Shown here one piece after another: positions 1-64,000 of a stretch of DNA of 64,000 nt (position 1 is its first letter; the number at the start of each line of letters is the position of its first letter). Position numbers and translations under genes: made by a program. Below the pieces are notes generated by a model. The model saw nothing but the letters and a program-made list of their open reading frames with translations, did no database searches and had not been told where the DNA came from. The DNA is from Paenibacillus timonensis (GTDB lineage Bacteria > Bacillota > Bacilli > Paenibacillales > Paenibacillaceae): NCBI RefSeq assembly GCF_009725205.1, contig NZ_WNZY01000009.1, positions 62,001 through 126,000 on the forward strand. Reading direction: 5' to 3'.

Positions 1-77
1 GAGCCGATACGCTCTTGTGGCCGAATCTCGCCCGGTACCTCTCGACGGTATTCCAAAAAACCGGTAGCCTTTCCCAT
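1..77 (-). CDS. gltD: Glutamate synthase small subunit, N-terminus (cut by window edge)
   Basis: Only the first 25 codons are inside the window. The translated start, MGKATGFLEYRREVPG, matches the conserved beginning of GltD, the NADPH-binding, FAD and iron-sulfur subunit of glutamate synthase that supplies electrons for making glutamate from glutamine and 2-oxoglutarate. An AGGAGG lies at 84-89 on the same strand, a few bases before the ATG at 77. No large subunit (gltB/gltA) lies upstream; a divergent signalling gene does, so any partner must be downstream, outside the window. The family call rests on a short but distinctive stretch. Confidence 0.8.
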   Translation of the reverse strand, partial: MGKATGFLEYRREVPGEIRPQERIG

Positions 78-148
78 CTCCAACCTCCTGATCTAAATGA
101 CGCTCGTTTTTGCATGAACCGGAACTACCATCGTCTTCTCGCGTTATC

Positions 149-178
149 GCTATAAAGCAATGAAATGTACAGCTGCAA
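149..178 (-). promoter_or_regulatory. Candidate promoter for gltD
   Basis: On the minus strand TTGCAG (178-173) and TATAGC (154-149) are separated by 18 bp, about 75 bp before the gltD start. The match to the SigA consensus is moderate. The rest of the 369-bp gap (78-446) between the divergent genes shows no further gene. Confidence 0.35.
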
Positions 179-318
179 CTTTACGCATTGCATTTAAATA
201 AGCCCATGTTATCACCGTGACCAGACCGTTCAGAATGAAGAAGATCACCATCGTGAAAAAAATTACTTAGCTAGGCAGAAGGGCATGCGACGATTGTCGT
301 GTCTTTTCGAAAAACCGA

Positions 319-348
319 TTGCCAGCGGCACTATGCCGCATGTATGAT
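319..348 (+). promoter_or_regulatory. Candidate SigA promoter of the PAS-GGDEF-EAL gene
   Basis: TTGCCA (319-324) and TATGAT (343-348) with an 18-bp spacer, about 100 bp before the GTG start at 447. Confidence 0.45.
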
Positions 349-446
349 GGGGTTATAAGCTTTGGCTTTGATCGGACGCTCCCGTATGACGGACATCGTC
401 GGTTAACTACATCTCAAGCGGTTCATTTCGAGGAGGCTTTTATTTC

Positions 447-2174
447 GTGGAAGACGACCAGGCTAGCTCCCCATTCCGACCAGAATCCATGCTCACTGCC
501 TCGGCCCTGCTTCGCGCCATTGATCGGATGGGCGTCGGCTTGGCCATCACAGATCCTAATCTCGAGGACAACCCTCTCGTTTACGTAAATCAAGGGTTCG
601 AACATCTTACCGGGTATAATCGTGAGGAAGTCTTGCGGCGGAATCTCCGTTTTCTTCAGGGAGAAGAGACCAACAAAGAACATCTCGACGTTATACGGAA
701 AGCGGTAAAGGAGATCGAATCGGCTACAGTAAGAATCAAGAACTACAAGAAGGACGGCAGTACTTACTGGAACCAGTTCGTCATCAGCCCCATACTGGAT
801 TCAGAGGGCCACCCTCTCTATTTCATCGGACTTCAGTTCGATGTGACCCAAGAAGTGGAGCAACAGCAGGCATCAACAGAACGACTTCGCCAGCTGTCCC
901 ATTTCGATCCGGTCACCCACCTGTTGAATTCCAATCGTTTCAAGGAACTCATGCACGCCGAGCTTCGTTCTGCCCAAGCCGAGAATACAATGGCGGCGGT
1001 CATGTGCATCAATCTGAATCGGTTCCGGCATATCAACGAGAGCTATGGCGAATGTGACGGCAATGAGCTGCTTCGGCAGGTCGCCGAAAGATTGGGCCGT
1101 GCCTTTCCAGAACGAACGCCGATGTGCCGCAACTTTGCGGATGAATTTTTCGTGCTGGTATCAAACGTGTCCGATCCCTTGTATATACATACACTTGCAC
1201 TTGATTTGAATGACGCGCTAAAGGAGCCTTATACCCTTTCCGGTGAAACATTTCATGTCGGTTTGGGGATGGGGATCAGTCTCTACCCCGATGACGGGTC
1301 CGACGTAAATCAATTGCTGCAACATGCCGAAATGGCGATGAAGGAAGCGAAGAAGGAAGCGCTGGAAGGCCCGCACTACTTTGATTATTACTTGATGGAC
1401 CGCCTAATGGCCCAGTTGACTTTAGAGAAGAAGATGATTCGAGCTTTGGCGTCAGGGCAGTTCGAGCTGCATTTCCAGCCCAAAATCGATGCGGTCACCG
1501 AGAAGCTAACCGGCTTCGAGGCGCTGATCCGTTGGAACGACCCCGTGCAGGGATACATTCCGCCGGTCACTTTTATCCCGATTGCCGAAGACAATGGGTT
1601 TATAGTTGAATTGGGCAAATGGGTTCTGCTTGAAGCCTGCAGGGTGAACAAACGATGGCAGGAGGCTGGGCTTCCAAAGCTGCCGATGTCCGTCAACGTC
1701 TCGGCGGTACAATTCAGACATCCGCACTTTTTGCGTACGGTTGAACAGGTGCTAGCCGAAACGGAGCTCGCTCCACAATTTCTGGAGCTCGAAGTGACCG
1801 AATCGCTGCTGAACGAGCACGTGCTGATCAGGGATACCTTAACCGCCTTGCAGAAACGCGGCATTTCGCTGTCCGTGGACGATTTCGGAACCGGTTACTC
1901 TTCCATCCATTACTTGAAGTCGCTACCCGTTCAGGTGCTAAAAATAGACCGCACCTTTGTGCAGGAAACGCCATGCTCGGAACGCGACAATTCCCTGCTT
2001 CGTTCCATCATCCAGCTTGGGAAATCGCTGGGCATGACCGTGCTGGCCGAAGGCGTCGAGACGAAAGCCCAGTTCGAATTCCTGCAGCAAAACGGCTGCG
2101 ATCAGATTCAAGGTTACTACTACAGTCGACCGCTGAACGCTGAAGCGATAGAGGGATTGTTGAAGTCTAGTTAA
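447..2174 (+). CDS. LOV-like PAS / degenerate GGDEF / EAL protein (c-di-GMP phosphodiesterase candidate)
   Basis: The 575-aa protein starts at a GTG with AGGAGG ten bases upstream. Residues about 15-130 form a PAS domain of the LOV type: the helix motif reads NLRFLQG where photoactive LOV domains have NCRFLQG, so the adduct-forming cysteine is Leu67, while the flavin-contacting motifs NYKKDG, YWNQ and GLQFDV are kept. The middle domain is GGDEF-like, but its signature reads NFADEF (residues 229-234), so cyclase activity is unlikely. The C-terminal EAL domain has E358 in FEALIRW plus NVSAVQF, ELEVTES, VDDFGTGYSS, KIDRTFV and AEGVET, the expected set for an active phosphodiesterase. No transmembrane segment is evident, so it should be cytosolic. 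Inference: a flavin- or redox-responsive enzyme hydrolysing c-di-GMP. Confidence 0.9.
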   Translation: MEDDQASSPFRPESMLTASALLRAIDRMGVGLAITDPNLEDNPLVYVNQGFEHLTGYNREEVLRRNLRFLQGEETNKEHLDVIRKAVKEIESATVRIKNYKKDGSTYWNQFVISPILDSEGHPLYFIGLQFDVTQEVEQQQASTERLRQLSHFDPVTHLLNSNRFKELMHAELRSAQAENTMAAVMCINLNRFRHINESYGECDGNELLRQVAERLGRAFPERTPMCRNFADEFFVLVSNVSDPLYIHTLALDLNDALKEPYTLSGETFHVGLGMGISLYPDDGSDVNQLLQHAEMAMKEAKKEALEGPHYFDYYLMDRLMAQLTLEKKMIRALASGQFELHFQPKIDAVTEKLTGFEALIRWNDPVQGYIPPVTFIPIAEDNGFIVELGKWVLLEACRVNKRWQEAGLPKLPMSVNVSAVQFRHPHFLRTVEQVLAETELAPQFLELEVTESLLNEHVLIRDTLTALQKRGISLSVDDFGTGYSSIHYLKSLPVQVLKIDRTFVQETPCSERDNSLLRSIIQLGKSLGMTVLAEGVETKAQFEFLQQNGCDQIQGYYYSRPLNAEAIEGLLKSS

Positions 2175-2196
2175 TGGCCGCCACGGTATCAAGTGA

Positions 2197-3492
2197 CTAC
2201 GACCTTGACTGCCGCTTGCCCAAAGGGTACAAGTAAAAAAACAGCAACGCCAGCAGCAGCGCCGCAGCCGGTATCCCGCTGAGCATCCATCGGATGCCGA
2301 TCGCGGCCGATGCCGGCTGTTCTTTTAGGCCGGCTTCATACCCGCTTGCCTCCAGGATGAGCCCCATGCAGGCAGCCTGCAGCGAAACGCCCCACCTCAC
2401 GATAAATCCGTTCATGCCGAAGTACATACCTTCCCGGCGTGCGCCGGTACGCCGTTCATCCTCGTCGATCACCTCGGACAACATGACATCAAGCAGCACC
2501 AGCAGCCCGGCTAATCCAATCCCCACGGCAACTACGGTGGCAATCGCGCCGCCCTCCCTCGTAACCCAGCCAAACGGCAGCAGGGCGGCCGCATAGCAAG
2601 CAACAGCGATCAGAATACCCTGCCGCGCTCCGTATTTGGCTGTTAATCGTCCCCACAGGAATACGCACGGAATGGCAGATAGAAAAATCGCCCCTAACAG
2701 CAGGGTGTTAAAGCTTTCCTCACGGCCCAACACGTATTTGGTGTAAAACGGTATGCCGGCCGGCAGCAGGGCAAACGTGAACTGCACCAGAAAACTACCG
2801 ATCACATACAGGACAAACGCACGGTTCCCCAACGTATGCCGAACCGCCGTGGTCAAGCGGAACGTTGTGCGGGATGCATCGGGATTTTCCCGGCTGCCCC
2901 AAAGGGACAAGGCCAGGAAAACGGCCGACAACGCTGCGAATATGCCCCCCATTGCACCCCAGCCGATTTGCGAATAGAGGAGCGGCGGAATCGCCACACC
3001 CACGATCATGCCGACGATGCCCAACATCTGCCGCCAGGAGGATACGTAAGCCCGGTCCTTGATGCTTTGGAACATCTCCGGGAACAATGCGGAGTAGTTC
3101 AGCACCACTAACACGAACAACGCATCATACAGCATTACGGTTCCTATAAAATAGGGAAAAGCCGCACCTTCATCCGCCGGAGGCGTCCATAACAGCGCAA
3201 AGGCTGCGGCCAGTGGAACCAGGCCGAACCCGATATAAGGGAGCCGTCTGCCGAACCGTGTGCGGGTCCGATCGGACAAATGGCCAAACAGCGGATTAAG
3301 CAAGGCATTAAGCACGCCGTGGAACACCATCGCCAAGCTGATCCAGGCCGGGCGGACGCCCAGCACGTCTACATAATAGTAAACGAGATAGGTGGCAAAG
3401 GCCTGCGACATCAAATTTACCGCCAGATTCCCCGAACTATAGGCCACCTTATGAATCTCCGACCGCTTGCCCCGATTCACATGACGTATCAT
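2197..3492 (-). CDS. GPH-family (MelB-like) sugar:cation symporter of the major facilitator superfamily
   Basis: A polytopic membrane protein of about 431 aa with roughly 12 hydrophobic segments and the cytoplasmic-loop motif SDRTRTRFGRRLPYIG, typical of glycoside-pentoside-hexuronide symporters. It should import a sugar or glycoside with Na+ or H+; the substrate cannot be read from sequence. The ATG at 3492 is preferred because AAGGAGG sits eight bases upstream; an in-frame GTG at 3501 overlaps that site. It follows the YdjC-type deacetylase gene by 36 bp, suggesting one transcript and import of an acetylated or oligomeric sugar that the deacetylase then processes. Confidence 0.85.
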   Translation of the reverse strand: MIRHVNRGKRSEIHKVAYSSGNLAVNLMSQAFATYLVYYYVDVLGVRPAWISLAMVFHGVLNALLNPLFGHLSDRTRTRFGRRLPYIGFGLVPLAAAFALLWTPPADEGAAFPYFIGTVMLYDALFVLVVLNYSALFPEMFQSIKDRAYVSSWRQMLGIVGMIVGVAIPPLLYSQIGWGAMGGIFAALSAVFLALSLWGSRENPDASRTTFRLTTAVRHTLGNRAFVLYVIGSFLVQFTFALLPAGIPFYTKYVLGREESFNTLLLGAIFLSAIPCVFLWGRLTAKYGARQGILIAVACYAAALLPFGWVTREGGAIATVVAVGIGLAGLLVLLDVMLSEVIDEDERRTGARREGMYFGMNGFIVRWGVSLQAACMGLILEASGYEAGLKEQPASAAIGIRWMLSGIPAAALLLALLFFYLYPLGKRQSRS

Positions 3493-3528
3493 CCGCCCCA
3501 CCTCCTTATTTTTGAAATCCGTCCTGTT

Positions 3529-4431
3529 CTAGGGCCGCTGTTGCAACTGCTGCAGATCCTTCCAGCGGATCAATTCGATGTCCTCTTCCGCCAGTACCGC
3601 CTTGATCTCCGGATCGCGGAAGAGCTGAAAATCCCACTGTCTTTTTTCCCACTCGGAATGGATGGCCTTCAGCTCCTCCGTTGCCAGCGCAGGATGTATG
3701 ATGATTTCGGATACACCGGGGCGCAGCGCTTTAAGAACGGCGATCATCTCCCGCTTGTAGCTTTCGTACGTTTCACCCGGCTGCTTGCCGAACGGCAGCC
3801 CGATCAGATCGTCGAGAAGGATGACGCCCATCCGGTCGGCCAGCTCGGTGACCTGGCGGGCTAAGGCAGCAGCCTCCGGCGGCAGTTTGCCTACCTGCGG
3901 CAACGAGCGTGGCAAACGGAACGGCAGACCGTAATCGGCGCAAATTTCGAACGTTACGTCGAGGAAATGTTGACCCGTTGCCAACCCGTATAAACTGCCC
4001 ATATGGTTGTCGAGATGCGTAGGCGCGAGGCCTAACGCCAGCGCGGTCTCCACCTGATTGATCATCTCCAAGCGCACCTGAGGGCGACTCGCCTGCAATT
4101 CGAAGCGGGCCACGTCTTTGGGAAAATAACCTTCCTCCGTAACCAGCGTTCGCACGTCTCCATCGCGGGTGACCGGTCCCCATTTATAACCGTTCCATTC
4201 ACTGGTGAACGTCAAATGCACCCCTACGTCGTATTCTGGATTGGCGACGCTCCAGGCCGCAGCTTCCTTAGCCCAGGCGCAAGGGACCATGACCGTAGCC
4301 GAGGAAACCGCACCTTCCTGCAGCAGTTGGATAATCGCCGTGTTCTCCGCATGGCACATCCCAAAATCGTCCGCATTGACGATTAACAATTTGGTGTCCC
4401 GCCCATACCCCAATCGCTCTGCCAGTGTCAT
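3529..4431 (-). CDS. YdjC/ChbG-family carbohydrate deacetylase
   Basis: A 300-aa cytosolic protein. The N-terminal motif NADDFG (residues 19-24), VHL (71-73) and HLDNHMG (139-145) supply the aspartate and histidine metal ligands of this family. ChbG removes an acetyl group from chitobiose or chitotriose phosphate in enterobacteria; other members act on unknown acetylated sugars. GGAGGGGG precedes the ATG. The GPH symporter gene starts 36 bp downstream on the same strand, so the pair probably handles one carbohydrate. An acetylated sugar substrate is inferred from the family. Confidence 0.85.
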   Translation of the reverse strand: MTLAERLGYGRDTKLLIVNADDFGMCHAENTAIIQLLQEGAVSSATVMVPCAWAKEAAAWSVANPEYDVGVHLTFTSEWNGYKWGPVTRDGDVRTLVTEEGYFPKDVARFELQASRPQVRLEMINQVETALALGLAPTHLDNHMGSLYGLATGQHFLDVTFEICADYGLPFRLPRSLPQVGKLPPEAAALARQVTELADRMGVILLDDLIGLPFGKQPGETYESYKREMIAVLKALRPGVSEIIIHPALATEELKAIHSEWEKRQWDFQLFRDPEIKAVLAEEDIELIRWKDLQQLQQRP

Positions 4432-4526
4432 CTGTCTTCCCCCTCCGTTTTCGCAAATAGCTTTTTCCGCTCCCGGAATAAAACGCTTACATAACTCATG
4501 AGGCCGATCATCGGCCGCCCTTTGGT

Positions 4527-5000
4527 TTACGGATACAACTCCGAGTCCCGATTCAGCACGAACGTATTACAAATCCAATCGTGCAGGCCACGCTTCTCCG
4601 CGCTGAAAGCAATCATGAGGAAACCAATGAACAAGAGCAATGCCGATAAGAACTGCGAAAAATATCGACCAATGGATCGCAAAATGGAGATTCGTTCTCC
4701 CTCCCCATCCACGATCTTCGCTCCTACCGCCAGTTTCCCGATCGTTCCTTGCCAAGAGGTGGCCGGCAGGATCACGAAGTACAGCAGATCAAGCAGCCTT
4801 TGCATGAAGTCGGAGAAAGGGAGGATCCAATCGATCACTGTCAAGATCAGCCCATCAATGAAATAAGCGAGCAGCCTTCTCCAGAAACCGACATACACCG
4901 GATTGGGATCTCGGTAAATCATTTCCCTCCGCGCCTCACTTTCCAGCGATGACGGCTCAAAATGGTCAGGGCGGTATTGGTACAGCAGTGTTTGTGCCAT
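4527..5000 (-). CDS. RDD-family integral membrane protein
   Basis: About 157 aa. After an N-terminal soluble stretch of about 35 residues comes GFWRRLLAYFIDGLIL, the Arg-Asp-Asp type first helix of RDD proteins, followed by two or three more hydrophobic helices and the usual ending KRGLHDWICNTFV. Family members have unclear roles; some act in ion homeostasis. The ATG at 5000 has AAAGGA at good spacing; an in-frame TTG at 5009 is less likely. It lies about 95 bp upstream of the deacetylase gene with no convincing terminator between. Confidence 0.75.
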   Translation of the reverse strand: MAQTLLYQYRPDHFEPSSLESEARREMIYRDPNPVYVGFWRRLLAYFIDGLILTVIDWILPFSDFMQRLLDLLYFVILPATSWQGTIGKLAVGAKIVDGEGERISILRSIGRYFSQFLSALLLFIGFLMIAFSAEKRGLHDWICNTFVLNRDSELYP

Positions 5001-5115
5001 GCATTCCAATCCTTTCTTTGGCCGATACGTCTACTCCATGTTTATGTAAGAAACCCAGCCTCTAGTTCCCTGGATAGTAAATTTCGCGATATCCCCAAAT
5101 TATTCCTCCCGACGC

Positions 5116-5143
5116 AAAAAAAGGCGACCCTCGTTAGGTCGCC
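5116..5143 (-). terminator. Intrinsic terminator after the GNAT gene
   Basis: On the minus strand GGCGACC and GGTCGCC pair around a short loop and are followed by seven T, eleven bases after the stop codon at 5155. Confidence 0.85.
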
Positions 5144-5154
5144 CTCGCTTCCTG

Positions 5155-5925
5155 CTATTTGCGAATTCGGTAATGATAGCCCGAAATCGTCTCAAAGCCC
5201 AGCTTGCCGTAAAGCTCCAACGCCGGCGCATTACCCGCCAACACTTGCAAGTACATGCCTTCCGCGCCGTGCTCGGCCGCCCATGACGCCAACGCCTGCA
5301 GTAGACGGCCAGCAACGCCTTTGCGGCGATGACGCGAGTCGACGACAACGTTGCTGATTCCCGCCCAGCCTTCCTCGATCACCACGGTGGCCACTCCCAT
5401 CGGCTTTCCCGCCTCATAAATGGCGGCAAACGTCTTGGGTTTCGGCATGGCCTTGAAGATCGCCAAATACCCGGCCCGCCGTTCCTCCGGAAATCCTTCC
5501 ATCCGCAGGAAATCATTCATCCAAGGCTCCTCCGGCTGTGCGGTCAAAGTAACTTTTGCTTCGCCAATCTCGTAAGCTGTGGAGCGCTGAAGCACCTCCT
5601 TGATGGAGGCTGCCAGCAACAGACAATTCATCGAAACTTCGTAACCGGCCGCAGCAAGGAGCCCCTCCAGTTCTTTGGGCGAGGAGTCGCTGACATGAAA
5701 ACATGGTGGAAGTCCACGCTCCCGGTAAAACCGCTCAACTCCCTCCAACCACTCGCCCTCCGGAAACGGCCCCGCCGCCAGCACGCTGTTCGCCCGCGTC
5801 GTAACACCGCCGTTGGCCCTCAGCCTCCAGGTGCCAAGTGACTCGAGTTCGCTCGGTGGCCACCCGCTCGCTGCCAACTGTTCTATCGCGCTGGCAGGCT
5901 CAGGCCCCACAGATAAACGTTTCAT
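5155..5925 (-). CDS. GNAT-family N-acetyltransferase
   Basis: A 256-aa protein whose C-terminal half has the acetyl-CoA binding signature RRKGVAGRLLQALA, followed by EGMYLQVLAGNAPALELYGKLGF, the usual last strands of the GNAT fold (split here: EGMYLQV, then NAPALELYGKLGF). The N-terminal half resembles a second, degenerate GNAT-like domain, so it may be a tandem-GNAT enzyme. The substrate is unknown. The ATG at 5925 overlaps the stop of the upstream glycosyltransferase gene (ATGA), so the two are translationally coupled; a GTG nine bases earlier is possible but has a worse RBS position. Confidence 0.8.
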   Translation of the reverse strand: MKRLSVGPEPASAIEQLAASGWPPSELESLGTWRLRANGGVTTRANSVLAAGPFPEGEWLEGVERFYRERGLPPCFHVSDSSPKELEGLLAAAGYEVSMNCLLLAASIKEVLQRSTAYEIGEAKVTLTAQPEEPWMNDFLRMEGFPEERRAGYLAIFKAMPKPKTFAAIYEAGKPMGVATVVIEEGWAGISNVVVDSRHRRKGVAGRLLQALASWAAEHGAEGMYLQVLAGNAPALELYGKLGFETISGYHYRIRK

Positions 5926-6920
5926 TTCAACCACTCCCCAAAGAATCGCTCGTATCCTTGCTTCATCACTGTAGCCGAAAACTTCGAAAACGCGTATTCC
6001 CGGTTGTCGGCGGAATATTTCTGCGGCGAGGCCGCCGCCATATTCACCAGCTCGAACCAGTTCTTCTCATTGCCCGCAAAGGCATGGCGGGAGCTAATAT
6101 GCCCGTAGCAAGGATGCTCCGGCTTGACGACGATTTTGCCCATTGCGAGCGCTTCGGTCAGCGGCATGGCAAAGGTATCGAATTTAGAGCAACTCCAGTA
6201 CACCTTGGCCGAGTTCATCAACGCAAACACCTCGTCCTGGCTTAACGCGAACTGCAAGGTGACATTAAGCGGGATGTCGTATTTTTTCATACTTTCCTTG
6301 TAACGCTCCCCGCCGAACACCATCACGACATCTTTGTCCGGATTTTGCCGCGCGTACTCCAGCACCAGATCCGGCCGCCGGTTCTCTTCATCGCGTCCGA
6401 TCCACAATACCCGGTTATCGACGACGGCTGTCGGGTCAAAATGACGCTCCGCCAGCGATTCGTTAAATCCGATGGGGATCACATCCACATCACTTACTCC
6501 GAACACGTCGTTCAACTGTCGTCGCAAAAACTCCGTTTGCACGATCGCCTTGTCCACGATTCCGTAGAAAGGCTTCATCATTTCGTATCCGGTTAACGCA
6601 GGGTCAGGGAAACTATGCGGGAACAGTACGCTGTTCGGGAGGAACATTTTCAGAAAAGTAAAACCGGAGACCGTATAAATCACATGCTCGATTTGGTGCG
6701 CATGGATTTGGTCCAATACGACATCGTAATTGACCAGATCGCCTTTCTCGTGCTCGTAGCCGGGAAGCCAATCATGCCCGCTGACATGGCGTTCCGGGGA
6801 GATAAATACAACGTCCACGCCAAGTTCACGGCCGATATCGCGCAACCGCTCCGCAAACACACGTGGGCCTTGGGCTTCCGCGAACTGGATTTTTCGCATC
6901 ACTAAACCGACTTTCTTCAT
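5922..6920 (-). CDS. GT-B fold (family 4-like) glycosyltransferase
   Basis: A 332-aa protein with the two-domain layout of GT-B enzymes. The second half holds VLWIGRDEENRRPDLVLE and, near the C-terminus, DTFAMPLTEALAMGKIVV, which corresponds to the E-x7-E nucleotide-sugar site of GT4 enzymes. It has no signal or membrane helix. Donor and acceptor are not predictable. The gene ends in an ATGA overlap with the acetyltransferase gene. A 183-bp symmetric repeat element lies 73 bp upstream. Confidence 0.7.
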   Translation of the reverse strand: MKKVGLVMRKIQFAEAQGPRVFAERLRDIGRELGVDVVFISPERHVSGHDWLPGYEHEKGDLVNYDVVLDQIHAHQIEHVIYTVSGFTFLKMFLPNSVLFPHSFPDPALTGYEMMKPFYGIVDKAIVQTEFLRRQLNDVFGVSDVDVIPIGFNESLAERHFDPTAVVDNRVLWIGRDEENRRPDLVLEYARQNPDKDVVMVFGGERYKESMKKYDIPLNVTLQFALSQDEVFALMNSAKVYWSCSKFDTFAMPLTEALAMGKIVVKPEHPCYGHISSRHAFAGNEKNWFELVNMAAASPQKYSADNREYAFSKFSATVMKQGYERFFGEWLK

Positions 6921-6992
6921 AGGATCCCGCCTCTAGTTTATATTGTCTTGTAGTGGATGGATTGCCACGTCATGTCTTGCTTCGTCAACCGC

Positions 6993-7175
6993 TAACGGAC
7001 TTGAGGGACGTTATTGGCTACGAATCCGGGACTACGAGGTTTTAACGGACTTGAGAGACCTTATTGTAGGCAAATCCGGCAAAAACACCTCTTTGTAGCC
7101 CAAATAGCGGCTTACAAGTCCGTTACTCCGGGAAATATTCGGGAAATGAGTCGATAAGGTCACTACGGTCCGTTA
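6993..7175. repeat. 183-bp symmetric intergenic element 1 (four modules, 50-bp register)
   Basis: Modules of 23 nt begin at 6993 and 7043 (forward) and end at 7125 and 7175 (inverted). Each reads TAACGGAC at one end and, 10 nt later, TTATT or close variants (CTATT, TTATC). The spacing is exactly 50 bp on each side and the whole is two-fold symmetric about 7084. It fills most of the gap between the glycosyltransferase and kinase genes. Two further elements of the same design lie at 55710 and 63775. Confidence 0.85.
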
Positions 7176-7197
7176 GCAGATCGTAAGTGTTCTTATA

Positions 7198-8169
7198 TTA
7201 CCCATGGTTCTCCAGCAGTTCCAAACATCCAGTCAAGCCTTTCGCCGTCTCTTCCCGCTGCCGCAGCAGTCCTTCCTTCGTCCAAACGCCGCCACCCCGC
7301 CGCAAGTCGCTTTCGACCAACAGCAGCATCCATAGAGAAAAGATCGCAGAGAACCAGGCATACTCCCGGACCAATACCTCCCTCGCCCATGGCGTGCCTT
7401 GCTTGTCCGCTTCGTCCATATAAGTCTCAAGCAGCTTCACCCGATCCTCGACTGGCATCGCCTTTGGAAACCGCGGGTGCGACATGTCGATGAGGTGGTA
7501 CAGATCCCAGTAGGGGAGATTCCGATGCGTGTGCTCCCAATCGAGTAGAACCACGCCCCCTTCCTTCGTCACGGCATAGTTGCCCAGATGCAGGTCGCCA
7601 TGCGACAACACCTGCCGCCTGACGTTGAAGCCGTACCCGTCCCGAACCGCCGGGACGATCTCCCAGTCGAGCCATTGTATCGGCAGTCCCTGCCCGCCAA
7701 GGACGGCCAGTGCCTCGTCCCGCCGTCGCAGCACATCAGCGGCAATGACCTCAATGCCCGGCTTGGGGCCTTGAGCCGTTAAGCCCGGCCATTGTTCCGC
7801 CGGTGCGGCGTGTAGGCGGGCCAGCTGTCTGGCCGCCGCTTGAGCATACTCTAGCCGGTAGGAATGTCTCAGCGGCCCCAAATCCTCGAAGATCGTCCAG
7901 CCCCGGGTTCCTTTCCCATCCAGGGAGGCCGCCAACAGCTTGGGTGCCGTAATCTCGGGGAGTTTCGCCAGAATGTTCCGGTTCACCCACGCCTCCCGAT
8001 CCACCGATTCGCCGTTCGTGAGCGGCTTGAAGATATAGCTGTGCTCCGGATCGGTATAGAACCGCTCCACCCATCGCCCGTTCATCCCTTGGTACATCGG
8101 TTCCCTGCGCCATATCCGGTTATCGTCCAGCGTTCCATCTACTTTGACTTCTTCACCCAAATTCCGCAT
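7198..8169 (-). CDS. Phosphotransferase with aminoglycoside-phosphotransferase/choline-kinase fold
   Basis: A 323-aa protein. LSHGDLHLGNYAV is the Brenner catalytic loop (HGDxxxxN) and VVLLDWEHT the metal-binding DxE/DWE motif of APH-fold kinases; the N-terminal lobe carries IFKPL as the likely nucleotide-loop lysine region. Members phosphorylate antibiotics, choline, homoserine or spore/cell-wall small molecules, so the substrate stays open. AAGGA stands six bases before the ATG. Confidence 0.75.
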   Translation of the reverse strand: MRNLGEEVKVDGTLDDNRIWRREPMYQGMNGRWVERFYTDPEHSYIFKPLTNGESVDREAWVNRNILAKLPEITAPKLLAASLDGKGTRGWTIFEDLGPLRHSYRLEYAQAAARQLARLHAAPAEQWPGLTAQGPKPGIEVIAADVLRRRDEALAVLGGQGLPIQWLDWEIVPAVRDGYGFNVRRQVLSHGDLHLGNYAVTKEGGVVLLDWEHTHRNLPYWDLYHLIDMSHPRFPKAMPVEDRVKLLETYMDEADKQGTPWAREVLVREYAWFSAIFSLWMLLLVESDLRRGGGVWTKEGLLRQREETAKGLTGCLELLENHG

Positions 8170-8263
8170 TCGCTATCCTTCCCGCTCCCTAGTTTGACCT
8201 TAATGGTACATAAATTTTGAAAAGATTGTCAATCCACTGTCTTGGAGCGGGGGGTGTGGGCGA

Positions 8264-8302
8264 AAAAAAGAGCGGCGCCTTTAGGCGAACCGCTCTTTTT
8301 AA
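8264..8302. terminator. Bidirectional intrinsic terminator
   Basis: GAGCGG and CCGCTC arms with an inner GGCGCC/GGCG pairing, flanked by runs of A and T on both sides. It would stop transcription of the 1168-aa repeat protein gene on the minus strand. Confidence 0.8.
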
Positions 8303-8328
8303 TCAATATAGAGTTGATTTGATTCTGG

Positions 8329-11300
8329 TTACGGATTAGTTGGCGTTGGAGATGTGATTGGATCCGTGCCCGTTGGCGCTGCAGCTGGAGCTACAGTTAC
8401 CAGGACTGGGTTGGAGAGCGCATATCCCTTGGCATTAATCATATCCGGTTCTGACAGGATATAGACCCTATAGCTCTGAGCAGTAATCGGAGAATCATAA
8501 ACGTCTACGCTAACCGTGCCCGTAAGCGGACCATTAGCAGCCACCTGTATGCCCTTATCTTTGAGACCGACAGCCGCATCTACGTTAAGGGTTTGGCCCT
8601 CGGTAACTACAAGAATTCGATACGAACTAATACGACTATCACCGGGTAAATCAAATTCAACCGTTATGGAGGAAGCATTAGCTACCGCACTCACCCGAGT
8701 TACAGGTGCGACAGCAATATTATCCGCTTTGAGAATAGGCTGAACGGCATTGGAGGCCGCAGACAAATTATTGGCTCCGCTCCGTGCAACCGTCAATACA
8801 AAGAATTGATAAGATGTATCTTTGTTGATCGGGTTACCGTAGACATCGTTTGGTTTATCCAAGGTTTTCGTAATGTTACTTGCATTCGGAACTCCTACCG
8901 ATGTGTATCGGTCTGGTTGGGTTACAGCGTTGGCATCGGAAATTTTATAGTTGCCGGCGTTTCCTACCGGAACCGCCAGAATCCGATACTCAGCCACGTT
9001 ATTCTCATTGGCCAACTTATTAAAGCTAACCACGATATTGCTATATGTGCCATTATAATTCGAGTTCAACTGAGCATACAAACCGGAAACGGCACCTACG
9101 GAACTGTTGTCATTCAACGTAACCTCATTCGAAACCCCCGACAACGCATTCGATCCACCGCCGCTAACGGCAAGCGATAGGACGTAAACCCGATAAGCCA
9201 CACCGTTGCGGAGAAGCTCCCCGTCGGTATCTCGTGCCCCTGCCCCAAGGTCAGCGGTCAAGGTTACCCCATTTTTATTGACGGGCGTATAGTAATTAGA
9301 CGAATTGGCTGCGTTCAGATTAAAGCTTCCGTACTTCGACGCCTTCACCACGAACACACGATATTGACTGATATAGGTTTCGTTCGAGGCCCGGGTAAAC
9401 GTCACCCGCAGATCCCGGCCATCGCCGAAATCATTTACGTCATTGGCCGCTACATTTGAAGCCGTCCCAACAGCCGCTCCCGATAGCGTAATGACGTTGG
9501 AAGCAGGAGAAAGCGTGTTGCTGCCTGTATAGCCATTGCTGCCAACCGACAAGACAAAGACTTGGTAGCTGACGCCGTTTTTGATCGCTGCTCCATCAAC
9601 ATCTTTGGCCCCCGCAGCCAGGATACCGGTTAACGTATAGTTGCCCTTGCTGATATACGTGTATCTGTCACTGGATACGGCATTCGCCTTCGACAGATTA
9701 AAGCTATCGGCGTTTGCCGATTTTACTACCATGATCCGGTAGTGGCTGATATTCGATTCATCGGCGGCACGGTTGAACGATACCCACAAGTCGCGGCCGT
9801 CACCGTAATCGCTGACGTCAGCGGCATTCAGATTCGAGATGGAACCAACCGCATTGTACGACAGCGTAATCGGCGAGGAGTAATATGACAACGCGTTACT
9901 CAGGTTATATCCGCTGCTGGCTACCGAGAGAACAAACACCCGATAGCTCACCCCGTTACGAATCGTCGCTCCGTCGACGTCCCTTGCCCCCGAGTTAAGG
10001 ACCGTGGAAAGGGTGTAGCCGTTTTTGCTTACGGTGGTATAGTTCGAGCTGCTGACATTATTAGCTTTAGACAACGTAAAGTTGCCTGCATCCGAGGTTT
10101 TGACGACCATAATCCGATAGTTGCTGATGTACGTCTCGTTTGAAGCCCGGGTAAACGTCACCCGAAGGTCGCGACCATCGTTATAATCACTCACGTCTTC
10201 AACGGTGACGTTCGATACCGTATCCACCGTGTTGCCGTTCGTCAGCGTTATGGCGCTCGAAGCGGCGGATAATGTATTCGTTCCTGCATAATTTCCGGTG
10301 CCCACGGCCATGGCGAACACCCGGTAGCTGACGCCGTTGCGAATTGTCGCTCCATCCACATCCCGCGCACTAGAGGACAAGGCATACGATGTGATGTTCG
10401 AGCCCGTCTTATTGACCTGGGTGTAGTTCGCGCTGGATACTCCGTTCGCCTTTGCCAGGCTGAAGTTGGCATAATCGCTGGCCTTGACGACGAAAATCCG
10501 GTAAGAGCCAATCCGCGTTTCGTCCGAAATTCGATTGAAGCTGACGCGCAGGTCACGGCCATCGCCGTAGTCGTTCCAGTCTTCGACCTTCGTAATGACC
10601 GGCGAAATGACCGAGCCTATCGCAAGCGAGATCGCGGAAGAGGCAGACGACAATTTGTTAGCGAAGCCTGAATTATTACTTACCGATTGCACAAAAATGG
10701 TGTAGGACACACCGTTCTTAATCAGATCGCCGGATGTATCCCGAGCGGAAGAAGCCAACTGACCGGTCAGCGTCGAACCGCTGCCCGATTTGGACACGAC
10801 CGTAGAATACGAGCTTGGCACGTTGTTCGCCGTACTCAGGGTAAAGCTTCCGGCGTCCTTCTTAACGACGAACACCCGGTAGTTAGCGATGCTGCTCTCG
10901 TTCTGAGCCCGCGTAAAGGTGACGCTCAAGTCACGGCCATCGCCGTAATCGCTCACGTCACTGACCTTCACGTTCGTTGGAGCGGCCACGGCCGCGCCGT
11001 TGGACAACGTAATCGCCGGAGATGGATTCGACAACGCATTAGCGCTATTGCCCTTCCCAATGGCCAATACATAGGCAACGTAAGATTGGTTTTCACGGAT
11101 TGCAGCCCCATCAACGTCTCGTGCACCGGAAGACAGGTTCACGACCGGATCCGTTCCCGACGGCGACAACGACGTGTAATTGGCCGACGAGATCCTTTGC
11201 GCTGCCGTCAGATTAAAGACGGAAGCATTCGAGGACTTCACGATCATCACGCGGTACTGTTCAACGCGCGATTCGTTCGAGGATTTCGAGAAGCTGATTT

Positions 11301-11835
11301 CCAAATCCCGGCCGTCCCCGTTATTCCCCACATCGCGGGCTGATACGTAAGCGACCGGACTAGGATCCGAGCTTCCACCATCCGATCCGCCCGATCCGCC
11401 TGTGCCCGAGCCGGAGTTGATCGTGACGATTTTGGTGGAGTTGTTCCACCCGACTTGCTGGCCCAGCGCCTCGCTGACGAAGCGAACGGGCACCATCGTT
11501 CTGCCTTTGATGCTTTGCGCCGGCACGTCGAGCAGCACCGCGTCGTTGTTGATCGTAGCCGAACGCGACTTTAGCTTCAGCACGATGGTCGTGCCGTCCT
11601 TCTGGGCCGTGACGGTTTGCAGCGTCTGGTTATAGTTGACCGTAGCATCCAGCGCTTCAAAGATGGCCCGCAGTGGCAGCATGACCCGCCCGCTGATGAC
11701 AACCGGCGCCTGATCAGTGGTCAACCGGCTGCCATCGATGTAGATGCTGATCGGCGTAGCCGCCTGCGCCGTCGATTGTTGAAACATTGGTATGATTAGA
11801 AATGCGGCTAAGAGCGAAGCCCATAGTTTTTTCAA
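8329..11835 (-). CDS. Secreted stalk-domain (copper amine oxidase N-terminal-like) protein with eight beta-sandwich-type repeats
   Basis: A 1168-aa exported protein. A signal peptide (KKLWASLLAAFLIIPMF...AQA) is followed by a copper-amine-oxidase N-terminal 'stalk' region (about residues 25-140, with VMLPLRAIFEAL and TMVPVRFVSEALG), a Gly/Ser linker, then six regular repeats of about 125 aa, each opening with a DxxDxGDGRDLxVxF-like motif and carrying YRxxVVK and SGARDVDG, and two divergent repeats. The repeats look like fibronectin-III-type folds, which suits binding or spacing roles at the cell surface; there is no enzymatic motif and no sortase or S-layer anchor. I prefer the TTG start at 11835, nine bases after GGGGAGG; upstream in-frame ATGs lack a usable RBS. 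The gene sits behind an attenuator-like leader. Confidence 0.8.
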   Translation of the reverse strand: MKKLWASLLAAFLIIPMFQQSTAQAATPISIYIDGSRLTTDQAPVVISGRVMLPLRAIFEALDATVNYNQTLQTVTAQKDGTTIVLKLKSRSATINNDAVLLDVPAQSIKGRTMVPVRFVSEALGQQVGWNNSTKIVTINSGSGTGGSGGSDGGSSDPSPVAYVSARDVGNNGDGRDLEISFSKSSNESRVEQYRVMIVKSSNASVFNLTAAQRISSANYTSLSPSGTDPVVNLSSGARDVDGAAIRENQSYVAYVLAIGKGNSANALSNPSPAITLSNGAAVAAPTNVKVSDVSDYGDGRDLSVTFTRAQNESSIANYRVFVVKKDAGSFTLSTANNVPSSYSTVVSKSGSGSTLTGQLASSARDTSGDLIKNGVSYTIFVQSVSNNSGFANKLSSASSAISLAIGSVISPVITKVEDWNDYGDGRDLRVSFNRISDETRIGSYRIFVVKASDYANFSLAKANGVSSANYTQVNKTGSNITSYALSSSARDVDGATIRNGVSYRVFAMAVGTGNYAGTNTLSAASSAITLTNGNTVDTVSNVTVEDVSDYNDGRDLRVTFTRASNETYISNYRIMVVKTSDAGNFTLSKANNVSSSNYTTVSKNGYTLSTVLNSGARDVDGATIRNGVSYRVFVLSVASSGYNLSNALSYYSSPITLSYNAVGSISNLNAADVSDYGDGRDLWVSFNRAADESNISHYRIMVVKSANADSFNLSKANAVSSDRYTYISKGNYTLTGILAAGAKDVDGAAIKNGVSYQVFVLSVGSNGYTGSNTLSPASNVITLSGAAVGTASNVAANDVNDFGDGRDLRVTFTRASNETYISQYRVFVVKASKYGSFNLNAANSSNYYTPVNKNGVTLTADLGAGARDTDGELLRNGVAYRVYVLSLAVSGGGSNALSGVSNEVTLNDNSSVGAVSGLYAQLNSNYNGTYSNIVVSFNKLANENNVAEYRILAVPVGNAGNYKISDANAVTQPDRYTSVGVPNASNITKTLDKPNDVYGNPINKDTSYQFFVLTVARSGANNLSAASNAVQPILKADNIAVAPVTRVSAVANASSITVEFDLPGDSRISSYRILVVTEGQTLNVDAAVGLKDKGIQVAANGPLTGTVSVDVYDSPITAQSYRVYILSEPDMINAKGYALSNPVLVTVAPAAAPTGTDPITSPTPTNP

Positions 11836-11933
11836 AAATCTCATCCTCCCCATCATGAACAGAGCTACAGAAAAATAACTCTTCCCATTTGACGTATCAT
11901 CTCAGGTAAAAGTTTCTATGTTTTCCTGTCGTA

Positions 11934-11990
11934 TAAAAAAATTACCCCTGGACGCCTAGCCTTGAACCAAGAAGCCCGGAAGTCCCAGGG
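11934..11990 (-). promoter_or_regulatory. Leader terminator / attenuator upstream of the repeat protein gene
   Basis: On the minus strand CCCTGGGAC (11990-11982) pairs with GTCCAGGGG (11953-11945) and is followed by TAA and a run of seven T ending at 11934. A smaller hairpin GGGCTTCAGCCC (11999-11988) shares CCC with the first arm, so the two folds exclude each other. The structure lies about 100 nt before the TTG start and after the terminator of the upstream gene, which fits regulated readthrough. I do not recognise a known riboswitch class. Confidence 0.55.
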
Positions 11991-12021
11991 CTGAAGCCCC
12001 CTTAACTGATTCGAAAGGCGC

Positions 12022-12055
12022 AAAAAAAACCGCTCCCCCTCATGGGAAAGCGGTT
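12022..12055 (-). terminator. Intrinsic terminator of the MOSC gene
   Basis: AACCGCT/AGCGGTT stem on the minus strand followed by eight T, just after the stop at 12068. Confidence 0.85.
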
Positions 12056-12067
12056 GAGCATGAGAAC

Positions 12068-12727
12068 CTATTCCCCCGCGAGCCTATCTAACCGGGCGCT
12101 CAACGTTTCACGCCAGCTGTCCGACAGTTCCTCCACGGCCAAAACGCGCCGAATTCCCTCGGCATCCTCCTTGTCCAGGTGCATCACGCGATTCGCGAAG
12201 GCCAGCGTGACGCCTGCCGAGTGACTTTCGATCAGCTCCAACCGATCCCCGGGGCGAACCTCCCCCTCACGAAGAACCCGGAAGTAATACCCGGTATAGC
12301 CCGTTTGCTGGATTTCCAGCGGCAGCTCGGGCAAGCCATGCTTAACGCCCACCTTGAAGCAGGGCTGTCTGGGTTGGCTAACCTGAACGACGGCTTCGCC
12401 CAATCGAAACCGGTCGCCGATGTGGATCTCCTCTTCGAGCATCCCTTCGGTCGTGATATTTTCCCCAAATGCCCCTAACTCCAATGCGATCCCAAACCGC
12501 TCCTCCCAGTAGGCATACCGCTCGAAGGGGTACACGCAAACGGCCTTATCCGGCCCTCCGTGAAATCGGAGATCTGCCTGCGCGTCCCCGGCAAAATTCA
12601 CCGTCGATAGATGCAGCGCGTCCTTCACCGGCATTTTGAAAATCCCCGTACGGACCGTCTTGCCTTGATGCTCAACCTCAATCGGCTTCCCTACATTCAG
12701 CGAACGGATCGCTACTTGCTCTACCAT
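12068..12727 (-). CDS. MOSC-domain (YiiM-like) protein
   Basis: A 219-aa protein. The MOSC core includes HGGPDKAVCVYPFERY and FGENITTEG, and the conserved cysteine lies in QPRQPCFKVG. MOSC domains belong to molybdenum-cofactor sulfurases and to YiiM-type reductases of N-hydroxylated compounds. The YiiM-like length and the C-terminal helical extension favour the latter, but no partner gene supports either. The ATG at 12727 has GAGGAG about eleven bases upstream. It is a monocistronic unit with its own terminator. Confidence 0.8.
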   Translation of the reverse strand: MVEQVAIRSLNVGKPIEVEHQGKTVRTGIFKMPVKDALHLSTVNFAGDAQADLRFHGGPDKAVCVYPFERYAYWEERFGIALELGAFGENITTEGMLEEEIHIGDRFRLGEAVVQVSQPRQPCFKVGVKHGLPELPLEIQQTGYTGYYFRVLREGEVRPGDRLELIESHSAGVTLAFANRVMHLDKEDAEGIRRVLAVEELSDSWRETLSARLDRLAGE

Positions 12728-12922
12728 CTCCTATTGCACTCCTCTGCTCCGAAATCACCTTTATATTGAATTCCATTATACGGGAGGACCTCTGACAACA
12801 CCACCCTACATTCCAAGAGACGACCAGCCAACTGAAACTTACAGGGCAACTCATCCGTATTACTACTAGGAATCATTGCTTCGCGCATGTCTATCCCTTA
12901 TTCAAAGAGAGGAATTCAATCC

Positions 12923-13342
12923 ATGAAATTCAAACTTAAAAAAGTGGTCATCCTCGGTACGATGGCCCTCGTCATTACCATAAATCCCAGTATGTCCGGG
13001 TATTTGACCAGCCTGGCCTATGCGGCTCATCCATCTAAGCAATCCAGCACTAGCAATCATGCGGAGCGTCCGGAGGACGAGCTTAACGGACTTCTCGGCG
13101 CTGCCTCCGACAAGGAGGTCTACGACGCCTTGCTAGAAGGCGAGTCGTTGGCGGACATCGCCGAATCCCGTGGTCAAGACGCGGACCGGGTGATCCGGCT
13201 GCAGGTCGCACAGCTGCAGGAGCAGTTGCAGAAACGCTTGAACGAAGGAAGCTTAACCCAAGAAGCTTATGAACTTCAGTTGCAGGAGCTCCCGGAACTC
13301 GTGGCACAGAGCGCGCGAACCAGGTATACCATCCTCGGTTAA
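12923..13342 (+). CDS. Small secreted protein of unknown function
   Basis: A 139-aa protein with a signal peptide (MKFKLKKVVILGTMALVI, cleavage near SLAYA-AH). The mature part is short, acidic and helical: a segment DALLEGESLADIAESRG, which looks like a helix-turn-helix-like repeat of the type found in small exported YckD-like proteins, then Gln/Leu-rich helices. The ATG at 12923 has GAGAGG ten bases upstream; an earlier in-frame ATG at 12887 lacks an RBS. No enzymatic residues are evident and I cannot name a function. It stands alone, convergent with the LtaS-like gene. Confidence 0.65.
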   Translation: MKFKLKKVVILGTMALVITINPSMSGYLTSLAYAAHPSKQSSTSNHAERPEDELNGLLGAASDKEVYDALLEGESLADIAESRGQDADRVIRLQVAQLQEQLQKRLNEGSLTQEAYELQLQELPELVAQSARTRYTILG

Positions 13343-13360
13343 CCTGACGAAATCAAAGTG

Positions 13361-13407
13361 AAGGCCCTACAAGATAACCGCTTGCGGTATCCGGTAGGGC
13401 CTTCTTT
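13361..13407. terminator. Bidirectional terminator between convergent genes
   Basis: AAGGCCCTAC pairs with GTAGGGCCTT, with an inner ATAACCGC/GCGGTAT hairpin, and T-rich flanks. Confidence 0.8.
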
Positions 13408-13409
13408 GG

Positions 13410-15335
13410 TTATTTTCCCCGCTTTGGGAGCAGCTTGACGTATTCGTCGGAGAGCTTCATCAACTGCGTAATGTAATCGTAATCGCTGCGATACGACGCG
13501 ATATCGGCAACCGGCTGCAGCGAGTCCAGGGAGATCGCGGTACCGTCGTCAAAGCCAGCTCCCGGCACGAACATGACCTCATCATTAAAGAAGGAGCCTG
13601 TCGGCAGATAATACCTCATTCCAACCACGTTGCGGTCCATATTCAGCAGGTCATGCCCAAACGCGGTAAACCCTTCCTTTTCCAGCGAAATGCCAAGGAG
13701 ATTGGCTACCGTCGGCAAAATATCAACCTGTCCGCCAGCACGCTCCACTACCTGGCCGTGCTGCTGTCCTGGGATGTGGATGATCAGCGGGATGTTGAAT
13801 CGGCTGATCCGCTCGTCGTAAGCGATCCCCAGCTTCTCGCTGATTTCCTTCGCGGGAATGTCTTTCTCCTGGAGGCCGAAGTGATCTCCGTAAAGTACCA
13901 GCATCGTGTTCTCCCACAGACCCGTTTCTTTCAACCGTTCGATCAGCTTCCCAATTGCGTAATCAGTATAGTTGGCTGCCTCGATGTAATTCCCGAGCAT
14001 CGTGTCTTCCATGTCCGCCGGAAGATCGAAATGGCGACGGTCCTTCGGCACCACAAACGGATTATGACTCGAAGTGGTGACAAACTGGGCGTAAAACGGC
14101 TTGTTCTGCGCTGTCAGCTCCGTCAGCTTTTCCATGCCAACCCGGTACATTTCCTCGTCAGAGGCTCCAAAATCGTTAAAATGATCGTTCGTATAATACG
14201 GCTTGTCATAATACTTATCGAAGTTCAACGCCGGGTACATTTTATGGCGGTCCCAAAAAGTCACTTTATTGATGTGGAACGTGTTTGCCGTGTACCCGCG
14301 ACTTTGCAGCAAGCGCGGAAGGCTTGGGATCTGCCGATCGCCGTAACCGGTCGACATCGCTTCTGCGGCCGTCGGATAAATCGACGTATTGGACATAAAC
14401 TCGGCATCCGACGTATTGCCGGGTCCGATTTGCTGAAACACGTGCGGGAAGTAGAAGCCTTCCTTCGCTAAACCGTTCAACACAGGCGTGATCTCTTGAC
14501 CGTTCAGCTTGAGATTGATCGGGAAGTTCTGGAATGATTCCATTTGCACGATCATCAGATTCATCCCTTGGGCGGCGCCGAAGTATGCCGGATCCCCCGT
14601 TGCCGCTACCTCTTGGTAAGGATAGCTGCTCTGGAGCTGACGGACCTTGGCTGCCGTCTCTTGCAAATTGCCTTCCGCGATCATCCGCTCCTCCTCTTGG
14701 TCGCGGATTGCCGCATCGACCTGGAAGTTAAAGAACCCGACGCTTTCGGCCCGCACCAGTTCGTTATCGATGCTCTTCCCCGAACGGATGTACAGCCCGG
14801 AAAGCATCAGACTGACGATCAGGACGAACGCAACTCCCACCTTCCACATCAACGAGGCACGCGGCCGGTCCGTGCGGAAGCTGAGGCTTCCCGACAGATG
14901 GAATCCTCGCGAAGCCCGGCGACGCCGCCCCGCCCGGAGGATACGCACCGTAATCAACACCGGCAGGTCGATGAAATACAGAAATTGTTCAGGCCGCAAT
15001 AACGAGGCTACGCTCGCCTTAACCTCAGGCACCTGGTTTAACCCGCTTAGGACCGCATAGGTAGGTACCGTACCAAAATAGGCATTATACACCGTTGCGG
15101 CAAACAGGATGAAGGATAGGGCAAAGTTAAATCCTAGATACGCCCCCCATTTGCCCTTGATCGGCGTTAATAGCTCAACCAGACACAGCAGCGCCAGCAC
15201 CGACAGCCACTCGCCGGGTAATCCCTGAGCTCCAATACTTCCATAGAAAAAATAACGCAGCAATAACAGCTTCGCACCGATCAGCGCGAACGTTGCAATA
15301 AAATGAATTCGGTTTGAGTTACGTATGATTCCCAT
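13410..15335 (-). CDS. LTA synthase-family (LtaS-like) membrane phosphoglycerol transferase
   Basis: A 641-aa protein with about five N-terminal membrane helices (residues 10-180) and a large extracellular sulfatase-fold domain. The metal-site and catalytic residues expected for LtaS are in place: E266 in MESFQ, the nucleophile T308 in GPGNTSDAE, FWDRHKMY near residue 360, and D484/H485 in YGDHFG. The family polymerises or primes glycerol phosphate from phosphatidylglycerol to make lipoteichoic acid. A nucleophile context of GNTSDAE and overall length agree with active members; whether it is the main synthase or a primase/paralogue cannot be told. GGAGAAAAG precedes the ATG. Confidence 0.88.
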   Translation of the reverse strand: MGIIRNSNRIHFIATFALIGAKLLLLRYFFYGSIGAQGLPGEWLSVLALLCLVELLTPIKGKWGAYLGFNFALSFILFAATVYNAYFGTVPTYAVLSGLNQVPEVKASVASLLRPEQFLYFIDLPVLITVRILRAGRRRRASRGFHLSGSLSFRTDRPRASLMWKVGVAFVLIVSLMLSGLYIRSGKSIDNELVRAESVGFFNFQVDAAIRDQEEERMIAEGNLQETAAKVRQLQSSYPYQEVAATGDPAYFGAAQGMNLMIVQMESFQNFPINLKLNGQEITPVLNGLAKEGFYFPHVFQQIGPGNTSDAEFMSNTSIYPTAAEAMSTGYGDRQIPSLPRLLQSRGYTANTFHINKVTFWDRHKMYPALNFDKYYDKPYYTNDHFNDFGASDEEMYRVGMEKLTELTAQNKPFYAQFVTTSSHNPFVVPKDRRHFDLPADMEDTMLGNYIEAANYTDYAIGKLIERLKETGLWENTMLVLYGDHFGLQEKDIPAKEISEKLGIAYDERISRFNIPLIIHIPGQQHGQVVERAGGQVDILPTVANLLGISLEKEGFTAFGHDLLNMDRNVVGMRYYLPTGSFFNDEVMFVPGAGFDDGTAISLDSLQPVADIASYRSDYDYITQLMKLSDEYVKLLPKRGK

Positions 15336-15376
15336 CTCTTTTCTCCGGATTGTTCCCGTGTTTACATGAATTACGA

Positions 15377-15544
15377 GTTGAAAAAGTCGGGGTTTTCAGG
15401 ACCGAGAAGGTTGAATGAAGCTAGGGACTGAGTAGCGGAGCGTAGACAGATCTACGTGAGCAACGCAAGGCCCGGCTGAATTCAAGATTCGATGTCGGTT
15501 TGACTCCATGAACTACTTCGTCATGGGAAGACGACTTTTTGAAC
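15377..15544. repeat. 168-bp intergenic element with terminal inverted repeats
   Basis: GTTGAAAAAGTCG (15377-15389) and CGACTTTTTGAAC (15532-15544) form 13-bp inverted ends with one mismatch. Inside are two hairpins, CGTAGACAGATCTACG and CCATGA...TCATGG. It occupies the gap between the LtaS-like and beta-mannosidase genes and codes for nothing visible. It resembles multi-copy intergenic sequences I associate with Paenibacillus genomes, from memory only. Confidence 0.6.
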
Positions 15545-15607
15545 ATCCTCTAATAACACACGATTTTCTATTCGTTTATTATAACACGGTAAAATCCAGA
15601 GTCGAAT

Positions 15608-18157
15608 TCACACGAAATCAACCATGGAGCGAACGATTAGCTTGCCCGGATGCCCCGCTACGAACGGTTCCGCGCTGCCCTCACCGCCCCGCTTCCGGAA
15701 CTCCACCGTCAACGGAATGCCTGGGATCAGGTCGAAGTAGTTGTCGGAGAAGATCCCCTCCTCTTCCGCCGAAATCCACACCTGGCGTGCCAAGGCGTCG
15801 CTTACCAGGGTATATCGGCTGCCACCACTGCCGTCCTCCTCCAGAAGGGTAATGTTCGCCTGCGGCAACGAAAGCTCTTTGTCGGATACGAAATAAAAGG
15901 ATTTGCTGTCTACTTCATGCCCGTCCACTTCCAGAACAGCGTGCAATACGACCTGGCGCGGATCCCGGCCTTCCAGCCATTCTTCCCGAGTGAACGCGGC
16001 AGCTTCAACAACCGAATCCGCAGTTGCGCGAACTTCCGACACCTGTTTTTTTAGTAAGGCACCATGCATGTCGTATAGCGATAACCGTAGCTGACCTCCC
16101 ACTGGTTTCTGCAGATCGGAGATGAGGTTGACCGAGATTGGACCTTCCTCCGGCTCGTAGATCACCAGCATCAAGTCGCGGTAACTTCTGCGAACCGTAT
16201 ACTGCAGTGCCTTCCAGCGTCCGTAATAGTCCATCCCCGCCCAGGACGCCACCGGCCAGCAATCGTTCATCTGCCAGTACAGCGTTCCCATGCAGTAAGG
16301 CTTGTTGCGGCGGTGCGCTTCAATCGCTGTACGGATTGCTTCGGCCTGGAGCACCTGGCTCATATACAGGAATGATTTGAAGTCCCTTGGCGCAGGCAAA
16401 TAAAGATCCATGTATTCCTTGATCAACTGGTTGCCGCGGCCGTTCTTCTGGTGAGCCAGCATGATATCGGATTCGAGCGCTAGCTCGCTCTCCGGCGCAT
16501 AGGTTAGCACCGATTTCAGCTCCGGGAAGGATTGGAAGCCGTATTCGCTCATAAATCGACCGACTCGGTGATTATAGTTGTCGAACGGCTCGACCGCATG
16601 CCACACGCCCCAGTAATGGACGTCGCCTTCACCGGTCACTTGGAGCGCATGCTGGTTTGCATCCCCCGTAAGCTCACGGAGTGGCGAAGACGGCCAATAG
16701 GCCACACCGCCGCCATAACGTTCCACCACCTGCGGCAGGATGCGATGGAAAATCGCCTCGTAATCGGCCCATATCTTCTCACGCTGCTCCGAGGTGTAAT
16801 CCTTCTTCCATCCCCAGCCCCCATCTTCCTCATAATGAGCCCAAGCCGAGTCAATCTCGTTGTTGCCGCACCATAATGCGATACTTGGATGATTCCGCAG
16901 CCGTTTGACGTTGTCCTCCGCTTCGCGGGCAATGCTGTCTAGAAACCCTGGTTCGCCCGGATACATACTGCAGGCAAACATGAAGTCCTGCCAAACTAGA
17001 ATCCCGTATTCATCACACAACTCGTAAAAAATGTCCTGCTCGTAAATGCCGCCGCCCCAGATGCGAAGCATATTCATACCGCTTTCGGCGGCTGAGGCAA
17101 TCTCATGGCGATAGCGTTCGTCCGTTACTTCCGTTAAAAAACTGTCGTTCGGGATATGGTTTGCACCCTTGGCGAACACCGGTACACCGTTCAACTCGAA
17201 TCGGAAGGAAGCTCCGGCAGCGTCCTTCTCCCGAACCAGCTTGATGTCACGCAGCCCGGTATGGACGGACGCCTCAGCGACCGTTTCCTGCCCGCCCACC
17301 ACGACGAGCTCGGCCCGGAAATGGTACATCGCCGGTTCTCCCAACCCCCGGCACCACCACAGCTTCGGCTGGGCGATCACCGCGGACACCTCCACAATGT
17401 GAGTTCCCGGTTCCAAAGCAATCGAACGAACCCAACTCAGTTCGCCGGTGGATAACTGTAGCTGGCCCTCCCAGCGCTCGGCGGTTTCGATCTCCACCAC
17501 GGCGGTGAGCTCTGCAGCCGTGGCGTTCACGCGGTCCTGGCGGATGTGCATGTCACGGATCACCGGACCGCTCCATCCTTCCAGCCGAACCTCGCGCCAG
17601 ATTCCGCTGGTCACGAAGCGGGGCCCCCAGTCCCAACCGTAATGATACGGTGCTTTACGGGCAAACACGCTGACCCGGCGGTCGCCTAAACCGCCCAGCT
17701 CCGATTGGTCGTTCGACGCCGGGAGGTCGTAACCCAGCTTCTCAAGCTTGGGCAAATCCTCCGCGATCGGCGAGCGGAAGCGAACGGCAATCGTGTTGGT
17801 GCCTTGGCGCAAAAGCGGCTTCACATCGATTCGCCAGACGCGGAACATATTGTCGGCCGACAAGGCGTGTACCCCGTTGACCGTTACGTCGGCATACGTA
17901 TCCAAGCCGTCAAAGACGAGTTCAATTTGCGGCAAAGCGAACCAAACCTCATCCAAATCGAAGGAGGCCTCGTATTCCCAATCTTTTCGATCAATCCACT
18001 GCAGGTCATGTTCGTTGGTTCCATAGAACGGATCGGAGATGAGCCCGTTGCTGAGCAGATCCGTATGCACCGTGCCCGGTACTCGGGCCGACTTCCACTC
18101 CTTTTCGTCGCAAGCCTTGAATTTCCAATGTTGGATCGCATAGCTATGATTGTTCAT
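15608..18157 (-). CDS. GH2 beta-mannosidase
   Basis: An 849-aa cytosolic enzyme lacking a signal peptide. It has the jelly-roll N-terminal domain (FDGLDTYADVTVNG), the motif YHYGWDWGPRFVTSG typical of beta-mannosidases, and the TIM barrel with catalytic acid/base E434 in WCGNNE and nucleophile E538 in SEYGFQSFPE. It should release mannose from the non-reducing end of beta-mannosides such as mannobiose from mannan. GGAGG precedes the ATG. It is transcribed alone from a promoter with a TATAAT box just upstream; a GH38 alpha-mannosidase and a GH36 alpha-galactosidase elsewhere in the window point to glycan use. Confidence 0.93.
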   Translation of the reverse strand: MNNHSYAIQHWKFKACDEKEWKSARVPGTVHTDLLSNGLISDPFYGTNEHDLQWIDRKDWEYEASFDLDEVWFALPQIELVFDGLDTYADVTVNGVHALSADNMFRVWRIDVKPLLRQGTNTIAVRFRSPIAEDLPKLEKLGYDLPASNDQSELGGLGDRRVSVFARKAPYHYGWDWGPRFVTSGIWREVRLEGWSGPVIRDMHIRQDRVNATAAELTAVVEIETAERWEGQLQLSTGELSWVRSIALEPGTHIVEVSAVIAQPKLWWCRGLGEPAMYHFRAELVVVGGQETVAEASVHTGLRDIKLVREKDAAGASFRFELNGVPVFAKGANHIPNDSFLTEVTDERYRHEIASAAESGMNMLRIWGGGIYEQDIFYELCDEYGILVWQDFMFACSMYPGEPGFLDSIAREAEDNVKRLRNHPSIALWCGNNEIDSAWAHYEEDGGWGWKKDYTSEQREKIWADYEAIFHRILPQVVERYGGGVAYWPSSPLRELTGDANQHALQVTGEGDVHYWGVWHAVEPFDNYNHRVGRFMSEYGFQSFPELKSVLTYAPESELALESDIMLAHQKNGRGNQLIKEYMDLYLPAPRDFKSFLYMSQVLQAEAIRTAIEAHRRNKPYCMGTLYWQMNDCWPVASWAGMDYYGRWKALQYTVRRSYRDLMLVIYEPEEGPISVNLISDLQKPVGGQLRLSLYDMHGALLKKQVSEVRATADSVVEAAAFTREEWLEGRDPRQVVLHAVLEVDGHEVDSKSFYFVSDKELSLPQANITLLEEDGSGGSRYTLVSDALARQVWISAEEEGIFSDNYFDLIPGIPLTVEFRKRGGEGSAEPFVAGHPGKLIVRSMVDFV

Positions 18158-18188
18158 AAGCCCTCCATGAAGTCGTAAGTTATGCTCT

Positions 18189-18194
18189 ATTATA
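18189..18194 (-). promoter_or_regulatory. Candidate -10 box of the beta-mannosidase gene
   Basis: A TATAAT on the minus strand in a very AT-rich stretch about 30 bp before the start codon; no good -35 is visible, so an activator may be needed. Confidence 0.4.
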
Positions 18195-18265
18195 TACTAA
18201 TTTAGATGAAAGTTGTTATATTTTTGTTATTCACTTTCACTCAACAAGGAGCGATCTTGTTATTG

Positions 18266-19312
18266 TCATCTCGTTTTCCCTTCCCGTCGGAACGAGCGAA
18301 CCTGGTGATGGAGAAAACCAGTCATTACAACGACCCAAGCCGTCAGGGCAACGACGATCATGACGCGCGGAATCGCGACCAAGAACGGCAACTTCAATGC
18401 CTGTGACAACTGATACGTACTGGTTGTATACATGGCCAACGGAAACACCATTCCCCAAAACTGGGGGTCGTACGTCAAAGGGTAACGATGGTAGGCGTGC
18501 CGCCATATCATCAGAATAAACAATAACGGAATCCACCAACTGCCGGTAATCCAGAAGAACAACGTAAATCCGCGCAAAAAGGGGATCAACTCCGTCAAAA
18601 ACGGCCATTTTTCAGCATGCAGCATCAACGTGGAGCCGGCCAGGGTCGTAATCGCAACGGCGCCCATATTGATCCAATAGGGCGGGGTCAACGCAGCATA
18701 TTTCAGATCGACAAAGGTAAACCGGTAGAATATTAAGGTGATGATATTCAGGTAAAGCATACACCCCAGCAAATACATGCATAGCGTAAAAAACAACACG
18801 ACCTCACGCCCCTCCGTTAGGTAGGATGAAATCAGCGTACCCAGAATGGAAACGGATTGGGTGGCGACAGCGGCGATTAACCACGCACCGTTGATCCCCT
18901 CGGCCAGAGACGGCTTTTCTTTTCTCACGGTAACGGCCGTAAAGAAGGTGTACATAATAACAACCCAAAGCAAAATGCCAAAAAACCACAACCCGGTCGA
19001 TATCGTACCGTTATGCGCCACAATGACCCACTGGCTGCCATATACGCAGGTCGCTGCCGTGCAGGTAAAAAAACCGGGACCTTGGCTATGGCTCGTCAAA
19101 TCGGCCCGCACTCGCGGGAAAAATTGGATTAGGCGAATCAACGTGAGGATCCACAACGTGATATAAATGCAGGTGTTCAGATATAGCAGAATCTCGGGAG
19201 CAAGCGGAATCTTCAGCAACTTCATCGCAATCGACAAGGCTCCGGTCGCCATCGCCATGGAGAAATACCCCGGAAATAAACGTTCAATTTTCTGTTCAAT
19301 TGTCTTCCACAT
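18266..19312 (-). CDS. TDT-family (TehA/SLAC1-like) transporter
   Basis: A 348-aa membrane protein with about ten hydrophobic segments. FPGYFSMAMATGALSIA is the characteristic first helix of tellurite-resistance/dicarboxylate transporters, a family that includes bacterial TehA, Mae1 and plant SLAC1 anion channels. Later helices contain GSWWIPLLFILMIWRH and WGMVFPLAMYTTSTYQL. Substrate could be an anion or dicarboxylate. The ATG at 19312 is chosen because GGAG stands ten bases upstream; an in-frame ATG at 19381 would add 23 charged residues before the first helix. Confidence 0.8.
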   Translation of the reverse strand: MWKTIEQKIERLFPGYFSMAMATGALSIAMKLLKIPLAPEILLYLNTCIYITLWILTLIRLIQFFPRVRADLTSHSQGPGFFTCTAATCVYGSQWVIVAHNGTISTGLWFFGILLWVVIMYTFFTAVTVRKEKPSLAEGINGAWLIAAVATQSVSILGTLISSYLTEGREVVLFFTLCMYLLGCMLYLNIITLIFYRFTFVDLKYAALTPPYWINMGAVAITTLAGSTLMLHAEKWPFLTELIPFLRGFTLFFWITGSWWIPLLFILMIWRHAYHRYPLTYDPQFWGMVFPLAMYTTSTYQLSQALKLPFLVAIPRVMIVVALTAWVVVMTGFLHHQVRSFRREGKTR

Positions 19313-19533
19313 TGTTATCCATCTCCGCCTCAAAAGACTCAGCCCCCGGTGCTTACCAGCCAACGAGAAACCTAATTTCAATTTAGCACGATGAGAATCT
19401 ACGACTTTGTGACTCTGCTAACCCCAACCCGAGGGATCTCCTAAATTACATCATTATCTTTTATGGCGAATCATAGTATGATGATGTCGAAGTCCATCTC
19501 TTTTTTGGAACGTTCTCATGAAAGGGGTTACAT

Positions 19534-20532
19534 ATGAAGAAGATTTGGATTGTATATTTGCTGTTATTTGCCTGTTTTGCGTTATACGTGCTGGATTATC
19601 ACTCGCAGACCCGTTTAAACGATCAATGGAATTCCGGAGGCCTGCAGGGATCCATCGACGAGAAGTATGTGATGGTGACGTTTCAAAGGGGGATCGATTA
19701 TTGGAAAAGCGGGTTGAAAGGATTTGAGGACGCGGCCCAAGCGCTCAACGTCTCCGTGGAATACCGCGGCTCCACCCAGCGCGACATTCACGAGCAAATC
19801 ACGGTGCTGGAGCAAGCTATCGCCAAAAAACCGGCTGGCATTGCCATTTCCGCCATCCATCCGACCGAGCTCACCGCCACGATCAATAAAGCGGTTGACG
19901 CCGGCATCCCCGTTGTTCTATTCGATTCCGACGCCCCGGGTAGCCGAGCCTTTTCCTTCCTCGGTACGGATAATTACTCCGCAGGAGTTGAGGCTGCACG
20001 AAAAATGGCCGAGCTCACCGGCGGACGCGGCGAGGTGGCGATCGTGACCGTCCCGGATCAGCAAAATCACCAGGAGCGCACAGACGGCTTTGCGGACACC
20101 GTCTCAAAGGAGTTCCCCGACATGCACATCGCCGCGATAAAAAACGGAAAAGGCGACGAGCTTTACTCCCGGCAGTCGGCAGAAGAGATTTTGCGAGATA
20201 TCCCCGGGATCGCCGGCATCTTCACCACCGAAGCCAACGGTGGCATCGGCGTTGCGGAGGCGGTCCGTGAATATGGCTTGACCCCCTCCGGTCCGAAGAT
20301 CATCAGCTTTGACACCGATAAAGGCACCCTGGACTTGGTCAAAAGCGGAGACATCTCCGCCACGATGGCCCAGGGAACCTGGAATATGGGGTACTGGTCG
20401 CTGCACTTGCTCTTTTCGCTGAAGCATGATCCGGACGGATCCCAGCATCCCGGCCCCCGCGTCCCGCAGCGGTTGGATACGGGCATCACCGTCGTTACGC
20501 GGCAGAATGTGAATGATTACTATGCGAAATAG
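19534..20532 (+). CDS. Membrane-anchored periplasmic-binding-protein-like sugar sensor (XylFII-like)
   Basis: A 332-aa protein with an uncleaved-looking N-terminal helix (residues 4-22) and then a type I sugar-binding domain of the RbsB/XylF class (GIAISAIHPTELTATI, PVVLFDSDAPGS, IAGIFTTEANGGIGVAEA). The stop codon lies 20 bp inside the following kinase gene, so the two are coupled. Known parallel: in Clostridium, the xylose-binding XylFII docks on the LytS kinase to control xylFGH. Here the same order occurs (anchored binding protein, kinase, regulator, sugar ABC transporter), so I infer a sensory rather than a transport role. A lipobox-like LFAC exists but is followed by hydrophobic residues, so lipidation is doubtful. 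AAAGGGG precedes the ATG. Confidence 0.8.
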   Translation: MKKIWIVYLLLFACFALYVLDYHSQTRLNDQWNSGGLQGSIDEKYVMVTFQRGIDYWKSGLKGFEDAAQALNVSVEYRGSTQRDIHEQITVLEQAIAKKPAGIAISAIHPTELTATINKAVDAGIPVVLFDSDAPGSRAFSFLGTDNYSAGVEAARKMAELTGGRGEVAIVTVPDQQNHQERTDGFADTVSKEFPDMHIAAIKNGKGDELYSRQSAEEILRDIPGIAGIFTTEANGGIGVAEAVREYGLTPSGPKIISFDTDKGTLDLVKSGDISATMAQGTWNMGYWSLHLLFSLKHDPDGSQHPGPRVPQRLDTGITVVTRQNVNDYYAK

Positions 20533-22477
20533 GTATGGAAAACGGTCCTGGGAGTTCCGCGATTTTTCGCTTAACAATCTGCCGATCCGTTATAAATTAA
20601 TCGTTCACTTTTTGCTGATCAGCATCCTGCCTTCCATCGGCCTGGGGGTGCTGACGAATTGGACCGTCGACCGCATCATCGAACGCCAGATCACGGACAA
20701 TACGCTTCAGCTCATCGGCAAGGTCAACCGGTCGCTGGAGACCTATGTGGAAAATTTGCAAAACATGACGTTCTTTATCTCCTTTAACCCGGAGGTGCTG
20801 CAGTTCCTCGAGGGCCGCACTGATATGGAGATAGACGGTTCAACGACACCGTCTGGCGGGGAACCTCGCCTCACTGGAAGCACGGACGCCCAGCCGCGAA
20901 CCGTAGCTGAAGCCGAAGCCGACCACTACGAAATTCGCAAGTTCCTTCAGGGCTTTACCACCTTGTATTCAGAAGTCGCGGGGGTGCTGATCGTCAACAG
21001 CCGCGGCGACTACATCAGCAATGAAATGTATGCCAGGACCGATGGAAGCCTGACCCGGGAAGAGTGGTATCAAGAGGCGGTTCGCAATAAAGGAATTTTT
21101 AAGATTATCGGCCATCCGCGGGGCCGTAACGTGACGACGCATGTGAACTACAAGGACAGCGAGGTCGTTTCGGCCGTAAGGGCGATTCTCGACCCCGAGA
21201 CCCAGCAGGTGAAAGGTGTCGTATTAATCGACCTCAAGCTGCGGGTCATCGCTGAGACCGCCCAGGACGTCCGTTTGGGGAAAACGGGCTATCTAACGGT
21301 GGTGGACGGAAACGGCGAATTGATCTATGCCCCGCCGGATCCCTACATCGACCGTGTCCCGCTGGAACGGCTTAGCCAGGACGCTTCGGGAACCTACGCG
21401 GAGCGAATGGGCGGACGCGAGCTGCAATTCATTTACCGGCACTCGCCGTTTACGAACTGGACGACCGTCGGCGTATTTTCCATGGCGGAGTCCGCCTCCG
21501 AGATGCGGGAAATTCGCTTTTACGTGGTTAGCTTTGTTTTTGTCGTCTGCCTGTTGGGGATGACGGCCTCCTTCTATTTGGCCCATACGATTTCCAGGCC
21601 GATCGGTCAATTGGCTTCCTTTATGCAGAAGGCGCAATCCGGGGATCTGACGATTCGCCACTGGAGCGACCGAACTGACGAAATCGGCCTGCTCGGTCGC
21701 CGCTTCAATGCCATGCTGCAGCAAATTCACCGCTTGCTCTCTCTAACCGAACTGCAGGAGCGACAAAAACGGGAAGCGGAGTTGCGGAGTTTACAGGCGC
21801 ATATCAAACCGCATTTTTTGTACAATACGCTGGATACGATCCATTGGATGGCCCGCCGCAAAGGAGCGGAGGATATCGCAGAAATGGCGGAGTCCCTCTC
21901 CAAGCTATTCCGAATCGGACTCAGCAAAGGGAATGACATCATCCCGCTGAATGATGAAATCGAGCATGTCCGTAGCTACTTGCAAATTCAACATGTCCGT
22001 TACCAAAACAAACTCGAATACGCTTTGCATATCGCCCCGGAAATTCGCGGCGTCTATGTCTTGAAGCTGATCCTTCAGCCCATCGTAGAGAATGCCATCT
22101 ACCATGGAATCAAGGAACGCCGAGGACCGGGCCATGTCGTGATCGAAGCGGTTGAAGACGGCGGCATGCTGGTGATCTCTATCCGGGACGACGGGAAAGG
22201 AATCCCGCCGGATAAACTGGCCCAATTGCAAAAGGACCTCCAAGCCGCGGTTGCCGCCGATGGACGGGAACAGGGACTTGAACCGATAGGCTCATCCGGC
22301 GCAGGTGACGTCGGCCAGGGTTATGGGATGCTGAACGTGCAAGCCCGAATCGCATTGACCTTCGGCGCCAAATATGGAATGACGATCCAGAGCGAAGTAG
22401 GCCGTGGAACGGTCGTTACCGTCACCCACCCTATCATTCGGGAGGAACCCACCCGATGGGAAAGGAGCGAATCATGA
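20513..22477 (+). CDS. YesM/LytS-type sensor histidine kinase
   Basis: 654 aa: membrane helix (about 28-50), an extracytoplasmic sensor of about 290 residues that looks like a double Cache domain, a second helix (about 340-362), HAMP, a His_kinase domain with H434 in IKPHFLYNTLD, and HATPase with NAIYHG and DDGKGIPP. It should phosphorylate the regulator encoded immediately after it (ATGA overlap at 22474-22477). The upstream membrane-anchored binding protein is probably its ligand-binding partner. No strong SD precedes the start; coupling to the previous gene is likely. Confidence 0.9.
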   Translation: MITMRNRYGKRSWEFRDFSLNNLPIRYKLIVHFLLISILPSIGLGVLTNWTVDRIIERQITDNTLQLIGKVNRSLETYVENLQNMTFFISFNPEVLQFLEGRTDMEIDGSTTPSGGEPRLTGSTDAQPRTVAEAEADHYEIRKFLQGFTTLYSEVAGVLIVNSRGDYISNEMYARTDGSLTREEWYQEAVRNKGIFKIIGHPRGRNVTTHVNYKDSEVVSAVRAILDPETQQVKGVVLIDLKLRVIAETAQDVRLGKTGYLTVVDGNGELIYAPPDPYIDRVPLERLSQDASGTYAERMGGRELQFIYRHSPFTNWTTVGVFSMAESASEMREIRFYVVSFVFVVCLLGMTASFYLAHTISRPIGQLASFMQKAQSGDLTIRHWSDRTDEIGLLGRRFNAMLQQIHRLLSLTELQERQKREAELRSLQAHIKPHFLYNTLDTIHWMARRKGAEDIAEMAESLSKLFRIGLSKGNDIIPLNDEIEHVRSYLQIQHVRYQNKLEYALHIAPEIRGVYVLKLILQPIVENAIYHGIKERRGPGHVVIEAVEDGGMLVISIRDDGKGIPPDKLAQLQKDLQAAVAADGREQGLEPIGSSGAGDVGQGYGMLNVQARIALTFGAKYGMTIQSEVGRGTVVTVTHPIIREEPTRWERSES

Positions 22478-23715
22478 ACGAAGCTTTATCCGATTTCCGC
22501 TGTAAGGTGCTTATCGCCGACGATGAGCAAATTATCCGCGAAGGTATCCGCGACAGCGTCGACTGGGAGGGCATGCGCCTTACCGTAGCCGCCGAGGCGG
22601 AGGATGGCGAGGAAGCCCTGGAGTTAGCTATCCGGCATGGCGTCCATATCATGCTCGTGGATCTTAACATGCCGATCATGGACGGCATCGAATTGATGAA
22701 ACGGGTCCGCGAGCAGCTGCCGGATTGCAAAATCGTCATCATCACGGGTCACGACGAGTTCGCATATGCGCAAAAGGCGATCCGGCTTCAGGTGAAGGAT
22801 TATATTCTAAAGCCGGCCAATCCCGCGCAGCTGGCGAAGGTGCTGCGCCAAGTTCGCGGAGAACTAGAGGAAGAGACGTCCAGACAGCAACAGTGGCAGG
22901 AGGCCTCCCGGCAGATTACGCGCAGCTACCCGCTTCTAAGAGAGCGATTCTGCCAGCAATGGCTGGACGGTGGGATGACCGCCGTGGAAATCGCCGAGCA
23001 ATTGCAGTTCTTGAAGCTGCCGGATGCCTGCCCCGATTGGCTGGGTGTCATCCGTTTGCCAGAGTCGGCGAGCTCCGCCGCTGTCCTCAAGGAGGACGAT
23101 CGACAGCTTTATGGATTTGCGGTCGATAATATCGCGGCCGAGGTGCTCGCCCCTTACCCCAAGACGATCTTCCGGGATCCCTTCGGCCTCATCGTCATCC
23201 TGCTCTGGAGCTTGGAAGCCGAAGCCGATTTCTACCGCATCGAAACTTTGGTTCGTACCCACTTGAAAATAGCCGCCGAGGTTCACTTGGCCGAGGCTAC
23301 CGGCGACGTACTAGGGCTCCCTGCCGTTTACCGGAAAGCCAAATCCGCCGTGATGAGAGAAACCGTCGTTTCGCCGCTGGTGCGCCGGGCCAAGCAGTAC
23401 ATGCTGGAGCATTTCGGCAATAGCGGATTCACGTTGGAAGCGATGGCGCAAGCCCTGCAGTCTTCCCCCGCTTATTTGAGCCGCATGATCAAACAGGAGC
23501 TGGGGACCACGTTCAACAGCTATTTGACGCAGCTTCGCATTCGCCGGGCGACCCGACTGTTAAATGCCACGGACCTGACGATCGGTGAGATCGCTGAACA
23601 AGTCGGCTACGAAACCCAGCACTACTTCAGCACGGCGTTCAAGCGAGCGACCGGCCTTTCCCCGCTGCAATACCGCAAAGGCGCATTTGGACGCGAAGAC
23701 GCTCAGGGGGAGTAA
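22474..23715 (+). CDS. YesN-type response regulator with AraC DNA-binding domain
   Basis: 413 aa. Receiver domain with acidic pocket DDE (residues 16-18), phosphoacceptor D63 in LVDLNMP and K in LKPA; a middle linker of about 160 residues; and a C-terminal pair of AraC helix-turn-helix motifs (LEAMAQALQSSPAYLSRM and IGEIAEQVGYETQHYFS). It should activate the downstream chvE-mmsA-mmsB operon. The ATG at 22474 has AAAGGAG six bases upstream and overlaps the kinase stop; an upstream in-frame ATG at 22456 has no RBS. Confidence 0.9.
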   Translation: MNEALSDFRCKVLIADDEQIIREGIRDSVDWEGMRLTVAAEAEDGEEALELAIRHGVHIMLVDLNMPIMDGIELMKRVREQLPDCKIVIITGHDEFAYAQKAIRLQVKDYILKPANPAQLAKVLRQVRGELEEETSRQQQWQEASRQITRSYPLLRERFCQQWLDGGMTAVEIAEQLQFLKLPDACPDWLGVIRLPESASSAAVLKEDDRQLYGFAVDNIAAEVLAPYPKTIFRDPFGLIVILLWSLEAEADFYRIETLVRTHLKIAAEVHLAEATGDVLGLPAVYRKAKSAVMRETVVSPLVRRAKQYMLEHFGNSGFTLEAMAQALQSSPAYLSRMIKQELGTTFNSYLTQLRIRRATRLLNATDLTIGEIAEQVGYETQHYFSTAFKRATGLSPLQYRKGAFGREDAQGE

Positions 23716-23728
23716 CGCTCCCCCTGAG
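23702..23728 (+). terminator. Perfect 11-bp hairpin over the regulator stop codon
   Basis: CTCAGGGGGAG (23702-23712) and CTCCCCCTGAG (23718-23728) pair around a five-base loop that begins with the stop codon TAA. No T run follows, so it may be a weak terminator or an mRNA-stabilising 3' end between the sensor genes and chvE. Confidence 0.6.
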
Positions 23729-23812
23729 ATATAAATCCCCCCTCGATCTCCACAAAGGTACGATTTTTATAAAAAGAGTCAATTCACTGTAAATACGACC
23801 TCCCCCATCGCT

Positions 23813-23821
23813 TGCTATACT
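23813..23821 (+). promoter_or_regulatory. Extended -10 promoter of chvE operon
   Basis: TGCTATACT is an extended -10 element; no -35 match is visible at the right distance, as expected for an activator-dependent promoter controlled by the upstream AraC-type regulator. Confidence 0.6.
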
Positions 23822-23827
23822 CCCTAC

Positions 23828-23841
23828 TGTAAACGCATTCA
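23828..23841 (+). promoter_or_regulatory. CcpA-binding cre site
   Basis: TGTAAACGCATTCA fits the cre consensus TGWAANCGNTNWCA at all but one fixed position and covers the likely transcription start, a position that gives carbon catabolite repression. Confidence 0.65.
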
Positions 23842-23865
23842 TTTCAGGTATAGGGGGAATCGGTT

Positions 23866-24960
23866 TTGAAAAAGGTAACGGCCATTTTACTTGCACTGGC
23901 AATGGTATTGGCCCTCGCGGCTTGCGCCAATGGCGGAAACAACGGTGGCAGCGGATCGGGCAACAGCAAAAAGGGAACGATCGGCATCGCCATGCCCACG
24001 AAATCGTCCGAACGCTGGGTGAACGACGGCAACAACATGGTCAAGGAGTTTAAGGCGCTTGGCTATGGTACCGACCTGCAATACGGGGAAGACGTCATCG
24101 AAAACCAGGTGTCGCAAATCGAAAATATGATCACCAAAGGCGTGAAGGTCCTCGTCATTGCTGCTATCGACGGCGGCGCTTTGACCGACGTCCTGCAAAA
24201 AGCCCACGACCAAGGCATCCAGGTTGTTGCCTATGACCGGCTGATCATGAACAGCGAATACGTCGACTACTACGCCACCTTCGACAACTTCAAGGTTGGC
24301 GTGCAGCAGGCCTCCTACATTGAGGAGAAGCTTGGCCTGAAGGACGGCAAAGGCCCGTTCAACATCGAGTTGTTCGGCGGCTCGCCGGATGATAACAACG
24401 CCTACTTCTTCTATGACGGCGCCATGTCCGTACTACAGCCTTACATCGATTCCGGTAAGCTGGTGGTGCGCAGCGGACAAACGAAAATGGAGCAAATCGC
24501 TACCCTGCGCTGGGACGGCGCCACCGCCCAAGCCCGCATGGACAATTTGCTGAGCGCCCATTACAGCACGGAGAACATTGACGCGGTTCTTTCCCCTTAT
24601 GACGGGATCAGCATCGGTATCCTCTCCTCGCTCAAAGGGGTTGGTTACGGCTCCGGAAGCAAGTCGATGCCGATCGTGACCGGCCAGGATGCTGAGCTGG
24701 CTTCGGTCAAATCGATACTTGCCGGCGAACAAACGCAGACCGTCTTCAAGGATACGCGCGAGTTGGCGAAAAAAGCAGTCTCCATGGTCCAAAGCATTCT
24801 GGAAGGCACAGAGGCCGAAGTCAACGACTCGAAGACCTACGATAACGGCGTCAAAGTCGTTCCATCCTATCTACTCGAACCGGTTTCGGTTGACAAGGAT
24901 AACCTTGAACAAGCACTTGTCGATACCGGCTATTACTCCAAAGAGGATCTGGGACTCTAA
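23866..24960 (+). CDS. chvE: ChvE-like multiple-monosaccharide-binding lipoprotein
   Basis: 364 aa lipoprotein with lipobox LAAC (Cys20), a low-complexity Gly/Asn linker and a type I sugar-binding fold. The stretch [19 protein letters not shown] and [12 protein letters not shown] are hallmarks of the ChvE family, which binds galactose, glucose, xylose, arabinose and related sugars. It delivers ligand to the MmsA/MmsB transporter encoded next. The start is a TTG with AGGGGGAAT upstream. Transcription should start from the extended -10 promoter at 23813 and be repressed through the cre site. Confidence 0.9.
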
Positions 24961-25051
24961 CATCAACTTACGGTGACTGGCATAGCGGCGGACGCGGATT
25001 GGGGCGGCCGTCGCTATGCCCTTACCATGAGCGAAAGGCCAGGTGGCGCAA

Positions 25052-26581
25052 ATGAGCAACACGATTTTGGAAATGAGGGGCATTACGAAAACCTTCCCGG
25101 GCGTCAAGGCGCTGAACAATGTCAACTTAAAGGTAACCTCTGGGGAAATTCATGCCCTGTGCGGTGAGAACGGGGCCGGTAAATCGACGTTAATGAAAGT
25201 GCTCAGCGGCGTATATCCTTACGGCTCCTATGAAGGCGAGATCCTGTTCGAAGGGAAGGTCTGCGAATTCAAGGACATTAAGGAAAGCGAACAGCTAGGG
25301 ATCGTTATTATTCACCAGGAGCTCGCGCTGATCCCCTATCTCTCTATCGCGGAGAACATTTTTCTCGGCAATGAGCAAAGCAAACGTGGGCTAATCGATT
25401 GGAACGAAACGACGGTCAAAACGAAAGCGCTGCTGGAACGCGTTGGTTTAGATGAATCACCGGCCACTCACGTATTAGAACTCGGCGTCGGTAAGCAGCA
25501 GTTGGTGGAGATCGCCAAAGCGTTGTCCAAACAGGTCAAGCTGCTGATTCTGGACGAACCCACAGCGGCCTTGAATGAAAACGACAGCGAAAACCTGCTG
25601 GAGCTGATCCTCGAGCTGAAGAAACAAGGCATTACCTCTATCATCATTTCGCACAAATTGAACGAAATCAGCAAAGTCGCCGATTCGATCACGATTCTAC
25701 GCGATGGCAAGACGATTCAGACTTTGGATATGAAAGCCGATCAGGTGACTGAGGATCTCATCATCAAGGGCATGGTTGGCCGTGACCTCACCCACCGCTA
25801 TCCAGAGCGGGTTCCCCGGATCGGCGAGGTGATCTTCGAGGTGCGGGACTGGGAAGCAACCCACCCGCAGCAAGAGGATCGCAAAGTGCTGGACGGCATT
25901 AACCTGAATATCCACCGCGGGGAAATCGTCGGGATCGCCGGTTTAATGGGCGCAGGCCGGACAGAACTGGCGATGAGCCTATTCGGCCGTTCCTACGGAA
26001 GGCATATAAAAGGCCAACTCTTCTTGCATGGGAAAGAGGTGCGGTTAAATGACATCAGTCAAGCGATCAAGCATGGCGTCGCTTATGTCACGGAGGATCG
26101 TAAACAATACGGATTGGTTCTGATCGATGATATCAAACGCAATATTTCATTGGCTTCGTTAAGGAAGCTCTCCCGTCGCGGTGTCATCGACGAACGCGAG
26201 GAAGTAGGGGTCGCCGAGGAATACCGGAGCAAGCTCAACATTAAAACGCCGAGCATTTTGCAAAAAACGGTCAACCTGAGCGGCGGCAATCAACAGAAGG
26301 TTGTTCTCAGCAAGTGGATTTACGCACAGCCGGAAATTCTGATTCTTGATGAGCCGACGCGCGGCATCGATGTCGGAGCCAAATACGAAATTTATTCGAT
26401 CGTCAACCAGTTGGCGGACGAAGGCAAGGGCATTTTGTTCATCTCCTCGGAGCTTCCGGAAATTCTTGGGATGTGCGACCGCATTTACGTCATGAGCGAA
26501 GGCCGGATCACCGGAGAAGTCAGACGGGAGGACGCCACCCAGGAAGTACTGATGAAATCAATGACTCGAGGCAGGGGGTAG
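25052..26581 (+). CDS. mmsA: Multiple-monosaccharide ABC transporter ATP-binding protein
   Basis: 509 aa with two tandem ABC domains. The first has Walker [10 protein letters not shown] and Walker [10 protein letters not shown]; the second has a degenerate Walker A (GLMGAGRTE), signature LSGGNQQK and Walker [11 protein letters not shown], the pattern of RbsA/XylG/GguA proteins. It powers uptake of monosaccharides captured by ChvE. The ATG at 25052 ([17 protein letters not shown]) matches the family start; an in-frame GTG nine bases earlier is less likely. The permease gene begins four bases after its stop. Confidence 0.93.
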
Positions 26582-26585
26582 ACCG

Positions 26586-27749
26586 ATGCAAGCGGTTAGC
26601 GAGATTTTCAGAAAAAACATCCGCCAGTACGGTATGATTATCGCTTTAATCTTCATTACCGTGCTGTTTCAAATTTTGACAGGCGGCATCTTGTTGAAGC
26701 CACTTAATATTACGAACCTGATTTTGCAAAACAGCTACATTCTAGTGTTAGCCATCGGGATGGTATTAGTCATCATCACAGGACATATCGATTTATCCGT
26801 CGGCTCCATCGCCGCCTTCATCGGGGCTTTGGCCGCCATCATGATGGTCGATCTTCAGTTGCCTACGTTCCTAGCCATTATCATCTCTTTGGTGATAGGG
26901 GGATTGATCGGCGCCTGGCAGGGATTTTGGGTTGCTTATGTGAAAATACCGGCCTTTATCGTCACGTTAGCCGGGATGCTGCTGTTCCGGGGCTTGACGA
27001 TGATCGTGCTGGGCGGCCAATCGATCGCGCCGTTCCCGAAATCGTTCCAGCGGATCAGTTCCGGCTTTATTCCCGACTGGTTCGGCGGCGGCAGCCTCCA
27101 CACCCTGACGGTTCTCCTTGGCCTGGTCCTCTCCCTCCTCCTGATTTGGCAGGAATGGAAGGAGCGCCGGACCCAGCTCAAATACCAGTTCGAGGTAGCG
27201 CCGATTTGGATGTTCGTAACCAAGCTCGTGCTGCTCGTTGCCATCATCAACGTGTTTACCTTTGTGCTGGCCACTTATAACGGGCTGCCGAATATCTTGA
27301 TCATCTTGTTCTTCCTGATCGTCATTTACTCGTTCGTCATGAACCGAATGATCGCCGGACGCCATATCTATGCGCTTGGGGGCAATGAGAAGGCCGCCAA
27401 TCTCTCCGGCGTCAAGACGAAGAAGGTGACGTTCTGGGTGTTCGTCAACATGGGCGCCTTGGCCGCGTTATCCGGACTGATCTTCGCCGCCCGCCTCAAT
27501 TCGGCGACGCCGAAAGCCGGGACGAACTTTGAGCTCGACGCGATCGCGGCCTGCTTTATCGGTGGCGCCTCGGCCTCCGGCGGGATTGGCACCGTCATCG
27601 GCGCCATTATCGGCGGTCTGGTCATGGGCGTCATGAATAACGGCATGTCGCTCATCGGTCTCGGAGTCGATTGGCAGCAAGGGATCAAAGGTCTTGTTCT
27701 GCTCCTTGCCGTCGCCTTTGATATTTATAATAAGTCGAAGACGAATTAA
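26586..27749 (+). CDS. mmsB: Multiple-monosaccharide ABC transporter permease
   Basis: 387 aa, about ten membrane helices, RbsC/XylH/GguB type, with the conserved loop NEKAANLSGVKTKKV and GTVIGAIIGGLVMGVMNNG. It forms the membrane channel with MmsA and ChvE. AGGGGG at the end of mmsA serves as RBS. It ends the operon, before a strong terminator. Confidence 0.93.
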   Translation: MQAVSEIFRKNIRQYGMIIALIFITVLFQILTGGILLKPLNITNLILQNSYILVLAIGMVLVIITGHIDLSVGSIAAFIGALAAIMMVDLQLPTFLAIIISLVIGGLIGAWQGFWVAYVKIPAFIVTLAGMLLFRGLTMIVLGGQSIAPFPKSFQRISSGFIPDWFGGGSLHTLTVLLGLVLSLLLIWQEWKERRTQLKYQFEVAPIWMFVTKLVLLVAIINVFTFVLATYNGLPNILIILFFLIVIYSFVMNRMIAGRHIYALGGNEKAANLSGVKTKKVTFWVFVNMGALAALSGLIFAARLNSATPKAGTNFELDAIAACFIGGASASGGIGTVIGAIIGGLVMGVMNNGMSLIGLGVDWQQGIKGLVLLLAVAFDIYNKSKTN

Positions 27750-27753
27750 ACCT

Positions 27754-27784
27754 AGGGCCCTCCGGAAACCGAGGGCCCTTTTTG
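27754..27784 (+). terminator. Intrinsic terminator of the chvE-mmsAB operon
   Basis: GGGCCCTC pairs with GAGGGCCC around CGGAAACC-like loop bases and is followed by five T. Confidence 0.9.
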
Positions 27785-27857
27785 TATATGCACCCATGCC
27801 GGAGTATAATGGGAGGCAGGATTATGCACCTATTTTTTCCATAAGCAGGTGATTCTC

Positions 27858-28472
27858 ATGTCCAGTTCCCATCTCACCAAAAGGGCGCTTGCCGCCTCGC
27901 TGAAAAACAGGATGAACCATATCCCCCTCAATAAAATTACCGTTAAGCATCTCGTGGACAATTGCGGCCTAAACCGGCAAACGTTCTATTATCATTTCCG
28001 GGACATTTACGAGCTCCTGGGTTGGATTTACCAGACCGAAGCGGTGGATGCCATCGCCGGGGAGCACGGCTACCACACCTGGTCCAGCGGCTTTCTGAAA
28101 ATATTCAAATATATCGAAGAGAACCGATTATTTTGTTTGAACACGCTGAATTCCCTGGCACGAAGCCATCTGGACTCGTACCTGTATAACGTCACAAACC
28201 ATCTGGTCATGGAGGTCGTGGAAGAAGTGTCCGTAGGAATGCAGGTGGATGAAGCGGATCAACGGTTTCTGGCAAATTTCTATGCGTTGGCGTTTGTCGG
28301 GTTGATCGTTAGATGGATGCAAGATGGCATGAAGGAACGTCCGGAGAACATCGTCGATAAGCTTGGTGAACTGGCTGACGGCCATTTCGAACGAGCGCTG
28401 CAGCGATATGAACAGAAAGCCTGCACGTCCAAAGTTTCAAGTCATCAACGTAAATGGTTTTGCTCGAAATAG
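27858..28472 (+). CDS. TetR/AcrR-family regulator
   Basis: 204 aa. The N-terminal helix-turn-helix region ITVKHLVDNCGLNRQTFYYHF is atypical in detail but clearly TetR-like (written here as KHLVDNCGLNRQTFYYHF, residues about 33-50). The C-terminal half resembles the TetR_C domain of DhaS-like regulators. AGGTGA precedes the ATG at 27858. It lies directly before the oleate hydratase gene on the same strand but with its own terminator in between; control of that gene in response to fatty acids is a reasonable inference, not shown. Confidence 0.85.
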   Translation: MSSSHLTKRALAASLKNRMNHIPLNKITVKHLVDNCGLNRQTFYYHFRDIYELLGWIYQTEAVDAIAGEHGYHTWSSGFLKIFKYIEENRLFCLNTLNSLARSHLDSYLYNVTNHLVMEVVEEVSVGMQVDEADQRFLANFYALAFVGLIVRWMQDGMKERPENIVDKLGELADGHFERALQRYEQKACTSKVSSHQRKWFCSK

Positions 28473-28493
28473 GGCCGATTTCGTCGGAATCCT

Positions 28494-28521
28494 AGACACT
28501 CCCTGAGGAGTGTCTTTTTTT
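28494..28521 (+). terminator. Intrinsic terminator of the TetR gene
   Basis: AGACACTCC/GGAGTGTCT stem with a CTGA loop followed by a run of eight T. Confidence 0.9.
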
Positions 28522-28614
28522 TATACAACCGCGCTCCATTGATGATTTTGTTTCCTTCAAAGAGAGATTACATTGAGATTGTTCCATTCATCACATTCCT
28601 TGGAGGCGAAGGTA

Positions 28615-30195
28615 ATGTCAGTAGAACTTAACACGAGACAGGTTTATTTGGTCGGCGGAGGAATCGCTTCACTGGCGGGAGCCGCTTTCCTGGTGCGAGA
28701 CTGTGATTTTCCCGGCCAAAATATTCACGTATTGGAGGAAATGAAGGTGCTGGGCGGCAGCAACGACGGCGCCGGTAACGGTGAGCAAGGATATGTGATC
28801 CGCGGCGGCAGGATGCTGAATGATGAGACTTACGAAAACACTTGGGATCTGCTGCGTTCCATCCCTTCGATAGACCATCCGGAGCTTTCGGTGCGGGATG
28901 AAATCATCGCTTTCGATAACGCCCACCCGACGCATTCCAACGCCCGATTGGTGAACCGCGAAGGCCAGGTGGAGGACGTCACTTCCATGGGCTTTGATAT
29001 GGCGGACCGGCTAGCGATGGTCAAGCTGATGATGACCCCCGAGGAGAAAATGGGCAAAGCGCGGATTAACGATTGGTTTGGGCCACATTTTTTCGAGACG
29101 AATTTCTGGTACATGTGGGCGACGACGTTCGCCTTCCAACCTTGGCACAGTGCCGTGGAGTTCAAAAGATACATGCTTCGATTCATGCATGAGTTCCCAA
29201 GAATTAATACTTTGGAGGGAGTCACCCGCACGCCGTATAACCAGTACGACTCTATTATTTTGCCGCTGCAAAAATATCTGGAGGAGCACGGCGTGGATTT
29301 TTCGCTGAAATGCACGGTCACGGATCTGGATTTCCGCGAAGGCGATGAGATCACCGTTACGCGAATGCACTATCTGAAGGAGGGGGTTCCGGGAGAACTA
29401 GATTTGGCAGAGGGAGATCTGGTGATTGTGACCAATGGTTCGATGACGGAGGGCTACAGCTTAGGCTCAATGACCTCGGCGCCGAAGCTGAACGGCAAAG
29501 GGAGCTCTTGGCTGCTGTGGGAGCGCATGGCCGCGAAGAAACCGGGGCTTGGTCGTCCCTCCTCCTTCGACGATCATATCGATGGGTCAAAATGGGAGTC
29601 GTTTACGGTCACCTGTCAGGACTCGCACTTCTTTAACCGGATGGAGGCCTTCTCCCGCAACAAGGCGGGAACCGGCGCGCTTGTGACCTTTAAAGATTCA
29701 AGCTGGTTGATGTCCATCGTGCTGGCCCATCAGCCGCATTTCCGCAATCAGCCGGAGCAGGTTAAGGTATTCTGGGGATACGGATTATTTCCGGATCGCG
29801 TCGGGGATTATGTGCCTAAGAAAATGTCCGAATGCACCGGTGAGGAAATACTAACCGAACTGCTGCACCATCTCCATTTCGAACAGGACATGGAGGCCGT
29901 CATTTCCACGGCGAACTGCATTCCATGCATGATGCCGTTCATTACCGCGCAGTTCATGCCTAGAACGATCGAAGATCGGCCAAAGGTTATCCCGGACGGT
30001 TCAACCAACCTGGCGTTGATCAGTCAATTTTGTGAAATCCCGGACGATGTCGTATTCACCGAAGAATATTCCGTCCGCGCAGCCCGTATGGCGGTGTATG
30101 GACTGTTAGGGTTAAATAAGCCCATTGCCCCGATCAATCAATACCAGTACGATGTACGCACGCTGCTGCAGGGCTTGGTCACCTCCTTCCGATAA
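28615..30195 (+). CDS. ohyA: Oleate hydratase (MCRA family), Met-type active site
   Basis: 526 aa FAD enzyme that adds water across the cis-9 double bond of unsaturated fatty acids to give 10-hydroxy acids, which detoxifies host or plant fatty acids. FAD-binding motif VGGGIASLAGA (residues 13-23), NDGAGNG, and long family blocks such as GPHFFETNFWYMWATTFAFQ-type sequence and YNQYDSIILPLQ. Where well-studied enzymes have the catalytic glutamate in RGGREM, this protein reads RGGRML (Met67), as in the Rhodococcus-type subfamily. GGAGG stands eight bases before the ATG at 28615. A promoter within the stretch after the TetR terminator is likely. Confidence 0.93.
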   Translation: MSVELNTRQVYLVGGGIASLAGAAFLVRDCDFPGQNIHVLEEMKVLGGSNDGAGNGEQGYVIRGGRMLNDETYENTWDLLRSIPSIDHPELSVRDEIIAFDNAHPTHSNARLVNREGQVEDVTSMGFDMADRLAMVKLMMTPEEKMGKARINDWFGPHFFETNFWYMWATTFAFQPWHSAVEFKRYMLRFMHEFPRINTLEGVTRTPYNQYDSIILPLQKYLEEHGVDFSLKCTVTDLDFREGDEITVTRMHYLKEGVPGELDLAEGDLVIVTNGSMTEGYSLGSMTSAPKLNGKGSSWLLWERMAAKKPGLGRPSSFDDHIDGSKWESFTVTCQDSHFFNRMEAFSRNKAGTGALVTFKDSSWLMSIVLAHQPHFRNQPEQVKVFWGYGLFPDRVGDYVPKKMSECTGEEILTELLHHLHFEQDMEAVISTANCIPCMMPFITAQFMPRTIEDRPKVIPDGSTNLALISQFCEIPDDVVFTEEYSVRAARMAVYGLLGLNKPIAPINQYQYDVRTLLQGLVTSFR

Positions 30196-30252
30196 GTCCG
30201 GGACAGAGTGAAACGGCACATTGCCAAAATGACCCATTTCAGGTAATCTAGG

Positions 30253-30258
30253 TATAAT
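30253..30258 (+). promoter_or_regulatory. Perfect -10 box before the Rpn gene
   Basis: TATAAT about 100 bp before the Rpn-family gene, with no clear -35. The start site would place the hairpin at 30283-30333 inside the leader. Confidence 0.4.
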
Positions 30259-30282
30259 CGAGTTTCATCCATAAGCGAAGCG

Positions 30283-30333
30283 AAGCACACTCGCGCATCC
30301 GTCAATCCTTGGCGTGCGTGGTGTGCTTTTTTT
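30283..30333 (+). terminator. Intrinsic terminator between ohyA and the Rpn gene
   Basis: AAGCACAC pairs with GTGTGCTT, with additional GCGC pairing inside, followed by seven T. It may end the oleate hydratase transcript or attenuate the downstream gene. Confidence 0.75.
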
Positions 30334-30357
30334 GCGATAAGAAAGGAAGTGTTGTCT

Positions 30358-31308
30358 TTGGCAATGAAATTATCCTCGGTCCAGCAAGTCCGAGAGGAGC
30401 CGCAAAGAGGCAATTATGGAAAAAGGGGCCTCCCTCACGATGAAGCGTTTAAAAAACTGCTTCATACGTTTTTCGCTGAATTTATCGCTTTGTTTTTCCC
30501 TGAATTAGAACAGCAGCTAGACTTCAGCCAAACCCGTTTCCTCATGCAGGAGCAGCTTGTTGATGTAGTAGGGGAAGAAGCGCGAACGCTGGATCTTCTG
30601 CTAGAGACGAAGTACGTGGAGACGGATGCTTTCATCCTTATTCATCTGGAACCTCAGTCGTATCGGCAGGCAGACTTCCACGAGCGAATGTTTATCTATT
30701 TCAGCCGGCTTTTTGAACGGCACCGGAAGGAACATCAACTGATCATTCCCATCGCCATCTTTACATCAACTGAAAGTAAGAACGAGCAGAACTCCTTGAT
30801 CATGTCGATTCCAGGAGAAGACATTCTCCAATTTCGGTTTTTGAAAATAGAACTGATCAACCAACCCTGGCGTAAGTTTATCGAATCTAACAACCCTGTA
30901 GCTGCTGCATTACTAGCTAAAATGGGATACAATAAAGGGGAGGAACGAGAGCTCCGATTTGCCTATCTGCGTATGCTGCTGCAGCTCAGCCAAAGACTGG
31001 ATAATGCCCGTCTTGCATTGGTGATGTCCATCGCCGACTTGTATTTTGAACCGGATCCCAGGCAGGATGAAGAAATGCTTCGGGAACTGGCGAAACAATA
31101 TGTAAAGGAGAGTGAAGTGATTATGGAACTCATGCCTGCTTGGATGCGTCAAGGTTATGAGAAGGGCCTGGAAGAAGGGCTGGAGAAAGGCTCCCTAATT
31201 GAACGCCAGCATATCGCACGCAGATTGTTATCCAAAGGCTTCTCTCCAAAGGAAGTCGCCGACACAACCCAATTACCGATCGAGGAAGTCAACAAAATAA
31301 TCAACTAA
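30358..31308 (+). CDS. Rpn-family recombination-promoting nuclease / transposase-like protein
   Basis: About 316 aa. The N-terminal two-thirds fit the PD-(D/E)XK nuclease fold of the Rpn/PDDEXK transposase-associated family: HDEAFKKLLHTFFAEFI, then LDLLLETK and ILIHLEPQSY carry the acidic and Q/K active-site positions. The C-terminus has the usual GYEKGLEEGLEKG helix and a short helix-turn-helix-like tail (GFSPKEVADTTQLP). Such proteins cut DNA and are horizontally mobile within genomes. AAAGGAA gives best spacing to the TTG at 30358; GTG at 30349 and ATG at 30364 are alternatives. No inverted repeats bound it. Confidence 0.75.
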   Translation: MAMKLSSVQQVREEPQRGNYGKRGLPHDEAFKKLLHTFFAEFIALFFPELEQQLDFSQTRFLMQEQLVDVVGEEARTLDLLLETKYVETDAFILIHLEPQSYRQADFHERMFIYFSRLFERHRKEHQLIIPIAIFTSTESKNEQNSLIMSIPGEDILQFRFLKIELINQPWRKFIESNNPVAAALLAKMGYNKGEERELRFAYLRMLLQLSQRLDNARLALVMSIADLYFEPDPRQDEEMLRELAKQYVKESEVIMELMPAWMRQGYEKGLEEGLEKGSLIERQHIARRLLSKGFSPKEVADTTQLPIEEVNKIIN

Positions 31309-31328
31309 CAAATTGACCGAAGGATAAA

Positions 31329-31357
31329 GAAGCCTCATCTACGCGATGGGCTTTTTT
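31329..31357 (+). terminator. Terminator of the Rpn gene
   Basis: AGCC-CATC/GATG-GGCT hairpin followed by six T; it overlaps the end of the convergent Spo0E-like gene. Confidence 0.7.
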
Positions 31358-31524
31358 CTTCGGTAATCAGAGTACGTGACTTTACTATATTTATTCAACA
31401 ACCGGTCAAGAACAACCGACTGATGGAGTACCCGTGCATGCCGCAAGCCATATCTCTGTGCTAACCGATTTAATTCCTGTCTTTCCATTTCAATGCGGAA
31501 TCTGATTTTTTCAGAATTGTTCAT
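31339..31524 (-). CDS. Spo0E-like sporulation-regulatory aspartyl-phosphate phosphatase
   Basis: 61 aa, the usual size of the Spo0E/YisI/YnzD family. Two short helices, RFRIEMERQELNRLAQRYG and LHQSVVLDRLLNKY, match the family hairpin; the conserved SQxLD block is present in the diverged form HQSVVLD with the aspartate kept. These proteins strip phosphate from Spo0A and delay sporulation. AGGGTG lies six bases before the ATG at 31524. It sits just downstream of the RRNPP regulator and its peptide gene, separated by a terminator, so a link to peptide signalling is possible. Confidence 0.7.
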   Translation of the reverse strand: MNNSEKIRFRIEMERQELNRLAQRYGLRHARVLHQSVVLDRLLNKYSKVTYSDYRRKKPIA

Positions 31525-31565
31525 AGCTATCACCCTAGGAACATATTAGAAGAGGTTGCCAAATA

Positions 31566-31588
31566 TTGCATAATGAAACCTAATGCAA
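31566..31588. promoter_or_regulatory. Inverted repeat upstream of the Spo0E-like gene
   Basis: TTGCAT and ATGCAA half-sites separated by 11 bp lie 42-64 bp before the start codon, in the promoter region; a candidate operator, binding protein unknown. Confidence 0.35.
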
Positions 31589-31665
31589 GAAACAAAAAAA
31601 TTCCATTTTTTGAAATGTTACAGCACGGAATATGGCTAACTCTTTCTCTATATGCGCTATAAAAT

Positions 31666-31707
31666 AAAAATAGGGTCAACCCTAAAAAGGGCTGATCCCT
31701 ATTTTTT
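31666..31707 (-). terminator. Intrinsic terminator after the peptide gene
   Basis: Long hairpin: ATAGGG-TCA-ACCCT and AGGG-CTGA-TCCCTAT arms around AAAA, with A/T runs on both sides. It ends the regulator-peptide transcript 24 bp after the peptide stop. Confidence 0.85.
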
Positions 31708-31730
31708 CAAATGGTTCAAGTCGAAATATA

Positions 31731-31841
31731 TTAACCCCAATAACCATGTGACAATGCTGCAATTAAACCAGTACCACTAGCCAAACCTACCAAACTAACC
31801 ATTGTCAAAGCCGAAACCGTATAAAACATTTTCTTTTTCAT
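31731..31841 (-). CDS. Secreted signalling propeptide, AloP/Phr-like (36 aa)
   Basis: A 36-codon reading frame that overlaps the last 47 bases of the regulator gene in another frame. GAAAGGTG stands eight bases before its ATG. The product begins MKKKMFYTV, has a hydrophobic export segment (residues 6-30) and ends ALSHGYWG. That is the layout of RRNPP propeptides: signal-like leader and a mature oligopeptide cut from the C-terminus, most likely the last five to ten residues. The ending SHGYWG resembles mature AloP peptides of Paenibacillus polymyxa (one is SHGRGG as far as I recall). Inference: secreted, processed, re-imported by an oligopeptide permease and bound by the regulator encoded upstream. 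Confidence 0.75.
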   Translation of the reverse strand: MKKKMFYTVSALTMVSLVGLASGTGLIAALSHGYWG

Positions 31842-33186
31842 TTTCCCACACCTTTCTACACAATTCTTCAAAAATTTTATATTGCTCCTCAGTTACGAAC
31901 TTACGATTCAGTTCAATTAATGTCATGCAATTCACGATCATAGATTTATTATTCAAAGAAATTGCCATCTTTAAGCTGTATAGTAAGCTCCTTATACCTT
32001 CTTCATAATTCTTTTTCCTCAGATTATAAATTGCGTAATTCTGAAAAAAAACGGAACAACGGTTCACACTGACTACCGATTCTGGAAACCACTTATCTTT
32101 ACCAATCAACCTGTATTTTTCAATTTCTTCGGAAAATCGATCAAGAATATCATCAATGTAAAACTGATAGCGATTGGCCGATTCTACTAATGTTATCAAG
32201 CCTTCCACCAGTTCATCGGGTTCTTCTTCCAAGAATTGAACATACTTAGGAATTTTTGATCGATCCCCCGTTTTAATATCCATGCAAAGATAATTGGCTT
32301 GCGCAAACATTTTAAATTGTTCGATAACGGCAGTTTGGGCTTCATCATCGGCATTAAACCAACTTAAATCCGCATATTCAGCAATCCATTTCTTTGCTTC
32401 CTCAAACATTCCTCTATATTCATAAGAGCCGGATTTGAAAAGATAGCCCCTACCATAATAATAAACAAGAGGACGGAGTGGCTTGAAATCACTGTATTTC
32501 CACACTTTTCTTTCATATAACGCTTTAGCTAATGTGCAAAGTTCATCTGCGTAAGCTTCGGCTTCAGACCAATTAAATTTAAGCGAATAAACTTCGACCA
32601 ACATTAGTATTCCATCGAGTGCATACACTTCCGGCAAACGATGTCTGTAGGGTAAAAATTGCATTGCCGTTTTAAATCCCTTATCACTATCCATGCTGTG
32701 AATTTTAAACAACCGGTAGTAACTCATCGCCAACCGCTCGGAATGACTGGATCGCTCGCTTTCAATTACGGCTTCATACAGAATGACGGCGGCTTCTTTC
32801 AACCCCTGAACAAACATTTGTTCCGCCGTATCGAAAATCCCCGCAATCTGCTTCAAATCCTCTAGTAATCGGCTTAATACCTGATTAATGCAATCATGCT
32901 TCTGCAATTCAGCGCATCTTAGAAGGAACGGTCGTAACCTTCTCCAATGCGGAGCAGTTGAAGTAAAACACTCATCAGCGTATAAATCGTAGAAGTGTCC
33001 CTCAGACAGCCCCATTGCCGCTGTGATTCGGTCCAACTGTCCGATCGCAATAGGTCGGTTTCCGTTAATAATTCCGCTTAACGTTCCGACATTAACTCCG
33101 GCAGTTTCCGAAAAGCGATGTAGGGTTGTCCCTTCGCTCTTGATGTAGTCTTCCAGTTCTGCGCGAATCGTGGTTGTGGATATCAA
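31795..33186 (-). CDS. RRNPP-family (AloR/AimR-like) peptide-responsive regulator
   Basis: 463 aa from a TTG start behind GGGGGG. Residues about 5-60 form an XRE-type helix-turn-helix (LHRFSETAGVNVGTLSGII, then IGQLDRITAAMGL). The remaining 400 residues are all-helical with TPR-like repeats, the peptide-binding scaffold of the PlcR/NprR/AimR/AloR group. A 36-aa propeptide gene overlaps its 3' end, which is the standard receptor-signal arrangement. It lies in an AT-richer stretch than neighbouring genes and has a strong SigA promoter. Its targets are unknown; candidates are its own operon and the adjacent Spo0E-like gene. No phage genes are nearby, so a lysis-lysogeny role like that of AimR is unlikely. 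Confidence 0.85.
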   Translation of the reverse strand: MISTTTIRAELEDYIKSEGTTLHRFSETAGVNVGTLSGIINGNRPIAIGQLDRITAAMGLSEGHFYDLYADECFTSTAPHWRRLRPFLLRCAELQKHDCINQVLSRLLEDLKQIAGIFDTAEQMFVQGLKEAAVILYEAVIESERSSHSERLAMSYYRLFKIHSMDSDKGFKTAMQFLPYRHRLPEVYALDGILMLVEVYSLKFNWSEAEAYADELCTLAKALYERKVWKYSDFKPLRPLVYYYGRGYLFKSGSYEYRGMFEEAKKWIAEYADLSWFNADDEAQTAVIEQFKMFAQANYLCMDIKTGDRSKIPKYVQFLEEEPDELVEGLITLVESANRYQFYIDDILDRFSEEIEKYRLIGKDKWFPESVVSVNRCSVFFQNYAIYNLRKKNYEEGIRSLLYSLKMAISLNNKSMIVNCMTLIELNRKFVTEEQYKIFEELCRKVWENEKENVLYGFGFDNG

Positions 33187-33312
33187 AAAATTATCGCCCC
33201 CCAATTCCGCTTACTTCTATGAGCCGAATAATCTCGACTGATAGAGCAACCAAACGACATCCAATGACATCAAGCAACACCATATACTTCTAAAATTCCA
33301 ATTTATGTTTAC

Positions 33313-33341
33313 ATAATAATCCTAAATTTGACAGTCGTCAA
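33313..33341 (-). promoter_or_regulatory. SigA promoter of the RRNPP regulator
   Basis: TTGACG (33341-33336), 17-bp spacer, TATTAT (33318-33313) on the minus strand. The palindrome-like TATGTAAACATA starts within the -10 region and could be an operator. The leader is about 120 nt. Confidence 0.65.
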
Positions 33342-33344
33342 TAA

Positions 33345-33387
33345 GAAAAAAGACCGATAAGCAACTATTTTGTCTGCTTATCGGTCT
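33345..33387 (-). terminator. Terminator of the aldo/keto reductase gene
   Basis: AGACCGATAAGCA/TGCTTATCGGTCT stem followed on the minus strand by six T. Confidence 0.9.
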
Positions 33388-33399
33388 AATTGTAGTTTC

Positions 33400-34293
33400 C
33401 TAGATTTCTAGCTCCGCCGCAGCCGCATTCGCTTCCACTTGCGCCGGATTTTTGCAGCCGGGGATCACCGTGCTAACGATCGGATTCTTTAGGCACCAGG
33501 CCAAAGCCCACTGGGCCATATCTACGCCCTCCGGCACTTCATTCCGACGGATCTCCTCTACTTCCTCAAGCTTGCGGCGGGTACTTTCCGGGTCATGATG
33601 GTGGCGTACGTCGGTCTCGCCGAACACTGCACCCGGTTTATATTTGCCACTGAGGTAACCGCTAGCCAGCGGTACCCGGGCAAGCACGCCCAAGTCCTGG
33701 CGCTCGCAGGATGGGAACACCCGGTTTTCCGGCACGCGGTCCAGTCGGTTATAAACCACCTGGATCGCCTCCGAACCTACCTTGGACGAAGCCTCGGTCT
33801 GATGAAGGTTATCGTTGCTGCCGATCGAAGTGCCTAGATGAAGGATTTTCCCCGCTTGCTTCTGCTTATCCAACAGCGTCCAGAGTTCATCATGATCAAA
33901 CGCCGCATCCGGCCCGGAATGGAATTGGTACAAATCAATATAATCGGTCTTCAGCGCCTTTAACGAAGCGTCTAGCTGCTGCAGTACCGCCTCAGCTTCA
34001 AACCGATCCGTCCGCGTGAACCGTTCATGGAACTGATGCCCGAATTTCGTGGCAACCAGCCAATCTTCCCGGTTTCGCCGACTCAGATAATCTCCGATAA
34101 ACGATTCGGACAAATGATCGCCATAGCACTCCGCCGTATCGATCAGGTTGATGCCAAGCTCCCGGCCCCGGTCCAAAATCGCATCCACTTCCGCTTGCGT
34201 ATAATTCAAGCCCCACTCTCCGCCGAACTGCCAAGTACCGATGCCGACCACGGAAACGTTCAGGCCGGTTTTGCCTAATTTGCGATATTTCAT
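33400..34293 (-). CDS. Aldo/keto reductase
   Basis: 297 aa NADPH-dependent reductase with the TIM-barrel signature GRELGINLIDTAECYG (Asp and Tyr of the catalytic tetrad), VATKFG (Lys) and YQFHSG (His), plus a C-terminal cofactor segment IVSTVIPGCKNPAQVEAN. It should reduce an aldehyde or ketone; the class resembles YghZ/YajO-type general reductases. GGAGG stands nine bases before the ATG. The RhaM-type mutarotase gene lies 28 bp upstream in the same direction, so the two are probably cotranscribed. Confidence 0.88.
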   Translation of the reverse strand: MKYRKLGKTGLNVSVVGIGTWQFGGEWGLNYTQAEVDAILDRGRELGINLIDTAECYGDHLSESFIGDYLSRRNREDWLVATKFGHQFHERFTRTDRFEAEAVLQQLDASLKALKTDYIDLYQFHSGPDAAFDHDELWTLLDKQKQAGKILHLGTSIGSNDNLHQTEASSKVGSEAIQVVYNRLDRVPENRVFPSCERQDLGVLARVPLASGYLSGKYKPGAVFGETDVRHHHDPESTRRKLEEVEEIRRNEVPEGVDMAQWALAWCLKNPIVSTVIPGCKNPAQVEANAAAAELEI

Positions 34294-34321
34294 CTTCCAA
34301 TCCTCCCGATGTGAATTGATT

Positions 34322-34654
34322 CTATTTCAAGTAAAAAACCTCGCGCATCGGCACGATCGGCTGTGGCTCGTTAAAGTCAAACGAACCCTCGACCATCCCC
34401 GACGTAATCGCGTTCCACCGTTGACAAACCTCACTATCCGCGATGTACTTGAAAGCCGCGTCCGGATCATCGCATTCGAAGCAATAAAAGAACTGATTCC
34501 CCTGCTGAAAAATCGAATAGTTTCGAATGCCCGCTTGGGTATGCTCTGCGAGCACCTCCGGCCAAGGGTTCAAATGCAGGTCAACGTAAGCCTCCAACTG
34601 GTCTTCCTTCACGCGCCAGGTCCAGGCGAACTTCCGGCTTGGACTGATTCCCAC
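34322..34654 (-). CDS. L-rhamnose mutarotase-like protein (RhaM/DUF718 family)
   Basis: About 110 aa. A dimeric ferredoxin-like alpha/beta-barrel protein that interconverts alpha and beta anomers of L-rhamnose. Family landmarks visible are the central HLNPWPEVL (HxxxWPE), GIRNYSIFQQG and ECDDPDAAF, and the C-terminal MREVFYLK. The GTG start at 34654 is preferred, six bases after GGGAGGG; an in-frame ATG five codons earlier overlaps that site. With the neighbouring aldo/keto reductase and aldehyde dehydrogenase, it could belong to deoxyhexose breakdown via lactaldehyde; that is inference because no rhamnose kinase or isomerase is in the window. Confidence 0.8.
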   Translation of the reverse strand: MGISPSRKFAWTWRVKEDQLEAYVDLHLNPWPEVLAEHTQAGIRNYSIFQQGNQFFYCFECDDPDAAFKYIADSEVCQRWNAITSGMVEGSFDFNEPQPIVPMREVFYLK

Positions 34655-34706
34655 GAAAATCCCTCCCATGAAAAATTCATTTACTTTGACACCTTCAGAT
34701 CCCCAT

Positions 34707-36131
34707 TCACTTCATAAAGCGTCGGATCAACTTCAATTTACCGGCGGTATAAGGCGGATAAATGAAGCTGAGGTTAATCCGCGTTGACTTCTTTAGCACG
34801 CTTTTTCGATGAGAGAAGGTTTCGAAGCTGTAGCGTCCATGATAAGCCCCCATGCCGGAGGACCCCACACCCCCAAAGGGCAGATACGGGCTGACCAGAT
34901 GCATGACCGTGTCGTTGATGCACCCGCCGCCAAACGAAACCGACTCCATCACCTTCCGCTCTGTTCCGGAGTTGCTCGTAAACACATACAATGCCAATGG
35001 CTTAGGCCGCTCTCCGATGTTCCGAAGCGTCGCATCCAGATCCTGATAGTCCAGCACCGGCAAAATCGGCCCAAAGATTTCTTCCTGCATCACTTGGTCT
35101 TCCCAGCTTACGTTCTCCATAATCGTCGGCGCCAGGTACAAATCCTCACGTTCCCCAGTCCCTCCGACCGCTACCTTCGACGAGTCCAACAACCCCATCA
35201 ACCGGTTCCAATGCCGCTCACTCACGATCCGCCCGTAATCCGGACTTTGCTGCGGATCATCCCCGTAGAATGCCGTGATCTGTGTCTTCATTCTGGCGAT
35301 CAACTCCGCTTTGACCGACTCGTGAACGAGCACATAATCCGGGGCCACGCAAGTCTGACCCGTATTCAGAAACTTCCCCCAAACGATCCGCTGAGCGGCT
35401 AACTCCAGATCCGCCTCGCGATCGACGATACAAGGGCTTTTCCCGCCAAGCTCCAACACGACCGGCACCAGATGTTCAGCAGCCGCCGTCATCACAATTT
35501 TTCCAACCTGAATGCTTCCGGTGAAAAAGATAAAGTCGAGCGGGGCATGAATCAGCGCGGATGTGACCTCCTGCCCTCCCTCCATGACCCGGATGTACTC
35601 GGGATCAAAATATTCACCGAGCATCTCGGCAAGGACCCCGGAGACGTGCGGCGTATACTCCGACGGCTTAACAATCGCGGCGTTTCCCGCAGAGATCGCC
35701 CCGATTAACGGATCGATCACCAGCAAAAACGGATAGTTGAACGGGCCGATGATCAGCGCCGAGCCGTAAGGCTCCCGGTAGATATAGCTGCTGGAGCCGA
35801 TATGGGTTAGCGGCGTACGGACCCGCTCCGGTTTGGCCCACTGCTTTAGTCGCTTCATCACGTATCCGATACTGTCGTAAGCATAGCCAACTTCCGTGCT
35901 GTAGCCTTCAAGCTCGGGTTTGCGCAGATCCCGCTGCAGCGCCTCCAAAATACGCGTTTCGTAACGGGCAATGGCCGTCTTCAAACGCTCCAGTTGGCGC
36001 AGCCTGAATTCTACCGAACGCGTGGCGCCGCTGCGGACGTATTGCTGTTGAGCGCGAACGACCGCTGCGACGGATCGCTCGGGTGGCTGTGCATCGGTAG
36101 GCGCTTGGGTCGAATTCTCGGTTTCACTCAA
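34707..36131 (-). CDS. Aldehyde dehydrogenase (class 3/YwdH-like)
   Basis: 474 aa NAD(P)-dependent enzyme oxidising aldehydes to acids. The oxyanion and catalytic motifs are intact: NYPF (residue about 130), the general base in VLELGGKSP, and the nucleophile Cys in GQTCVAPDYV; the C-terminus has PFGGVGSSGMGAYHG as in membrane-associated class 3 enzymes that act on long-chain or aromatic aldehydes. It starts at TTG after AGAGGG. The terminal stretch is basic and hydrophobic (NLSFIYPPYTAGKLKLI), consistent with membrane attachment. The gene is divergent from the nitrate operon. Confidence 0.9.
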   Translation of the reverse strand: MSETENSTQAPTDAQPPERSVAAVVRAQQQYVRSGATRSVEFRLRQLERLKTAIARYETRILEALQRDLRKPELEGYSTEVGYAYDSIGYVMKRLKQWAKPERVRTPLTHIGSSSYIYREPYGSALIIGPFNYPFLLVIDPLIGAISAGNAAIVKPSEYTPHVSGVLAEMLGEYFDPEYIRVMEGGQEVTSALIHAPLDFIFFTGSIQVGKIVMTAAAEHLVPVVLELGGKSPCIVDREADLELAAQRIVWGKFLNTGQTCVAPDYVLVHESVKAELIARMKTQITAFYGDDPQQSPDYGRIVSERHWNRLMGLLDSSKVAVGGTGEREDLYLAPTIMENVSWEDQVMQEEIFGPILPVLDYQDLDATLRNIGERPKPLALYVFTSNSGTERKVMESVSFGGGCINDTVMHLVSPYLPFGGVGSSGMGAYHGRYSFETFSHRKSVLKKSTRINLSFIYPPYTAGKLKLIRRFMK

Positions 36132-36266
36132 GGCGGATCCCTCTTTTTCTCGAATTCGGCGTCATTTAGGTTTGTTCTTCTATTGTAACCCGAAATTAGG
36201 TCGCTGGGCATCTTTCGACACGAATGATGGGCTCAGCATAGGTTTGTAAACTAGAAAGGTTATTCA

Positions 36267-36283
36267 TGTCATATTAACTAACA
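36267..36283. promoter_or_regulatory. TnrA/GlnR box 1
   Basis: TGTCATATTAACTAACA fits the TGTNA-N7-TNACA consensus exactly. It lies about 145 bp before the predicted nitrate-operon start site. Confidence 0.65.
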
Positions 36284-36372
36284 TATAAATTAGTAAAATT
36301 ATGATTTTAGACGTATTATACATATTTACACAACCGTCAAGATGGTTTTCGGTCAACTTTATGAACGTTTTT

Positions 36373-36389
36373 TGTAATTTATATTGACA
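36373..36389. promoter_or_regulatory. TnrA/GlnR box 2, overlapping the -35
   Basis: TGTAATTTATATTGACA fits TGTNA-N7-TNACA exactly and its right half is the -35 hexamer of the nitrate promoter, centred near -39. Confidence 0.75.
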
Positions 36390-36413
36390 TGATCTTTTTC
36401 CAGCTTCTATAAT
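36384..36413 (+). promoter_or_regulatory. Consensus SigA promoter of the nitrate assimilation operon
   Basis: TTGACA (36384-36389), 18-bp spacer, TATAAT (36408-36413). Predicted start near 36420, giving a leader of about 190 nt. Confidence 0.85.
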
Positions 36414-36423
36414 TTAACTACGT

Positions 36424-36475
36424 TCACAACGTCGTGGCGCATATAATCCGGTTTCGCACAACGCTGTGCCGCCGG
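36424..36475 (+). ncRNA. Two hexaloop hairpins in the nitrate leader (ANTAR-type target candidate)
   Basis: Hairpin 1: CAC and GTG close the loop AACGTC (36428-36433). Hairpin 2: GCAC and GTGC close AACGCT (36460-36465), extended by CCGG/CCGG at its base (36448-36475). Both loops have A at position 1 and G at position 4, the signature recognised by ANTAR-domain antiterminators such as NasR, and both begin AACG. They directly precede a terminator. Hairpin 1 is weak as drawn. Confidence 0.55.
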
Positions 36476-36481
36476 TTGGCA

Positions 36482-36528
36482 AAGGAGCCATTCGGGCAAT
36501 CCCTAGATTGCCCGGGGCTCCTTTTTGT
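36482..36528 (+). terminator. Leader terminator of the nitrate operon
   Basis: AAAGGAGCC with GGGCAAT forms a bipartite stem with ATTGCCC and GGCTCCTTT, followed by T-rich sequence, 85 bp upstream of the first gene; readthrough must be regulated for expression. Confidence 0.85.
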
Positions 36529-36612
36529 TTTGCGCCCCTCGTTGGGGCATGCCAAAAAGAAAACAGAAACGTCCCGGTTGAAGGGGATGAATCCTGGAGA
36601 GGAGATGAAAGG

Positions 36613-37845
36613 ATGGAACGTACCGGTTTTATGAAAAGTGGGCATAAGCCCTCGTTGTTGAGCGCCTTTCTGTACTTCGATGTTAGCTTTATGGTATGGG
36701 TTCTGATCGGTCCGCTGGCCGTCATCATGATGCAAGATTACCCGATGAATGCGGCGCAAAAGGCCAATCTCGTCGCTCTGCCGATCCTCGGCGGTTCCGC
36801 GCTTCGCCTCGTGCTCGGCGTGCTGGCCGACCGGATCGGTCCCAAACGGACCGGCCAGATCGGTATGGCCGTCACCCTGGTGCCGCTCGTCTGGGGCTGG
36901 CAATTCGTCGATTCGCTCAGCGAATTGTATGTGGTGGCTTTGCTCCTGGGCGTTGCCGGCGCTTCCTTCTCAGCGGCCCTGCCTTTGGCCAGCCGCTGGT
37001 ACCCGCCGCAATACCAGGGATTGGCGATGGGAATCGCCGGGGCCGGTAATAGCGGCACCGTCTTCTCCACCTTATTCGCCAACCGGATCGCCCAGCATTA
37101 CGGAGGCTGGGAAGTCGTGTTCGGGTTGGCCCTCATCCCGGTAGCGTTGGTCTTCCTCGTCTTTACGCTGCTGGCGAAAGACAGTCCCAACCAACCGGAG
37201 CCGAAAAAACTTCGCGACTACGCCGCCGTGCTCCGCCAAAGGGATACGTGGCTGTTCTGCCTGTTGTATATGGTGACGTTTGGCGGTTTCGTCGGGTTGT
37301 CAAACTATTTGACGATATTTTTTAACACGGAATATGGGCTTAGCGCGGTAAGGGCCGCCGATTTCACGACTTTGTGCGTGATCGCCGGGAGTTTCTTCCG
37401 CCCTGTGGGCGGCTGGCTGGCTGATAAGGTCGGCGGAGTACGCATGCTGCTCGCTTTATACGCGGGGGTCGCCCTCATGATGGCGTTGGTGTCGTCATTA
37501 CCGCCGCTGTCGATCGTGACCCTGCTGCTATTCATTGGCATGATGTGTCTGGGAATGGGCAACGGCTCCGTGTTCCAGCTCGTCCCCCAACGCTTCCAAC
37601 AGGAAATCGGGGTCATCACAGGCATTGTAGGCGCAGCCGGCGGGCTCGGCGGTTATTTCTTGCCGAACATTCTTGGCCTCCTAAAGCAGTGGACCGGTTC
37701 CTATACGCCCGGTTTCCTCATTCTAAGCGGCATCGCGTTGGCTTGCATTCTCACGGTGATCCTGATTCACGGCGAGTGGAAACGAACGTTTCTGGAGCGG
37801 AAGGAGGCTGCTTATGACGCTTACCCCTACAGCCGCCCATCCTGA
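36613..37845 (+). CDS. nasA: Nitrate/nitrite transporter (NNP-type MFS, NasA/NarK-like)
   Basis: 410 aa, about 12 membrane helices. The nitrate signature appears as GNSGTVFSTLFANRIA in helix 5 and GAAGGLGGYFLPNILG in helix 11, with the arginine-bearing helix ASRWYPPQYQG. It imports nitrate for assimilation. The ATG at 36613 lies eight bases after GGAGAGGAG. The 3' end overlaps the nitrate reductase gene by 32 bp. Expression should depend on nitrogen status (TnrA/GlnR boxes) and on readthrough of the leader terminator. Confidence 0.92.
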   Translation: MERTGFMKSGHKPSLLSAFLYFDVSFMVWVLIGPLAVIMMQDYPMNAAQKANLVALPILGGSALRLVLGVLADRIGPKRTGQIGMAVTLVPLVWGWQFVDSLSELYVVALLLGVAGASFSAALPLASRWYPPQYQGLAMGIAGAGNSGTVFSTLFANRIAQHYGGWEVVFGLALIPVALVFLVFTLLAKDSPNQPEPKKLRDYAAVLRQRDTWLFCLLYMVTFGGFVGLSNYLTIFFNTEYGLSAVRAADFTTLCVIAGSFFRPVGGWLADKVGGVRMLLALYAGVALMMALVSSLPPLSIVTLLLFIGMMCLGMGNGSVFQLVPQRFQQEIGVITGIVGAAGGLGGYFLPNILGLLKQWTGSYTPGFLILSGIALACILTVILIHGEWKRTFLERKEAAYDAYPYSRPS

Positions 37846-40162
37846 CGGACGAATGCGATCCCACTGTCCCTTCTGCAGTATGCAATGCAGTTTGGGGTTG
37901 CACTCAGCCCCCGGTTCCTTCGCGGGGTATGAAGTTAAGCCCAGTCCAGACTTCCCCGTAGCCACGGGTCGATTATGTCAAAAGGGCTTCCACGCCTTGG
38001 ACCATACGGTTCATCCAGAACGGGTGATGCAGCCGCTACGCAGGCTTTCGGAACAGGGATGGGGCAAAGGGGAGGCGGGGTCTCGGTCCTCCGAAGGAAC
38101 CTCGTCGGCTTGGTCTCCCGCAGCTTGGCCCGAAGCGCTGGACGGTATCGCCGAGCGCATTCGGCAGCTCCAGGAACAGTACGGTCCTGACAGCGTAGCC
38201 GTGTTTGGCGGCGGTTCGCTGACGAATGAAGTGTGTTATCTGCTCGGCAAGTTTACCCGGGTCGCTTTGCGCTCCCGCTACGTGGACTACAATGGAAGAT
38301 ACTGCATGTCTTCCGCGGCGGCGGCCCAGCAGTTGGCGTTTGGGATCGACCGCGGTCTCTCCTTTCCGCTCGAGGATATTCCCCAAGCGGACTACCTCAT
38401 CCTTGCCGGCACCAATATCGCCGAATGCCAACCGACCTTGATGCCTTACCTTTTGGCTGCCAAAAAACAAGGAGCCGTCATCGTCACCATCGATCCTCGG
38501 CGGACGATGACGTCCAAGATTGCAAACCACCAACTGACGATCAAACCCGGACAGGATTCGCTGCTAATTAGCGGGCTGCTGCATGTGATCCTGGAAGAGC
38601 GGCTGTACGATGCGGAATTCGTGGCCGAACATACGGAAGGGATTGAAGCGGTGCAGGAAGCTGTGCGGCCGTTCTCGCCCGACCGAGTGTCCGTCCTCAC
38701 CGGGATCCCTGAGGAAACGATCCGGCAGGTGGCCCGGGGATTCGCCGGGGCGAAACGCGGGATCATCCTGACCGCGCGGGGTTTGGAGCAGCAGGTGAAC
38801 GGCGTGGAGCATACGCTGCAGTACATCAACCTGTGCCTGCTGTGCGGGCACTTCGGTAAACCGGGCAGCGGCTTCGGCTCCGTCACCGGGCAGGCCAATG
38901 GGCAGGGCGGCCGCGAGCATGGACTCAAGGCCGACCAGCTGCCGGGCTACCGGTCGATCGAGGACCCGGACGCCCGGGCGCATATCGCCGGCGTCTGGGG
39001 ACTTGATCCCGGCGAACTGCCCGGCAAAGGGGTCTCCGCGTATGAGCTGTTCGGGAAGGTATTGGACGGCGACATCAAAGCGATGATCGTTCTCGGCTCC
39101 AATCCGGTCGTGTCCAGCCCGAATAACGCCCGGGTCGCCGAGGCGCTGGCGAAGCTGGATCTGCTCGTCGTCGTCGACTTGTTCGAGACGGAGACGGCCG
39201 CCTACGCGGATTGGCTGCTGCCCGGCACGTCCTTCCTCGAAGTGGAAGGGACGATGACGAACCTTGAGGGCCGGGTGTTCTATCGGCCCCGGGTGTTTGA
39301 GCCGACCGGCGCGTCCATGCCGGACGCCTGGCTGCTGTGCGCCCTCGCCGAACGGCTGGGCCGAGGGCGCTATTTCTCCTACTCGTCGATGAGCGAAGTG
39401 TTCGACGAGTTATGCCGCGCTTCCGCCGGGGGCAAAGCCGATTATAGCGGCTTAAGCTACTCGCGCCTGCAGGAAGCGCAGGGGTTGTTCTGGCCGTGCC
39501 CCGGGCCCGGCCAGGCGCACCCCGGGACGCCGCGCCTGTTCGCGGGCGGCGTCTTCCCCCGTGCGGGCGGCCGGGCCCGCCTGCACGCAATCACGCCGCA
39601 GCCGCCGGCGGAAACGGCAGATACGGAGTACCCGTATCTGCTGACGACCGGCCGGCTGGGCGGGCACTACCTGAGCGGCGCCCAGACCCGCCGCACGGAC
39701 GCCCTGGCGAAGAAGGCGCCGGAGCCGGTGGCGGAGCTCCACCCGGCTCTGGCCGAGCAGCTTCGCCTGCGCGAAGGCGACCGCATCCGCTTGACCACGC
39801 GGCGCGGGTCGCTGGATTTCGCCGCCAAGGTGACGCCGGACATTCATCCGCGCACGATTTTTGTTCCGTTCCACTGGGGCGGCGACCAAGCGATCAACCG
39901 GCTGACGAACGATGCCCTCCACCCCGTCAGCCGAATGCCTGAATTCAAAATCTGCGCCGTCCGGGCAGAACGGGTGGAAGCAGAACCGGGCGGCACCACT
40001 TCAGACGGAGGCGTTGGCGAAGCTTCTCGGGTCGCACGGGCCAACGCTGAAGCCCGACGTAACGCAGCTCCCGCAGCTATTTCTGGGACTGCGGCGGATA
40101 TGGCGGCTCCCCCCACGCCCACTTTACGGAGATGTGCTGAACCCCCACGTTGTTCAACGTAA
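37814..40162 (+). CDS. nasC: Assimilatory nitrate reductase catalytic subunit (molybdenum, [4Fe-4S])
   Basis: 782 aa cytosolic molybdopterin oxidoreductase. Cys18, Cys21, Cys25 and Cys55 (CPFCSMQC and GRLC) bind a [4Fe-4S] cluster; Cys164 in GRYCMSS ligates molybdenum as in NarB/NasA-type enzymes. Blocks such as GKPGSGFGSVTGQANGQGG and the C-terminal molybdopterin domain (TTGRLGGHYLSGAQTRR, HWGG) complete the fold. It reduces nitrate to nitrite. GGAGG stands six bases before the ATG. No electron-transfer subunit (NasB) or nitrite reductase follows in the window. The last roughly 65 residues after FKICAV are Ala/Arg-rich, unlike the family; see the separate note on a possible frame change. Confidence 0.92.
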   Translation: MTLTPTAAHPDGRMRSHCPFCSMQCSLGLHSAPGSFAGYEVKPSPDFPVATGRLCQKGFHALDHTVHPERVMQPLRRLSEQGWGKGEAGSRSSEGTSSAWSPAAWPEALDGIAERIRQLQEQYGPDSVAVFGGGSLTNEVCYLLGKFTRVALRSRYVDYNGRYCMSSAAAAQQLAFGIDRGLSFPLEDIPQADYLILAGTNIAECQPTLMPYLLAAKKQGAVIVTIDPRRTMTSKIANHQLTIKPGQDSLLISGLLHVILEERLYDAEFVAEHTEGIEAVQEAVRPFSPDRVSVLTGIPEETIRQVARGFAGAKRGIILTARGLEQQVNGVEHTLQYINLCLLCGHFGKPGSGFGSVTGQANGQGGREHGLKADQLPGYRSIEDPDARAHIAGVWGLDPGELPGKGVSAYELFGKVLDGDIKAMIVLGSNPVVSSPNNARVAEALAKLDLLVVVDLFETETAAYADWLLPGTSFLEVEGTMTNLEGRVFYRPRVFEPTGASMPDAWLLCALAERLGRGRYFSYSSMSEVFDELCRASAGGKADYSGLSYSRLQEAQGLFWPCPGPGQAHPGTPRLFAGGVFPRAGGRARLHAITPQPPAETADTEYPYLLTTGRLGGHYLSGAQTRRTDALAKKAPEPVAELHPALAEQLRLREGDRIRLTTRRGSLDFAAKVTPDIHPRTIFVPFHWGGDQAINRLTNDALHPVSRMPEFKICAVRAERVEAEPGGTTSDGGVGEASRVARANAEARRNAAPAAISGTAADMAAPPTPTLRRCAEPPRCST

Positions 40163-40178
40163 AGGTCGTTACGAAACA

Positions 40179-40230
40179 CAAAAGGGGCTATCCCCCAGCA
40201 ATTCGCATTGCCGGACGGGCAGCCCCTTGT
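40179..40230. terminator. Hairpin between convergent nasC and hsp20
   Basis: AAGGGGCT pairs with AGCCCCTT, with an inner GCAAT/ATTGC hairpin. The T tract is better on the minus strand (CCCCTTTTGTGTTT), so it mainly serves the heat-shock gene. Confidence 0.7.
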
Positions 40231-40233
40231 ATA

Positions 40234-40680
40234 TTAATCGCCATCTTGAATCTGGATGCGTTTGGAGCGGGTCGGCTGCCGTTTCGGCACCTCCAGCTTC
40301 AGGACGCCATCCTTCAAAGAGGCGCGGATCCCTTCTTCATCGATGTCCTGCACGTAAAACCTCCGCACGTATTCACCATACCGGCGTTCCTTACGGAAGA
40401 TTTGCTGTTTCGTGTCCTCTATATTGTGATCTTCGTCGCGAACGGCTTTGATCGTCAGGTAAGGAGCAGCATAGTCGATCTCGATGTCCTCTTTGCGAAA
40501 ACCAGGCAGTTCCGCTTCAACCAGGTATGCCGGTTCCGTCTCCCGAATATCGGTTCTGAAGGATAACGGCGAATTCTTCAACGGTGCAAAAAAGTCATCT
40601 TGAAACACATCGTTGAACGTCTTCGCCAGTTGACTAAACGCATCCTCTCTGTTTCTGCCGAAAGGAATCAAATCAAACAT
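40234..40680 (-). CDS. Small heat-shock protein (Hsp20/alpha-crystallin family)
   Basis: 148 aa. An N-terminal arm, then the alpha-crystallin domain (about residues 40-135) with YLVEAELPGFRKEDIEIDY, the A-x-x-x-n-G-V-L signature ASLKDGVLKLEVPK and a C-terminal IQIQ motif that packs into neighbouring subunits. It binds unfolding proteins under stress. Start at 40680 or 40683 (two adjacent ATGs, AAAGGGG upstream). A CtsR operator covers the region just after the transcription start, so it is expected to be induced by heat and protein stress through release of CtsR. Confidence 0.9.
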   Translation of the reverse strand: MFDLIPFGRNREDAFSQLAKTFNDVFQDDFFAPLKNSPLSFRTDIRETEPAYLVEAELPGFRKEDIEIDYAAPYLTIKAVRDEDHNIEDTKQQIFRKERRYGEYVRRFYVQDIDEEGIRASLKDGVLKLEVPKRQPTRSKRIQIQDGD

Positions 40681-40696
40681 CATGCATTCCCCTTTC

Positions 40697-40713
40697 TTTG
40701 ACCTTGTTTGACC
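40697..40713 (-). promoter_or_regulatory. CtsR operator of hsp20
   Basis: GGTCAAACAAGGTCAAA on the minus strand is a perfect tandem heptad repeat (GGTCAAA-NAN-RGTCAAA), right after the predicted +1. Confidence 0.85.
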
Positions 40714-40723
40714 TTACATCCTC

Positions 40724-40752
40724 ATTATATGCCCCGGATTGGAGAGTGACAA
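40724..40752 (-). promoter_or_regulatory. SigA promoter of hsp20
   Basis: TTGTCA (40752-40747), 17-bp spacer, TATAAT (40729-40724). Confidence 0.75.
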
Positions 40753-40830
40753 AACCGGTCTACGATCATTTTGTCCCTTTTGGGGCGATTTCGGGGCGTT
40801 TTTCTTCACGTTTAGGGACTAATCCTGTAT

Positions 40831-40847
40831 TTTGACCTTCTTTGACC
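40831..40847 (-). promoter_or_regulatory. Second, distal CtsR operator
   Basis: GGTCAAAGAAGGTCAAA on the minus strand, again a perfect heptad tandem, 118 bp upstream of the first hsp20 operator and just past the end of the neighbouring stalk-protein gene. Confidence 0.75.
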
Positions 40848-40874
40848 TTCAAGCTATATCAATGGCGGTTCAAA

Positions 40875-40904
40875 TAAAAAAGCGACCTGGGAAGGTCGCT
40901 TTTT
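40875..40904 (-). terminator. Terminator of the stalk-domain protein gene
   Basis: AAGCGACCT/AGGTCGCTT stem followed by six T on the minus strand, 13 bp after the stop. Confidence 0.9.
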
Positions 40905-40916
40905 CCCTATTTCAAT

Positions 40917-41918
40917 CTAGGGTTGCTGTTCTGTAGTAGTCGTTGTCGTGGTGGTTGTAGTCGTGGTCGTGGTTTCATTGCTTGCCGCCGGATCGGCGCT
41001 CTCATTATAGATGACAACCGATTGGGAGCTAGGCTCCCATTGCACGACCGCTTCAAAAGCCTCGCTGATGAACCGGACCGGAACAACCGTGCTGCCGTCA
41101 ATGACGGTAGCCGGCGCGTCCAGCGTCTGTTGTTCGCCATTCACGTAAGCCGTTTTGCTATTGATGATTAGCTTCAGCGTTACGCCGTCCTTCGTCACCG
41201 TGATCGACTTGTCCGCCGGGTTGTAGGCGACTTCCGCCTGCAAAGCTTCGGAGATGGCCCGGAATGGGACCAGCGTGCTTCCATCCTGCACGACCGGAGC
41301 TACGTCCGCCGCAGGCTGCTCGCCGTTGACGAACAATTTAACTCCTTTTTTCCCGAGCTTCTCATAGAGTTTGCCAAGTTTCTTGTACGATTCGATGTTC
41401 GTAAAGTCAGCCAACACCGCTTCTTCTTGCAAATAAACCGCATCGGTCACGCTGCCCTCTTGCTCCAACAGGTCCGCCGCTTTGGATAAAGCCGCCGCAT
41501 CTTCCTTGATTTGCGTAAGCTCCGCCTTCATCTCATCCGTGAGTTTGGTATCGTACTTTGTCAGGAGCAGATCAGCCAATACCGCGCCCGACGGCTTGTC
41601 CTTGACGTTTTGGATCGCTTTCAGCAAACCTTTGTAGCCGTTGTGGCCCGGTTTTTCGGATTTCTGCGTATCCGTCGATTCTTCGCCCTCCGGGGTTTGC
41701 GTGTCCTCCGTCGCCTGCTCCTCTACCGTCCCTTCCGACTGCTTCTCTACCTTCTTGCCGTTAGCTTTCGTTTGCTGTGCATCCACTTGGATGCCGGCTT
41801 CCGTTTTCTTATCGGCTCCCTTGCCGTTATTCCCTTGCTCCGCTTTTGCCGACGCCGTGCCGGTCGTCAAGCTTAATGCCACCACGCAGAAAAATGCGAT
41901 CATCCAGCTTTTTTTCAT
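40917..41918 (-). CDS. Secreted stalk-domain (copper amine oxidase N-terminal-like) protein with poly-Thr tail
   Basis: 333 aa. Signal peptide (MKKSWMIAFFCVVALS, cleavage near TASA-KA), an acidic, Gln/Glu/Thr-rich linker (residues 25-90), a helical segment (95-190), and a stalk domain (about 190-305) with two TLVPFRAISEAL / TVVPVRFISEAF repeats. The protein ends with 14 consecutive threonines before EQQP, a likely unstructured or glycosylated tail. It shares the stalk domain with the 1168-aa repeat protein earlier in the window. GAGGAGG lies ten bases before the ATG. Function unknown; cell-surface role inferred. Confidence 0.75.
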   Translation of the reverse strand: MKKSWMIAFFCVVALSLTTGTASAKAEQGNNGKGADKKTEAGIQVDAQQTKANGKKVEKQSEGTVEEQATEDTQTPEGEESTDTQKSEKPGHNGYKGLLKAIQNVKDKPSGAVLADLLLTKYDTKLTDEMKAELTQIKEDAAALSKAADLLEQEGSVTDAVYLQEEAVLADFTNIESYKKLGKLYEKLGKKGVKLFVNGEQPAADVAPVVQDGSTLVPFRAISEALQAEVAYNPADKSITVTKDGVTLKLIINSKTAYVNGEQQTLDAPATVIDGSTVVPVRFISEAFEAVVQWEPSSQSVVIYNESADPAASNETTTTTTTTTTTTTTEQQP

Positions 41919-41999
41919 GTTGTTGTGTCCTCCTCAATGATTGTCGTTAATTGGGGTTTGTTGTTTATTACGTTGCCCTATCAAAAATTGTGGGGGGCG

Positions 42000-42165
42000 C
42001 AAACAAATTATTTTGCCGGAACGCCGACATGCATCCGCCGCAGAAAGCTGAGCTGCGCCGCTTACGACATTCAAAATACCGACGAGAAAATCATCGATAT
42101 CGCCATGAGGTATGGCTATTTTATCAGCGGACGCTTTTACCGTGTACTTCAGGCGAAACGGATCA
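42000..42165 (+). pseudogene. Remnant of an AraC-family regulator
   Basis: One frame encodes CIRRRKLSCAAYDIQNTDE and KIIDIAMRYGY in direct sequence, which matches the central AraC/XylS double helix-turn-helix region (usual form: RRRLSLAAYDLQ...IIDIALRYGY). No start, sensor domain or second DNA-binding helix is present and the frame runs on into unrelated sequence, so this is a decayed fragment in the 432-bp gap between genes. Confidence 0.65.
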
Positions 42166-42168
42166 ATA

Positions 42169-42196
42169 AGAAAAAGGCCGACCGATGTCCTCGGTC
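42169..42196 (-). terminator. Hairpin with T tract, minus strand
   Basis: GACCGA/TCGGTC stem followed on the minus strand by GGCC and five T. Probably ends the DsbA-like transcript from 42351. Confidence 0.55.
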
Positions 42197-42232
42197 AGCA
42201 TTTCCGGCGCGCCTTGATGTCCCTTATGCTGC

Positions 42233-42335
42233 CTTTGCACGATTATCCCTTTCATTCAGGAGGGCCAGGGACCCGGAGTGAGTCGAGCTCTTCTCCAGTT
42301 CTCGGCAATCTGATCAAAGGGGATAATCGTGCAAA
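42233..42335. repeat. 103-bp hairpin element with 20-21 bp inverted ends
   Basis: CTTTGCACGATTATCCCTTT (42233-42252) and its inverse AAAGGGGATAATCGTGCAAAG (42315-42335, given here as AAAGGGGATAATCG then TGCAAAG) match apart from one extra base. The 62-bp core has no coding sense. It abuts the 3' end of the DsbA-like gene. Confidence 0.65.
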
Positions 42336-42346
42336 GCGTGCGAAAT

Positions 42347-42952
42347 GATCCTATTGCCCGCCAACCTCCGCCAGTTGCGCTTCGATCGCCGCCGCCAATT
42401 CCTCGTAAGAGGAGCTCGGCAGCAATTCCCCGTTGACCATGAACTGCGGCGTTCCGTTTACGCCGTAATAGCCGGCGGTTTTGAAATCTTCTTTGACCGG
42501 CAACATGTAGGCATGACTTTTCAGATCGCTTGCGAAGCGGTCGTAATCGATACCGTTGATATTTTTCTTCACGAAGTCCAGCAAAAATTCGGGTGTCGCC
42601 CAAATTTTTGTCTCATCGCCCTGATGCGCATATAACTTGCTCTTGAACTCCCAGAACTTCTCGTTGCTCTGCGCCGCAACCGCCTCGCCCGCGCTGGCCG
42701 CCATGATCGAATCCCGGTCAATGAACGCGAAGTTGGTAAAGAACAACTCAATTTTGCCGGTATCGATGAAGTCTTTTTGAAGCTGAGGCATGTAGGTTTC
42801 TTCCCACTTCTTGCAGGCCGGGCATTTAAAATCGGCGAATTCGATCACCTTGACCTTCGCGCTCGGTTCTCCCAAATGCGGTTGCTTCTCATACTTCAAG
42901 CCTTCGGCGGTGTAATCGCCTTTGATTTCCGTGTAGTTCGGGAGGTCCTTCA
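42347..42952. repeat. Direct repeat A (about 600 bp, shared by the DsbA-like genes)
   Basis: Matches 44635-45241 in the same orientation with about seven substitutions, all silent in the encoded protein. Confidence 0.9.
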
Positions 42953-43082
42953 GTTCGGCGGATTTTGCGCTCTTCACGTACGTAATCACGCCGATCAATA
43001 CTATTAACCCAAAGACAATTACTGTAATCACATAAAGGCTTTTTGAACTTGCCTTTCCACTTTTTCCCGTTACGTTAGCCAT
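42351..43082 (-). CDS. Membrane-anchored DsbA-like thioredoxin-fold oxidoreductase, copy A
   Basis: 243 aa. A short basic N-terminus, one membrane helix (residues 17-36), then a DsbA/BdbD-type domain facing outside. Active site CPAC (Cys87-Cys90) and the cis-proline loop NGTPQFMV are intact; the inserted helical domain lies between. It should form or rearrange disulfides in exported proteins, though no DsbB/BdbC partner is nearby. The ATG at 43082 follows GGAGGGAGG. From LKDLPNY to the end (about 200 residues) the protein is identical to copy B at 44640, while the N-terminal anchors differ. Confidence 0.9.
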   Translation of the reverse strand: MANVTGKSGKASSKSLYVITVIVFGLIVLIGVITYVKSAKSAELKDLPNYTEIKGDYTAEGLKYEKQPHLGEPSAKVKVIEFADFKCPACKKWEETYMPQLQKDFIDTGKIELFFTNFAFIDRDSIMAASAGEAVAAQSNEKFWEFKSKLYAHQGDETKIWATPEFLLDFVKKNINGIDYDRFASDLKSHAYMLPVKEDFKTAGYYGVNGTPQFMVNGELLPSSSYEELAAAIEAQLAEVGGQ

Positions 43083-43155
43083 TATTATTCCTCCCTCCAT
43101 TTATATTACCAAGATCAACACCCACTTAATGTTAGTTCTCCACTTTGGCTCTTGG

Positions 43156-43275
43156 TCATAAGTTATTGTTTTTCATTTTTTCAACTTCTTTTTCGAGCTT
43201 GTGGAGCCGTTGGTGCATTCTATAAAAATAAGGGGCAGTACACACAATCAAAATAACAATTATTCCAATGGCCAT
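43156..43275 (-). CDS. 39-aa single-span membrane protein
   Basis: Starts ATG at 43275 behind a clear AAAGGAG seven bases upstream. The product is MAIGIIVILIVCTAPYFY (one membrane helix) followed by a charged helix HQRLHKLEKEVEKMKNNN. It is AT-rich like the insert in which it lies. I do not recognise the family; a small regulatory or stress membrane peptide is possible. Confidence 0.55.
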   Translation of the reverse strand: MAIGIIVILIVCTAPYFYRMHQRLHKLEKEVEKMKNNNL

Positions 43276-43365
43276 AAAAAAACTCCTTTTATAAGAATTT
43301 AAGGTACACATTAAATAGTAACACAAAATCATAAAATATATAATATTACATTATTTACATAATTA

Positions 43366-43374
43366 TGGTATTAT
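43366..43374 (+). promoter_or_regulatory. Extended -10 promoter of the AT-rich secreted protein gene
   Basis: TGGTATTAT is an extended -10 element, about 65 bp before the start codon; the -35 is poor. Confidence 0.4.
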
Positions 43375-43437
43375 ATTAAATAAAAAAAGGAAAAGGAGGA
43401 TAGTATTGTTATAAAAATACCATTTGGAGGGTAAAAC

Positions 43438-44403
43438 ATGAAAACTAGTAAAAAAACCTTGGTTTCTTTTGTAATTACCTGTTCCATTATTTTTAGTATC
43501 TTTAGTCTTACAACTTTCGCAAGCGACTCCGATAAACTTTGTAGCATAACTCTTGGAAAATCCGAGTACTGCTCGAATGTGATGGCTATTCAAACATCCA
43601 CAGTATATTATAAAAATACTATGGAAGATTATGTGAAGGCTACGGATGCATATCATTTGAATTTCATTATGACTACATGGAAACCTGATGTAACACGCGG
43701 AGATCCAATTTATAAAACATACTGGGTAACAGATAATTTTAATAATGAGCTTCTTTTTACCGATAATAGCCACTATGGATACCATCTAACAGACTACACA
43801 ACATTAACCACAGGTATTAATAAAACAGCAGGATACTATCCTCAAGATTATGGAAGACCAGTCAGCGCTCTCGAAACCCAAAATATGCCACCAAATACAT
43901 GCAGTATAAGTACTGGGGTTATATGCCGAACTTATACGCAAGCAAATCAGCTATCAGTAAAAAATTCTTCCCTTGCAGCAAAAGATTCCCTTGCTAATAA
44001 CCTCATGTCTACTAGTGAAAGTTTATCTACCAAATTTGCGCTTGAAAATACCAATCTTTCTAAAAAACAGCCAACTAAGCTCCCATTTACGGTAGATGAG
44101 ACCTATGCCCAAAGTTCAACTATTGGGAATCATAATATCCTTGAAATTACTTACGTCAATAATGAAACCAAGGACTATTTAACATTAAGAACAGTTGACG
44201 CCCAAATAACTCCAATATCTTCGAATTTTACAATTAAACAAGGTAAGTTAGATAATAGCATTGTGTCAAATTATTTAGATAATGGACTAACTCAGATTTT
44301 AGATTGGAAGCAAGATGGATATTCATTTACAATTTTTTCCTCAAGCCACAACAAAACGTTTTCACAAACAGAACTCGAAGATATTGCAAAATCCCTTCAA
44401 TAA
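43438..44403 (+). CDS. AT-rich secreted protein of unknown function (DUF4367-like C-terminus)
   Basis: 321 aa. Signal peptide (MKTSKKTLVSFVITCSIIFS, cleavage near TFA-SD). The middle is rich in Thr, Ser, Asn and Tyr with four cysteines in the N-terminal third (two near CSITLGKSEYC, two near CSISTGVIC), which could form disulfides. The last 100 residues (EITYVNNETKDYLTLRTVD, then DGYSFTIFSSSHNKTFSQTE) resemble DUF4367-type domains of exported Bacillota proteins. GGAGGG stands six bases before the ATG. Base composition is far more AT-rich than neighbours, a sign of transfer. It sits between two DsbA-like genes, which could oxidise its cysteines. Confidence 0.65.
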   Translation: MKTSKKTLVSFVITCSIIFSIFSLTTFASDSDKLCSITLGKSEYCSNVMAIQTSTVYYKNTMEDYVKATDAYHLNFIMTTWKPDVTRGDPIYKTYWVTDNFNNELLFTDNSHYGYHLTDYTTLTTGINKTAGYYPQDYGRPVSALETQNMPPNTCSISTGVICRTYTQANQLSVKNSSLAAKDSLANNLMSTSESLSTKFALENTNLSKKQPTKLPFTVDETYAQSSTIGNHNILEITYVNNETKDYLTLRTVDAQITPISSNFTIKQGKLDNSIVSNYLDNGLTQILDWKQDGYSFTIFSSSHNKTFSQTELEDIAKSLQ

Positions 44404-44484
44404 ATAGTAGATGCATCAGCATCACTAATTAAGTTGTAATTTAAATCAGTCGTGTAATGAGAGAACACAACTCAGATTCGAAAT

Positions 44485-44526
44485 AAAAACGCCTTCTGTT
44501 CCCGATAGTGGAATAGAAGGCGTTTT
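44485..44526. terminator. Bidirectional terminator
   Basis: AAAACGCCTTCT/AGAAGGCGTTTT hairpin with A/T flanks, between the convergent secreted-protein and DsbA-like copy B genes. Confidence 0.85.
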
Positions 44527-44634
44527 CAAGAAATACACCGGTATATTACTAGTTGGCTAGATTAATCGCTGGATTAGATCAGAAGTACATCGTATCAAGT
44601 TGAGGCTGTCATTCATGTCCTCACCTTTTAAATT

Positions 44635-45241
44635 CTATCCTATTGCCCGCCAACCTCCGCCAGTTGCGCTTCGATCGCCGCCGCCAATTCCTCGTAAGAG
44701 GAGCTCGGCAGCAATTCCCCGTTGACCATGAACTGCGGCGTTCCGTTGACTCCGTAATAGCCGGCGGTTTTGAAATCTTCTTTGACCGGCAACATGTAGG
44801 CATGACTTTTCAGATCGCTTGCGAAGCGGTCGTAATCAATACCGTTGATATTTTTCTTCACGAAGTCCAGCAAAAATTCGGGCGTCGCCCAAATTTTTGT
44901 CTCATCGCCCTGATGCGCATATAACTTGCTCTTGAACTCCCAGAACTTCTCGTTGCTCTGCGCCGCAACCGCCTCGCCCGCGCTGGCCGCCATGATCGAA
45001 TCCCGGTCAATGAACGCGAAGTTGGTAAAGAACAACTCAATTTTGCCGGTATCGATGAAGTCTTTTTGAAGCTGAGGCATGTAGGTTTCTTCCCACTTCT
45101 TGCAGGCCGGGCATTTAAAATCGGCGAATTCGATCACCTTGACCTTCGCGCTCGGTTCTCCCAAATGCGGCTGCTTCTCATACTTCAAGCCTTCGGCGGT
45201 GTAGTCGCCTTTGATTTCCGTGTAGTTCGGGAGATCCTTCA
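44635..45241. repeat. Direct repeat B (about 600 bp)
   Basis: Second copy of the sequence at 42347-42952; the similarity stops just inside the 5' third of both genes. Confidence 0.9.
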
Positions 45242-45494
45242 AACTGGAGGAACCCGAATCTTTGAGAAAAACGATCGCCAGGGTGATTACCAAGGCCCCG
45301 ATCAATATCAACGAGATCACAAAAATCAGACCGGATTTCGCAGTCCCCCGGCCTGTTCCTTTTCCGCCCGCAGATTTGCCTACAGTCCCCTTACCGGCGT
45401 TCTTCTTGCCTTGGGTTGTCCTGTTGTACGCCATCTTGTTGTTCGGAACCGGTTTCCCGCTGCCGTTACGATTGCTCCCCTTGTTATGGGCCAT
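44640..45494 (-). CDS. Membrane-anchored DsbA-like thioredoxin-fold oxidoreductase, copy B
   Basis: 284 aa. The N-terminal 55 residues are Lys/Gly-rich and cytosolic, followed by one helix (55-77) and the same extracytoplasmic domain as copy A, with CPAC at Cys128-Cys131 and the TP cis-proline. The basic, glycine-rich head is unusual and might bind acidic lipids or nucleic acid. AGGATAGCGG and GGAGG precede the ATG. The two copies probably arose by duplication followed by gene conversion over the catalytic part. Confidence 0.9.
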   Translation of the reverse strand: MAHNKGSNRNGSGKPVPNNKMAYNRTTQGKKNAGKGTVGKSAGGKGTGRGTAKSGLIFVISLILIGALVITLAIVFLKDSGSSSLKDLPNYTEIKGDYTAEGLKYEKQPHLGEPSAKVKVIEFADFKCPACKKWEETYMPQLQKDFIDTGKIELFFTNFAFIDRDSIMAASAGEAVAAQSNEKFWEFKSKLYAHQGDETKIWATPEFLLDFVKKNINGIDYDRFASDLKSHAYMLPVKEDFKTAGYYGVNGTPQFMVNGELLPSSSYEELAAAIEAQLAEVGGQ

Positions 45495-45565
45495 CCGCTA
45501 TCCTACCTCCATATGGATTCGTTTCGTCCTCATTCTAGCGTATGGCCCACGGCAAGGGACGTAAT

Positions 45566-47770
45566 TTAGGTCACAGAGTGACGCCGCAAGTATACAAACC
45601 GGCTGGCGTAATCGCCGGCCAAGGTCAGCGGCAGGCCGAGGCGCATCAAGGTGGAGCCGTGCCAGACGGCACCCGTGTGGGCCTCAGCGGCCGGGTTGTC
45701 GGTGTGCTCGTCAGTTGCGTTACCGTTGGTTCCTTCCACACCCGCAGCGACAGCTCCGGTCGGCATTTCTACCCGGTACCGCCCATCCGGCTCTAAGCCT
45801 TGGAGGCGCAGCCGCAGCTCCGTGTCGCCGAAATACTGCGCCTGCCGAAAAGCGAACACGGCGACTTCGTCCCGGTCTCGCGAGACATATTGCCACGCGG
45901 CCACATCGCCTTCGGCGAAGGAGGCAAGCCGGTAAAGGTCGCCTTCGGCAACCAAATGGCGCACCTGTTTGTACAGCGCCACATAACGGTTGGCTTCGAC
46001 GATTTCCGCCTCCGACCAGCGGGCGATGTTCGCGCCGATGCCGAGCCCGCCTAGCATGGCGCTGTGGAAGCGGAACGACAGCGGTAACCGCCGGCCGTTC
46101 AGGCCATGCGGAGATTCCGTTACCCAGCACATCATGACGGAGGGGCTGTAAGCGTACGAGAAGCCCTCCTGGATCGTCAGCCGGTCCCGGGCGTCCGTAT
46201 TGTCGCTGATCCAAGCCTGGTCTGCAAACCGCAGCATGCCGAGATCGATCCTTGAGCCGCCCCCGGCACAGGTCTCGAACTCCACCCGCGGGAAACGGCG
46301 CCGGAGCTCGGCCCAAATCTCGTACAAGCTATCGACGTGCTTGATCCACACCGATTCCTCCGCATGCTCGCGCAGCGGGATGGCCCCCGGCTCCGTGATC
46401 GTTCGGTTCATGTCCCATTTGATGAAGGCGATGTCGTAGGTGCTGAGCAGCCCCGTCATGAACTCAAGCACGAACGCCTTGACCTCCGGCTTGCCTAAGT
46501 TCAGCATCAATTGATTGCGAAGCAGCGTTCCTTCGCGCGTGGGGAATTGATACACCCAATCGGGATGGTTCCGATACAACTCGCTGTCCGGATTGACCGA
46601 TTCGGGTTCGACCCATAATCCGAAGTCCATGCCGAGCCGTTTCACCTCGTCGATCAGCTCCCGCAGCCCATTCGGGAATTTCTGAGGATTCACCTGCCAA
46701 TCGCCGAGACCGGCCCGGTCGCTGTGGCGCGCGCCAAACCAACCGTCGTCGACGACAAACCGCTCCGCGCCGATCCGGGCCGCTTGTTTGGCCAACTCGA
46801 TTTGCTCCCGGACGTTCACCGCGAATTCCGTCGCTTCCCAGGAGTTGTACAACACTTTCCGTTCCCGGGATCCGGGAAGCACGTAATCCCGTTGATAGTT
46901 GTGCAACTTCCGGCTCATCTCTCCGAAGCCGCCGGAGACGAAACCACCCGTAAACACGGGGGATGTATAGCTCTCTCCCGGTCCCAAAGTAAACGCCCCA
47001 TCGAAGTCGTTGACCCCACCGACGACGCGGACTTGGCCGAAGGTGGAGGACTCCAGGACGATTTTCCAGTTGCCGCTCCAACCCAGCGCACCGAACCAGA
47101 CGTTCCCGGACAACTCGTCCGCTTTGCCGTCATCCAGCGCAAACCAAGGGTTGGCATGCGCACCGGTGAAACCCTGCCGCGATTCCAGCACTTTCTTGCC
47201 TTCGGTGAGCGGCGCCCGCCGGAGCTGATATTCACCGGCCCAGCGGCCGGTCACATGCGTCAGGCGGACGGAAGGCTCGGCCGGGGCGGACCAGGCCGCC
47301 GCCATGACCTGATCGATCCGAACGGGAACGTCCTCCTCATTGACGATCGTTACCGAACGTTCGATCAGATCGTATTTCTCGATAACCCGGTAGCGCAGCT
47401 CCACCCGCAAACGGTAATACTCATCGCGCAGCCGAACAATCAAATCGTCCGCCGCCAAGCGGCTCCCGACTTCATACCCTTCATATCGCAACCGCAAATC
47501 GCGAACGCCGTTCTGGAATTTCACCTTCAGGCAGGGCTCTGCATATAAGGTACCGCCCCAACCTCCATACTCCTCCCGTTCCCGGTTCACCTCGGCATCA
47601 AAGGAGCTGTGGTGACGGAGGCGAAGCAAATCGGCACATTCCGCAGCCTCCACCGGCTCGCCCCAGTAGAGGTGTTGCAACGTCCCGTTTTCGTTGACGC
47701 CAAATACGTAAGACGAGTTTTTCGTGCGTAGTTCAAATATTTTTGATGCTTCCAACACGTTAATCGGCAT
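45566..47770 (-). CDS. GH36 alpha-galactosidase
   Basis: 734 aa, cytosolic. N-terminal beta-supersandwich, central barrel with WEATEF, DDGWFG and nucleophile Asp453 in IKWDMNR, acid/base region ISDNTDARDR (residues 521-530), and a short C-terminal beta domain. It cleaves terminal alpha-1,6-galactose from raffinose-family sugars, melibiose or galactomannan fragments. It is the last gene downstream of a binding protein and two permeases on the same strand, so those probably import its substrate. The C-terminal region contains a low-complexity insert (ATDEHTDNPAAEAHTG) not expected in the core family. Confidence 0.93.
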   Translation of the reverse strand: MPINVLEASKIFELRTKNSSYVFGVNENGTLQHLYWGEPVEAAECADLLRLRHHSSFDAEVNREREEYGGWGGTLYAEPCLKVKFQNGVRDLRLRYEGYEVGSRLAADDLIVRLRDEYYRLRVELRYRVIEKYDLIERSVTIVNEEDVPVRIDQVMAAAWSAPAEPSVRLTHVTGRWAGEYQLRRAPLTEGKKVLESRQGFTGAHANPWFALDDGKADELSGNVWFGALGWSGNWKIVLESSTFGQVRVVGGVNDFDGAFTLGPGESYTSPVFTGGFVSGGFGEMSRKLHNYQRDYVLPGSRERKVLYNSWEATEFAVNVREQIELAKQAARIGAERFVVDDGWFGARHSDRAGLGDWQVNPQKFPNGLRELIDEVKRLGMDFGLWVEPESVNPDSELYRNHPDWVYQFPTREGTLLRNQLMLNLGKPEVKAFVLEFMTGLLSTYDIAFIKWDMNRTITEPGAIPLREHAEESVWIKHVDSLYEIWAELRRRFPRVEFETCAGGGSRIDLGMLRFADQAWISDNTDARDRLTIQEGFSYAYSPSVMMCWVTESPHGLNGRRLPLSFRFHSAMLGGLGIGANIARWSEAEIVEANRYVALYKQVRHLVAEGDLYRLASFAEGDVAAWQYVSRDRDEVAVFAFRQAQYFGDTELRLRLQGLEPDGRYRVEMPTGAVAAGVEGTNGNATDEHTDNPAAEAHTGAVWHGSTLMRLGLPLTLAGDYASRFVYLRRHSVT

Positions 47771-47805
47771 ATGATCACTCTCCCCTTCCCGCTTGCTCCC
47801 TAACC

Positions 47806-48624
47806 TCAGCCTTTGACCGCTCCGGCGGCAATGCCTTTGATGATGAACTTCTGCATCAACAGGAAGAACGCAATAACCGGAATCATGCCCATGACGGCAT
47901 AAGCAAATGCCAGGTTCAGGTCGCTGCTGTATTGTCCGAAGAAGAAATACTGCTGCAACGGGATCGTACGATATTGGTTATCCTGCAAATACAAGAGCGG
48001 CAGCAGGAAGTCATTCCAGATATATAAGGCATTCAGAACGACAACTGTCGCCGTCACCGGTTTGAGCAACGGGATGATGATTCGGGCAAAAATCCCCGGC
48101 GTGCTGCAGCCGTCAATTTTGGCTGCCTCCTCGATCTCGCGAGAGATTTGGCGGATGAACGCGGCGTAGAACAACACTCCCGTCTGGATGCCGAACCCGC
48201 CGTAAATCAGAATGATTCCCCAATGGGTATCGAGCATCTGAAGCGTTTTGCCGAGTTTATACAACGGCAGCATGGTGACTTGAAACGGAATCATCATGCC
48301 GGATAGAAACACCATGAACATAAGGTTGTAAAAGGGCTTGTTTCTTCTTGCAATGGAGTAGCCAGCCAAAGCGGATACCAGCACGATCAGCACGACGGAG
48401 ACCACCGTGACGATCAAGCTGTTCATGATCGCCAGCGGGAATTTCGAAGTCTCCCAGGCATGGACGTAGTTGGCGAAGTTAAGGCTGGACGGCAGCGCGT
48501 AGAAGTTATCGAACGTTTGTTTCGCTGTTTTTAGCGACATCAGCAGAGCTACATACAGCGGAAAGAGAAATAAGACCGCCAGTGCCAGAAACAGGAGGAA
48601 GGTGATGGCTTTGTTCGCTTTCAT
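47806..48624 (-). CDS. Carbohydrate ABC transporter permease (MalG-like)
   Basis: 272 aa, six helices, with the EAA loop EEAAKIDGCSTPGIFARII that contacts the ATPase. It pairs with the MalF-like permease encoded just upstream; the start codon shares a base with that gene's stop (TAATG). It should import an oligosaccharide, likely an alpha-galactoside given the adjacent GH36 gene. Confidence 0.92.
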   Translation of the reverse strand: MKANKAITFLLFLALAVLFLFPLYVALLMSLKTAKQTFDNFYALPSSLNFANYVHAWETSKFPLAIMNSLIVTVVSVVLIVLVSALAGYSIARRNKPFYNLMFMVFLSGMMIPFQVTMLPLYKLGKTLQMLDTHWGIILIYGGFGIQTGVLFYAAFIRQISREIEEAAKIDGCSTPGIFARIIIPLLKPVTATVVVLNALYIWNDFLLPLLYLQDNQYRTIPLQQYFFFGQYSSDLNLAFAYAVMGMIPVIAFFLLMQKFIIKGIAAGAVKG

Positions 48625-49502
48625 TAAAGCTCAACCTCCCGTCTTCTGGAAATGGACATCTGAACGACCGTCACGAGGACGAGAATGAGGAAGAACAGCA
48701 TGGACAGCGCCATCCCGTATCCTCCCTTAAACGAGGCGAACGAAGTCCGGTAGATATAGGTGGACATGACCTCGGTCGCAAAGCCGGGACCGCCGTTCGT
48801 CGTGACGTAAACGAGATCGAACACCTTCAGCGAGCCGGTGAGCACGAGCAGTAGGTTGATCGTAACGGAAGGGGCAAGCAACGGCAACGTGATGTGCCGG
48901 AACGTCTTCCAAGTTCCCGCCCCGTCGATGCGGGCGCTTTCGAACAACTCGCCCGGAATGCCTTGCAGGCCGGCGATGTAAATAATCATCGGCGACCCGA
49001 CCCCTTGCCATAAAGCGATCAGGATTAAGCCGAACAGCGCGTAATCGGGATTGCCGAGCGGACTGGATACCTCGAGACCGAGATGGCTCAGCAAGTTCGG
49101 AATTCCCGTGCTATAGTTATAGCTCCAAACGAACCCCGCCAGCACGATCGAGATGACGCTCGGCAGGAAAAAGACCGTCCGAAACAGGTTGCGCAAAGGC
49201 AAGAAAGCGTCCAACACCAAAGCCAGCAGCAGAGATAGCACGTTAACCAGAATGGTTAGAATAATGGCATATTTAAACGTGTTCCACAGGGCGTCCCAAA
49301 AGCTCGGATCCCCAAAAGCCTGCACGTAATTATCGAAGCCTACGGAAGCAAAAGAATCGGAAACCCCGTCCCAATTCGTGAACGAATACCGGGCTCCCAT
49401 CACCAGCGGAATCACGACCGCCAGCACGAACAGAGCCATCCCCGGTAGCATAAACAAGACGTACCACATTTCATTTTTCGCCGTGCGTTTTAAAGTTTCC
49501 AT
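48624..49502 (-). CDS. Carbohydrate ABC transporter permease (MalF-like)
   Basis: 292 aa, six helices, EAA loop ELFESARIDGAGTWKTFRHI. ATG at 49502 with GGAGAGGG upstream; an earlier ATG in frame lacks an RBS. No ATPase gene is in the cluster, so a shared MsmX/MsmK-type ATPase elsewhere is expected. Confidence 0.92.
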   Translation of the reverse strand: METLKRTAKNEMWYVLFMLPGMALFVLAVVIPLVMGARYSFTNWDGVSDSFASVGFDNYVQAFGDPSFWDALWNTFKYAIILTILVNVLSLLLALVLDAFLPLRNLFRTVFFLPSVISIVLAGFVWSYNYSTGIPNLLSHLGLEVSSPLGNPDYALFGLILIALWQGVGSPMIIYIAGLQGIPGELFESARIDGAGTWKTFRHITLPLLAPSVTINLLLVLTGSLKVFDLVYVTTNGGPGFATEVMSTYIYRTSFASFKGGYGMALSMLFFLILVLVTVVQMSISRRREVEL

Positions 49503-49568
49503 CGGTTCACCCTCTCCTAAACCGGCGAAAGGCACAGGCCCCTGCCCATGCCTTCCGTCTAGTTCGCT

Positions 49569-50903
49569 CTATTTGTGATTTTTGCTCACCCAGTCGTCCA
49601 TATCGGCCAGGATTTGATCCACGGTCGTTTTATTAAAGAACAGTCTTTGCAGGTTTTGGTCGAACTGAGAGCGCCAATCGATTGTCGTTTTAGCCAGATA
49701 GAGCTGAGAGTCGTAAGTTTGCGCGTTATCGAAGTACGGTTGCAGGTCTTTGAGCGCCGGAGCGATATCCGTCGAGGTACCCTTCACGTAGCTAAGCGAT
49801 TTGATGTTCTCGACCCAGGCGTCCCCGCCTTCCTTGCTGCTCATGAACTCCAGGAATTTTAAAGCGGCTTCCTTATGTTTCGTCTTGCTGCCGATCGCCA
49901 GCGAAGCGTCCGCATTGAAATCGAGCTTGTTGGCATTCTCGTCATTGCTGAACGGGTACGGGAAGTAGCCAAGGTCATTGTTGTAAAGCTCCGGATTCTT
50001 CTTCTCGATGTCCGGCAACGGCCAAGTGCCCATGTACATCATGCCGACATCCCCTTTGGCGAAAAGATCGACAGCTCCGTTGTAATCCACGCCAAGCTGA
50101 TCCTTGTTACCCAGCTCATACAGCTTGAGCGCGTGTTCCATCGTCGTTTTTACGGCCGGATTATCGGCGAATTTTGCTTCGCCGGTTTCGATCTTCTCGA
50201 AGAAGTCCGGTTGGCCGATCAACGCCGAATTGCTTGGCATATCGCGGGTATCCCACATGGTCAGCGTCCAGGCATCCTTCCACCCCAAGGCGAACGGCGT
50301 TTTGCCGGCGGCTTTGATTTTCTCCGCGGCGGCGATCATTGCGTCCCAGGTTTTGGGTACCTCAATGCCCAAGTCGCGGAAAATTTTCTTGTTGTAGAAC
50401 ACGGCGATCGGGTTGGCGTTCAGCGGCATGACGTAATTTTTCCCGTCGGTTGCTTGGCCTTTCACCACATTCTCGTCGAAGTTGCTTAGGAACGGTTGGC
50501 CGGTCAAGTCCATCAGGTAACCGCCATCGGCAAACAACTGGGTGTTGAAGCCGGCGTTCAGGGTGAATACGTCGATGATGTCCCCGCCTGCCAGCTTCGT
50601 CTTCAGCAGGGTATAGTAATCGTCGTATTTCACCGGTTGCACTTCGACCTTGATGTTCGGATTTTGGCTTTCGAACTGCTCCACGATTTGGTTAATCTGG
50701 TCGGTGAAATCGCTTTTGAAATGCATGAATTTGATGGTCACCGGCTCACCGGAATCGGCCTTGTTGTCGGAACCTTGGGCGGTATTCGTATTTCCGCCGC
50801 CGTTATCCGTGGTCGGCGATGCCGAATTGTTCCCGCCGCCGCAAGCGGCTAGCAAAACGCTTAACATCAGGATGCAGAGGCTGATAGACATCCACTTCTT
50901 CAA
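49569..50903 (-). CDS. Extracellular sugar-binding lipoprotein of an ABC transporter
   Basis: 444 aa. Lipobox LLAAC (Cys21), a Gly/Asn/Thr-rich linker and a family 1 solute-binding domain (MalE/MsmE type) with FMHFKSDFTDQINQIVEQF and WKDAWTLTMWDTRDM. It captures an oligosaccharide for the two permeases that follow after 66 bp. TTG start behind AGGGGGAAG. The upstream YesMN pair is transcribed toward it and is its likely regulator. Confidence 0.92.
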   Translation of the reverse strand: MKKWMSISLCILMLSVLLAACGGGNNSASPTTDNGGGNTNTAQGSDNKADSGEPVTIKFMHFKSDFTDQINQIVEQFESQNPNIKVEVQPVKYDDYYTLLKTKLAGGDIIDVFTLNAGFNTQLFADGGYLMDLTGQPFLSNFDENVVKGQATDGKNYVMPLNANPIAVFYNKKIFRDLGIEVPKTWDAMIAAAEKIKAAGKTPFALGWKDAWTLTMWDTRDMPSNSALIGQPDFFEKIETGEAKFADNPAVKTTMEHALKLYELGNKDQLGVDYNGAVDLFAKGDVGMMYMGTWPLPDIEKKNPELYNNDLGYFPYPFSNDENANKLDFNADASLAIGSKTKHKEAALKFLEFMSSKEGGDAWVENIKSLSYVKGTSTDIAPALKDLQPYFDNAQTYDSQLYLAKTTIDWRSQFDQNLQRLFFNKTTVDQILADMDDWVSKNHK

Positions 50904-51053
50904 TTGAGCTTCCCCCTCGTCTAGGTCGTTAAAGTCGGTACGAACGGCCTTCGCATCGAGCCATTTTTTGCCTAGCTCGGCGCGCCTTCGTCCTGTCTTT
51001 ATCGTATCGGTCCGCCGCCCCGGCCGGAATAAAATAAATTGTGCGTCCGATGT

Positions 51054-52685
51054 TCAATTTTTTGTGTTTCCGGTTTGGTCCGCATGGGCATCGCGGTATT
51101 CGGAGGGGGTTTGCCCGGTATTTTTTTTGAACACCTGACTGAAATAACGCTGGTTTTCGTACCCCACCAATTCGGAGATATCGCTGATCTTCCGTTCGGA
51201 GGAACGAAGCAGCTCACACGCCTTCTCGATCCGTTTGCGCGTCACGTATTCGATGAAGTTCTCAGAAGTGACGGACTTGAACAGCTTGCTAAGGTAACTG
51301 GGATCTAAATGAAATCGGGTAGCCGCATCAATCAAGCTAACGTCTTCGAAATAATGGGCATCCAGATAGTCGACGAGTTGTCCGATCAATTGCGCCGAAT
51401 CCGTTTCACGCCGCCCCGCCCCGTATTCCTCGGCGGCATCCGCCCATTCGGCGAGCAATCGGTGAAGCTCACTGGGTTCGGTGACCCCTGCGACGGCGGC
51501 GGTTTCGTACAGCGCAGGATGCGCCGCGGCGATGCCTTTCATTTCTGACTCCGCCGCCTCCCGGATGATCATGAGTTCCCGCTGGACCTGTCCGATCGTA
51601 ATGTCGACGGAACGGTTGGTTCGCGTTCGGTAATCCTCCAACAGTCTACGGAAGTCCGTAGCGGAGCCGGAGGCAAATGCCTGACGGATCGCCAAGGCAT
51701 CAAACGAAGTCAAAGCCGCCGTGTTCCGCGGTTGCTCCGATGGATTCGCCAGCGACACCGTCAATCCCGACCCATGCAGACATTCATGAAGAAGGGTACG
51801 TTCAGCGGCGCGATACGCCTCGGGGAGTTCCGCGTACCCTTCGCACACACCGCTAACACCGGCCAGCACCTCAAGCTTCAGCGTACGCTGAACGGCTTTG
51901 TGAAGGGCTTCCAGCCATTTGTACCCGGGGGTGCCTCCCTCTTCGGCCGTTGCAAAGGCTTCACCTTCGGGAGAGTCTTCCGAGACGATCAGGCAACAAC
52001 CCATGCCGTCGTCCGAGATGAAAGTAGGCATCCGCTCGTCACCAAGGATTTCACGCAAGATATTATCGATACTGAACATTAACAATTCGGCATTCCCGTG
52101 AAAACCGGTACGAGCCACCTCGGAAAAGCGGCGGAAACGAATCACGACGAGACGGTAGGACTCACTCGCGTCCATTTGCATTTCCCTTGCTTGCTGCATG
52201 ATATCTGCCCGATTGGCGATCCGCTGCGCCGTTACATTTTGCAGGAAAGCCCCTCGCTTCATCCGGCGCATTTCCCGCGTTTCCCTCTGTTGCTGCTGCA
52301 AGCTCATGTAGCGACGGATCGCCTCCATCGCCTGAACCATGGATTCGCGCAGCTCCGGGACAGACACCGGCTTAAGCAAATACTCGCACGCCTGATAGCG
52401 GATCGCCGCCTTCAAATACTCGAATTGCGAATACCCGCTGATGACGATGACCCGAATATCGCCGTATCGTTTATGCAACGCCTCCAAAAAGCGTTGTCCG
52501 TCCATGACCGGCATGTTCATATCCGTGACCACGATATGCGGTTTGCCGATTTCTATCAGTTCCAGCGCTTCTTCGCCGTTCTGGGCTTCAGCGATCACTT
52601 CGACGTCCAGCAATAGCTCGCTGATCATTTTTCGAATCGATTTGCGTCCTAGCGTCTCGTCATCCACGACCATGACTTTATACAT
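51054..52685 (-). CDS. YesN-type response regulator with AraC DNA-binding domain
   Basis: 543 aa. Receiver domain with DDE (residues 8-10) and phosphoacceptor D55 in VVTDMNMP; a central GGDEF-like or degenerate signalling region of about 280 residues; and a C-terminal AraC domain (DVSLIDAATRFHLDPSYLSK and ISDISELVGYENQRYFSQ). It overlaps the kinase stop by eight bases. It should activate the binding-protein/permease/alpha-galactosidase genes downstream. Confidence 0.9.
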   Translation of the reverse strand: MYKVMVVDDETLGRKSIRKMISELLLDVEVIAEAQNGEEALELIEIGKPHIVVTDMNMPVMDGQRFLEALHKRYGDIRVIVISGYSQFEYLKAAIRYQACEYLLKPVSVPELRESMVQAMEAIRRYMSLQQQQRETREMRRMKRGAFLQNVTAQRIANRADIMQQAREMQMDASESYRLVVIRFRRFSEVARTGFHGNAELLMFSIDNILREILGDERMPTFISDDGMGCCLIVSEDSPEGEAFATAEEGGTPGYKWLEALHKAVQRTLKLEVLAGVSGVCEGYAELPEAYRAAERTLLHECLHGSGLTVSLANPSEQPRNTAALTSFDALAIRQAFASGSATDFRRLLEDYRTRTNRSVDITIGQVQRELMIIREAAESEMKGIAAAHPALYETAAVAGVTEPSELHRLLAEWADAAEEYGAGRRETDSAQLIGQLVDYLDAHYFEDVSLIDAATRFHLDPSYLSKLFKSVTSENFIEYVTRKRIEKACELLRSSERKISDISELVGYENQRYFSQVFKKNTGQTPSEYRDAHADQTGNTKN

Positions 52686-54468
52686 CCTCTGTCTCCCCTT
52701 GTCTGTAAGGAATCGTCAGACTTACCGTCGTTCCCTGCCCCGGTCGGCTGTCGATCTCAAGCCCATAAGGCGTCCCATAAAACAGCCGGATCCGTTCGTG
52801 AACATTGCGAAGGCCGATAGATACCCCCGAGAATACCTTGGAAGCAGGATGAGCCAAAGCCGCCCGAAGAGCCTCTAGCTTGTCCGGTTCCATACCGGGT
52901 CCGTCATCAGAAATCGACATCCGGATATGGTCGTCCTCCCGCAACGCAAACACCTCAATCCGTACTACGCTCCGTCTCGTTTTGCCCAAAGCGTGCACCA
53001 TGATATTTTCAAGGATCGGCTGAAGCACGAAACGGATGATCCGGGCATCCATCAACTCCGATTGCACATCGAATCGGGTTGTAAGTGATTCCTCGAATCG
53101 GAACTGTTGGATATACAAATAGTTGTTCAGGTGCGCCAGCTCGGCCCCGATCGTCGATTCCATGTTCCCCTCGTAAAAGCTGTAGCGGAACATATCGCCT
53201 AAGGCCCGGCACATCTCATGAATTTCGTAATCGCCAGCCAGCACCGCTTTGCCGCCGATCGTCTGCAGCGTATTGTATAGAAAATGCGGATTGATTTGCA
53301 TCTGCAGGGCCATAAACTGCGCTTCCTTGTTGCGCAGCTGCATTTTGTATTCTTTTTCAATCAGCTCCTGGATCGTCCGGGTCATGAAGTTGAAGCTTCC
53401 GGTGAGTTCGGACAGGTCATCCTGCCAACGGTTCTTCGGCAGGGTCACGTCAAAGTTCCCTTTACGAACGGCTTTCATCGCTTTTCCGAGATATTGGATC
53501 GGCCTCGTGATGAACTGCTGGGCCAGCAGGGAGAACGCCGCAATCACCAGCATAACCAGGACTAACGCTCCGAGGGTAATCCTCAGCGTCATTTGCCGGT
53601 TATGGGCAAGTTCCGTGCTGGGATAAACGATATTCAGACCGATATTGGCGTGATCCAATGGCGAGCTGCTGACCAAGAGCTTCTGGCCCTCCGTAAATTG
53701 CAGCGTATGCTCGTTGCTGTCGTTCAATTCGTCAGGAAGCCGGTAAGGCTTGATCTCTGCTTTGTAATTGTCGTTCGTCCGGTAGAAGGTTTCCCCTTGA
53801 CCGTTTTGCAGCACAATCACATTAGGCTCCCGGTTATAGGTCTCTACTTTTTTCGTGAAGTCTTTGCCAAGGACGTAAAACAATAAGGTCCCGAACTTCT
53901 TGCGGTAAAACGGATCGTAAATCGGCAATGCATAGACAAAAAGATCCTGCTTGATCGCGGGATCCTGATACGTAAACATAAGGGAATGTTGAAACGGCAG
54001 CTCGGCGACATCGCCGTAATGCGGCATCCTCCGATCCAGCGCGATGGCGTTGTAGCTATCGGCACGGGTCCAGCTGTCCCGCAGCGTATGATCGCTCCCG
54101 TAGACCATGATTTTGATGATGTCCGCGTTGTTGCTCACCGCCAGACGGTAATAGCTGGCCAGCGATTCCCTGACGTCGATGATATCGGCGTCGTTGTAAT
54201 TGGTGCCGTATTCCATCAGGTCGATGACCCGCTTAAAGCCGTAAACCTGAAGGGCGGATGTGGAGAAGCTGCGAAAATACTCGTCCAGATAATCGGACAA
54301 ATATTCGGCGTTCTGGTCCGAGCTGCGCACCATCGCCTGCTCCAAGGAACGGGTACTGTTTTGGTAAAAAAGGTAAGACAGAACCAACAAGGGGACCAGC
54401 GAGATCAATACGGTGCTCCAGACGATTTTGGCGCGGATGCTTTGGTTCATGAATAGACGTTTGATCAT
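52678..54468 (-). CDS. YesM-type sensor histidine kinase
   Basis: 596 aa: membrane helix near the N-terminus (about 12-35), extracytoplasmic sensor of about 240 residues (Cache-like), second helix (about 285-308), HAMP, and His_kinase domain with H395 in INPHFLYNTLQT, then HATPase with PILENIMVHALG and DDGPGM. It partners the response regulator that overlaps its 3' end. AGGGGG stands about eight bases before the ATG at 54468. Confidence 0.9.
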   Translation of the reverse strand: MIKRLFMNQSIRAKIVWSTVLISLVPLLVLSYLFYQNSTRSLEQAMVRSSDQNAEYLSDYLDEYFRSFSTSALQVYGFKRVIDLMEYGTNYNDADIIDVRESLASYYRLAVSNNADIIKIMVYGSDHTLRDSWTRADSYNAIALDRRMPHYGDVAELPFQHSLMFTYQDPAIKQDLFVYALPIYDPFYRKKFGTLLFYVLGKDFTKKVETYNREPNVIVLQNGQGETFYRTNDNYKAEIKPYRLPDELNDSNEHTLQFTEGQKLLVSSSPLDHANIGLNIVYPSTELAHNRQMTLRITLGALVLVMLVIAAFSLLAQQFITRPIQYLGKAMKAVRKGNFDVTLPKNRWQDDLSELTGSFNFMTRTIQELIEKEYKMQLRNKEAQFMALQMQINPHFLYNTLQTIGGKAVLAGDYEIHEMCRALGDMFRYSFYEGNMESTIGAELAHLNNYLYIQQFRFEESLTTRFDVQSELMDARIIRFVLQPILENIMVHALGKTRRSVVRIEVFALREDDHIRMSISDDGPGMEPDKLEALRAALAHPASKVFSGVSIGLRNVHERIRLFYGTPYGLEIDSRPGQGTTVSLTIPYRQGETEDV

Positions 54469-54509
54469 ATCGGTTCCCCCTGGGGTCATAGATGGTAAGT
54501 TTCAAAAGT

Positions 54510-55454
54510 TTATAGCATGTTTACGTCCAGATGCCAGCGATACACGCCGCGGGCCGGAACGGTGGCGGCTTCGCCTTGGCGCACGGCATGGGCGAGTTCA
54601 TCCATGCGGCCCGTGGCCGGCTCCAGGGCGAGCTGGTAGTTGCCGCCAAAACCGCCGTAGTTGGCCCAAACGGCCAAGTACGGCACACGGTCCGCCGGGA
54701 AGCGGAACGTCAGCGCCTCGCCGGTCGCGGGATCGCTGATCCCGGCAAAGCCGGCGCTGAGCCGGCCGGAGAAATAATATTTCTCCGCGAATCGGCCGGC
54801 ATTGGGCTCCACTGTGCGCAGGTCGATCGGCTCTCCGGCCGCGCCGTGAGCCAGCGGCCAAGCATGTTTGTCGCCGAAGGTGCCCAACCGTTCTCCCGCG
54901 GAATAGGAGACCTCGATCTCCGTCAATTCGGCCGGGACGTGGAGCTTCATGCCCTGTCGTACCTGCAGCAACGGATGGGCCGCCCATAGGAAAGAGAACG
55001 GCGACTCCGAGCGGTTCGTTACGGCGTAATCGATGCGCAGCGTGCCCTCGGCAGGAGAGGTGTACGTCTTCTCTAGGACGTATGGAAATTGTTCGCCGTC
55101 GATACGGCAGCTCAACGCTTCCGAATCTGTGACGCGGTGTTCCCAGGGCCGGGACCAGACCTCCCCGTGATCGGGAATCGGCCGCCCTTGCCAGGGCTCG
55201 TGCGGGTAAACGCCGGCGTTAATGGCCGGGAACATTTCGTCCCAGCCGCTTTCATCGCCATCACCGAAGGACGTGCCATAACCACGGTTCCCCAGCAGTT
55301 TGCCGCTCCGCCAGAGCCACTCGCGTCCGGTCTTGCGATTCCGGAGCGAAACGACCTTGCCGCCCAGCTCCGGAACCACAGTCACCGCTATGAGGTTGGT
55401 TTCCCCTGTCCAGGCGTCCCAGCGTTCCACCTGGGTCTTTCGCCATTGTATCAT
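54510..55454 (-). CDS. Aldose-1-epimerase-like (galactose mutarotase fold) protein, DUF5107-type
   Basis: 314 aa. A beta-supersandwich protein: VTVVPELGGKVVSLRNRKTG is the typical start of the mutarotase fold, DHGEVWSRPWE contains the conserved active-site His, and ELALEPATG near the end holds the likely catalytic Glu. It probably converts sugar anomers or acts on an oligosaccharide. Located between the YesMN pair and a much larger protein carrying a related N-terminal domain, suggesting a shared substrate. GGAGGAG stands upstream of the ATG. Confidence 0.75.
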   Translation of the reverse strand: MIQWRKTQVERWDAWTGETNLIAVTVVPELGGKVVSLRNRKTGREWLWRSGKLLGNRGYGTSFGDGDESGWDEMFPAINAGVYPHEPWQGRPIPDHGEVWSRPWEHRVTDSEALSCRIDGEQFPYVLEKTYTSPAEGTLRIDYAVTNRSESPFSFLWAAHPLLQVRQGMKLHVPAELTEIEVSYSAGERLGTFGDKHAWPLAHGAAGEPIDLRTVEPNAGRFAEKYYFSGRLSAGFAGISDPATGEALTFRFPADRVPYLAVWANYGGFGGNYQLALEPATGRMDELAHAVRQGEAATVPARGVYRWHLDVNML

Positions 55455-55520
55455 TCGCCTACTCCTCCTCCAACCGGATCGCTAAGGTAGTACGTTGTTG
55501 AATCGTCGCCTGTGATTTGG

Positions 55521-55640
55521 ATTTATGCCACGTGGCTTGTAGCTTTATGCCACGTGGCCGGTGGCTTTATGTCATGTGCCATGTGGCTTGTGGCTTGTGA
55601 CTTGTGACTTGTGGATTTATGCCATGTGGCTTGTGCCAAG
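55521..55640. repeat. Degenerate tandem repeat (TTTATGCCACGTGGCTTGTG type)
   Basis: About five imperfect copies of a 20-22 bp unit containing the palindrome GCCACGTGGC or its variant GCCATGTGGC, merging into CTTGTGA-type repeats. Confidence 0.75.
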
Positions 55641-55709
55641 CTCCTTGTTCCTTATTCTTTGTGCCCACTTCCCGCAGGTTTTCCCCTATGTCACGGGATC
55701 TGGATCTTC

Positions 55710-55892
55710 TAACGCTTGTGACCGACGCTATTTGAGCAAAAAAAGGGCGATGCTGGATTTAACGCTTACCAGACATCTTATTTGCTCATTTTATAGTGAA
55801 AAGGGGGCTCAATCGCCCCCATAAGCACGCTGATCAGCGTTAAAAAATAATAAACGTCATTTTAAGCCAAATAAGAATTGTGGCAAGCGTTA
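55710..55892. repeat. 183-bp symmetric intergenic element 2 (four modules, 50-bp register)
   Basis: Modules start at 55710 and 55760 (forward) and end at 55842 and 55892 (inverted). All open TAACGCT and close TTATT, CTATT or TTATG at 23 nt. Same total length, spacing and symmetry as the element at 6993, but the module interior differs (TAACGCT versus TAACGGAC). Confidence 0.85.
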
Positions 55893-55904
55893 GCGCACGT
55901 CCTC

Positions 55905-55996
55905 CACGCTTCCATCCACGCTTCCATCCACGCTTCCATCGACACTTCCATCCGCTCTTCATCGACGCTTCCATCCGCTCTTCCCATCCACGCTCT
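55905..55996. repeat. 12-bp tandem repeat (CACGCTTCCATC)
   Basis: Three perfect copies followed by four or five variants such as GACACTTCCATC and GACGCTTCCATC. Confidence 0.85.
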
Positions 55997-56158
55997 GGTA
56001 CTTGCACATTTATGCACACGTCTACGCATCCGTATCCGCACTCACACTAGCGCCAGCACCACCCCGCACGCTGGGTTTATGGCTCATTGATTCATCGCTT
56101 TCATCGTTTCGTGCTCGCTGTTCAATGCCTTGTTCGCCCAGCGGCCAGCCCGCCGGGG

Positions 56159-59100
56159 TTACCGGCGGCACATCCGCTGGTGGATCAATGCACCTGGGTG
56201 GCTAGGCTCCAGGGCCAGCACTTCGTCGAACCGGACGGCGGCCTCTTCGGTCCGGCCGAGGCCCAACAAGCCTAGTCCCAGCATGAAGCGGCAATGGATG
56301 ACGTTACGTTTGTTCAAATCGTCCTCGAACACAAGGAAGTCCGGCAACGAAACCGCGAAGTAATCAAATTCCACCTCGTCGAACAGATGGGTCTCGGCGT
56401 AGTCGATCAGTTTGTTGAACCGCCGTTTGGCTTCCTTTTCCACGCCCAGCTTCCACCAAGCCAGCCCTTGATAAAAAATCATCTCCGGCGGCTGATCGTT
56501 ATAGTACATCGCGCCGGACGGTTCTTCCAGTCCTTGCGAGGCGGCCTGCCAATACGCCGTTGCCTGTTCTAGCCGGCCCAATACTTCATAAGCGCAGCCC
56601 AAGTAATACAGGATGTCGTTCTCCTGTGCCCCGGCGAGTTTGCCCTCCCCGAAATTCTCCGGATAAACGAGCGCTCGCTCCAGCCGCTCAATCGCAAGCA
56701 CCCCGTTTCCGGCCTCCAACGCTTGTTTACCGAGCTCGACGAGGGCTAACCGATATTGCCCGGTCACTTTCCCTTCTCCGCCCTCCCAAGGATGGAACTT
56801 GTGGGATTCCAGCGCCCGCAGGGCGTCCTCATGACGCATCAGCGTATTTAACAGCGTGACGTACTCTACGTACAAATCGTCGCGTTTGCCCACCAGCGCC
56901 GGATGCCGCTCCAACGTCGCAAGTCGTTCCGCCGCCGGACGGCCCAACTTCTTGTAGAGCTGATCCAGCTCGTAAAACACACGGGCATCGTCCGCGTTCA
57001 AGGCGAACGCCATCTCCAGCGCCTCCCGCGCGGCTTCCGCATCATTGCGCTTGTTGAAATACGCCAGCGCTAAATTGCGGTGCACGGTCGGGAACCCGGC
57101 GTCCTCCTTCCGGGACGCCTCCCAGTGGGCAATCGCGTCATCCGGGCGTTTCTTGTCGTACATCCAGTTGCCGAGATAGTAATGCGCTTTGGCATCGCTC
57201 GGATCGGCAACGATGGCGCTTTGCAGCACGAGCAGATCCGTCAGGCTGTTCGGGAAGCAGTAATCCGCCGGGGCGGCGGCGCCTGCCTGCCGATGCAACG
57301 CGGCCAATTCGCCGCGGCCAGCCCGTTCATGGGCATAGGCCAAGGTGTAGTGCAGCATCGGGTAAGCCGGCGTGGCCGCGTCCGGCGCGATCCGCTGCAT
57401 CACCTGCACGGCTTCGTCAAACAAGCCGAAGCCGAGGTAGTCCGCGGCCAGCTGCAGGGCGTTATGCGCGTCATCGCGCATGAACCGCCGGAGCTCAGCC
57501 AAGGCCGCGTTCGCGGCGACAGCGTCGCCCGAGGCCAGCAGCGCGGCCCAGCGCTCGTTGGCGGCGCCGAAGTCGGCCGGGTCGAGCGCCAGCGTCTCGG
57601 CCGAGTAGCCGAGCGCTTCCGCCGTCCGCCCGAGCTTCCGCAGCAGCGCCGCCTTCAACAGCCGCGCCTTATAGTTGCGGCTGTTCCGGATGAGCGAGCG
57701 CTCAGCCAGCTCGAGCGCATCGGCATAGCTGCCGCGGCCGCAGGCGATCGCGGCCAGCGAGAAATAGCCGCTGTCCTGCCAGGCGGCGGACCAGACGGAT
57801 TTGTAGAAGGCGGCAAACGCCTCTTCGTCCCGCCCTTGGAATTGCAGCGCCAGCCCAAGCTGGTACAGCGCTTCGCTGTCGTACGGGTTCGGGTTACGCC
57901 AGGTGAGCGACTTCACCGCTGCACGGAAATGCGCTTCCGCTTCGGTAAACCGGCCCCGGCGCAGCAACAACGTGCCGTAAGCGACATTGATGCGGATGTC
58001 TCCCGCATCCCGCTTCAAGCCTTCCAGATAGTACGCTTCCGGCTCGAACGTCGCATGACGGTATTGCTCCAGGTGAAGGCCGGCCAAATACAACTGCTCG
58101 TTTGTCTTCAGCTCCTGCGGTTTCGGCAAAGGTTTGGCGGCTTCCGGTACCTGCTCGATCGACGGCTTGGCCGGACGGTACGAAATCAGCAGCCGTCCTT
58201 CGCCGTTACGCACGGTCACGATCAGGTCATGCGGTTGGTCGCCTTCGTCCAACGTAACAACCGATTTGTAGGTAGCGGCCGGCGACAGACGCACCGTGTC
58301 GGATACATAGATCCGGCGTGAGCCCTTCAACTCCACGATCGCCCCTTCATAATCGGAGGTCGCATAAGCCAACACCGTTGCCGTCCGCGCCGTCTCGTCG
58401 ACCTCGAGGTTGACGGCCGCTTCGATGGAAGCATTTTTCACGACGCCAATGTCTTTGTAGGGCATGAAATACTGTTTAAACGTCTTCTCCTCATACGGCT
58501 GCAACCAGGTGAAATCCGGCTGATTATCGGTGTACACCCCGGTCATCAACTCAATGTAAGGACCGTCCTCGTCCGTCAGGTTGCGGTCCCAAGCCTGGCC
58601 GAATTCGCCGTTCCCCCAAGTCCATTGCTTCTTCCCCGGGGAGATATGGTGATTCGCGACATGCAGCAGACCGGCCTGCACCCCGTGGTCGTATCCGCCC
58701 ACGAAGTTGTAGTCGGACTTGTAAGCCATGTAGGATGTAGGCACCGGGATATTTTTGTAACGGGAAATATCTACGCCCTCCGAGTAATCCATCTTGTAGT
58801 AGGTGCCAGTGGCAATTGGAAACCGCGAGACATCGCGTTTGCCGTGATCGAATACGGCGGTAACGTCCGGCGGAAACACGGACTGCGTATGGTCATTGAC
58901 CGCCACGGCCGGGTTAGCCCACCACAGGAAGGTCTGCGGCTCCGGCGTACGGTTGTACAGCTGCGCGGAGATCTCTAGATAGGCTTTGCCGGGATACAGC
59001 GTAAATCCGGCGGTCATTTTGGTGCCGTACATCCGGTCGATTTCGCTCACCCAGACGGTGGCGCTGCCATCCTCGCCTTGCTCCAGCCGGTATTCGACCG

Positions 59101-59518
59101 GACCATAGGTGTTCGGCCGGTGATGCTGCGGCCAGTTGAATTCAATCCCCCCGGAAATCCATGGCCCAGCCAGGCCAACCAGCGCCGGTTTGATGACACG
59201 GTTGTAGTAGACGAAATCGTAGTTGTTTGTTTTGTCGAGCGCACGGTAAATCCGCCCGCCCAGCTCCGGCATGATCTCGATACGAACATATTCGTTCTCG
59301 AGAATCGCCAACCGATAGCTGACCTCTTGCTTCTCGTCGTGAATCTTATCGATGACCGGATGCGGGTAGACCCGTCCGGAACTGCCTTGATAAACGCGTT
59401 TTTCCAAAAACATCGGGTTTTTGTCCGGCTCCCCCACCCCGTACGTAGGAATGAGCTTATCCTCTTCCCAGACTCGTACCGCGGCCCGTTTGGAAGCCTC
59501 CCGCTGTTGAATGTTCAT
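56159..59518 (-). CDS. Large DUF5107-TPR protein, mutarotase-like domain plus tetratricopeptide repeats
   Basis: 1119 aa, no signal peptide. The first 400 residues form a beta-supersandwich domain (IRIEIMPELGGRIYRALDK, GGIEFNWPQHHRPNTYGP, ELMTGVYTDNQPDFTWLQPY) of the DUF5107 type, related to aldose epimerases and to some glycoside-processing enzymes. Residues about 480-1110 contain at least a dozen TPR-like helix pairs (AHYYLGNWMYDKKRPDDAIAH is one, split here: AHYYLGNW, DDAIAHW). The residues WPQHHRP and ELMTG look like active-site segments, but no activity can be asserted. ATG at 59518 with GGAGG seven bases before it. Divergent from an AraC regulator, its probable controller. Confidence 0.8.
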   Translation of the reverse strand: MNIQQREASKRAAVRVWEEDKLIPTYGVGEPDKNPMFLEKRVYQGSSGRVYPHPVIDKIHDEKQEVSYRLAILENEYVRIEIMPELGGRIYRALDKTNNYDFVYYNRVIKPALVGLAGPWISGGIEFNWPQHHRPNTYGPVEYRLEQGEDGSATVWVSEIDRMYGTKMTAGFTLYPGKAYLEISAQLYNRTPEPQTFLWWANPAVAVNDHTQSVFPPDVTAVFDHGKRDVSRFPIATGTYYKMDYSEGVDISRYKNIPVPTSYMAYKSDYNFVGGYDHGVQAGLLHVANHHISPGKKQWTWGNGEFGQAWDRNLTDEDGPYIELMTGVYTDNQPDFTWLQPYEEKTFKQYFMPYKDIGVVKNASIEAAVNLEVDETARTATVLAYATSDYEGAIVELKGSRRIYVSDTVRLSPAATYKSVVTLDEGDQPHDLIVTVRNGEGRLLISYRPAKPSIEQVPEAAKPLPKPQELKTNEQLYLAGLHLEQYRHATFEPEAYYLEGLKRDAGDIRINVAYGTLLLRRGRFTEAEAHFRAAVKSLTWRNPNPYDSEALYQLGLALQFQGRDEEAFAAFYKSVWSAAWQDSGYFSLAAIACGRGSYADALELAERSLIRNSRNYKARLLKAALLRKLGRTAEALGYSAETLALDPADFGAANERWAALLASGDAVAANAALAELRRFMRDDAHNALQLAADYLGFGLFDEAVQVMQRIAPDAATPAYPMLHYTLAYAHERAGRGELAALHRQAGAAAPADYCFPNSLTDLLVLQSAIVADPSDAKAHYYLGNWMYDKKRPDDAIAHWEASRKEDAGFPTVHRNLALAYFNKRNDAEAAREALEMAFALNADDARVFYELDQLYKKLGRPAAERLATLERHPALVGKRDDLYVEYVTLLNTLMRHEDALRALESHKFHPWEGGEGKVTGQYRLALVELGKQALEAGNGVLAIERLERALVYPENFGEGKLAGAQENDILYYLGCAYEVLGRLEQATAYWQAASQGLEEPSGAMYYNDQPPEMIFYQGLAWWKLGVEKEAKRRFNKLIDYAETHLFDEVEFDYFAVSLPDFLVFEDDLNKRNVIHCRFMLGLGLLGLGRTEEAAVRFDEVLALEPSHPGALIHQRMCRR

Positions 59519-59538
59519 ATCCAATCCTCCCCGTCGTT

Positions 59539-59555
59539 GTTATAACGTTTGTAAC
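59539..59555. promoter_or_regulatory. 17-bp imperfect palindrome, candidate operator
   Basis: GTTATAACGTTTGTAAC, with two mismatches from perfect symmetry and a central AACGTT, lies in the divergent promoter region 21 bp from the start of the DUF5107-TPR gene. Confidence 0.45.
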
Positions 59556-59638
59556 CCCAATGTACCGCGAGCACAGAGGAATTCCAATTGACGAAATACG
59601 GGAGATGATGGATTATATTCTTATTGGAGGTGTTCCGT

Positions 59639-60595
59639 ATGGAGAAGAACATCCGTAAACCTGACGGGTTCGAATCCCAAAAGCTGTTCGTTCAACCGGA
59701 CTATATGCTGAAAGAATTGATGATTTCCGCGCTGACCCGCCCGCTGTTCGTCAGCGATATCGGTTTTTTTCCGCACGCGCAGCACCACTTTCGGGAACGG
59801 CCGGATGGGGCAGACGCTCATATTTTCATCTATTGCGTGGAAGGCGAAGGATGGGTGGAATGGAAGGGGGAATCCGGCGGCGACGAACCCGGCGATGCGG
59901 TGGGGACAACGAGGACGTCGAACCTAACCGAACGGAGCTACAAGCTGACAGAGCGACAGCTGGCCGTCATCCCGGCCGGTGCGCCGCATCGATACGGGGC
60001 CTCGACCGACAAGCCCTGGAGCATATACTGGTTTCATCTGCAGGGCGAGGATACCGCTGCGTTGATTCGCACCTACGGATTGGATCAGGACGGACCCGTC
60101 CGGCTGCCACTCAGCGTTCATTCTCAGTTACTGGAGCAATCGGAGCAGTGTTACCGCCTGCTTCACGACAAGCATTACTCCCTGCCCGTGCAGATCCACG
60201 TCGCGCAGACGATGCGCCATCTGCTCAGCAGCATCGGGCTCAGCGCCGAACGTTCGGCGCAGGATCGCAAACGCGAGCGTTATTTCGACGAGGCCGTCCG
60301 CTACATGACCGAACGGCTCGCGGAGACCGTCACCCTCCCCGAGCTGGCGAAACAGGTCGGTCTGTCAAAGCAGCATCTCGTTTATTTGTTTAACCGGGAG
60401 GCGGGCCTCCCGCCGATCGAGTATTTTTTGCGGCTCAAAATGCAGCGGGCCGGACAATTACTCGACCTCACCGGCTTGAGCGTCAAGGAGATCGCCGGTG
60501 CGGTCGGCATGTCCGACCCGTATTATTTTTCGCGACTATTCAAGAAAATTATGGGTTACTCTCCAACCGAATACCGAAGCATTCCAAAAGGATAA
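59639..60595 (+). CDS. AraC-family regulator with N-terminal cupin sensor
   Basis: 318 aa. An N-terminal cupin-like ligand domain (HIFIYCVEGEGWVEW, VIPAGAPHRYG) and C-terminal AraC domain with helix-turn-helix motifs VTLPELAKQVGLSKQHLVYL and VKEIAGAVGMSDPYYFSR, closing with GYSPTEYR. It should sense a sugar and regulate the divergent DUF5107-TPR gene. ATG at 59639 has GGAGG eight bases upstream. Confidence 0.9.
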   Translation: MEKNIRKPDGFESQKLFVQPDYMLKELMISALTRPLFVSDIGFFPHAQHHFRERPDGADAHIFIYCVEGEGWVEWKGESGGDEPGDAVGTTRTSNLTERSYKLTERQLAVIPAGAPHRYGASTDKPWSIYWFHLQGEDTAALIRTYGLDQDGPVRLPLSVHSQLLEQSEQCYRLLHDKHYSLPVQIHVAQTMRHLLSSIGLSAERSAQDRKRERYFDEAVRYMTERLAETVTLPELAKQVGLSKQHLVYLFNREAGLPPIEYFLRLKMQRAGQLLDLTGLSVKEIAGAVGMSDPYYFSRLFKKIMGYSPTEYRSIPKG

Positions 60596-60622
60596 ACCCG
60601 GCGAGGCAAGCTCCGCTGAATG

Positions 60623-60991
60623 TCATCCGCTGATGCGCATCAAGACGGCTTCGCGGGCCGCTTTCGTCAAACCGCCGAGCACCAGATCGTAAGAATGATC
60701 GATCATCGCTCGCACATCGTCCAACGGTAAGCTGCCGTCCACTGTGACCGTATTCCAGTGCTTTTTGTTCAGATGGTAGCCGGGTTTGACACTCGCGTGC
60801 TGCTCCCGCAGATTGGCGGCGATAACGGGATCGCATTTCAAGGAGATGCTCGCCGCCCCATCATCGGACGTGACGGGCAGTAAAGCGAACATTTTCCCGC
60901 CCACCTTCATCACCAAAGTCTCCGGACCAAAGGGATATTCCTGGACGGCCCCTTTTTTGGACAAGCAATAATCAACCAACTTCCTATACAC
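60623..60991 (-). CDS. MmcQ/YjbR-family protein
   Basis: 122 aa from a GTG start (GAGGGGGAAG upstream). Family landmarks: an N-terminal helix with FPFG-like EYPFGPETLVMKVGGKMFAL, then SLKCDP, the PGYHLNKKHWNTV block and a C-terminal helix with SYDLVLGGL. The fold resembles a double-wing DNA-binding domain, but the function in Gram-positive bacteria is not settled. Transcribed leftward just downstream of the convergent AraC gene. Confidence 0.88.
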   Translation of the reverse strand: MYRKLVDYCLSKKGAVQEYPFGPETLVMKVGGKMFALLPVTSDDGAASISLKCDPVIAANLREQHASVKPGYHLNKKHWNTVTVDGSLPLDDVRAMIDHSYDLVLGGLTKAAREAVLMRISG

Positions 60992-61122
60992 CGATCTTCC
61001 CCCTCACTCGCAGGTTTCTGGTGTTACTATATCATGACGGCCAAGCGAGGAAAAGCATTGTTGGGGTTGGGGTTCTGTGGACTCTTGGCCCAGATTCATT
61101 AATCAGCTTCTCCCCATCCCGA

Positions 61123-63621
61123 CTATACAAGGTTCTCGCATAATCCGGTTGTTTGAATGGTTCCCGCCTCCGGATCGATCCGGTAAGTGGCAATTTCGAA
61201 GCCGCCCAGGTGAACCTCCTCCCGGATGCCCATCGAAGGGATGGCGATCGTCGTCTTCCTCGCCTGCCCCGTAGGCTCAAACAATCGCATGATGTACCCC
61301 TTCCTATCTTCCGCCTGCTTGAAGGCGCTTAGCTGGATGACTTCATCTCCCAGCTCCAGCAGGGATTTGGACAATTCCCCTTCCCCGGATGGAAAAAAAG
61401 ACAACGCATAAGGCCGCTCGTTGCGCGCAGTTGCTTCGCGATCTATTCGTGCGATTCGCTCCGCGGGTTCCCCTGCGCCAAGCCAGAAGGTAAACCGATG
61501 CTCCCCTTGGTCGATCCGCGGCGAGAAGCGGTCCTGCGCCAGGATCGGCCGGTCGCCGATCGGATGGGCGCAATAACCCGGGCTGCGCAGTAGCGATAGT
61601 CGCAATTCACCATCCAGGTAATCGCAGCCGTAGATGCCGTCGTTGACGCAAGTTAACATTCGCTGCAAGCCGCCAGGGGTGCGGCCCAGGACGGAGACCC
61701 ATCTTTGGGCGACGGCCTCGGTGCCGTCCTCCGGCAATTCGCTGATCCCGAAGGCCGTCTGGCCGCGGAACTGCCCGTTGCCGCCAAACACCGTAGGCAC
61801 CGCCAACTTCAGCATCGTATCCTTCTCATTCCAGTAAACCCGCAACCCGATTTCGATCTCCGTTCCCTGCTTCGGCAGTTTGTAGGTTTGAACGAGAAAA
61901 GAATCCCGGTACCGGAACACCGCCTCAATCACTGTCCGCACCAAGCCGTCCTCGATGACGCGAACGGATGGCAGGGTCGCCTGGATACCGGAAAAGGCGC
62001 TGCCTTCTGCCGGATCCATCAGCTCGAACCGTCCAACGACGTCGCGGAATGCATGGGTATCCATGCGCCACGGATCCTCGTTATCCTGGAGGGCCAGCGC
62101 GGCGAATGCCCCCGGCTGAAGCAGAGACTCACCGCCGCGAATCCGGTATCCGTCGATCAGACCCGTGCGAGCGTTGATCGTGACCTCCAAATCCTCGCTC
62201 TGGAACCGATAGGCCCCGTTCTCCTCCCGCAGCGTCGGGAGCGGCTTGTGATCCCGCATTTCGATCCGGCAGTCGAAGCGGTTCATCAACAACGGCGCCA
62301 GCTCCGCCGCAAACACGACTCGCTTCCGCCAATCAAGAGGCAGATTGCTCTCCTCCTTCTCCGCCTGGCAAGGAACGGGCACGCCATCTCGGTAAACGAC
62401 AGGGTTGGAGAATCCTTCGCCCCAATTGGGGTCCTCTAACATAAATTCGCATTCGAAGATGCCCCGGACCGGGAAGGGGTGCGGGTTATAAACCAACACC
62501 GGATACTCCTGCGGCTGCGCTTTCGGCTGTCCGGCGGCCAGGGCGAAGAAGGCCCGCGTCTTCAGGCGTGAGGCGGTTTCCAACCCATGGCTGAGCAAAT
62601 GCAGCGCGGACTCCTCAGCCGGCTGGATCGACGTCCCCGGCAAGATATCGTGAAACTGCGCCATCATCAGATCCTGCAGAGCAGCACGCAATTCCTCCGC
62701 CGGATAGGGAAGGCCGTGCTGCAGCGCGGCGGCGGACAGCATTTTCTCCGTTAGATACAGCTCGTTCTCGAGCTTCCGGTGCCGTTGTTTAACACGGATC
62801 ATTGATGTATAGCAACCGACGAAGCGGGGATTCAAATCCCCCGCGTAGGAAGGTAGCGCTTTGGCCTCCGGCAGCTCCCGGAAATAAGCCTCCGGTGTGG
62901 AATGAACCCATTCGAACCCGCCGCAGGACTCGGGCTGCTGCATCATCTCCCCGATCCGGTCCAGATCAAAACGGGACGGTCCGCCTCCATGGTTGCCCAC
63001 GCCCCACGGGATCAGGCCGATCGGTTCATCGCCGTGATTTCCCAACCACTCGCCGATCTTCTCATGGGCTTTCCCTAGCGCCGAATTATAGCTGCCTTCG
63101 ATTTTGTGAGCCATCAGCCGGCTGCCGTTATAGCCCTCCCAGATAAAATCCCGGGCCGACAACGCCGGGAACTCGTCCGGACGCATGAAAATGTATGAAT
63201 CATAACCCGCCTGCTGCATCATTTGCACGAGGCCTCGCGTATGGCCAAACGAATCGAAATTGATCGCGGTGGTCGGCTGCACGCCGAATTTCTCGCGGAA
63301 ATACTCCCGTCCGAGCAGGATCTGCCGCACGAACGATTCGCCCGACGGCATATTGCAATCCGGCTGTAAATACCAACCGCCCATAATGTGCCACTTGCCT
63401 TCTCGGACCAACGTTTGGATACGGGTGAACAACGACGGCTCGTATTCCTCGACCCATTGATACAAAATCGCTTCATTATGATTGAAAATATATCCTTCGT
63501 ACGCCTCGCAAAAATCCGCAGCCGCCCGGAATGTCGAAATCGCCGCAGCCGCTCCTTCCTCCCACTCCCATTGCCATACCGGATCTAGATGCGCGTTGCT
63601 GAGTAAATGCAGTTTTTTCAC
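61123..63621 (-). CDS. GH38 alpha-mannosidase
   Basis: 832 aa cytosolic enzyme. The N-terminal catalytic domain begins LLSNAHLDPVWQWEW with zinc ligands His11 and Asp13; nucleophile Asp123 lies in NFDSFGHTRGL, and the third and fourth metal-site regions are at QFHDILPGTS. The rest is the beta-sandwich tail (VLVYNPHPFPVRG, TINARTGLIDGYRI). It trims alpha-linked mannose from glycans or mannosylglycerate-like compounds. I choose the GTG at 63621, after AGGGGGAG; the in-frame ATG at 63648 would add nine polar residues upstream of the zinc motif and its RBS is poor. A symmetric repeat element lies about 150 bp upstream. Confidence 0.93.
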   Translation of the reverse strand: MKKLHLLSNAHLDPVWQWEWEEGAAAAISTFRAAADFCEAYEGYIFNHNEAILYQWVEEYEPSLFTRIQTLVREGKWHIMGGWYLQPDCNMPSGESFVRQILLGREYFREKFGVQPTTAINFDSFGHTRGLVQMMQQAGYDSYIFMRPDEFPALSARDFIWEGYNGSRLMAHKIEGSYNSALGKAHEKIGEWLGNHGDEPIGLIPWGVGNHGGGPSRFDLDRIGEMMQQPESCGGFEWVHSTPEAYFRELPEAKALPSYAGDLNPRFVGCYTSMIRVKQRHRKLENELYLTEKMLSAAALQHGLPYPAEELRAALQDLMMAQFHDILPGTSIQPAEESALHLLSHGLETASRLKTRAFFALAAGQPKAQPQEYPVLVYNPHPFPVRGIFECEFMLEDPNWGEGFSNPVVYRDGVPVPCQAEKEESNLPLDWRKRVVFAAELAPLLMNRFDCRIEMRDHKPLPTLREENGAYRFQSEDLEVTINARTGLIDGYRIRGGESLLQPGAFAALALQDNEDPWRMDTHAFRDVVGRFELMDPAEGSAFSGIQATLPSVRVIEDGLVRTVIEAVFRYRDSFLVQTYKLPKQGTEIEIGLRVYWNEKDTMLKLAVPTVFGGNGQFRGQTAFGISELPEDGTEAVAQRWVSVLGRTPGGLQRMLTCVNDGIYGCDYLDGELRLSLLRSPGYCAHPIGDRPILAQDRFSPRIDQGEHRFTFWLGAGEPAERIARIDREATARNERPYALSFFPSGEGELSKSLLELGDEVIQLSAFKQAEDRKGYIMRLFEPTGQARKTTIAIPSMGIREEVHLGGFEIATYRIDPEAGTIQTTGLCENLV

Positions 63622-63774
63622 AGGTCTCCCCCTTGTCTTGCTTTCCATGATGAAGGCGCACTCCCCGTTGGAGGCGCTTTCCAGGCATGATGTTACCGTG
63701 TAAAGTTGGGAGCGTAAAGGTACCTTTGCGGTGTGTGGCGTACATTTTCCCTACGAAGAGGGCTTGCGGAGAAA

Positions 63775-63956
63775 TAACCGGCGAGAATGCCTTTATTTTC
63801 GCTGAGGACGAGGGTTTGATGAAAATAGCGCCGCTCATACAGTTATTCTCGCAGGGAATGTCCGAATTTCATCGATTTGACGAAAATAACTGCATCCCTG
63901 CAACTAATCCGCTAGATTGGCTGAAATGTGTCCAAATAACTGCACTTAAGCACTTA
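63775..63956. repeat. 182-bp symmetric intergenic element 3 (four modules, 50-bp register)
   Basis: Forward modules 63775-63797 (TAACC...TTATT) and 63826-63847 (TAGCG...CAGTTATT); inverted modules 63885-63906 and 63935-63956 (AATAACTGCA...TA). Inverted copies are exactly 50 bp apart and the inner and outer TTATT ends are symmetric about 63866. Module interiors differ from those of elements 1 and 2. No gene is seen from 63622 to 64000. Confidence 0.75.
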
Positions 63957-64000
63957 TTTTATTCCTTTCCTGTTTAGGGGCCCTAGCCAAGATAAAACAG

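Follow-up and report, generated by a model that had tools for sequence, protein, structure and literature searches.

The locus described here lies within the window, the whole 64,000-nucleotide stretch of Paenibacillus timonensis DNA that was analysed, and is very probably a chromosomal AloR-AloP quorum-sensing module with a spo0E-like gene adjacent to it. This reading is based on the homology of the receptor, the architecture of the locus, purifying selection on the propeptide tail, linkage to spo0E, and a conserved promoter element. The features are as follows:

31795..33186 (stop included), minus strand: aloR, gene for a 463-aa receptor with HTH and TPR-like parts, TTG start (open reading frame list, homology, tree, AlphaFold2).
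33313..33341, minus strand: sigma-70-like promoter candidate of aloR, TTGACG-N17-TATTAT (promoter scan).
31731..31841 (stop included), minus strand: aloP, gene for a 36-aa propeptide, MKKKMFYTVSALTMVSLVGLASGTGLIAALSHGYWG, ATG at 31841 (open reading frame list, 21 of 23 orthologs).
31849..31856, minus strand: ribosome-binding site of aloP, GAAAGGTG, inside aloR (sequence; G-rich site at the same place in orthologs).
31734..31751, minus strand: predicted mature signal SHGYWG, the six C-terminal codons of aloP (from AloP13 maturation and the conserved tail).
31671..31695, minus strand: intrinsic-terminator-like hairpins with a T run, between aloP and spo0E (scan).
31543..31587, minus strand: spo0E promoter element TGCA-N24-GCAAC-N5-CTAATAT, candidate AloR operator, with the -10 box TAATAT at 31548-31543 (ortholog comparison).
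31339..31524 (stop included), minus strand: Spo0E-like gene, predicted target, ATG at 31524 and an in-frame GTG at 31533 (open reading frame list, Pfam).

Judged by its sequence, the receptor belongs to the AloR family described for Paenibacillaceae and falls in a different clade from Alo13. The 463-aa protein has full-length homology to AloR13, the tested receptor of P. polymyxa (39% identity and 58% positives over 468 columns), and the match to the genome that carries the AloR13 gene (E 4.5e-99) falls within the published limits for the family (iterative search, E<1e-10, at least 250 aa). This gene was reached by searching the published AloP13 tail in 394 genomes of the family, of which three matched, one of them (G106) at 100%. 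AloR13 corresponds to the G106 locus L077, where a receptor gene stands directly upstream of an exact SHGRGG propeptide; the published reverse primer for cloning the Alo13 spo0E promoter has an exact match there, and the forward primer has none. Four genomes reached through loci contained only two chance-level matches to the AloP13 tail, both in one genome.

AloR-like matches at E<=1e-60 are present in all 40 genomes of the genus that were searched, and 23 of these genomes, counting the window's own, carry an ortholog of the window AloR (at least 58% identity). Named orthologs are those of Paenibacillus timonensis (95%), P. mellifer (95%), P. rubinfantis (94%), P. barengoltzii (89%), P. phocaensis (70%), and P. 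macerans (66%), among others. The window belongs to contig C81 of a 5.12-Mb genome in which AloR-like matches number five: besides the window aloR, C42 has three and C22 has one. A tree was built from 43 hand-picked rows; in it, the window clade of 17 rows stands among AloR-family receptors with support of 100/100, and it forms a group of 21 rows (100/100) with L032, L028, and an orphan receptor of P. ottowii and G106. AloR13 falls outside this group and instead groups with L002 of the window's genome. In the reverse search, the sole match of AloR13 to the window's genome at E<=1e-120 was the L002 place (C42:81882-83240) and not the window aloR. Because L002 is the best match of AloR13 and the tree clades differ, we conclude that the window AloR is not an ortholog of AloR13. 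A filter dropped L067 and L082 from the protein set, which produced 64 references, and alignment A1 comprised 59 references and the window AloR, with L007, L008, L010, L020, and L023 left out. The AloR family is very large, with 1,050 AloR-like hits in 149 bacteria reported in PMC7425212, and the window ortholog may already be listed in Table S2 of that paper. Thus, of the "likely new AloR-AloP-type pair" proposed in the first-pass annotation, the AloR-AloP identity is upheld by homology, tree, and conserved propeptide, and the newness is confined to that of a further member of a large described family. The closest relatives of the window AloR in P. ottowii (L055) and G106 (L076) are 47% identical, have neither a peptide frame nor spo0E downstream, and adjoin a thiD/pdxK-like gene (named by eye); eavesdropping orphans are a possible description of them.

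The start of aloR is marked in 19 of the 23 orthologs by a G-rich site and a TTG at the aligned position, and the remaining four match from residue 3-4 and have an in-frame TTG 6-9 bases upstream of the match start. The promoter candidate of aloR is weak, because six such sites occur in the region compared to 5.3 in shuffles. The HTH plus helical-repeat protein of the first-pass annotation was recovered at its coordinates, and its AlphaFold2 model (60 sequences; mean pLDDT 89.4, pTM 0.81) consists of an N-terminal HTH and a TPR-like superhelix; the Pfam HTH_3 match is weak, at 18.9 bits, below the cut-off of 23. In VIA-align, the model matched NprR (4gpk_H; Z 16.5, 6.4 A, 276 aligned), RapI (4i1a_A; Z 15.6, 4.7 A, 262 aligned), and AimR-DNA (6jg8_B; Z 13.8, 18.4 A, 368 aligned; residues 3-444), and it matched the unrelated TPR protein LGN at Z 17.9. 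Since unrelated TPR proteins such as LGN score equally high, the fold supports an RRNPP receptor and does not prove one. Foldseek against the PDB likewise placed TPR proteins on top, with AimR appearing first at rank 24 (E 1.4e-3).

The NprR-NprX, PlcR-PapR, and Rap-Phr systems resemble the locus in having a TPR receptor with an adjacent short propeptide, and NprR and Rap chains are among the better fold matches. They differ in that a profile search of PDB sequences with AloR (33 matches at E<=1, the majority of them HTH domains, with some VPS35 and others) returned no RRNPP receptor, whether NprR, PlcR, Rap, or AimR. Rap is not known to carry an HTH. Searches of NCBIfam (best E 0.13), PHROGs (best phrog_2439, 'transcriptional regulator', E 0.0009), and PADLOC (weak Csn2 matches, E 0.001, over residues 373-456) returned nothing specific for AloR. 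In a viral library, S5MC02 was far ahead of the other matches (E 1.8e-13), and tblastn with AloR found one phage record, Brevibacillus phage SecTim467 (32%), and 36 plasmid records, one of them from P. polymyxa ATCC 842 (34.7%).

By ortholog comparison, aloP is a real, conserved propeptide gene under purifying selection at its tail. The 36-codon frame, its 47-nt overlap with the end of aloR (31795-31841), and its last residues, ALSHGYWG, agree with what the first-pass annotation had read, as does a ribosome-binding site of its own (31856-31849), to which a G-rich site corresponds in the 21 intact orthologs. The frame has the marks of an AloP gene, namely an open reading frame of ~30-50 aa with a hydrophobic N-terminus that lies at or overlaps the end of aloR. 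Measured from the aloR stop, 21 of 23 orthologs have their ATG, G-rich site, and uninterrupted frame (30-36 codons) at one and the same distance, and these 21 frames encode 20 distinct peptides. The His-Gly near the C-terminus is invariant in all 21, with the third codon position of the Gly free. The window group has tails of the type HG(Y/F)WG, a middle group HGW(G/S), and an outer group HG(A/V/M)G, and these types track the receptor tree by eye.

The proposed conservation check of the frame also came out in its favour. In the five closest species, for which the counts rest on small numbers of changes, pN/pS over the 20 non-overlapping codons of aloP was 0.51, compared to 0.78 and 1.00 in the shifted frames, and the final seven codons gave 0.15; for the seven-codon tails of the full set of 21 intact orthologs the value was 0.49. 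In the five closest species, the 16 codons shared with aloR gave 1.37 and so by themselves do not argue for aloP. Two orthologs with a broken aloP, L010 and L024, were left out of these counts. In L024, the frame stops after MKK, and in L010, its start is lost together with the end of the receptor; spo0E persists in both. The first-pass annotation had taken stops in the frame beside a kept receptor as evidence against a pair. Such stops do occur in these 2 of 23 orthologs, in one with the receptor's end lost too, and the pair stands, because degenerate aloP genes are known for some Alo loci (aloR5 and aloR14; PMC7425212). We give hardly any weight to the alternative that the short frame is a chance open reading frame in the overlap and AloR an orphan receptor. 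Orphan AloRs do exist, as in L055 and L076, but this alternative is already contradicted by the comparative data, namely the frame kept in 21 of 23 orthologs, the invariant HG, and the low pN/pS over the seven C-terminal codons among the closest species.

The tested Alo13 system provides the model for function. As reported in PMC7425212, the mature AloP13 signal is SHGRGG, and RNA-seq of P. polymyxa shows lower spo0E with this peptide; in a reporter assay in B. subtilis, the spo0E promoter is turned on by AloR and turned off by SHGRGG. Spo0E-like genes follow six P. polymyxa Alo systems, a layout that the same paper compares with AimR-aimX. The window locus is like Alo13 in receptor family and domain order, in the spo0E-like gene next downstream, and in the overlap of the propeptide with the end of aloR (50 nt in L077 and 47 nt in the window). 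It differs in the sequence of its spo0E promoter and, as described above, in the identity and clade of its receptor and in the best match of AloR13 within its genome. The tails, SHGRGG and SHGYWG, have HG equally far from the end and, by analogy, the predicted window signal would belong to the same class as the mature AloP13 signal. It is unlikely that the same pair instead uses a longer tail or an internal fragment as its active signal, or works with opposite sign, the peptide activating AloR. A fixed six-residue cut is not obvious, because the clade tails differ in length after HG (HGWG is one residue shorter, and HGWGGR and HGMGINSNC are longer), and longer mature peptides were inferred for some AloPs in PMC7425212. 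Against this, HG(Y/F)WG is the ending in each of the five closest species, and SHGRGG of AloP13 carries its HG at the same distance from the end.

In the favoured reading as an AloR-AloP module, AloR, an HTH plus TPR protein, would activate the adjacent spo0E-like gene, most simply via the conserved element just upstream of that gene. The last part of the aloR message would encode AloP, whose hydrophobic N-terminus would direct its export and whose C-terminus would be released as a hexapeptide-like signal, SHGYWG. The oligopeptide permease would re-import this signal, which would bind the TPR domain of AloR and switch spo0E off; less Spo0E would mean less dephosphorylation of Spo0A-P, and sporulation would be favoured at high density. 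Export, cleavage site, and sign of regulation are here carried over from Alo13, and the target DNA of AloR and the sporulation outcome are what we infer. The locus would thus represent a further AloR clade, apart from Alo13 and with spo0E as its likely target, in 23 of 40 genomes of the genus, and SHGYWG is a concrete predicted signal.

The adjacent Spo0E-like gene named in the first-pass annotation is real, with a match to Pfam PF09388 (E 2.1e-12; score 47.2 bits, cut-off 23). It follows the pair in 22 of the 23 orthologs; in the 23rd (L015), the contig ends 225 nt downstream. By analogy with Alo13, it is probably the target of the window AloR. Between aloP and spo0E, the "strong terminator" of the annotation proved correct as to a hairpin and T run and not as to strength: the stem at 31695-31676 has eight pairs, only four of them G-C, and four terminator-like sites occur in the 2.3 kb scanned compared to a mean of 1.7 in shuffles. 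In Rfam, positions 28000-37000 had no match that reached the gathering threshold.

The S-x-E-L-D motif of Spo0E is important for phosphatase activity. At this stretch, 15 of the 22 Spo0E-like proteins of the ortholog loci, that of the window among them, have V, L, or I in place of the Glu (e.g., HQSVVLD), and the other 7 keep it; the spo0E-like target may have altered activity. A literature search for the SQELD motif found no paper.

The intergenic region upstream of spo0E is poorly conserved apart from one element, TGCA-N24-GCAAC-N5-CTAWDAT (also given as CTA(A/T)NAT), which is present with invariant spacing in all 22 checkable orthologs, the same 22 from which the pattern was read (L015 lacks the spo0E region because of its contig end). 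The window's genome has one exact match, at spo0E; with one mismatch allowed, it has one more, and a reversed control pattern also has one. Of the 40 genomes of the genus, 24 contain a single exact match each, compared to one match of the reversed control in 1 of 40. Twenty-two of these 24 matches are the ortholog loci, and the other two (G012 and G024) precede spo0E-like genes around which the 4.2-4.4 kb examined contains no aloR.

The element may be the DNA bound by AloR, and as such it is a specific guess at the binding site. We see a not quite even chance that the 45-bp element is instead just a spo0E promoter that has been conserved, or is bound by a different regulator, with AloR acting elsewhere. 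This would fit its presence before spo0E without a linked aloR in G012 and G024, and the fact that AloR-linked spo0E promoters of other clades differ, with no repeat of at least 5 bp at spacer 25 in L064, L086, and L051 (nor in L129). It fits less well with the invariant spacing within poorly conserved flanks, with the lack of a -35 consensus by eye and of any promoter-like site there in the promoter scan, and with an inverted-repeat core at AimR spacing, both here and in the L029/L030 promoters.

The AimR operator consists of two 6-bp inverted repeats 25 bp apart (PMC6458997). Because spacer-25 repeats at the window locus, in L029/L030, and in Alo13 match this spacing, we propose AimR-type operators for AloR. 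According to this tentative proposal, to which we give slightly less than an even chance, AloR would activate spo0E via arbitrium-type long-spacer operators of two short inverted half-sites 25 bp apart, with an AimP-like shut-off in which the peptide would lock the AloR dimer so that it could not span the site, as AimP does to AimR.

At all 24 sites, the core of the element reads TGC-N25-GCA, an inverted repeat that extends to TTGC/GCAA in 15 and to 5 bp in 2 of those; at 9 of the 24 sites, only three of five arm positions match. The window locus itself has a 4-bp repeat (TTGC/GCAA) and none with 5-bp arms at spacer 25. With the right arm fixed at the 24 sites, 25 was the best of 55 spacers (3.7 of 5; mean over spacers 1.25), a test in which interest in spacer 25 arose after the data were seen. 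The two L029/L030 promoters have TATGT-N25-ACATA, with an arm 5 nt before CTAGAAT; here, spacer 25 was again best (5 of 5; mean 1.65), with other spacers also high (4.5 of 5 for 8 and 4.0 of 5 for 23). L029 contains a second spacer-25 repeat, the 8-bp TATTACAG-N25-CTGTAATA, across the ribosome site and start of spo0E, and L030 has 7 bp of it at the same place, so that either repeat may be a candidate operator. A search of 394 genomes for further L030-type loci gave three matches, two of them already in the set.

Alo13 promoters have GTTAAA-N25-TTTAAC (6-N25-6) in 8 of 15 orthologs and GTTAA-N27-TTAAC in 14 of 15, the exception being L114 with a changed arm. This repeat is farther from the start codon than that of the window clade, and some 6-bp repeat at spacer 25 occurs in 5.6% of dinucleotide shuffles of the Alo13 promoter. 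The spacer-25 repeat of L067 is only poly-A/poly-T. The inverted-repeat table shows 19 loci among those in 48 unique promoters. Upstream of the spo0E-like gene of L046 (Paenibacillus sp. UNC499MF) is a perfect 8-bp repeat, ATGTAAAA-N27-TTTTACAT; an 8-bp repeat at spacer 27 occurs in 0.3% of dinucleotide shuffles. We recognised no AloR binding site in the open-access papers searched, and the terms 'operator', 'binding site', and 'inverted repeat' are absent from PMC7425212.

The arbitrium AimR-AimP-aimX system of SPbeta-type phages, as described in PMC6458997, has an HTH plus TPR receptor that activates the next gene and a hexapeptide that shuts it off, as is predicted for the window locus. In its operator, 25 bp separate the two inverted repeats; the candidate operator here has that spacing, with arms of only 3-5 bp. 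Arbitrium is phage-encoded with aimX as its target, whereas the window locus is chromosomal, with spo0E as the likely target. The window locus was judged not to be encoded by a phage or prophage: six ordinary genes neighbour the module (Pfam) and the aldo/keto reductase neighbour is kept in 9 of 10 named loci. If true, the long-spacer operator would link bacterial Alo systems mechanistically to phage arbitrium, and one switch design would be common to the control of phage lysogeny and of host sporulation.

Several other genes nearby and elsewhere in the genome were noted. An Rpn-family recombination-promoting nuclease/transposase-like gene (30349-31308) is convergent with spo0E, and a relative lies near 5 of the 10 named ortholog loci (one of the ten is cut off by a contig end), with two copies in L039. 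An MCRA-family gene (PF06100; 28573-30192), which we take to be oleate-hydratase-like, lies beside a TetR-type regulator. In L095 (G000:C42:78000-92000), three AloR-like genes stand in tandem; no propeptide-like frame passed the filter downstream of L004, and L002 and L003 each have one, with the tails ENGVGG and SSHHGGG.
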